Shown: piece by piece, positions 1 through 27,391 of the stretch
How positions within the stretch are numbered: position 1 is the first letter of the stretch
Layout of the letters: the number at the start of each line of letters is the position of its first letter
The notes under the pieces: model-generated
What the model was told of the DNA's origin: nothing
Database searches by the model: none
Seen by the model: only the letters and a program-made list of their open reading frames with translations
From: a virus
Virus record (IMG/VR): IMGVR_UViG_3300048818_000027
Span: 1 to 27,391 of that record
DNA length: 27,391 bases
Strand: one strand, 5' to 3'
Program-made: the position numbers and the translations under genes

Positions 1-4
1 AGTT

Positions 5-484
5 TCATCCACCTAGAGCCTCTAATATCGGACCCTCGATCCACTCCTTAATCTTACCGTTATCCGTTAGCTCGCGGAGAGAACTGCGGAGAAAGCTACG
101 CTCCTTAAATGGTGGGTGGACTACGTGGCTCGCGAATACCATGCCACCAAATCCTTGCCAAGCAAGTGACTTCGCCCGCATGGGATAGATATCGTATGAA
201 TCCGTAGTACCGAACTCATGGACCTTGCCGTACCAAGCCGTACTTCCTACGCCTACCGTACCGACGACGATATCGCCGGAGTCCTCTACCGGGAGCGCAA
301 TCGTGTTACGAGCGAGATTACCGGTTCGCTGGTTTAGAACCTGTCCATGTAACTTATTCTGAATGACGTCAGTCTGCACACCGATGGTAGCCTTGGTAAC
401 CCCCATCACGATAGCGGCATGGAGCCTGTCGCGCTCCTCCCGCAACCCGTCAGCGACGTTGCTGTTTACAGTTATCGTGATCAC
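5..484 (-). CDS. HK97 gp10-like head-tail completion protein
   Basis: The 159-residue protein has the layout of the HK97 gp10 family, which fits at the head-tail junction: an N-terminal helix, a central segment (V-L-N-Q-R-T-G-N-L-A-R, about residues 49-59) and a W-Y-G-K-V-H-E-F-G-T motif at about residues 84-93. That last motif is characteristic of the family. The start is a GTG that overlaps the stop of the upstream 58-residue gene (GTGA). The stop overlaps an ATG at position 8 that opens another gene running off the window. Its place two genes after the connector is the usual one. The family call comes from the motif and the context. Confidence 0.75.
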   Translation of the reverse strand: MITITVNSNVADGLREERDRLHAAIVMGVTKATIGVQTDVIQNKLHGQVLNQRTGNLARNTIALPVEDSGDIVVGTVGVGSTAWYGKVHEFGTTDSYDIYPMRAKSLAWQGFGGMVFASHVVHPPFKERSFLRSSLRELTDNGKIKEWIEGPILEALGG

Positions 485-657
485 TCAATTTCCTTCAACG
501 CAGCCGCATACGAAACCGCCCTATCCGGATCAATGGAGGCAAGTTGGTTTAGTACGAACTTCGCCTGCGTACGGAGTAGCGTGATTTCAACTTTTAACGT
601 AACCGTCGCGATAATACCTTCGACTTTCGATTCCAAAAGAGCTAACGGATTTTCCAT
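481..657 (-). CDS. Small hypothetical protein between connector and gp10-like gene
   Basis: A 58-residue protein with mostly helical composition (E-S-K-V-E-G-I-I-A-T-V-T-L-K-V-E...). I do not recognise a family. An in-frame ATG at 669 exists, but the AAGGA sequence directly abuts that ATG, so it cannot serve it. The ATG at 657 lies about 11 bases from the same AAGGA and was preferred. The gene sits 4-16 bases behind the connector stop and its TGA overlaps the next GTG. The position suggests a minor head-tail joining or chaperone function, but nothing in the sequence proves this. Confidence 0.6.
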   Translation of the reverse strand: MENPLALLESKVEGIIATVTLKVEITLLRTQAKFVLNQLASIDPDRAVSYAAALKEIE

Positions 658-673
658 TTTTACACACATCCTT

Positions 674-1621
674 CTACCATTCAGCGATAGGAACCAATTT
701 GTAGCGATTTACAACGCCCATCACCTCGTCGGGGGCCTCCTTGATCTGATAGCTCGTAGACTGCCCCGGAGCCGCAATTAAGGACTTCAAGTGAATACCA
801 GCCGCGTTCCGCTGGAACTTATATAGCACGAAGTCTATACAGGCCTGCGCAACGTCCGCGAGAAGATTTCCACCCGCGTCTGTAAGTCCGTGCGTATAGT
901 TGATTGTAATGTTCTGCTTGCCGTAGCTGAATACTGCTCCGCAAAGCCCTCCGGCATTCCACTCCCCGAAATACCCTATGCCCATGCATCCGATCAGGAA
1001 AACGCTATACCCATCCGTCGTCCAGCCTCCGGTCACTCCGTCGGAAGAAGGCTGCACCACTTGGTTATTTATCGCAATGCTGTTAACGGAAACGACCGGC
1101 CAGTTCTTAAGGCACATCTGCGTGTTACCGTTTCCATTCCGGCGCTCGTTCACCGTTACCTGCGCCCACCCGGAACGGTTCATCCGGGAAAGCATCCACT
1201 GGCTGCAACTCGTAATCAAACGTTGTAAAGTTCGGTCCTGAGATGCAAGATTTATTCCGCTCGAAGCATTAGCATATCCGAACTCTTCCTTTATATTCGC
1301 TACGGTCGTGAGATCCAACGGTGATGGATTAGTTCCCGTAAGTAACGTGGGAGCGACGGTAAACGTCCCCTGTATAACTGCCGTCGCTGCTCCGCTCCCC
1401 TGCCAAGCGTAGGTATAGATACCGGCCAAGGAAACCGGAACATCCTGGTAGTAGTTTCCGACACTCACCCGAAATGTACTAGCGTAAAGCGTAACGTTTC
1501 CAGCGGGGTCCCAAACGTTAAGTACAACATCGGTAGGGTCGACTAGATTTCCGTTCGCGTCCAGGAACGTAACAGTAATGTGAGGCTGGCTCCCGACGTA
1601 GTACGTTATGTTCGTCGTCAC
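674..1621 (-). CDS. Head-tail connector (gp6-like) with N-terminal Ig-like domain
   Basis: A 315-residue protein in two parts. Residues 1 to about 95 look like a small beta-sandwich of Ig type (H-I-T-V-T-F-L-D-A-N-G-N, later G-I-Y-T-Y-A-W-Q-G), as found on many virion proteins. From about residue 105 the protein resembles the phage head-tail connector/DNA-packaging family (gp6-like): a T-T-V-A-N-I-K-E-E-F start, a helix with I-T-S-C-S-Q-W-M, a W-P-V-V-S-V-N-S-I strand and a C-terminal Y-K-F-Q-R helix. The start is GTG overlapping the upstream TGA. It would bind the portal and form the adaptor ring. The added Ig-like domain is unusual for this family. The connector call is family recognition without a database search. 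Confidence 0.65.
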   Translation of the reverse strand: MTTNITYYVGSQPHITVTFLDANGNLVDPTDVVLNVWDPAGNVTLYASTFRVSVGNYYQDVPVSLAGIYTYAWQGSGAATAVIQGTFTVAPTLLTGTNPSPLDLTTVANIKEEFGYANASSGINLASQDRTLQRLITSCSQWMLSRMNRSGWAQVTVNERRNGNGNTQMCLKNWPVVSVNSIAINNQVVQPSSDGVTGGWTTDGYSVFLIGCMGIGYFGEWNAGGLCGAVFSYGKQNITINYTHGLTDAGGNLLADVAQACIDFVLYKFQRNAAGIHLKSLIAAPGQSTSYQIKEAPDEVMGVVNRYKLVPIAEW

Positions 1622-2805
1622 ATTACCTCCGTAGTTCCAAAAATGCCGAGAACGCTAGTAATCGCCGAGAACGCCGGTATCACTTTTGTAGTTCCGTGCG
1701 CAGAAATAGAGCTTATCGGTAACCTAGCGACGGACTGTGTGGCAACCCCGAACAGGTAGACGTTCGCACTTCCGGTCTCACTCACCAACGCGACACGCGG
1801 CTGCGTACTGACACCCACAAGGAATACGCTAATCCCGACGGCGGCTGTGACGGTCCCGAGCTGCGGTATAGTCGCGTTAGAACCGGAAGTAACATTCGCC
1901 CCCGCACTTGGGAAGAGAGCACTTATAGAAATCGCGGCGGAAACTCCGAACACCGTGATGTTAGCGCTATTCGTGTTACTAGTAGAAGTGCTTATATTAG
2001 TAAGAGAACTAGCGCTAACAGTTCCTATAAGCGGGGCTTTACCGCCGCCCGACGAGCTAATATTTCCCAATACGGAGGAGGTCGTATTCCCAGCAGGTAC
2101 GGGGTTTGCTGAACCCTTCTCGGAAACTATCGCGGCTAAAGAGGTCGCGCTTACTCCCGTGAGATTCACAGATGCGTTAGTCGTGGACGCAACACGGTAA
2201 GCAGCGAACAATCCCGACCGCACCCCACTGGTAGAACCGGCATCATCTGGAGTTATCGTCTGAATACCAGCAATCCCGGCAATAGAGTCTTGAACAGCAG
2301 TCGTCCAACCGGCAAAAGAAGTTGTATCCTCTAACGTATACCCAGCACTCGCAACGGGAGTTACCAAACTTTGCCAAAGCGTTAAACATACCAACAGTTC
2401 TGCATCACTTGCAGTTGTGAGAGAGATTGGCGTTGGAACGCCTTTATTGTATCCGGTGAATGTATCAAAACGCGGAGATAGCGCCGAAGCATACTCCGAC
2501 ACAAAAACACGTGTTAAAGCACTATTTAACGGCGTATCCACTAAAATCGTAAGCGCTGCTCCTCCCCCTAAAACAATTGTTGTAGACGCAACTCCCGTAT
2601 AGTATCCGATACCTTCAGCGTCTACTGTATAGATATTGCCTGCACTGTCGCTAACCGTAGTTACACCGTACGCATAATAAGCGTCTATGAAAATGGACAC
2701 TACGATCAATGACCCGGCGGTAACCGGGTTGCCGGACGTAAGCGAGAAGCTGGTGCCGAAGCTGGGACCGAAGCCCCAGCTCTGGATTGGAGGAACAGCA
2801 GACAT
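1618..2805 (-). CDS. Virion protein with beta-sandwich N-terminus and degenerate repeats
   Basis: 395 residues, rich in Ser, Thr, Ala, Val and Gly, with no signal peptide. Residues 1 to about 215 form one beta-rich domain (G-S-L-I-V-V-S-I-F-I-D ... S-G-L-F-A-A-Y-R-V-A). It has the same strand pattern as the secreted 234-residue protein at 24106-24810. Residues about 230-395 consist of degenerate units of roughly 22-24 residues, in which V-F-G-V-S / V-F-L-V-G-V-S / Y-L-F-G-V-A recur. This looks like a fibrous or decorative virion protein. It lies between two structural genes and its stop overlaps the connector start. Exact function is unknown. Confidence 0.6.
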   Translation of the reverse strand: MSAVPPIQSWGFGPSFGTSFSLTSGNPVTAGSLIVVSIFIDAYYAYGVTTVSDSAGNIYTVDAEGIGYYTGVASTTIVLGGGAALTILVDTPLNSALTRVFVSEYASALSPRFDTFTGYNKGVPTPISLTTASDAELLVCLTLWQSLVTPVASAGYTLEDTTSFAGWTTAVQDSIAGIAGIQTITPDDAGSTSGVRSGLFAAYRVASTTNASVNLTGVSATSLAAIVSEKGSANPVPAGNTTSSVLGNISSSGGGKAPLIGTVSASSLTNISTSTSNTNSANITVFGVSAAISISALFPSAGANVTSGSNATIPQLGTVTAAVGISVFLVGVSTQPRVALVSETGSANVYLFGVATQSVARLPISSISAHGTTKVIPAFSAITSVLGIFGTTEVM

Positions 2806-3315
2806 TTAAGTTAACCGGATGATTGCGCTGCTACTATTGTTAGTCGGGAGGACCACGGTGAAGGTACCGAGCGTCGAAGCGATATCAGAACCGAAGTTAA
2901 AAGCGGCCACCACATTACCGCCCGCGCTGGAGTTATAGAGTACGGCTCCACGGCTGATGATGGTCGCGCTCGGTCCCCAGTTCGGATTCGTAGACCACGA
3001 TATGTATGCGATGTGCGTGCTAGTATCAAGTCCGGGGTTAGCGTTCGGAGTCATCGTGAACCCGCCGCTAGTATACTGCCCGTTCCCGCTAGTGTCGGCT
3101 GCCTCGTCCGTACCCACGTTAGAATTAGTAGGGGAACTAGAACCCGGCGTACCCACGTTCGTCGTATTGGTACCGTAAGTCCCGGCCCCAGCAGCCGCCG
3201 CCTTAAGAAGCAGCAGCTTGAACGTGCTGCCCACGCTCGCTTTGAACAAGTGAATGCCTTCGAGGACCTCCTGCTTCCAAGTGTCGGCGAAAGCCGTATT
3301 AACCGTCAGAGACAT
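2806..3315 (-). CDS. Phage structural protein (decoration or minor head protein)
   Basis: A 169-residue protein beginning S-L-T-V-N-T-A-F-A-D-T-W-K-Q-E-V-L-E-G-I-H. This opening is common in a group of phage virion proteins of unknown exact role: a short helix that names a length or volume domain, then beta strands with Y-I-S-W-S-T and S-R-G-A-V-L-Y-N. A strong AGGAGG lies six bases before the ATG at 3315, which suggests high expression. It overlaps the upstream lysozyme-like gene by 17 bases. The expression signal and position behind the capsid gene fit a head decoration or minor head protein, but this is inference. Confidence 0.6.
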   Translation of the reverse strand: MSLTVNTAFADTWKQEVLEGIHLFKASVGSTFKLLLLKAAAAGAGTYGTNTTNVGTPGSSSPTNSNVGTDEAADTSGNGQYTSGGFTMTPNANPGLDTSTHIAYISWSTNPNWGPSATIISRGAVLYNSSAGGNVVAAFNFGSDIASTLGTFTVVLPTNNSSSAIIRLT

Positions 3316-3676
3316 TATGGTCCTCCTGTATCTTCAGTACTTCCGCTAAAGGCGTATCGGGGTTTACTATCCCATTTAACCCCCAGATCATGTTGCTAAG
3401 GTATAGCACCGTGTCGTTTCCATCGCCCGGCGGTGCCCACTCATAGATCGCTTCGCGGAGAGTAAATCCGCGCTCCGCGTAGAGGGCTAGCTGCCGCTCT
3501 AGGTCCTCCCAGCCGTATTCTACCGTATCGATAGTCCCGATAGCGTTTTGGTCGCCGCCGGGATGCGTAGAGTGCGGTGAGTGCCTGAGGTCACCGGGAT
3601 TGTTACGGATGGTCGGTATCGCTCCCGGTTTTCCGAATCCTTCCTCCCGAGCTATTAATCTAGCGAGCTTGGTCAT
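3299..3676 (-). CDS. Lysozyme/transglycosylase-like virion protein (P5-type)
   Basis: 125 residues with the pattern L-A-R-L-I-A-R-E-E-G-F (residues 4-14) followed by T-I-R-N-N-P-G-D-L-R (residues 22-31). This pairing is typical of phage lysozyme-like proteins often labelled structural protein P5 or virion transglycosylase. Glu11 or Glu12 would be the catalytic acid. A W-E-D-L-E-R-Q-L-A-L-Y helix follows, as in the family. The role would be local peptidoglycan cutting, either on entry or at lysis. The ATG at 3676 overlaps the upstream TGA. No signal peptide or membrane anchor is visible, so export would need a holin or the protein travels in the virion. Confidence 0.6.
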   Translation of the reverse strand: MTKLARLIAREEGFGKPGAIPTIRNNPGDLRHSPHSTHPGGDQNAIGTIDTVEYGWEDLERQLALYAERGFTLREAIYEWAPPGDGNDTVLYLSNMIWGLNGIVNPDTPLAEVLKIQEDHNVSDG

Positions 3677-3960
3677 CGAGCTTCGATCTTCGCGATGCCG
3701 AGGTCCGGCAGCTTGACCAACGCATCCCTCACCGTCGAAAAGCTCTCCGTCGGGATTCGGCTAAGTTCCCGTAGTATGCTGTCCACGGTTTCATGGAAAC
3801 TCTGTTCCAGCGCCTTCGTGAGGATCTGGCGCGTTTGTGGGTCGTTAAGCATATTGGATGCTTTGCCGATTGAGATACCGAGCTTGAGAGCTACGGAGCC
3901 GACCTCAATCTGGAGGATGGGAGTTAGGATGAGTCTGCTAAGTTGTTGTTCGGGGTCCAC
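3673..3960 (-). CDS. Small hypothetical helical protein
   Basis: 95 residues, predicted mainly helical, with no recognised family. The open frame extends to a TTG at 3999, but the GTG at 3960 was chosen. It overlaps the stop of the upstream gene (TAGTG) and has AAGGA about eight bases upstream. It begins M-D-P-E-Q-Q-L-S-R-L and ends I-A-K-I-E-A-R. Its TGA overlaps the ATG of the lysozyme-like gene, so the two are probably translationally coupled. Confidence 0.6.
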   Translation of the reverse strand: MDPEQQLSRLILTPILQIEVGSVALKLGISIGKASNMLNDPQTRQILTKALEQSFHETVDSILRELSRIPTESFSTVRDALVKLPDLGIAKIEAR

Positions 3961-4214
3961 TAAGTTACGTCCTTGTTGCTGATCAGAATCGAGAGGCAAT
4001 CTTCGACGAGTTCCTCAGGGGTGTGTTCGAAGTCGCTGTCGTCGAGAAACAAGATTCGAAACCGTTCCCCGAGGTTCACGTGGACGGCCAGCCGCTCGTC
4101 CCACCCATTCTCGTCGTCGCCGTACTGCACGAACGTTATCGCGTGGTGGGCATTCTGGGGAGGAGGAACGGCTGTTTCTAGTCCTCGGAGGAAGTCGATG
4201 AGGTACTTGCGCAT
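3960..4214 (-). CDS. Small acidic hypothetical protein
   Basis: 84 residues, acidic (Y-G-D-D-E-N-G-W-D-E-R, D-D-S-D-F-E-H-T-P-E-E-L-V-E-D), no family recognised. It is the first gene after the intergenic element at 4215-4329. No good Shine-Dalgarno sequence precedes the ATG, only GGTAATC. The gene's stop overlaps the next GTG. If the intergenic element is regulatory, this gene and those after it would be its targets. Confidence 0.55.
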   Translation of the reverse strand: MRKYLIDFLRGLETAVPPPQNAHHAITFVQYGDDENGWDERLAVHVNLGERFRILFLDDSDFEHTPEELVEDCLSILISNKDVT

Positions 4215-4329
4215 GTAGATTACCGTTTTCTGGCGTTACGGAGCCCAAGGCTGGCTTGCGGAGGGTAGGGGTACCCGTAAGTACCCCTACAGTTAGGGAA
4301 ACGCGTCCTAAGGGTCTGTACGCAGTTGT
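4215..4329 (-). repeat. Intergenic dyad element, copy A
   Basis: A 115-base gap between the endonuclease gene and the 84-residue gene. It contains a perfect 10-bp inverted repeat (GTAGGGGTAC at 4265-4274 and GTACCCCTAC at 4281-4290, six-base loop). The left flank (4236-4256, GGCGTTACGGAGCCCAAGG) resembles 17940-17956. The right flank CCTAAGGGTCTGTACGC (4307-4323) matches 10786-10802 at 15 of 17 positions. No U-rich tract follows the stem on either strand, so a standard intrinsic terminator is doubtful. A leader RNA structure, promoter or processing site is possible. Confidence 0.55.
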
Positions 4330-5109
4330 TTAAGGTTTAGACATCTGATGCTCAAGAATCTTTTTATACTTGGAGTTTTTCTTACACCGTTCAAAAAACT
4401 TCAGTACCGTCGAACTTGATTTCATCATGTTACACGTATGGCATGCCGCGACGCAATTCTTAACCGTGTACCCCTTCGTACTATCGAGCCGGTCAATCCC
4501 GTTATAGGTGTAGTCTCCAATTCGCCCTTTTGTAATCTGAGCTGGCAGAGCGCCGCAATAGAAGCAGTTCTGCTGATTGAGTCCCCGTACCTGCTCCTTA
4601 TTGAGTCGAAAACTAAGTCCACGTAGCTTAGCGCTGTTACGATAGTTGCCGAAGAGGGCATTAAAGGCGGATTCCCCAGGAGGTTTTGAAATAGCCTTAA
4701 GACGGTTCTCTTCATGAAGGCACCCACAACTTTGGCTATTACCGCCGCGTAATACTCCGCCGCTAACCCCGGAGTGAACAGTACCACAATCACAAACGCA
4801 GAGAAAACGCCCACCCGGTCCAACACGCTTAAGAACCTTCCAACGCCCGTAACGTTTTCCGGTTTCGTCTTTACCATAGAAGTTGCCCTTCTTGGCATTG
4901 TGGATATTAGTTCCACGAGCGCAGCCGCAATGTTTCCGCCGGTTCCCGCTCCGCAGATCCGCCCCGGACACCGCTAACTTTCTCCCACAATCACAAACGC
5001 AGTTCCATGTTATTCGATCCCCATTTCGGTCTTTGGATCGTCCGAGCACCGTAAGCTTTCCATACCGGTGCCCGGTTTCGTCCTTTTCATTTCCGTGGTG
5101 TTTCACCAT
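4330..5109 (-). CDS. HNH-like homing endonuclease with tandem zinc repeats
   Basis: 259 residues. Two tandem zinc-ribbon repeats occupy residues 14-63 (C37, C39, C41, then H60-C61-G-C63) and 85-130 (C104, C106, C108, C128, C130). Such repeats are common DNA-binding modules in phage endonucleases. The C-terminal nuclease spans about 180-232 with C182-x-x-C185, N-G-I-D-R-L-D (203-209), G-Y-T-V-K-N-C-V and C223-x-x-C226-N. This is the GIDR variant of the HNH/treble-clef group. It would be a free-standing homing endonuclease with no role in the virion. It is inserted directly behind the capsid gene, and its ATG at 5109 is inside a strong hairpin with no clear Shine-Dalgarno sequence. Confidence 0.8.
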   Translation of the reverse strand: MVKHHGNEKDETGHRYGKLTVLGRSKDRNGDRITWNCVCDCGRKLAVSGADLRSGNRRKHCGCARGTNIHNAKKGNFYGKDETGKRYGRWKVLKRVGPGGRFLCVCDCGTVHSGVSGGVLRGGNSQSCGCLHEENRLKAISKPPGESAFNALFGNYRNSAKLRGLSFRLNKEQVRGLNQQNCFYCGALPAQITKGRIGDYTYNGIDRLDSTKGYTVKNCVAACHTCNMMKSSSTVLKFFERCKKNSKYKKILEHQMSKP

Positions 5110-5147
5110 ATAGCTATTATACCCGTTTCCGTAGTATAATAGCTATA
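5109..5147 (-). promoter_or_regulatory. Perfect 14-bp hairpin over the endonuclease start
   Basis: TATAGCTATTATAC (5109-5122) and GTATAATAGCTATA (5134-5147) are perfect inverted repeats with an 11-base loop. The structure fills the gap between the capsid stop (5150-5152) and the endonuclease ATG (5109-5107), and the last base of one arm is part of that ATG. In the mRNA it would lock the start region of the endonuclease. It could also protect the 3' end of capsid mRNA. TATAAT in the arm near the endonuclease could alternatively be a -10 box. Confidence 0.6.
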
Positions 5148-5149
5148 AG

Positions 5150-6691
5150 TTAGGAATTGCCTATGTTACTCAGGAGAGCCATTCCGTACGGAGTGTACAG
5201 TTGAAGGACTTCAGCAGCAAAGATCGAGTTCCGCCAGTTCGGTGTCGTCGCTGGCCAGATCACCTGGAAGTAGTCGCGCAGCGTGCGGATAGCTCTCGCG
5301 TAGGGGATGTTGGCCGATGGGTAGGGATTGATTTCCAAGTCGAAGAAGATATGCCCGTCGGGAATGTTCGGATGGATATCAATCGGGACTGGCTTACGAG
5401 CCCCGAGGGCGAAGCGGTTGTTTACCGAGCCGATGTACGCTGCGCCTGTAAGGTTCCCGACGTCACCGGGAGTATTCGAAACGCCGACGCGCCATTCGAG
5501 GCTGGAGCTGGTACCGGAGCTTAGGATCACCTTAGTGATACTATTAATAGAACCGGAGCCTGCCCAGATGTGTGTGGGACTAATTTTGAAATTATCCCAC
5601 ATATACTTAAAAACCGTATTGATCTCATTGCATCCGCCCGCATTGTCACTGGTGAGCACTGCGCCGTCGAGCGAGTTAAAGTACCCGTTACCGGCAACTG
5701 CCTGAGTGATAAGGCCGTCGAACGCGAGCGGGTTATAGCTATAGTCAGTACCACTGCCTGTATAGTTCGCCGCCTGCCCGGTTGTCGGCAGAACCTTGAA
5801 CGTGGCCACGTTGGTAGCGGTGATTTGACTGAAGAACACCGAGCCCGCCGAGTTGGCATTTCCGAGGTACCAGATATAAGACGCAGCACCGGGGATGGCG
5901 ACGGTCTTCATAGTGAAGCTGCCGGTAGCTCCAGAAGCGATATTCGCCGCCGCGCTGAGAGCGCTGATTTGACTAACGCCGCCGTTCATCGTGAGCGTAG
6001 TTCCGTCACCGTTCACCTTAACGTACTGTGGAACTACTGCGCTCCCACCGCCTCCGTTATACGCTGTAGGAGCATTGGTGAGCTGGAGCCCCTGGTAGCT
6101 AAGCGCAGCCACTGCCACATAGTAGTTGCCGCTTCCGGTAGCGCTGTTCAGGCTTCCGCCGGTGATACTAGTTACGCCCACAACGGTGGGAGTGTTAGCC
6201 TGCCCGAACTGGAGCCCGACCCCGGCGGTACCAGAGTTACCCCAAAGGATACGAGGTTCCTCCTGCAAGATCATGGCGTCAAGGGCCATTCTCTGGGCAG
6301 AAGAGCGAACGTCTTCGTACCCGTAACCGGCCCACTCGGCGAACCACGTCACGTTCGAGTCTAAGGCGAGCAGCTTGTAAGTCGCTACTCGTGGAACGAC
6401 GGTCGGCGTGAGCAATGCACCACTCTGTCCTTCCGCCGCCTCGGCGGGCACATTACCTGCGTTGGGACTGGTGACTGCATTCCAGTGAACAGCCAAGCCC
6501 TGACCGCCGAGCGGGTTGGTGGTGCCGATGCGGGGCATCGTCTTACGGATGGGAGCCAATACCGGATACTGGTACTTGGCGCGGGCTTCCAGATCATAGA
6601 ACGTCAGTCCGGTACTAGCGGAGATTCCGCCGGCCTTCTGAAGTTCCAGGAAGCGTGAAATGGTGCCTTCGATATTCTGTGCTAGATTCAC
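5150..6691 (-). CDS. Major capsid protein, HK97 fold with inserted Ig-like domain
   Basis: 513 residues in the position expected for the capsid gene, immediately after the protease/scaffold. The N-terminal 165 residues carry features of a large group of phage major capsid proteins: an N-arm, then F-Y-D-L-E-A-R-A-K-Y-Q-Y-P-V-L-A-P-I-R-K, later E-G-Q-S-G-A-L-L-T-P-T and a long helix at about 125-143. Residues about 167-312 look like an inserted Fn3/Ig-type beta domain (Y-Y-V-A-V-A-A-L-S-Y-Q-G, I-P-G-A-A-S-Y-I-W-Y-L-G). The rest returns to capsid-like sequence and ends with F-A-A-E-V-L-Q-L-Y-T-P-Y-G-M-A. The start is a GTG with AGGAAAA seven bases upstream. The inserted domain would sit on the capsid surface. 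Confidence 0.8.
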   Translation of the reverse strand: MNLAQNIEGTISRFLELQKAGGISASTGLTFYDLEARAKYQYPVLAPIRKTMPRIGTTNPLGGQGLAVHWNAVTSPNAGNVPAEAAEGQSGALLTPTVVPRVATYKLLALDSNVTWFAEWAGYGYEDVRSSAQRMALDAMILQEEPRILWGNSGTAGVGLQFGQANTPTVVGVTSITGGSLNSATGSGNYYVAVAALSYQGLQLTNAPTAYNGGGGSAVVPQYVKVNGDGTTLTMNGGVSQISALSAAANIASGATGSFTMKTVAIPGAASYIWYLGNANSAGSVFFSQITATNVATFKVLPTTGQAANYTGSGTDYSYNPLAFDGLITQAVAGNGYFNSLDGAVLTSDNAGGCNEINTVFKYMWDNFKISPTHIWAGSGSINSITKVILSSGTSSSLEWRVGVSNTPGDVGNLTGAAYIGSVNNRFALGARKPVPIDIHPNIPDGHIFFDLEINPYPSANIPYARAIRTLRDYFQVIWPATTPNWRNSIFAAEVLQLYTPYGMALLSNIGNS

Positions 6692-6718
6692 GTTTAGTTT
6701 TCCTGTTTCAGTTTTTCA
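6692..6718 (-). promoter_or_regulatory. Translation leader of the capsid gene, shared with 10689-10712
   Basis: On the minus strand the leader reads AACTGAAACAGGAAAACTAA and then ACGTG, with AGGAAAA as the Shine-Dalgarno sequence. A near copy (AACTGAAACTAAGGAATCTA, then AAC-ATG) precedes the secreted protein at 10688. A weaker version with the same CTGAAAC core precedes the protease/scaffold start, and AACTGAAAACTGAA precedes the fibre gene at 26001. It is probably a recurrent ribosome-loading or mRNA-stability leader used for strongly expressed virion genes. Confidence 0.4.
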
Positions 6719-6727
6719 GTCGGCCAC

Positions 6728-7615
6728 TTAGGACCGCTGCATGAGCTGCTCGATCCCGAAGAAGGGATTCCCGGATTGGGGCTTGAGATCCACGAGGACC
6801 TTCTGAACGGCGTCGCCCTGTGACTCCGTCGATTTAGTGAACTCGGGATTCGGCGTAATGCCGTCGGCTAATACCGGACTGACCGGAAGAGCGACGGTGA
6901 TAGGGTTTCCGTTGGTCTGTCCGGCAACCTTTATCACCATACCGGTACCGTCTGCCGACTTCTCGACGGCAAAGCGAGCAGGGACCTGCTGAGTAGAGCC
7001 GGTCTGGGGAGCTGCCTTATCCAATGCAGCGGTAAAGCCTCCGGTGAAGCTACCGACGATCTGGGACAGACGGCGATCACTGTCCTTCTGCATCTTGGCG
7101 ATGGATCGTTGATTGTCCTTATTCATCTTCTCCATCTGGCGCTGGAAGCCCTTTGCCATCTTCTCGCTCTTATCCCAATACGGAGCGGTAGGATGCTGGG
7201 TAGCAGCGGCGAGACCTTCGTCCACGCGGGTATTCGCTTCACTCTCATACTCTTCGATAGCGCCGTGGATCAAATCATGTGCTTCACCGATGCCCTTGGC
7301 AGCGGTCAGCACGCCCTTGTAGCTATCGAGCAGAGCAGTGTCTACTTCTTCCCGCTCTACCTTATTCAACAAACCGACGCCGTTGTTCTTCTTTGCCGCA
7401 TCTTCATCGCCGTCTTTATCGTCCATGGCATCCTTCATCTTGTCGAGATTGTCCATGAGATCTTCATGGTGCTTGGCAGCTTTCCCGAAGCCGTCCTTCA
7501 CCTTTGCCATATGTTCGGCGCGCTTGACCAAGTTGCCCGCAAAAACGTTGAGTGTCTCGGGGGTGGCCTTGTGCAGGCGCTCCGCCAGTTCGTTCGTCAG
7601 ATTTACCGTGGCCAT
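6728..7615 (-). CDS. Nested scaffold protein from internal start (Met528)
   Basis: The same frame as the 822-residue protease gene has an ATG at 7615, eight bases after a near-perfect AAGGAGGTG (7624-7632). It would give a separate 295-residue protein starting M-A-T-V-N-L-T-N-E-L-A-E-R-L. The product is a charged helical scaffold region plus a C-terminal beta-rich tail. This is the organisation of lambda C/Nu3 and many other phages, where a scaffold is made from an internal start of the protease gene. Direct evidence is the ribosome site and frame. The scaffold role is by analogy. Confidence 0.65.
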   Translation of the reverse strand: MATVNLTNELAERLHKATPETLNVFAGNLVKRAEHMAKVKDGFGKAAKHHEDLMDNLDKMKDAMDDKDGDEDAAKKNNGVGLLNKVEREEVDTALLDSYKGVLTAAKGIGEAHDLIHGAIEEYESEANTRVDEGLAAATQHPTAPYWDKSEKMAKGFQRQMEKMNKDNQRSIAKMQKDSDRRLSQIVGSFTGGFTAALDKAAPQTGSTQQVPARFAVEKSADGTGMVIKVAGQTNGNPITVALPVSPVLADGITPNPEFTKSTESQGDAVQKVLVDLKPQSGNPFFGIEQLMQRS

Positions 7616-9196
7616 TTGTTGACCACCTCCTTTTTCAGTTTGTTCGGAAGCCTTCTTCAAAGCCTCCTTCTCCGCGTCAGCGCGGGCTAACAGTGCGAAA
7701 TCTTTTACGATACTACCCGTAGTATACTTCTTTCCTACCAACCGGGTCATGTGCTTAGGACCTTCCCACTTCTCGCTCGGCAGGTCCATGCCCTTACTCT
7801 CATACAGAGCTTTAAGCTTAGTCTTTGCTTCTTCCTTATCGGGGCCGGAGTACGGCTGGCCGCGATAGTTACTATGGAGCGCTGCCCATGCGGCTCCCAT
7901 CTGGGCAGTACTGTTCACAGGCAGGTGCGTCTTACCATCCGGCTCCGTGACCAAAAACTCCTTCTGTAGATCAGGATCACCTCCTTCGATGCGTTCTACT
8001 TCGTCTTCATCATCCTCGCAGTAGCCACACTTCGGGCAGCAACCATCCTCGTCCAGATCATCATCACCACACTCCGGGCAGACGCGCTTAGCGAGCTTGC
8101 CGAAGACCTTAGTACAGTCCTCGCATTTCCCCGTACTCCCGTCGTATTTGTCGGAGCCGCAGGCGGGGCACATCGGCTTGCCGCCCTTAGCAAGCTTCTC
8201 CGCCTTCATACACATCTCGCACTTGTCGGTCTTGCCGTCGAACTCCTTACCGCAAGAGCAGGTCTTCATCGAGTCTCCTTTCGCGATCTTCTCCGTCTCG
8301 CTCTGCTGGGCCGCACGCATACCGTCCGCTGCGTTCTTATGATAAGCGGCACGAGCACCGTGTATCATCGCGAACGCTGGGCTATCAGAGCCGTGAGCAT
8401 CAGCGGCTTTCTGGTGCAGGTCCGCAGCACGGTCATGGTTCTCGGGCGTCGGATCATTACTCGCGTCATGGCTAGCAGCCTCTGCGTGGAGGCTTGCTGC
8501 TTCGGGAGCCTTGCCTTCCGCTCCGGCGGCGGTAGCCTTGCCGCGCAGTATGTTGGCGGTGTGTGGGCCACCCTCGTCGGTGGTCTGCGGAGCCCACTTC
8601 GCTCCGGGGTCGCGCGCTTGGTCGGAGGCGTACTTCTCCGTCGTGGGTTTAGATAGACGACCTCGCCGAGCGCTTAAACCTCCCTCCGCCCCGGCGAACT
8701 TGCGCAGTTCCACCGTCTGGTCAAGCTTCACATGGCTAAACACCGCGCTAGGAATGCACGGATTGTCCACCAAGGAGATTTCAGAAAGTGATGGTGTATA
8801 GCGCATCACCCCTTTGTTGTCGGGGTCCGGCCATCTCTTCAAATAATCCCCACCCACACTGAAACCAGTGTAAACTCCCTCCATGCACTTCTTAGCTTCT
8901 ACGGGGTCAATGATGTGGGTCGCGATGTCCACCGTCTTGTTGGCGTCGTTGAACTCGATGCCCGTAGCTTTCCCGGCGGCGATCTTGCCGTGCATCGCCC
9001 GGATATTGCCTTGGCTCTTCCCGTCGCTCCGTGTGATGGCTTCGTCGCGCCACTTTTCTATCTGCGGACGGGCGGTGGCGTAGTCCATTATTTCTTTGGT
9101 TTTGTCCACGACCTCCGCAGCCGCCGTACCGAACACCTTGCAGGTTCCGTCGGGCTGCTCGACCGTCTTGGTTATCTGGGCAAATATCTCTTTCAA
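6728..9196 (-). CDS. XkdF-type prohead protease fused to zinc-ribbon and scaffold regions
   Basis: 822 residues. The N-terminus is a prohead protease of the XkdF/HK97 gp4 type, with a likely catalytic triad of His69 (A-M-H-G-K), Ser113 (T-G-F-S-V-G-G) and Glu139 (L-S-E-I-S-L-V-D-N-P). Residues about 185-305 are an Ala/His-rich linker. Three zinc ribbons follow at about 313-329, 343-361 and 373-390. Then come a small domain (425-475), and from 528 a highly charged helical region (about 528-730) and a beta-rich tail to 822 that look like a scaffold. The scaffold would fill the procapsid and the protease would cleave it and the capsid arm. The start is a TTG with GGAGC upstream. Two internal in-frame ATGs have strong Shine-Dalgarno sequences. 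Confidence 0.8.
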   Translation of the reverse strand: MKEIFAQITKTVEQPDGTCKVFGTAAAEVVDKTKEIMDYATARPQIEKWRDEAITRSDGKSQGNIRAMHGKIAAGKATGIEFNDANKTVDIATHIIDPVEAKKCMEGVYTGFSVGGDYLKRWPDPDNKGVMRYTPSLSEISLVDNPCIPSAVFSHVKLDQTVELRKFAGAEGGLSARRGRLSKPTTEKYASDQARDPGAKWAPQTTDEGGPHTANILRGKATAAGAEGKAPEAASLHAEAASHDASNDPTPENHDRAADLHQKAADAHGSDSPAFAMIHGARAAYHKNAADGMRAAQQSETEKIAKGDSMKTCSCGKEFDGKTDKCEMCMKAEKLAKGGKPMCPACGSDKYDGSTGKCEDCTKVFGKLAKRVCPECGDDDLDEDGCCPKCGYCEDDEDEVERIEGGDPDLQKEFLVTEPDGKTHLPVNSTAQMGAAWAALHSNYRGQPYSGPDKEEAKTKLKALYESKGMDLPSEKWEGPKHMTRLVGKKYTTGSIVKDFALLARADAEKEALKKASEQTEKGGGQQMATVNLTNELAERLHKATPETLNVFAGNLVKRAEHMAKVKDGFGKAAKHHEDLMDNLDKMKDAMDDKDGDEDAAKKNNGVGLLNKVEREEVDTALLDSYKGVLTAAKGIGEAHDLIHGAIEEYESEANTRVDEGLAAATQHPTAPYWDKSEKMAKGFQRQMEKMNKDNQRSIAKMQKDSDRRLSQIVGSFTGGFTAALDKAAPQTGSTQQVPARFAVEKSADGTGMVIKVAGQTNGNPITVALPVSPVLADGITPNPEFTKSTESQGDAVQKVLVDLKPQSGNPFFGIEQLMQRS
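7624..7632 (-). promoter_or_regulatory. Strong internal ribosome binding site for the nested scaffold
   Basis: AAGGAGGTG on the minus strand lies inside the protease/scaffold coding region and ends eight bases before the in-frame ATG at 7615. It is the best Shine-Dalgarno match seen in the window, better than that of the full-length TTG start. Confidence 0.7.
8275..8281 (-). promoter_or_regulatory. Second internal ribosome binding site, before the zinc-ribbon region
   Basis: AAAGGAG on the minus strand ends five bases before an in-frame ATG at 8269 (Met310, M-K-T-C-S-C-G-K). A product from here would start at the first zinc ribbon and lack the protease. The exact boundary with a domain makes real use plausible, but it is less certain than the 7615 start. 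Confidence 0.45.
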
Positions 9197-9216
9197 CGTT
9201 TTGCTCCGGTTTCAGG

Positions 9217-9429
9217 TTAGACGATCTTCGCCGTATAGTTAGATATGGCGAATACCGATGAAGAGGCATATAAAAACATTGCGGATCTTCTTATTCTAGT
9301 AAACCACATGAGGACTTTATTACTAGAACCAAGACCGTGGTCAAAACAATGGATTACCGCGCTCGCAAAAGCTAAATTCGACATAGATACCCACTTCATG
9401 GATTAAACGATCTTTGCCGTCACGTAGTT
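9217..9429. repeat. Imperfect duplicated 3' end of the bacterioferritin-like gene
   Basis: TTAGACGATCTTCGCCGT (9217-9234) and TTAAACGATCTTTGCCGT (9403-9420) match at 16 of 18 positions, and both continue to a TAGTT after a short gap. On the minus strand they encode N-Y-T-A-K-I-V-stop and N-Y-V-T-A-K-I-V-stop. The second is the true C-terminus of the gene at 9403-9870. The 186 bases between them hold a plus-strand small frame and look less GC-rich than the surroundings. This suggests a cassette insertion or an internal deletion in a duplicated gene. Confidence 0.5.
9245..9406 (+). CDS. Possible reverse-oriented small gene, 53 residues
   Basis: An open frame on the plus strand, opposite to its neighbours, beginning M-A-N-T-D-E-E-A-Y-K-N-I-A-D-L-L and ending D-I-D-T-H-F-M-D. 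The composition is that of an ordinary soluble helical protein, better than the 60-residue minus-strand frame that covers the same bases (9217-9399). It has no Shine-Dalgarno sequence. TATAGT at 9234-9239 lies six bases before the ATG, so a leaderless transcript is conceivable. The stop TAA overlaps the opposite stop of the bacterioferritin-like gene. No family is recognised. It may be a moron-like insertion. Confidence 0.35.
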   Translation: MANTDEEAYKNIADLLILVNHMRTLLLEPRPWSKQWITALAKAKFDIDTHFMD

Positions 9430-9870
9430 CACTTCACCAACAAAACTAATAACGTCGATCTGGCGCTCCAGCCACTTGTAGTGCTTCTCAAGCTGATGGA
9501 TCACGTCCTTGCAATCGTGGGCAGAGTCGGCGTCTTCGAGCTGTATGAACTTCACGTAGTCGGCGTTCAGCTTGGCCCACAGCGCTTCTACAGGTTCGAG
9601 GACCTTTTCGAACAACCCGCTGTAGGTCGTAAAGTCGTCAGTAGCCGTAGCGCCGCCGAGCGTTGGTTTACCGCCAAGAAACAGGATTTGCTTGACGCAG
9701 TGCTGTGCCCAACCCTCGGCACACTCACCAAGATCCTGCACGTGTCCGGCGGGGGATTTCAGGTCCTTGTGCTTGAGGACCTTAGATGCGAGGTGACACA
9801 GCGTTGCTAAGCTCCAGAACAACGTAGCCGAACTTTGGAACCCGGCGATCACTTCGGGGTTGCCCTTCAC
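9403..9870 (-). CDS. Bacterioferritin homologue lacking ferroxidase and haem ligands
   Basis: 155 residues that align with recalled bacterioferritin (Bfr, about 158 residues) almost without gaps: M-K-G-N-P-E-V-I at the start, I-L-F-L-G-G-K-P-T-L at 62-71, H130-Y-K-W-L-E-R-Q-I-D-V-I, and N-Y-V-T-A-K-I at the end. Bfr forms a 24-subunit iron-storage shell. Here the diiron ligands appear lost: Glu18 is Phe, Glu51 is Ala, His54 is Trp, Glu94 is Val and Glu127 is Leu. Only His130 remains. The haem ligand Met52 is Glu. The four-helix fold is probably kept for another purpose, perhaps a structural or assembly role. The start is GTG, overlapping the upstream TGA with GAGGAG before it. The alignment was done from memory of E. 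coli Bfr. Confidence 0.75.
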   Translation of the reverse strand: MKGNPEVIAGFQSSATLFWSLATLCHLASKVLKHKDLKSPAGHVQDLGECAEGWAQHCVKQILFLGGKPTLGGATATDDFTTYSGLFEKVLEPVEALWAKLNADYVKFIQLEDADSAHDCKDVIHQLEKHYKWLERQIDVISFVGEVNYVTAKIV

Positions 9871-10031
9871 CGAGTACTCCTCACCGGAGGCTGTTGACGA
9901 AGCATACGCACAATTGCTTCTGCAATCTGCTTATCACTCTGGCGTGGAAGGTTCGGATCTCGCCCGGCAGCGATGTAATCCCCGGCGATCTTACCGTCTT
10001 TAGTGTATCCGTTCTTATCAGGCGTTTCCAT
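9867..10031 (-). CDS. Small basic hypothetical protein, 54 residues
   Basis: M-E-T-P-D-K-N-G-Y-T-K-D-G-K-I-A-G-D-Y-I to P-P-V-R-S-T-R. A good AAGGAG lies six bases before the ATG at 10031, and the stop overlaps the GTG of the bacterioferritin-like gene. The ribosome site and coupling support a real gene. No family recognised. The 65-residue open frame that overlaps it in another register is a shadow. Confidence 0.65.
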   Translation of the reverse strand: METPDKNGYTKDGKIAGDYIAAGRDPNLPRQSDKQIAEAIVRMLRQQPPVRSTR

Positions 10032-10040
10032 GTTCGCTCC

Positions 10041-10688
10041 TTATACCGGACTCCCGATGTACTCGACCCAGATGTCAACTACACCCGCCGTGAATGCCGT
10101 CGTCGCAATGGTGAAGGTGATCGGGGCAGCGGCCGACAGATGGATAAAGGAAGACGCCGTGTTAGAAGTGATCAGGGATTGCTGGAAGCTCGCCGTAGTG
10201 AGGGACGCCACCGCAGTCGCTCCTAACAAGCTCGCCTTGTTCCCTCCGCTTCCCCAGCCGATAGACATAGTGCCGCTCGCACCTACACCCGCCGTAGAAA
10301 CATAGATATATGAGTTGACGACAATACCGTTAAGCGGCAACGTACAACCGTTGGTAGGAGTGATAGTGCTGATCGCTCCGCCGTCAACCGCGAAGTTGTA
10401 CTGCGCGTGGCAGTATTTCAGAAGACTCTTACCGGTCATCGCCTCCGGTACGAACGGAGGAAGGTTGCCGATTGGGGCGGCCCCTGGTAGGGAATTACTA
10501 ACGGCGATAAGCGGGACTTGGTAGACCGTTCCCCCCACGCAGACTCCGAAATACTGAAGGCCGCCAGATACCGTAGGAACGAAGGTCGGAATGGAGTTGG
10601 GAGTTTGGGTGCAAGTAACCGGAAGCTGGGCGAATGCGGCAGCAGTCAACACCAGCGTTAGTAAGACTACGTTTCGGAAAATTTTCAT
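10041..10688 (-). CDS. Secreted beta-rich protein in the head gene cluster
   Basis: 215 residues with a clear Sec signal peptide: K-I-F-R-N then a hydrophobic V-V-L-L-T-L-V-L-T core and A-A-A-F-A-Q, cleaved near residue 20. The mature part is Ser/Thr/Gly/Ala-rich with regular hydrophobic strands ending V-V-D-I-W-V-E-Y-I-G-S-P-V, much like phage fibre C-terminal sandwiches. The open frame extends to 10754, but the ATG at 10688 is chosen because AAGGAA sits eight bases upstream and the signal peptide starts there. It lies between the coiled-coil gene and the 54-residue gene. An exported product is odd at this place. Function unknown. Confidence 0.65.
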   Translation of the reverse strand: MKIFRNVVLLTLVLTAAAFAQLPVTCTQTPNSIPTFVPTVSGGLQYFGVCVGGTVYQVPLIAVSNSLPGAAPIGNLPPFVPEAMTGKSLLKYCHAQYNFAVDGGAISTITPTNGCTLPLNGIVVNSYIYVSTAGVGASGTMSIGWGSGGNKASLLGATAVASLTTASFQQSLITSNTASSFIHLSAAAPITFTIATTAFTAGVVDIWVEYIGSPV

Positions 10689-10817
10689 GTTTAGATTCCT
10701 TAGTTTCAGTTTGGCGCTACGGGGCGTTTTAAGCGCTCGACTACCCTTACCCACCCCTAAGTACCTTTTAACCTACGGGGCGCAGCCTTAGGGTCCGTAC
10801 GCGCGGTAAATACGGTT
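10689..10817 (-). repeat. Intergenic dyad element, copy B
   Basis: A 129-base gap holding GGCGCTACGGGGCG, then TTACCCACCCCTAAGTACC (10747-10765) and CCTTAGGGTCCGTACGC (10786-10802). The middle motif matches 17973-17991 at 18 of 19 positions and the right motif matches 4307-4323 at 15 of 17. CTACGGGGCG occurs twice, and GCGCT/AGCGC form a small inverted repeat at the left. The start-proximal end carries the AACTGAAAC leader. There is no terminator-like U tract. Confidence 0.55.
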
Positions 10818-11135
10818 CTACGCAACTCGGTGCCCAGCGGCAACACCTACGCCCCCGGTAACCCGCCCCTCGGAGGCTTGGATATCCCCCCGAATGCGGC
10901 TAATGATTCCTTGGACGACACTGACCGCTTCTTGAGCGATTTGGAACTCGCTAGTACGGCGCTGGACTATATCCTTAAGCGCGCGGAGTTCTTCCTGTCC
11001 TCGATGATAGCCGCTCAGCGCGGCTTCGTAGATCATACGTTTAGCTTCGAGTTCCCGCTGCGCGGCTTCGAGATTCTGTTGTTCCCGCACGAGCGCTTGC
11101 TGTAGCGGACTTAATGTCTGTTGTTGTCTTGCCAT
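10818..11135 (-). CDS. Coiled-coil protein
   Basis: 105 residues, rich in Gln, Glu, Arg and Ala with heptad-like spacing over residues about 8-75 (L-V-R-E-Q-Q-N-L-E-A-A-Q-R-E-L-E-A-K-R). A long coiled coil is likely. The tail is Gly/Ala-rich. AAAGGAAT stands five bases before the ATG. It sits between the 2H phosphoesterase and the secreted protein. A chaperone or internal head protein is possible, but no family is recognised. Confidence 0.6.
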   Translation of the reverse strand: MARQQQTLSPLQQALVREQQNLEAAQRELEAKRMIYEAALSGYHRGQEELRALKDIVQRRTSEFQIAQEAVSVVQGIISRIRGDIQASEGRVTGGVGVAAGHRVA

Positions 11136-11138
11136 TTG

Positions 11139-12056
11139 CTATTCCTTTGGGACTGTGCCCGGATTTGGATTTTGGTAACTTTGCTGAAGCTCGGGGAGAC
11201 CAGGAAACCGAGCGGAACCGAAAGATACGAACTCAGGTTCGTCGTCCTTGGAATACATCGTTATCCCGGTAACAAGCATGACACGCCCGTTAAAATTCCC
11301 ACCAACATACTTCTCAGTGGCTTCAGGCTTTACATACGCAAGGGTAGCATGAGGTTGGTAGTCGAAATTCGATTCCTTAAAGCTCCCCTCCGCTTCGATC
11401 TCCGTGTTGATACGTTCCAGCTCCAGCGAAGAGACGAACACGATGATGGGAGCGGCATCGTCGCTCTGTGGGGTAGGAGCGAAAGAGGCGATTTCACCGA
11501 ACGTAATGCTAAAGGGCTTCTGAGAAGCGATATAAGCGCGGATGCCACTGAAATCATCACCCTGAACTCCGTAGCGAACTGTAACATGAAATTCGCTTTC
11601 CAAGCCATGTCCAGCTAAGTCCTCCTTCGCTATACACCCCTGTGCAAGTAACATCTCTTTCCCGACTTCAGAATCCTTAGGGATATCCACCTGCGTCATA
11701 CCGTAGGAGTACTTCGCAAGGTCGCCGCCCTGGTAGAACTTCTCCACGTCCGCACCCACTTGCCCGTCCGAGATGATGAGGAATTCCTCGCCCCGAGCCA
11801 AGTCGAGAAACGCGGCGGCGGTGTCAGCCACGTCCGAAGGGGCGGAAGCGGCCACATCTTCCATCGCCTTAATAACGTCGGCAGGTTCCTCAGTCCACCC
11901 CTTACGGAAGAAAACAGTAAGTACGAGTCCGGCATCCTTCAGCCCGCTGAGATCGGGTCTGGCGGAATCCTTGGCATATCGGATAAGGTCGGAGTACCCC
12001 GCGTTACTCGCGAACTGCCCAAGCAGATCGGTATCGTTAGCTAGTTCAATGCTCAC
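11139..12056 (-). CDS. 2H phosphoesterase-domain protein next to the portal
   Basis: 305 residues. The C-terminal half carries the two H-x-T motifs of the 2H phosphoesterase (LigT/2'-5' RNA ligase-like) superfamily: His157-Val-Thr159 in E-F-H-V-T-V-R-Y-G and His236-Ala-Thr238 in Q-P-H-A-T-L-A-Y-V. Their spacing of 79 residues is normal. These enzymes cut 2',3'-cyclic or 2'-5' linked nucleotides, and the phage anti-CBASS protein Acb1 belongs to this superfamily. The N-terminal 110 residues are a separate helical module of unknown role (S-N-A-G-Y-S-D-L-I-R-Y-A-K). The GTG start overlaps the portal stop (GTGA). The activity is supported by motifs. The substrate is not known. Confidence 0.7.
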   Translation of the reverse strand: MSIELANDTDLLGQFASNAGYSDLIRYAKDSARPDLSGLKDAGLVLTVFFRKGWTEEPADVIKAMEDVAASAPSDVADTAAAFLDLARGEEFLIISDGQVGADVEKFYQGGDLAKYSYGMTQVDIPKDSEVGKEMLLAQGCIAKEDLAGHGLESEFHVTVRYGVQGDDFSGIRAYIASQKPFSITFGEIASFAPTPQSDDAAPIIVFVSSLELERINTEIEAEGSFKESNFDYQPHATLAYVKPEATEKYVGGNFNGRVMLVTGITMYSKDDEPEFVSFGSARFPGLPELQQSYQNPNPGTVPKE

Positions 12057-15000
12057 AGGTTCTTACCTCGAATAATGCTGCGTAGATCGGCTAAAGATAC
12101 CGGGGTCATAGCGCCAACACGGAAGCTACCGAACCCGGCACGATAATAGTACTTCGTGTTTCCTCCGCGCTTATCCGCGACCACGGTGTACCCGATCAAC
12201 GCATCTTTCTTTTGCTCATTGAGCTTACGAGCCAGTGCGGTCTTAGACATCGTGATCTTGTCGTTTTTTGCGTCAACCATGGTCTTGAGTTCCACGGCGA
12301 TCTTCTCGTCGCGAAAATCAAACGCTGAGTTATCCCTCGTGCGCTCTAACCCAAGAGCGCGAGATACGATAGCTTCCTGCTGGTCGGCTGTCCGCTGTTT
12401 CTCAACGTTACAAGGAACTCGTGCGGCAAGTGCGCGTTGGGCACGTTCAGATAGAACGATCTTAACAGGTTCCTCGCTACCTCCGGTAGTCCAGCGCCCG
12501 TGCTCATCACGCTCTTCATCCTCATTACCCTTTTCCAACGCATCGTGCTCTACTACCTTGATGGCCGCGTCCCAGTAGACGTTCTTGATTCCATAGTTAT
12601 CCCGGAGGTGGGATTCTACGGCAGCTTGATCGAGCATCGCCCGATCCCCATGGGTCCAGTCAATTTCAGAAGGGGCTGCATGCGTAGCGATGCGGGCGAA
12701 GTCCCCGTTAGTCTGGGCATAACCACGATTTACCGCGTCGTACTTCAACTTCTTTCCAGTCGCCGCATGGGCTTGGTCTAGCACACGGTAATGTGTAGGG
12801 CGTGCGGCGGGTTTAGCGGTAGCCGAAGCCGCCTTGGAATGGACGCCGATAACCGGATGCTGAACCCACGCGATGATCTTCTTTCCAGTACCTGGATGAG
12901 GACCGCTTCCAGGTCCGCCCTTTAACAGCTTCTCGGCGGGGGCTTCGAGACTCGGCGAAAGCACACAGCGGCAATTAACGTGGGCGGGCGGGGCATCATC
13001 CCCACTGCTGAAATCGTCGTCTATCCCAATAACTCCCTCATCTTCGTTGTCGGAGCACTCGTCACAAACATCAGGGTTATTACTCGTCTGCCAACTCTTG
13101 CCGAGCACCACGCCGCTGCGTTTCCAACCGCCGAGAGATCCCTGGCTCGATGCGGCGTTCGTCTCCGTCTGCGCAATCATCTGGGCGCGGCCCTTGCTGA
13201 AGTAGAAGCTGTCACGAATTTGCTGCTTCAGTTCGGCGGGAGTCTTGCCGTCCTCATAACTCTTGGCGATCAGGTCTCTGATGCCTTCGCGGGTGGTTTC
13301 CGTGATGGCCCATTGAGAATCGGGATTGTCGACGAGCTTTCCATCCGCGTCCCACTTCTTACCCACGAGTTCCGCCCCACGGGCGCGTGCGTAGTCGCGG
13401 GCGTCCTTGTTGAAAAGGTCGAACAGATTCTCGTTGGTAACTTGTAGCGTTTCCAAAGCGGTTTTCCCAGCGGTGAGAAAAGAAGCGTTCAGCGCATCTG
13501 TGACATCTTCGATAACAGGATCGTGAGCGTCGTCCAAATCGAGGCTGTCAACAATTTCATCGGTAGACTCGCCGTCCCCGTAAGCTTTCGAAGCCTCGCT
13601 CGAAACCGAATCCGAAAGGGCATCCAAGTTCTCTTCTAGTGCCTTCTGGATCTTCTTGCGCGCCTTACGAGCCGCATCGCTTTCGCTAGGCTTCTTTACC
13701 TTCTCCAACTCAGTACTCAACGCGACGAAAGGGCGGGGCTCGTTTTCGCTACCCCCGACCGGCAGTAACTTCAAAAGCTTCTGGACTTCTTTCTTACTAA
13801 CAGCGGATAGGTCTTGCTTCTTCTCGCCGCCCTTAGCGCTCTTGCTTGGCTTCCCGAATCCCTTGCTCGGCGCTCCACCAGAGTTGGGATTCTTGCTGCT
13901 CGGAGCTTTACCTCCACCGTTAGATGGAGGACCGGAAGTACCCCCAGCAGTGTCATCATCAGGGTTACCGCCGAAACCGGGAGGCGGAGCAGGCGGCTGC
14001 ATCCCTATTTCTAAAGCTTCTTCAAGGAACACAGGGCCGGTCGGTAGAAACACAATGGGCTTGTCGCCGATGTCCCCCTCGTACGGCTCCTTGCCCTGAT
14101 CGTCGCGCACCTCGTTTAGTGTCGTGGTGCAGTTGCGGACCCCCATGTCGAATATCTTCGACTGGGTGGCCGGGTCGCTTTCCGCGCTGGTGTCATACAC
14201 GTGCTCGATGTCTCCGAACTCGTCACCGAAGTACTCGCGCACACAGCCAGTTAGAGTCGCGCTTATGCGCCCCAGCGTGGGTAGCTTACCCTCTTCTACC
14301 GCTGACTGTTGAATCTGCTGCGATGATGCCCTATTCATTTGTTTGACAAGAGCATTCGGAGCTACGGAAAAAGCATAACAAGAAACGCGGGCCAGCCAAT
14401 CGTCCCGGTCATCCTTGATCATCGGATCTTTAGTCTGTGTAATAGACTTAGCTTCAGGGATGAAACGAACGCGACGCTTTAACGCCACGTTACCCTTCAG
14501 TTCGTCAAAGAAAGCTTGAAATTGAAGAATCTGCTGCGCTCCCATCTCGGCGCTGAGGCTGATGATCATCTCCGGCACATTTCCTTCGGTGTAAAGTGCC
14601 TGCTGACTAACCATCCGATTCATGCCGATCAAGATTGTGTTGATGATCTGCTCGACCGGACTATAACCATATAGGCGGGATACCGTCGGGTTGAACGGTT
14701 TGTATACGAGCGGAAGACATCGATGCTGTTTCCCGTCCGAGTTCAATGTCCTCTTACCCACCTTACAATCTAGACATAGGCCACTCGTCATATCAAGCGC
14801 TGGACTGCCCTTAATTATTTGCTGGTAGGCTGGGTTCGGAGGAGCTGGCCTCCAACCCTGCATGTCGATCAGCGGCTTTACCGTCGCCCCGTCGATCAAA
14901 CGAAGCCCGAGTATCTCGAAGTCCTCATCGAGAACTGGCCAGATAGAGAGCGCGTCGGTAACGAGCACTTCCTCGATAAGCATGTTCATCCAATCGAGGA

Positions 15001-15472
15001 AGTCATACTGTTTATCGGGTCGGTAGAAGAAGTCATTGAGGAACCCAATTCGCTTGTCGCCAGCATTGCGTGCCTTATGAGCGACCTTGCTCTCCCCGCT
15101 CTCCATCTTCACGCGCCACATCTGCGGCATCTCCAACATCTGGGCCTTACGGGTCTCGATGCAAAGCCGGACGATGTCATAACGCGCGAGCTGGCGCAGC
15201 GTGTTAAAATCAACGCTACCGGGCTGCTCCTGCCGCGGCTGGAAATACAAGTTGGTACCGAACGGATAGTCAAACGTGCGAGGCAGAGTACCGGGAGGCG
15301 CGACCGGAACCATCGGCTGGTTAGGCGACATATACCCCGTTGAAGAGGTTACTCCATCAATCAGATGCCGCATGCCCGTAGCGATGGCGATCTGACCTTG
15401 GGAGATCGGGTCCATTATCGGATCGGCAGTATCATTCATCAACGCTTTGTGTAATCCAGAAAGAAGCGCCAT
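12053..15472 (-). CDS. Portal-MuF fusion with C-terminal PD-(D/E)XK-like nuclease domain
   Basis: 1139 residues. Residues about 60-490 are a phage portal protein (D-I-V-R-L-C-I-E-T-R-K-A-Q, L-Y-G-Y-S-P-V-E-Q-I-I-N-T, later N-E-V-R-D-D-Q-G-K-E-P). A C233/C236/H250/C252 set may bind zinc. A Gly/Pro linker follows (about 500-570). A MuF-type head morphogenesis domain ends in H-V-N-C-R-C (831-836). Then a K-G-G-P-G-S-G-P linker (851-858), an unknown region and a R-D-E-H-G-R-W linker (988-994) lead to the last domain. There Asp1052 and Glu1061-Leu-Lys1063 fit a PD-(D/E)XK nuclease core. MuF proteins with C-terminal toxin domains are known in temperate phages. The usual portal alone has 400-550 residues. 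Confidence 0.8.
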   Translation of the reverse strand: MALLSGLHKALMNDTADPIMDPISQGQIAIATGMRHLIDGVTSSTGYMSPNQPMVPVAPPGTLPRTFDYPFGTNLYFQPRQEQPGSVDFNTLRQLARYDIVRLCIETRKAQMLEMPQMWRVKMESGESKVAHKARNAGDKRIGFLNDFFYRPDKQYDFLDWMNMLIEEVLVTDALSIWPVLDEDFEILGLRLIDGATVKPLIDMQGWRPAPPNPAYQQIIKGSPALDMTSGLCLDCKVGKRTLNSDGKQHRCLPLVYKPFNPTVSRLYGYSPVEQIINTILIGMNRMVSQQALYTEGNVPEMIISLSAEMGAQQILQFQAFFDELKGNVALKRRVRFIPEAKSITQTKDPMIKDDRDDWLARVSCYAFSVAPNALVKQMNRASSQQIQQSAVEEGKLPTLGRISATLTGCVREYFGDEFGDIEHVYDTSAESDPATQSKIFDMGVRNCTTTLNEVRDDQGKEPYEGDIGDKPIVFLPTGPVFLEEALEIGMQPPAPPPGFGGNPDDDTAGGTSGPPSNGGGKAPSSKNPNSGGAPSKGFGKPSKSAKGGEKKQDLSAVSKKEVQKLLKLLPVGGSENEPRPFVALSTELEKVKKPSESDAARKARKKIQKALEENLDALSDSVSSEASKAYGDGESTDEIVDSLDLDDAHDPVIEDVTDALNASFLTAGKTALETLQVTNENLFDLFNKDARDYARARGAELVGKKWDADGKLVDNPDSQWAITETTREGIRDLIAKSYEDGKTPAELKQQIRDSFYFSKGRAQMIAQTETNAASSQGSLGGWKRSGVVLGKSWQTSNNPDVCDECSDNEDEGVIGIDDDFSSGDDAPPAHVNCRCVLSPSLEAPAEKLLKGGPGSGPHPGTGKKIIAWVQHPVIGVHSKAASATAKPAARPTHYRVLDQAHAATGKKLKYDAVNRGYAQTNGDFARIATHAAPSEIDWTHGDRAMLDQAAVESHLRDNYGIKNVYWDAAIKVVEHDALEKGNEDEERDEHGRWTTGGSEEPVKIVLSERAQRALAARVPCNVEKQRTADQQEAIVSRALGLERTRDNSAFDFRDEKIAVELKTMVDAKNDKITMSKTALARKLNEQKKDALIGYTVVADKRGGNTKYYYRAGFGSFRVGAMTPVSLADLRSIIRGKNL

Positions 15473-15478
15473 TGTTCT

Positions 15479-16870
15479 TTATCCGGCGAACGCGATGTTA
15501 TTACCCTGCCCTAGATCGGTAGACACGAACAATTGTAGGTTCGGCTGCGGCCCTACCCGCCCCTGAACCTTAAAGGTGTTCGGCCCTAAACGAAAATCAC
15601 CAGATGACATATCAGAACCCGCTGATGTACGCAGAAACTCCAGATCAAGATATCCACCGCAAGCCTTGTCGATTATTACTTGAGCGACATGGGCCTTCAC
15701 GCTTAGATCATCCGGCCATGGATACGGGAGTGCGGCGCAGTTTGAATAGCAGCGAATACCGTATGAACGGAAAGTACTGACCTGTGCCGTAGTAGGTTCC
15801 ATGTTAACCTTGAGTCCGACATTGTTCACCTCCCACATCATGTTACAAACCGTCACAAACGACGGGCAGTAATGGTATGCTCCATTATCTACGCCTTGAA
15901 TTTGTACTTGGACATTCCAATTCGTGGTACTCACAGAATCAATGGTGATATTCGATCCAGGGTTAACGAAACTTCCGCTGGAGTATCCGACGATCAGAAT
16001 GCCCGGCACGTCGGCCATCGTACCCGTAGGATTCGGGCGATTCAGGTAAACGTACTTCCCACCAACCACACGGACCTGATTCGCCCCGGCGAAGACGAGC
16101 GCGGGGGCGAGCGGGGGCCTACCAGTCGCGGCTCCGGTAGGTCCGTATCCCCCTAAGGCATAGCAGTTTTTGAGGTAGATGCCCTCAGGGATTGCGCTCG
16201 GGATCGTCTGAGTCGGTGAAAAGCTGAACGCCGTTCCCTCATTTCCAAATACGCAGACGTCCCCAATTTCTGGCACGTTTGACAGGGACCGGAAATCGAG
16301 TACAGGCGGCGGTGGGTTCGCGGCTGTCAGCGCAGGATTGTTCGCGAATCGCTGGCACATGCTCACGTCGAAGGATAGATGTCCGCCTACTCCCGACGAT
16401 CCCCTCACCCACTGGATTCCCGGCCCCATAGCCACAGGATCTACCGTCAGAAACGGCCCAACGTCGCTAGGCTCATTTCGGGCTCTAAGAATAGATGCCT
16501 TTGCACTAGCCCCGACGCCCATCATCCCTTCGCCCATCAGTTGCACGCCAGGGGCAGGAATCGAGAGCGGACCAGAGAGGGTGACCCCGCAACCGGGCAC
16601 GAACACGGTGGATGGATAGCCGGGCTTGGCGGCGTCCGCCATGGCACGGATGATTGCGGCGGTATCATCCGCGTCACCTGCGCCACCGTTCTGCCGAGCC
16701 CCATAGTCCCGTATGTTGAGCGCAATGGGTGAGAAGGATGCCGAACCACCTATCGGGACTGGCGATGGTACTGGCGCGCTCGGAAGGGCCGCAACTGCGA
16801 ACTGTACGGCCTGCTCGATTGTAGCGGTGAGATCGGTGGCGAGTGTGATAACGGTAGGGTTTGTGCTCAT
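15479..16870 (-). CDS. Tailspike with pectate-lyase-like beta-helix
   Basis: 463 residues. The motif N-I-R-D-Y-G-A-R-Q-N-G at 52-62 and D-D-T-A-A-I at 68-73 are typical of the opening of pectate lyase 3-type right-handed beta-helices found on phage tailspikes. The rest is a long run of short strands, as expected of a beta-helix. It would bind and probably cut a host surface polysaccharide. The first 30 residues (M-S-T-N-P-T-V-I-T-L-A-T-D-L-T-A-T-I) probably attach it to the virion and resemble the 37-residue protein at 17184-17297. Its ATG overlaps the DUF6527-like stop. No signal peptide is present. Confidence 0.7.
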   Translation of the reverse strand: MSTNPTVITLATDLTATIEQAVQFAVAALPSAPVPSPVPIGGSASFSPIALNIRDYGARQNGGAGDADDTAAIIRAMADAAKPGYPSTVFVPGCGVTLSGPLSIPAPGVQLMGEGMMGVGASAKASILRARNEPSDVGPFLTVDPVAMGPGIQWVRGSSGVGGHLSFDVSMCQRFANNPALTAANPPPPVLDFRSLSNVPEIGDVCVFGNEGTAFSFSPTQTIPSAIPEGIYLKNCYALGGYGPTGAATGRPPLAPALVFAGANQVRVVGGKYVYLNRPNPTGTMADVPGILIVGYSSGSFVNPGSNITIDSVSTTNWNVQVQIQGVDNGAYHYCPSFVTVCNMMWEVNNVGLKVNMEPTTAQVSTFRSYGIRCYSNCAALPYPWPDDLSVKAHVAQVIIDKACGGYLDLEFLRTSAGSDMSSGDFRLGPNTFKVQGRVGPQPNLQLFVSTDLGQGNNIAFAG

Positions 16871-17187
16871 AGAATTTGATCCTCCCAGTCTGGAAGTTCG
16901 ACCGTCTCATTCTTGAGTTTGTGCCAGCAATCGCCCAGAAATTGAATCTTCCCTGCGTTCACGAAAGAATGGCACCGAGAATCGGGGCAATTTTTGTTGC
17001 ACAAAAGCGAAGGCGCGAAGGTCGGTTTATCGAATGAACCGTTAAAGGTCCAACGTGGAACGTGTACTCCGATAGGCGCAGAACTTGCCCCGACCGTAAA
17101 ATGGTAATCGTATCCGCAACCGGGACAATGGAACCAATATCGATTCGGCCCATGGTTGTCTGGATACTGATAGATCTTGTTGCTCAT
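16867..17187 (-). CDS. DUF6527-like zinc-binding phage protein
   Basis: 106 residues with H-C-P-G-C-G-Y, F-N-G-S-F-D-K-P-T-F-A-P-S-L-L, and later C-H-S-F-V-N-A-G-K-I-Q-F-L-G-D-C-W-H. This arrangement is the signature of DUF6527 proteins, which are frequent in phages and have no known function. Four or more Cys/His residues suggest zinc binding. The frame opens at 17238, but the ATG at 17187 overlaps the stop of the 37-residue gene and has GGAG five bases upstream. The ATG/TGA overlap at both ends indicates coupled translation. Confidence 0.65.
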   Translation of the reverse strand: MSNKIYQYPDNHGPNRYWFHCPGCGYDYHFTVGASSAPIGVHVPRWTFNGSFDKPTFAPSLLCNKNCPDSRCHSFVNAGKIQFLGDCWHKLKNETVELPDWEDQIL

Positions 17188-17297
17188 CTCTTCTCCGGCT
17201 TTCCGTCCACCAGCAGCACGCCGTCTTTCGTGGTGCAATACACGTGGATGATCACGTTGAGATCAGTGGCGAGTAGGGTAGTAGAGATCGTGCTCAC
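17184..17297 (-). CDS. Tiny protein resembling the tailspike N-terminus
   Basis: 37 residues: M-S-T-I-S-T-T-L-L-A-T-D-L-N-V-I-I-H and on to D-G-K-P-E-K-R. The GTG at 17297 overlaps the stop of the secreted protein (GTGA) and the TGA overlaps the DUF6527-like ATG. The first 17 residues resemble the tailspike start M-S-T-N-P-T-V-I-T-L-A-T-D-L-T-A-T-I, and the DNA is also similar (CTCGCCAC-GATCTCA). It is either a separate adapter peptide or a decayed copy. Coupling at both ends favours a translated gene. Confidence 0.5.
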   Translation of the reverse strand: MSTISTTLLATDLNVIIHVYCTTKDGVLLVDGKPEKR

Positions 17298-17914
17298 TGT
17301 AGAGTCCTCGTAGTAGTAACGGTTACTTTGCTCGCGTCTATTATAAAATTCACCGGATCAGAATCTTTCCATAACTGAGTCATAACGTGGCCGACCCCCG
17401 TAGAACCTGACGGTATCGGCACGGTAGTGGTCCACGCCAGCGCCGCGTAATTGGAGGCGACCGGAACCTCAATTCCTTTTAACCTAGCTGCCGCATACGG
17501 CAGCGCCCATCCGGCTCCCAACAAGACGGAATTAGCGACCGGGGAGACCGTGAACACCTTGCCGGTAGCTAGAAACCCGGCAGTCGCGCTACCATCCCCC
17601 AATACACGGAACACCCGCTCCAACACGCTGTAGGTTTGGGCACTCCCGACCACTTGGGAAGCTACCGCAGCATCCAAAACATGCATCTGGGACATGTGGG
17701 AAAGCACGGCGCTAGATGATACTGACACGGACTCACCAGAAGCGTTCGTCATAACGATTGTCCATAGGGTATAAGACTTCGCTAGTCGCCCGCCGAGAAT
17801 TGATTTGGTGACCGCTTTAGAGATAGGTATGGCGACTACGTTAATCGACCCCGAGACGGAATTCTGCCCGAACACCGTCCCGAAGATAAACAATCCTAAA
17901 AATACCGCGCGCAT
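17294..17914 (-). CDS. Secreted hypothetical protein
   Basis: 206 residues. A Sec signal peptide is seen in M-R-A-V-F-L-G-L-F-I-F-G-T-V-F-G-Q. The mature part is a mixture of short strands and hydrophobic stretches (G-S-I-N-V-V-A-I-P-I, A-V-L-S-H-M-S-Q-M-H), and no family is recognised. The ATG is only one base from an AGGA, an unusually short distance, so the real start might be another codon. It begins directly after copy C of the intergenic element. Confidence 0.55.
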   Translation of the reverse strand: MRAVFLGLFIFGTVFGQNSVSGSINVVAIPISKAVTKSILGGRLAKSYTLWTIVMTNASGESVSVSSSAVLSHMSQMHVLDAAVASQVVGSAQTYSVLERVFRVLGDGSATAGFLATGKVFTVSPVANSVLLGAGWALPYAAARLKGIEVPVASNYAALAWTTTVPIPSGSTGVGHVMTQLWKDSDPVNFIIDASKVTVTTTRTLQ

Positions 17915-18020
17915 ATCCTTTTAAAGTACCGTTTACCGAGCGCTAGGAGGCCAAGGTTAGCTCGGCGGGGGATTACCCACCCCTAACTACCCCGCCGAGC
18001 TAAAAACGCTCCTAGGGGGT
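17915..18020 (-). repeat. Intergenic dyad element, copy C
   Basis: A 106-base gap with a perfect 14-bp inverted repeat, TTAGCTCGGCGGGG (17957-17970) and CCCCGCCGAGCTAA (17990-18003). The 19-base loop holds most of TTACCCACCCCTAACTACC (17973-17991). An outer pair CTAGGAG/CTCCTAG (17943-17949 and 18009-18015) encloses it. The minus-strand segment CCTTGGCCTCC resembles copy A, and so does the start-proximal AAACGGTA. No U tract follows on the minus strand. Confidence 0.6.
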
Positions 18021-18602
18021 TTAGCTAACCCTGAGGTACCACCCACTTCCCACGGGTGCGCCGAACTTTTCATACGTATGTCCGTCCGGTTGGGGTGGTG
18101 TCGTCATCCCGCTCGGGAACGTGTCCCCGGCTAAAGCTGACCACCACATAGTGCTGCCGTTTTGACCGCCCATCATGATCATATTGGGAATCGTGTTCAC
18201 GGGAGGGTTATCGGCATTCGCGGCCACTGCTGGCCCCTGTGGGCATACGGGCGTCGTCCCGATCTGGTAGTATACGAATCCCTGCGCGTCGGCAGGCGCC
18301 AGTTCCCACGCCATCGGCGGAGTTGGAGGCACCTTTAGGTATGCCGGAATGTTCTCGCCGCTACGCATGTTGGCTACATAATCAGCATACGCGGCAGCGG
18401 CACGAGCCTTTAGTCCTGCGTTTAGCTGTGCAACGTTAACCACTGATGCATTGTATGTAGTCTGAATATCATTGGCGAGCGTGGGAGCGCCCGTCGTAGG
18501 GGGTAGATTCGGAATAAGTACCGGATCGGACGGCACGAGATCGCCGGAAATAGGTGGATTCTGTCCACTGCCTCCAGCAGGCATTTGAAGCTGACTTGAC
18601 AT
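18021..18602 (-). CDS. Hypothetical protein, Pro/Ala-rich
   Basis: 193 residues, with a Pro/Gly-rich first 45 residues, a helical section (A-Q-L-N-A-G-L-K-A-R-A-A-A-A-Y-A-D-Y-V) at about 58-78 and an aromatic C-terminal half (S-T-M-W-W-S-A-L-A-G). No signal peptide. AAAGGAG is seven bases before the ATG at 18602. No family recognised. The position between the lipase and a secreted protein fits a virion or fibre-associated protein. Confidence 0.6.
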   Translation of the reverse strand: MSSQLQMPAGGSGQNPPISGDLVPSDPVLIPNLPPTTGAPTLANDIQTTYNASVVNVAQLNAGLKARAAAAYADYVANMRSGENIPAYLKVPPTPPMAWELAPADAQGFVYYQIGTTPVCPQGPAVAANADNPPVNTIPNMIMMGGQNGSTMWWSALAGDTFPSGMTTPPQPDGHTYEKFGAPVGSGWYLRVS

Positions 18603-18606
18603 TTTA

Positions 18607-19260
18607 CTACTCCTTTATAGAATTCATCGCTAAGGCATATAGTGCCATCGAGTGCCACTTCGCGGGATTTAACCAATCTCGCCCAACAGGTTTGACACAC
18701 ACCGAAGTCAAATCCACCGCATGGACGTAGGGGAACTCCGGCGACCAGAACGGAACTTCAGCCACCGGATCGCCTATTACCTTACCCATATTGTGGTAAG
18801 AAACCGTAGGTACGCGCTTAATCAGATTGGCCAATGTCGTCATTCCCGAGCGAGGCTCACCCCATGCAACCCGCTTTGTCACAGAACCTGGCCTTACTAA
18901 CTCCAACAGCCCCGTTAGGACCGCGCCCCGCGCTGCCCCTAGAGAATGCCCAGCAATTACATAGGGGGCCTTAAATCGTTCCAAAATCTCATCGCGGACG
19001 GCCTCCATGCCGAGAAAGAACCCAGTGTGGACGAACCCAAGACCAACGTGCTCGATGAGGGTCCATTCAGGAAGGACTAGGAAGTCTCGTAGCCAATCCC
19101 CCGGCGTCACCGAGCCTCTCAAGATGATGTGCGTAACGCCATCAAGCACCTTTACCGTCCATACCACTGGATCGCCCAGAGGCGTATGGCAGTCCCATCC
19201 TGGATCAGGGGCGCAGCCATAAATTGCGAGCTGCCACTGGGCGAGACCTGCGTTAGTCAC
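18607..19260 (-). CDS. Class 3 lipase
   Basis: 217 residues with the hallmarks of lipase class 3 alpha/beta-hydrolases: I-I-L-R-G-S (45-50) with D-W-L-R-D-F (55-60), the nucleophile elbow G-H-S106-L-G-A, Asp164 in G-D-P-V-A-E-V-P, and His203 in W-H-S-M-A-L-Y. These give a full Ser-Asp-His triad. The family hydrolyses ester bonds of lipids. In a phage it could attack host membrane lipid or a lipid-linked surface layer, or act on lysis. No signal peptide is visible. The GTG start overlaps the upstream stop. Assignment is firm and the role is inference. Confidence 0.75.
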   Translation of the reverse strand: MTNAGLAQWQLAIYGCAPDPGWDCHTPLGDPVVWTVKVLDGVTHIILRGSVTPGDWLRDFLVLPEWTLIEHVGLGFVHTGFFLGMEAVRDEILERFKAPYVIAGHSLGAARGAVLTGLLELVRPGSVTKRVAWGEPRSGMTTLANLIKRVPTVSYHNMGKVIGDPVAEVPFWSPEFPYVHAVDLTSVCVKPVGRDWLNPAKWHSMALYALAMNSIKE

Positions 19261-19733
19261 TTTCCCGATTTCCTCAAATCGAAGTTCTCCGCGCAGATGA
19301 ACCGCTTACCGTCCCAGAGCGTCACCCGAATCATGGTTAGCTTCCCTGACGGAAGATCGAGCCAATCACTTGGGTGGGCAGGCTGGTAGGATATCTCGCG
19401 GGGCTTTTTCTCTCCGTTAAAATACAGGCCCAAATCTGCGGTAGTCGCCGTGCGCCCCGCCCAATGGATCTGAGGCTTTTGCGGCGTCTTAGAATCCGTG
19501 TCGGTTGCAATAGCCACAGCCGTGCATTTACCGAACTGCTTCCATGAGACCTTATACCCATTGTATGGGTCTCCGGGAGGGGCATTGCCCTTATCCCACG
19601 ACTGCTGAACGTGGTCAACTAAGTTTGGGTCATCCGTAGTCCCTCTCTTAGGCTGGCTTTGCTCGTCGGCGCGAGTGTCAAATAGGACAACGAACAAAGT
19701 AATAAACACAATCAAATATCCGTGACTACGCAT
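19257..19733 (-). CDS. Secreted hypothetical protein
   Basis: 158 residues. Residues 1-22 look like a signal peptide (L-I-V-F-I-T-L-F-V-V-L-F then R-A-D). The rest is hydrophilic with several Trp residues (S-W-K-Q-F-G-K-C-T-A-V-A, I-H-W-A-G-R, D-W-L-D-L-P-S-G-K-L) and no recognised family. Its coding end overlaps the lipase start and its ATG lies inside the end of the 71-residue gene. This layout suggests a functional link with the lipase, perhaps as a chaperone or partner. Confidence 0.5.
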   Translation of the reverse strand: MRSHGYLIVFITLFVVLFDTRADEQSQPKRGTTDDPNLVDHVQQSWDKGNAPPGDPYNGYKVSWKQFGKCTAVAIATDTDSKTPQKPQIHWAGRTATTADLGLYFNGEKKPREISYQPAHPSDWLDLPSGKLTMIRVTLWDGKRFICAENFDLRKSGK

Positions 19734-19941
19734 ATTCCCCCATTTCTGCTAAAGCCTCGGCCATGTACTCCGCCGCTCGCGGGACCCTGGCGATGTCGGC
19801 CATTCGCGAAGTCCCGGCACAGGTTTCCATATTACAGACATAACCGGAGTTGAACGCGCAGCGAAGCTGAGCATTCGAAGTGGCTACCACGCTACTAGCC
19901 CCATTACACAGGTCACATCGAACCGGTTGAACGACGGCCAT
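19726..19941 (-). CDS. Small Cys-rich protein, zinc ribbon-like
   Basis: 71 residues with C-D-L-C-N-G and a second pair C-N-M-E-T-C, which could bind zinc as a small ribbon. The C-terminus is helical. AAGGTGAT lies eight bases upstream of the ATG at 19941, directly after the stop of the large secreted gene. Function unknown. Confidence 0.5.
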   Translation of the reverse strand: MAVVQPVRCDLCNGASSVVATSNAQLRCAFNSGYVCNMETCAGTSRMADIARVPRAAEYMAEALAEMGEYA

Positions 19942-19942
19942 T

Positions 19943-22900
19943 TTAGTGTATCACCTTCACTCCGTTGATCGATTTTACGCCGTTAACTGATGTAGGAATT
20001 GAAGCTCCAGCCCCCACCAAGATTGTCAACGTTCCGCTCACCGCGGTGTTCGATATGGTATCGATGGTCTGGATTGTAAACGTAAACAATCCCGTAGTTG
20101 TTGGAGTTCCGCTGATCATTCCAGTAGTGGAACCGAGTGTCAAACCAGTAGGCAGACTCCCGGACGCTACACTCCAGTTGCTCGTTGGAGGGTTCGGAAC
20201 GCAGTTGGAAGTGGCGATAGTCTGGGAATAAGCTATTCCTACCGTTCCACCGGGCAGGCTAGTAGTCGTGATCGCACAAGAGGCCACGCTGCCGTTAATA
20301 CTCACCACACCCGATGTGTTTTCGAACTCAATCGAGTTGTCGTTGGCCGCTACCGTGAACGGACTGCCCGCGACTCCCGTACCGCCTACCGTGACTGTGT
20401 AGGTCCCTGGCGTCAAACCTCCGAAAAGATACTGGGCCGTCCCCGCGTGCGTCGTGGTGAACCCCGTCATGGTGCTGTGGGTAGTCCCGCCACGAGCGAA
20501 GATCGCCACCTTGTCGGCAGTCTGAACACCGGTCCAGTTGGCATCCGGGTTCAGGGCCGTTGCCGTCTGAGGACAGGACGCGGTGTAATCTGGGCACAAC
20601 TCGTACACCACCACGTCGTCAAGCGACGTGGCAGATGCCCCGATTGTGGAACCGGCTGAAATTGACACGCGGTGGGAATGAGTCCCAAGAAGAGTACCAC
20701 CAGATCCACTCGCGTTGTTGTAGTTCGGGTTAGCGAGCGACCACACGCCGTCGTCACGCACGGTTATCGTACCTGGAGAGAAGATCGAAGCCGTAAGGCC
20801 AGCTTTGCGCGCTGGACCTAGTGAGTCGGATGCCGCCCCAGACTCATGTTCGTACACATACCCCGTGGGGTTCGTCCCAGCACAGGATGTACATACGGTG
20901 TCGCCTTCGGGATATGCTGCTTCCAGACCGTAGCCTGAATTGTTAGGCTCCCCATTCTGCGTGAAATGGAGATGGTGAACTAAGGTTGTTGCGGAGCCCA
21001 TTGCAATGCTGTGGTGATCCACGATCACCTCATGGGCCCCCGGCTTTTTAAAGTGCCCAACTTCCCGATAGGCATACGTTGGCCCCCCGCTGATCGCCCA
21101 CATGCCTGTCATATTCGAGCGGGCATAGGCGAAGGTGGAAGTAGTGTCCCCGTAATTGGTAGCCCATCCGCCCCCAGGACGGCTTGCCCAGCGATCAAAG
21201 TATGCGATACACGGGCCACCTGAAGTACCCAGGACGCTGGCCCCGCCGATGCTGGGCATATCGGAAAACTCGGCATTAAGCGCGCTGATCTCGGCTATGT
21301 CGTAATTACCGCTGAAGACGTAAAGGTTATCATCACCAAGCAAGTACCCGGTACGGTATATACCCAGTGCACCTGCTTGGCAGTTATCATACCCATGCCC
21401 AGAGAACGACCGGCTTTGGAAGAACATGGACGTCGCACTAGGATTGGTGTATCCCCAGTCACTCATGCTTACCAGGGCGTCCGACCGAAGTGTCGGGATA
21501 CAGTACTGCCCTACGACGTCCCCGGTAAGGGGAGACAGTGATGAACACACCGAATTTCGGGTGTCATTGAAAATGAACTGCTTCGGCTGTACGGTGTGAT
21601 CGGAAGCAGTAATCGCTGGGTTGTAATTTAGCCATGCCAGAACACTCGCGTCCTGATCACTACCTTGTGGAAAGTTGTTGTGCTTCGTCGTGAAGTCCTT
21701 TAGGTATTGCGAGGACGTTGAAGCATTAGGGTTTGTGTAGCCTAGGAAGTCAGCCGCTGTGTCAGTAGGATCAACAGCGCTATTGCTATTATTGTACCCG
21801 ATGTTCCACCCCCACATCGTCGTACTATCACCACTCCAGGCGCGGTGATCCGGCAATGTGTTGTACTGATAGAACAGGTTCTTGTCGCGCAACCAAGTCT
21901 CTGGAGTCAAGTTAGGAAAACCTGTAAAGCTGTTCTTCAGCTCCATCTCCAAAACACTATGGAACTTGGCAACCTGTCCCCAGTAATGGCTGGTCCCATT
22001 CTCGCCGTATGCCGTGTGATAATTCCAGTCCCACGGGAGAGAGTAATTCCACGCATAGGACTCGATCTCTTCAATATCTGCGATGGCTCTGGAGTCGTCT
22101 GCGACCAACGGCAGGTCGATTTGCAGTTTCCCCATCGGATAGATAAAGTCCCCGTTACCATCGGCCAGTGCGCGCCCACCGAGGCCACTGTCAACGTAGT
22201 ACGCTTGGGGCAACCGGCCAGGGCCGATGACGAAGTTCCCAGAATATTTCTCGTAGTGATATAGACCACAATCGCCCGTAGTCCATTGGTGCAGGTAGAT
22301 CGGGATCTGGGGAAAGCCTGAAGCGAGATCGACAGACAACTCTTCGTCATCGATTATTGCCAGAACGGTGTCCGAAGTTCTGACGGTAACGTAAGCAGTG
22401 TTCTTTGGAGTATAGTAATTCCAGACTTGGCTTAGCCCAGCGATTGGTGACCCGGCAGCGATCTGATCCCCCACACTCACAGTCGAAGTGAAGTGGGTAT
22501 GGTGCCCAGTTACCGTCGTAGTCGTAGCAGTCACGGCTGGAAAAATAGCATAGGTGTCAGTCGCGGTTGGGATGGGCCAGATACCGAGAGCCCACTGTGA
22601 CGGAGAGATGTCCGGCTGGTGCCCCGTATTACTGTTGACCAGGGACGTGTACGAATTGCCTCCGTAAGTAACCGTCCATCCATAAGAGTAGGTTCCACCG
22701 GATGAGTAGGCCCCGTAAGTAGTGACGCCGTAGTAGCCCGCGCTCGGGATACTGATCGTCGCCTTCTTAGAGACGTAGTTTGTAATATACCCATACCAGA
22801 TCGCACCTGTTCCAGCCTGGGTAATGCGAACGATGTCCCCGACGTAATAGCCATCCGCCTGGGAATCCGAAGAAGCCAGAGTTACAGACGTACCGTCCCC

Positions 22901-24109
22901 GGCTACTGGTGCCCCGGTCACGAGCGCTGCATCCTGTACTCCCTGGTTTTTGTTGCACGCCGTGTCGTTGTCGTTGAGTATTTGGCCCCGAAGCGCGGAC
23001 TGTTGGGTCGAAGTCAGAAACGGATATGCCTGCTGAACGGTGAGCCCCAAGTCGAGGTTGTAGTGCCACGACGCGATGGCGTAGTCGAGGTAGGGTCCGA
23101 AGTTTTCATTCTGCGCGAACTCCCCGAAAAAGTTCAGGTGGGTCAGAACGTTGATCGCGCAGCTTAAAGACCCTTGCCGCTGGCGGCGGATCATGAAATC
23201 CGTCGCGCACAGGTATCCAACGGAGAGCCAGTTGGAGTTGTTTGCAACCCCACTTCCGCCCTGGTACACATGCAGCATGGGTGTTGAGATCCACTGGTTC
23301 GACCATCCAGTAATCGAGGCCCATAGAGAGAGCGTGGATACGGCCCACTGGCTCAGCACAACGCAGTTGCTTGACCCTCCGATCACGTTGGGGTTCCCCG
23401 GCGTTGGCCCGCAGGTGAGGTTGTTGGCCCAGTCCTGGTTTGCTGCGCTAGCAGGAGAGCCAGTCAACGTTAGAGTATAGGAGTTACCAACCACTGTCGC
23501 GACGGAGAACTCTCCGTCAATGGCGTTCCCGGTTGTCCCGAAGATGCCGACCTTGGCTCCGACCGCGATGATCGGGGTAAAACTCAAACTAACTGTCAGA
23601 ACGGAGCCGCTCTTTACCGCACTCGTAAGCCCGTTATCAGTGGATAGTACCACCTGACGATAGTGCGCCCCATTGAGACCGTCCTGCATGCCCAAATGGA
23701 TACCATCGGAGATCGTGTAGGGAGTAACTTGACCGCCCCACTGGACTCGCAGACCGGCCAAGCCGGGAGTGGACCCGTCGCACCATGTGCCCGACTCCAC
23801 AATGGGAGTATGGGTTAGATCGTCCATCTTAAAGTGAGTAGAATCAATAACTGGAGAATGGACGTAGCCTACCACTTGGTAGTTGCTGATATACCGCCGC
23901 GAGGAGTCGTTCACGCACACTTCATGGTTCTGGATCATCATGCCAGCTACTAGGTTATGAGGATCGATGGTCTGAATCACCCCGCCGGACGAGATACCAT
24001 TGATCTGGTACCCGATGGGGTTATCACGCAGATGGATAGTCTGAGCGTTCCCATGTTGAGGCAGGAAGCCAAACAACGTGAAGCCCAGCAGGAGATAGAT
24101 GGCTTTCAT
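19943..24109 (-). CDS. Large secreted polysaccharide-lyase-like protein with Ig-like C-terminus
   Basis: 1388 residues from the ATG at 24109, which overlaps the stop of the upstream gene (ATGA). The frame opens earlier, at 24160. It begins with a signal peptide (K-A-I-Y-L-L-L-G-F-T-L-F-G-F ... G-N-A-Q). The middle contains helical segments such as Y-L-D-Y-A-I-A-S-W-H-Y-N-L-D-L-G and H-Y-W-G-Q-V-A-K-F-H-S. A later beta-rich section has Y-A-Y-R-E-V-G-H-F and I-V-D-H-H-S-I-A-M-G. This recalls (alpha/alpha)-toroid polysaccharide lyases such as heparinase II/III types. Residues about 1277-1366 form a putative Ig domain (L-P-T-G-L-T-L, G-T-P-T-T-T-G). The short G-V-K-S-I-N-G-V-K-V-I-H tail is common on phage proteins. 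Likely a host-glycan-degrading protein. Confidence 0.6.
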   Translation of the reverse strand: MKAIYLLLGFTLFGFLPQHGNAQTIHLRDNPIGYQINGISSGGVIQTIDPHNLVAGMMIQNHEVCVNDSSRRYISNYQVVGYVHSPVIDSTHFKMDDLTHTPIVESGTWCDGSTPGLAGLRVQWGGQVTPYTISDGIHLGMQDGLNGAHYRQVVLSTDNGLTSAVKSGSVLTVSLSFTPIIAVGAKVGIFGTTGNAIDGEFSVATVVGNSYTLTLTGSPASAANQDWANNLTCGPTPGNPNVIGGSSNCVVLSQWAVSTLSLWASITGWSNQWISTPMLHVYQGGSGVANNSNWLSVGYLCATDFMIRRQRQGSLSCAINVLTHLNFFGEFAQNENFGPYLDYAIASWHYNLDLGLTVQQAYPFLTSTQQSALRGQILNDNDTACNKNQGVQDAALVTGAPVAGDGTSVTLASSDSQADGYYVGDIVRITQAGTGAIWYGYITNYVSKKATISIPSAGYYGVTTYGAYSSGGTYSYGWTVTYGGNSYTSLVNSNTGHQPDISPSQWALGIWPIPTATDTYAIFPAVTATTTTVTGHHTHFTSTVSVGDQIAAGSPIAGLSQVWNYYTPKNTAYVTVRTSDTVLAIIDDEELSVDLASGFPQIPIYLHQWTTGDCGLYHYEKYSGNFVIGPGRLPQAYYVDSGLGGRALADGNGDFIYPMGKLQIDLPLVADDSRAIADIEEIESYAWNYSLPWDWNYHTAYGENGTSHYWGQVAKFHSVLEMELKNSFTGFPNLTPETWLRDKNLFYQYNTLPDHRAWSGDSTTMWGWNIGYNNSNSAVDPTDTAADFLGYTNPNASTSSQYLKDFTTKHNNFPQGSDQDASVLAWLNYNPAITASDHTVQPKQFIFNDTRNSVCSSLSPLTGDVVGQYCIPTLRSDALVSMSDWGYTNPSATSMFFQSRSFSGHGYDNCQAGALGIYRTGYLLGDDNLYVFSGNYDIAEISALNAEFSDMPSIGGASVLGTSGGPCIAYFDRWASRPGGGWATNYGDTTSTFAYARSNMTGMWAISGGPTYAYREVGHFKKPGAHEVIVDHHSIAMGSATTLVHHLHFTQNGEPNNSGYGLEAAYPEGDTVCTSCAGTNPTGYVYEHESGAASDSLGPARKAGLTASIFSPGTITVRDDGVWSLANPNYNNASGSGGTLLGTHSHRVSISAGSTIGASATSLDDVVVYELCPDYTASCPQTATALNPDANWTGVQTADKVAIFARGGTTHSTMTGFTTTHAGTAQYLFGGLTPGTYTVTVGGTGVAGSPFTVAANDNSIEFENTSGVVSINGSVASCAITTTSLPGGTVGIAYSQTIATSNCVPNPPTSNWSVASGSLPTGLTLGSTTGMISGTPTTTGLFTFTIQTIDTISNTAVSGTLTILVGAGASIPTSVNGVKSINGVKVIH

Positions 24110-24810
24110 TTGAAGGTTGCCACCGTACACGTATACCCACTCTCGGTAGATACTGACCACTGCGGATTAACTGCTCCCGCTACCGACTGGACCAGATATC
24201 CGTCACCGCCTCCGATAGCAGTCCCGCCGATGAACGGGCTCGTGTCTTCTTTGGTGAGCCCGCTGTTAATTGTTACCGTCCCAAGCGATGTCTGGGAAGT
24301 TGCAAAGGCAGCTACGATGACTTCTCCATTTACTCCTGGAGTTACACTACCAGCCTGACAGGTAGTCCCCGAAACTACCCCGGATTGTGCCTGCTGGTCG
24401 AACGGAGCCGAGATGTCCGCGTTGCTAAAGCACATCGGCATAATCATCGGGAAGTTCCCATTCAGCGTAAACGTCATGGAAGACGAAACATTGGCGTTCT
24501 TCGCATAAAAGATCGCCACGTTAGCAACGCCATTCTGGGAATTTCCCAAAGCTATCCAAGTATTCGCCGGGCTAGAGGTCGGTGTCTCGCCTGAGACTAT
24601 GGCTCCATAATCCGAAACGGGCATCACGATCAAATTGGCCCCCGTGCAATTAATGGCGGAGGTAGTCACGGTGCCGGAGGCTTGGGCAAAGGTGTGGTTG
24701 ATCAGGACCTTTCCTCCGCCACCCCCGCTGGCCACCTTCCTGTGCTTACTCATTCCAATAAACTGAGCATGACAAGTCGCCGCACAAATCAAGAGTAGAA
24801 TTACTCGCAT
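24106..24810 (-). CDS. Secreted beta-sandwich protein
   Basis: 234 residues. A signal peptide is seen as M-R-V-I-L-L-L-I-C-A-A-T-C-H-A-Q. The mature domain contains N-L-I-V-M-P-V-S-D-Y, F-Y-A-K-N-A-N-V-S-S-S-M-T-F-T-L-N-G and G-E-V-I-V-A-A-F-A-T-S. The strand order resembles the N-terminal domain of the 395-residue virion protein at 1618-2805, so the two are probably paralogues. The ATG overlaps the upstream stop (TAAATG). The family is not named. Confidence 0.55.
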   Translation of the reverse strand: MRVILLLICAATCHAQFIGMSKHRKVASGGGGGKVLINHTFAQASGTVTTSAINCTGANLIVMPVSDYGAIVSGETPTSSPANTWIALGNSQNGVANVAIFYAKNANVSSSMTFTLNGNFPMIMPMCFSNADISAPFDQQAQSGVVSGTTCQAGSVTPGVNGEVIVAAFATSQTSLGTVTINSGLTKEDTSPFIGGTAIGGGDGYLVQSVAGAVNPQWSVSTESGYTCTVATFK

Positions 24811-26001
24811 TTATCTTGTCCCCGTGATCACGAACGTCGCCTGCTTCGAGGTTCCATCGGCTACAAACGTAAACTTCGCGTAGTCCGCGCTGACCAGCGT
24901 AGTTGTTCCGCTCTGCGTTCCGGATGCAAACGAGTTGGTACACGTTACCGCACCGGTCAAGAGTCCTGTGCTGGCCCCGTTACTTACGTTCATGGTGCTC
25001 GTCCCGTTATTGTCGGTGTAGCACTTAATGGCCGTGATCGTCCACGTCACTCCGAACTCGTTCAGGCACGCGGACATCAGGTAGGTTCCTGCCGTGATGG
25101 CGTTTAGTCCGTCTCCGAGACCCGGCTGACAAGAGAGAATCTTGTACCTCGCCAGCATCATCGTACTAGCATTTCCGCTGGAATCGAGGCAAACCTGAAG
25201 ATTTGACGTTGAGTCGAAGTAGCAAGCGACGGAACCGCCTGCCGGGGTAATCGGAGCAGTCCCAGTCGTGCCGACCACCAAATATGGCCCGCTCGGCGTC
25301 ACGCTCAGCATCTTCTTCCACGTGTTCGTAGCAGAACACCACCAATAATCTTGGTTCGTGGTATCAAGATACACTGCTAGATTCGAACTCGACGGAGCAG
25401 TGCAAGACGCCACCGGAGTGCCAGATCCAGACGTGAGCACCACGGAACCGGAACCGCTCGGGAGACTCGTTAAGTTGGCCCCGCTGAATGTCGGGGCAGA
25501 TTGGTATGTGGGTGCTCCGGCACCACCCGTCGGTGGGCCAGCCAGCACCGTATTGGGAGCGGCGTTAGACAGAGTGAAGGACAGTACGGGGGATGACGTC
25601 GGCGCAGACACGGAAGTAGTAAAGAGAGGACTTAAGGTTCCCGCCGCAAAGTTCGTAAGGGTTCCCGACCCGGCAGACCCGACACTAACCCAATCCCCGG
25701 CCTGCGTGCAAGCCGTATTGTTGCACGCGTATAAGATTCCAGCCGCCGTTTGACATTGCTGGCGTAAGGTGCCTATCGTATTTCCGGGAGAACCAACGCA
25801 CGCGATGGGCGTAGCGAATGGAACCCAATCTGAATTGACGGCACATCCCGTAGGCTTATTACATATCCATAAAGCAACGCTGCTCGTGTAGCACTGAGCA
25901 TGGTATACGCCGAACGTAGCTCCGGGCGTGCCTGAACACGGATAACTCTGCGCCCAAGCGAGGGAGGAGAAAAGCAACAACAGAGGGAGAAATCGTTTCA
26001 T
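24811..26001 (-). CDS. Tail-fibre-like protein with signal peptide
   Basis: 396 residues. The signal peptide is M-K-R-F-L-P-L-L-L-L-F-S-S-L-A-W-A-Q. Residues 20-110 hold two copies of a Cys-rich module (C-S-G-T-P-G... W-V-P-F and C-V-G-S-P-G... W-V-S-V). Residues about 125-175 carry S-P-L-F-T-T-S-V-S-A-P and L-S-N-A-A-P-N-T-V-L-A-G-P-P-T-G-G, which are typical of phage tail fibres. The C-terminal third looks like a beta-sandwich receptor-binding tip. The ATG follows a GGGAAT-containing leader. A signal peptide on a tail fibre is unusual. Confidence 0.6.
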   Translation of the reverse strand: MKRFLPLLLLFSSLAWAQSYPCSGTPGATFGVYHAQCYTSSVALWICNKPTGCAVNSDWVPFATPIACVGSPGNTIGTLRQQCQTAAGILYACNNTACTQAGDWVSVGSAGSGTLTNFAAGTLSPLFTTSVSAPTSSPVLSFTLSNAAPNTVLAGPPTGGAGAPTYQSAPTFSGANLTSLPSGSGSVVLTSGSGTPVASCTAPSSSNLAVYLDTTNQDYWWCSATNTWKKMLSVTPSGPYLVVGTTGTAPITPAGGSVACYFDSTSNLQVCLDSSGNASTMMLARYKILSCQPGLGDGLNAITAGTYLMSACLNEFGVTWTITAIKCYTDNNGTSTMNVSNGASTGLLTGAVTCTNSFASGTQSGTTTLVSADYAKFTFVADGTSKQATFVITGTR

Positions 26002-26017
26002 AATAGGATTCCCGTGT

Positions 26018-26236
26018 TCAGTTTTCAGTTTTCTTCACGTTAGCCATGGCGAGCGCGAACGACATGATGGCCGTAGCCCACCAAGCCCCCTCGCGGCCCC
26101 AGTGGAGATAGCTCGCGTATACGGCGGCGGCGAACGCGAGCACGGTGAGCACGTCCGGAGCGAACACCAGAAGGACGATGAAGTTGATGAGGCGGCCTAT
26201 TAGGTCGCGAAGATTGGAGGCGAGGTTAGAGAGCAT
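26018..26236 (-). CDS. Two-helix membrane protein, holin-like
   Basis: 72 residues with two hydrophobic segments, about 17-42 and 50-66, a short loop (H-W-G-R-E-G) between and a charged tail K-K-T-E-N. Small size, two helices and charged ends are what holins look like, and it lies near small genes before the fibres. No lysin is adjacent, so a holin role is only a suggestion. The ATG is inside the end of the upstream gene. Confidence 0.5.
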   Translation of the reverse strand: MLSNLASNLRDLIGRLINFIVLLVFAPDVLTVLAFAAAVYASYLHWGREGAWWATAIMSFALAMANVKKTEN

Positions 26237-26438
26237 TCATCCATACCACTATACGGTCGTCCAAGATCTGACGATACGCTTTCATAAAGCCCAACTGCTG
26301 GATAAGACGAGCCTTCTCCTCACTCGGTAAAGAGTTAAAAAGATGTCCCCAAATAAAGGCGTCGAGCTGTTGTACCTTTTCGTTAAGTTGGGAGCGTTCC
26401 CCAACAACTCGCTGTTGGTATGGTTCCAAGGGATTCAT
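26226..26438 (-). CDS. crAss001_48-like small protein
   Basis: 70 residues: P-L-E-P-Y-Q-Q-R-V-V-G-E-R-S-Q-L-N-E-K-V-Q-Q-L-D-A-F-I, then L-I-Q-Q-L-G-F-M-K-A-Y-R-Q-I-L-D-D-R-I. This matches the pattern of the crAss001_48-related domain, small helical phage proteins of unknown function. It overlaps the membrane protein gene by 11 bases. Start at ATG 26438, weak Shine-Dalgarno. Confidence 0.6.
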   Translation of the reverse strand: MNPLEPYQQRVVGERSQLNEKVQQLDAFIWGHLFNSLPSEEKARLIQQLGFMKAYRQILDDRIVVWMNAL

Positions 26439-26441
26439 ATA

Positions 26442-26780
26442 TTACGTCTTAAAGAAACCGGCAGAACCCATCACCTTGGGCTTAAACACTTCGCGCTGGT
26501 AGCCGCGACGCTCCGGTAATACTGCGGGAGGTTCGGGCTGGGGCTCGCGGGCATTCCGCATGAAGGCGGGCGTCACCTTAAAGTATCGCGCCCGCGTGTA
26601 GCCACGAAGAACAACGGGAGCGGAGCGGAGCACTTGGTGATATCCCTTACACTCACCACACAAGACCTGATCGTGAGAAGCGGTAATCGTGCTCGCCACG
26701 GAGACGTGAGTTTTTGCTACGGGAAGGTTAGCCACGGTGAAGTGTCCGCAGCCGAGAGCGCACATAGTAGGAGCGTTCAT
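26442..26780 (-). CDS. Cys-containing hypothetical protein
   Basis: 112 residues. C-A-L-G-C-G-H-F and L-C-G-E-C-K-G-Y-H-Q suggest a two-part zinc site, followed by a basic and Pro-rich tail (E-P-Q-P-E-P-P). AAAGGAAAAC stands before the ATG at 26780, whose ATG overlaps the upstream TGA. No family recognised. Confidence 0.55.
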   Translation of the reverse strand: MNAPTMCALGCGHFTVANLPVAKTHVSVASTITASHDQVLCGECKGYHQVLRSAPVVLRGYTRARYFKVTPAFMRNAREPQPEPPAVLPERRGYQREVFKPKVMGSAGFFKT

Positions 26781-26917
26781 TGTTTTCCTTTCTTCTTTTT
26801 ACAAGCATCCCACCCGTCCTGAACTACCTCGACGGGTTTGTTCTTATCGAGGCACCGACACTGAGCGATAACCGCTCCGCACGAACACTGTTGTATAAAA
26901 TGTCCGGCATGGTTCAT
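26777..26917 (-). CDS. Small Cys-rich protein, 46 residues
   Basis: M-N-H-A-G-H-F-I-Q-Q-C-S-C-G-A-V-I-A-Q-C-R-C-L-D-K... ending W-D-A-C-K-K-K-K-G-K-Q. C-S-C and C-R-C with a later Cys give a likely zinc site, and such short CxCG...QCRC proteins are common in phages. The ATG overlaps the upstream TAA (TAATG) and the TGA overlaps the next ATG, so it is coupled on both sides. Confidence 0.65.
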   Translation of the reverse strand: MNHAGHFIQQCSCGAVIAQCRCLDKNKPVEVVQDGWDACKKKKGKQ

Positions 26918-27234
26918 TATTTCTTCTTTCCTGGGGCGGGAGGATGCCCCATGTCGGTCTTAGGACCGAGTACGTCGATTGCTTGGAGCAACTGGGTACG
27001 GACGTTGTAGGCATCCATCAGCTTCATCGTTACGGATTGTGAGTTCACGGGAGCGCCGTCGATAATACCGGCAGGTATTATCACCGTAACCATCTTAAGA
27101 TCTCCGGAATTGGGAGTGAACTTGCCGATGGAAGCTTCAATAGCTTGGGATAACGTCGCCTCGAAGCTAGCGAGTACCCCGATATCGTCCGGCAGCTCCA
27201 AGGTGATACCGTCGTACATTCGTATCTCTGTCAT
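26917..27234 (-). CDS. Hypothetical protein
   Basis: 105 residues, starting M-T-E-I-R-M-Y-D-G-I-T-L-E-L-P. It has a helix at about 22-36, a hydrophobic strand V-T-V-I-I-P-A-G-I-I-D and a basic C-terminal G-K-K-K. AAGGA stands seven bases before the ATG. No family is recognised. It is the first complete gene of the run. Confidence 0.6.
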   Translation of the reverse strand: MTEIRMYDGITLELPDDIGVLASFEATLSQAIEASIGKFTPNSGDLKMVTVIIPAGIIDGAPVNSQSVTMKLMDAYNVRTQLLQAIDVLGPKTDMGHPPAPGKKK

Positions 27235-27297
27235 ATTTAATCCTTACGCGGAGGCCATCATCACGACGGTCTCCGCGATCTTATTCGCAGTGGAGAG

Positions 27298-27391
27298 TTA
27301 CTGCGAAACTGGCGTGCCGAAACTGAAGCTAGCCGTCGAGGCTGGTCCGACGATGATATCCACCGGAACTGAAGTCACCGGAGCGCCAGGA
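27298..27391 (-). CDS. C-terminal end of an off-window gene
   Basis: The minus strand reads P-G-A-P-V-T-S-V-P-V-D-I-I-V-G-P-A-S-T-A-S-F-S-F-G-T-P-V-S-Q and then TAA. The frame stays open for 17 further codons to a second TAA at 27244-27246. Only 30 residues are visible, so no function can be given. Positions 27235-27297 hold nothing else besides the Shine-Dalgarno of the next gene. Confidence 0.4.
   Translation of the reverse strand, partial: PGAPVTSVPVDIIVGPASTASFSFGTPVSQ

Follow-up and report, generated by a model that had tools for sequence, protein, structure and literature searches.

What is a bacterioferritin (Bfr) homologue that lacks the residues for binding metal and haem doing among the head genes of a phage? 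Viral contigs seem to carry Bfr genes only rarely, and where they have been proposed they are read as iron genes: the Bfr gene on a Bathyarchaeia virus contig was proposed to be an auxiliary metabolic gene, functional in iron oxidation (PMC10904782). The gene described here likewise lies on a virus contig, but it is devoid of the ligands and sits in a head module. If our reading of it is true, a head-operon gene that is maintained while its Bfr-like product has neither metal nor haem sites would clearly exemplify viral fold reuse, and the phage protein would provide a simple test case in which cage assembly is separated from iron chemistry. The window analysed, 27,391 bases long, is a virus contig from IMG/VR (IMGVR_UViG_3300048818_000027, hereafter the focal phage), probably a partial record; a second phage, L005, was found via a capsid-protein search, its capsid protein being about 70% identical to the focal one.

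A bacterioferritin homologue in a phage head operon

The sequence-only reading had aligned the protein with Bfr along its full length and picked out the MKG, ILFLxGxP and HxxWLE/NY motifs; all of these motifs are found, and a profile-profile alignment (hhalign) of the two phage proteins with Bfr runs through all 155 columns with zero gaps (E 2.6e-19). The Pfam Ferritin family (PF00210) matches the focal protein with 25.6 bits (E 1.3e-5) and the L005 homologue with 43.4 bits, both above the gathering cut-off of 24.5 bits, and the NCBIfam bfr model (TIGR00754) matches residues 1-154 (E 6e-6) with 26.3 bits, below its equivalog cut-off of 125.55 bits. Against the PDB, the best phmmer match of the focal protein alone is a bacterioferritin (E 2e-4), and a two-sequence profile that includes L005 reaches E 9e-12; the significant profile matches are all named bacterioferritin, ferroxidase or Bfr-type ferritin, and the best sequence match is chain M of a Shewanella hetero-Bfr (SoBfr12, 9iig). 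Judged from its sequence, the protein descends from Bfr. It shares with E. coli Bfr and TIGR00754 its length, a gap-free alignment over 1-155, the MKG start, ILFLxGxP, WLE, GxxNY, Glu128 and Glu135, and differs from them in its low identity (21-28% to cellular Bfrs) and in its ligand positions. Sequence evidence points to Bfr rather than Dps; phage Dps-like and ferritin-like proteins in BFVD have a similar helical bundle, and a structural search of BFVD returned zero significant matches (best E 8.8e-3).

The gene (9403..9870, minus strand) encodes 155 amino acids, from a GTG start at 9870 to a TAA stop at 9403. The start overlaps, as GTGA, the TGA stop of an ORF of 54 amino acids read from the sequence (9867..10031, minus strand; zero matches in a Pfam search), and a GAGGAG motif resembling a Shine-Dalgarno site lies directly 5' of the GTG; overlap and motif together suggest that translation of the two is coupled. 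The Bfr-like gene and the head genes are all on one strand. Upstream lies a fusion of a portal protein with a head morphogenesis domain of Mu-F type (12053..15472, minus strand); downstream are a presumed head maturation protease/scaffold gene (6728..9196, minus strand), assigned by position and motifs without a named family match, the gene for the major capsid protein (5150..6691, minus strand), with homologues annotated as major head proteins in phages of Alicyclobacillus and Arthrobacter, and a head-tail adaptor gene. The position near the protease/scaffold gene that had been claimed for the Bfr-like gene is borne out, the gap being 206 nt (9197-9402). Searches of PHROGs and PADLOC added nothing of use.

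The Bfr-like gene of L005 sits in the matching slot, directly upstream of a protease/scaffold gene whose product is 69% identical to the focal one over the N-terminal 200 amino acids of the latter. The gap there is 37 nt, and the difference of about 170 nt is apparently due to a small insertion in the focal phage (9217..9402, minus strand, 40% GC) that is missing from L005. An 18-bp direct repeat, 186 bp apart, is found at this place: positions 9217-9234 duplicate the final 18 nt of the Bfr-like gene (9403-9420), and repeat and insert together (9217-9420) resemble a small mobile insertion by which the 3' end of the gene is rebuilt.

Elsewhere on the record, an ORF of HNH endonuclease type (4330-5109, minus strand; PHROG E 2e-31) lies directly downstream of the major capsid gene, and a class 3 lipase domain protein (PF01764) and a pectate-lyase-like protein (PF12708) are encoded upstream of the head genes (18607-19260 and 15479-16870, minus strand). 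The portal/Mu-F fusion has, after a GGPGSGPHPG linker, a C-terminal extension that by eye resembles PD-(D/E)XK nucleases, and its GGPGSG motif recurs in the L005 protease/scaffold protein. The head operon also encodes a 2'-5' RNA ligase/2H phosphoesterase domain protein (PF13563; 11139-12056, minus strand) with weak similarity to Acb1; by eye, a 2H-like protein is present at the start of the related locus L009 as well. The product of 10041-10754 (minus strand) may be a decoration-type protein; its N-terminus resembles a signal peptide, and a region of it (HAQYNFAVDGGA...) recurs in locus L008 (5193-5822).

Ligand positions and predicted fold

In the numbering of E. coli Bfr, the ferroxidase ligands are E18, E51, H54, E94, E127 and H130, and haem is bound by Met52. 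Five of the six ferroxidase ligands had been claimed to be changed, together with the haem ligand, and this we find as well: the substitutions are E18F, E51A, H54W, E94V and E127L, H130 is the sole survivor, and Met52 is replaced by Glu; Tyr25 has become Cys. The L005 homologue has L18, C51, A54, E94, V127 and R130, along with E52, and retains E94 only; because the surviving ligand differs between the two phages (H130 versus E94), they have no metal site in common. Mean hydropathy over the six ferroxidase sites is +1.4 and +0.7 in the two phages versus -3.4 in E. coli Bfr. By alignment, the canonical ferroxidase and haem residues are missing from the focal protein which, with its core replaced and its haem ligand gone, would no longer be a ferroxidase or haem protein of Bfr type. 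Loss at the ligands was not significantly greater than at other positions conserved in Bfr (Fisher p 0.33), and it is therefore part of a broad divergence that includes the active site; only 14/54 of the non-ligand positions conserved in Bfr are kept in both phages.

Cellular Bfrs offer a comparison, albeit in a biased sample (37 proteins from 33 loci, which either were the best matches or came from genomes of Beijerinckiaceae). At least two ferroxidase ligands have been lost in 5/37, all of which keep Met52, and the five proteins without Met52 all retain the six ferroxidase ligands; the two phage proteins are the only ones in the set that lack both Met52 and a full ferroxidase site. An intact Bfr gene mostly lies next door to the ferroxidase-dead cellular subunits, and a second ferritin gene was not seen on the partial focal record. 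Bfr2 of M. gryphiswaldense lacks the ferroxidase site, yet it forms and stabilises a hetero-24-mer (PMC6529640). Like Bfr2 and chain M of SoBfr12, the phage proteins are Bfr subunits with a damaged ferroxidase site; unlike them, they carry Glu52 in place of Met52. Bfr2 supports haem binding.

Two residues that matter for assembly are kept in the focal protein, Glu128 and Glu135, which in Bfr stabilise the 24-mer, double mutants forming dimers (PMC3179174). Other assembly residues of Bfr are changed (R61Q, R30K, Y114A/P and D56), among them Arg61, the partner of the kept glutamates, which is Gln in both phages. Glu128, Glu135 and the region of the E helix would be compatible with a ferritin-type cage. 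A first AlphaFold model, from two sequences, was set aside as its alignment was too shallow; a model from four aligned sequences (pLDDT 83) places helices at 5-34, 38-65, 83-110, 114-144 and 146-152, at the positions of those in Bfr. With this model, every top Foldseek match listed is a Bfr-type chain (best E 6e-5), the VIA-align rows have unrelated helical bundles on top, and the match of the structural aligner starts with model residue 7 paired to Bfr residue 34. Global superposition on Bfr by Foldseek is poor (TM ~0.47, rmsd ~20 A), so that structure prediction does not confirm the fold apart from the sequence; we do not count this against a Bfr topology.

Maintenance and distribution of the gene

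The L005 contig begins inside its Bfr-like gene, whose 5' end is missing, and the encoded protein is 41% identical to the focal one. Differences between the two genes are greatest at third codon positions (0.66 vs 0.45 and 0.38), pN is 0.41 and pS 0.79 (saturated), values comparable to those of the neighbouring head-tail adaptor gene, and GC3 resembles that of the neighbours. Identity is concentrated in helix A (13/19) and helix D (19/31), with only 4/28 in helix C, and the motifs common to both phages (WSLAT..HLASK.LKH in helix A, DSAHD.KDVIHQ.EK...WLE.Q.D.I in helix D) are mostly absent from Bfr. The synonymous excess, the conserved helices A and D and the kept Glu128 and Glu135 argue that the gene is maintained and not decaying. 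It is conserved in two phages at one head-operon position, which supports its maintenance by selection.

Beyond these two phages, zero homologues were found at profile level in about 40 loci, phage and prophage, whose capsid proteins are related (32-50% identity), nor in two loci with related protease genes. Several of the former are truncated, and since they end before the slot a missing homologue is uninformative there; in the four loci closest by capsid besides L005 (L004, L007, L008 and L009) the slot is readable and holds other proteins. Slot contents elsewhere include, by eye, coiled-coil-like proteins, a 2H-type protein and a transposase-like ORF, and in Brevundimonas phage Polewnik the portal gene adjoins the next head gene. 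With some 40 related loci lacking a homologue, any role of the Bfr-like protein would be accessory. Viral scans that used the focal protein, the profile of both members or either of two mixed Bfr alignments recovered zero members beyond L005 (n=2), such pattern-based scans reaching only part of the possible members. A prophage search of genome contigs also yielded zero homologues, and among 398 Pseudomonadota genomes scores were at most 52 bits, the best 30 matches being ordinary or hetero-type Bfrs. Canonical Bfrs on L084 and L085 were set aside as, lying beside an integrase, they seem to be host flank, a weak match in G018 (12.9 bits) was taken as chance, and the Bfr of 'Bacteriophage sp.' MT835709, whose ligands are nearly complete and whose surroundings are not recognisably phage, is probably from a bacterial contig.

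Possible roles of the phage protein

With the iron and haem residues gone and a second virus keeping the altered gene in place, an iron-storage protein appears to have been given a different task, probably a structural one. The sequence-only reading, which proposed reuse of the 24-mer-forming fold, perhaps as a scaffold, decoration or decoy subunit, is supported in part: in Bfr ancestry, ligand loss and head-operon position, while the 24-mer and these roles would be possibilities. We hypothesize that a tailed phage took over a Bfr-derived subunit whose metal-binding core gave way to mostly hydrophobic or small residues and whose haem ligand was lost, while selection may have retained the helical bundle, the motifs of helices A and D and the two cage-stabilising glutamates. 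Such a subunit would most likely self-assemble into a ferritin-type oligomer and could serve as an accessory head protein (decoration, internal protein or assembly factor) made together with the portal, protease and capsid proteins, a head role being suggested by gene position and co-inheritance. This metal-free accessory head protein is our best explanation, held with slightly less than even confidence; that a Bfr cage subunit has become, in this phage lineage, a structural, metal-free component of the head or of its assembly pathway is a doubtful proposition.

The main rival, in our judgement unlikely, is a decoy or modulating subunit that co-assembles with host Bfr and lowers its ferroxidase activity or releases iron during infection. 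We keep it in this place because ferroxidase-dead subunits co-assemble in M. gryphiswaldense, and it would suit the retained E128, E135 and MKG as well as the PDB match to a hetero-Bfr chain; however, mixed interfaces are doubtful given the low identity to cellular Bfrs and the changes at R61, R30, Y114 and D56, the haem-bearing dead subunits of cells have Met52 where the phage proteins do not, and the gene lies among head genes, which are usually expressed late. Somewhat less probable is a ferritin fold with another metal or ligand site that serves virion metal supply or DNA protection. A candidate site is the helix D segment DSAHDxKDVIHQxEK, presumably near the three-fold channel in Bfr, where the two phages agree in H118, D119, D122, H125 and E128, most of which Bfr does not have, but conserved surface charge would also fit protein contacts.

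That the gene is a relic, a host Bfr gene once acquired and now decaying without function, we consider very improbable, even though nearly all enzyme residues are changed, the insertion adjoins the 3' end and most related phages lack the gene: intact ORFs persist at the same location in two phages whose capsid proteins differ by about 30%, with a synonymous excess and common helix motifs that Bfr mostly lacks. Least credible, and largely refuted by alignment, is a Bfr that still works through ligands at shifted positions. The conservation of E49, E52 and E128 in both phages might speak for it, but the profile alignment set beforehand as a check did not restore the ligands: it is gap-free, and helices B and D are held in register by the ILFLxGxP and WLE anchors; moreover, E128 is also an ordinary non-ligand residue of Bfr, and most of the six sites carry hydrophobic or small residues. 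In the open literature we found no paper on a phage ferritin within the virion; for phage AXL1, traces of host bacterioferritin have been reported from the virions (PMC9206674) and may reflect co-purification.
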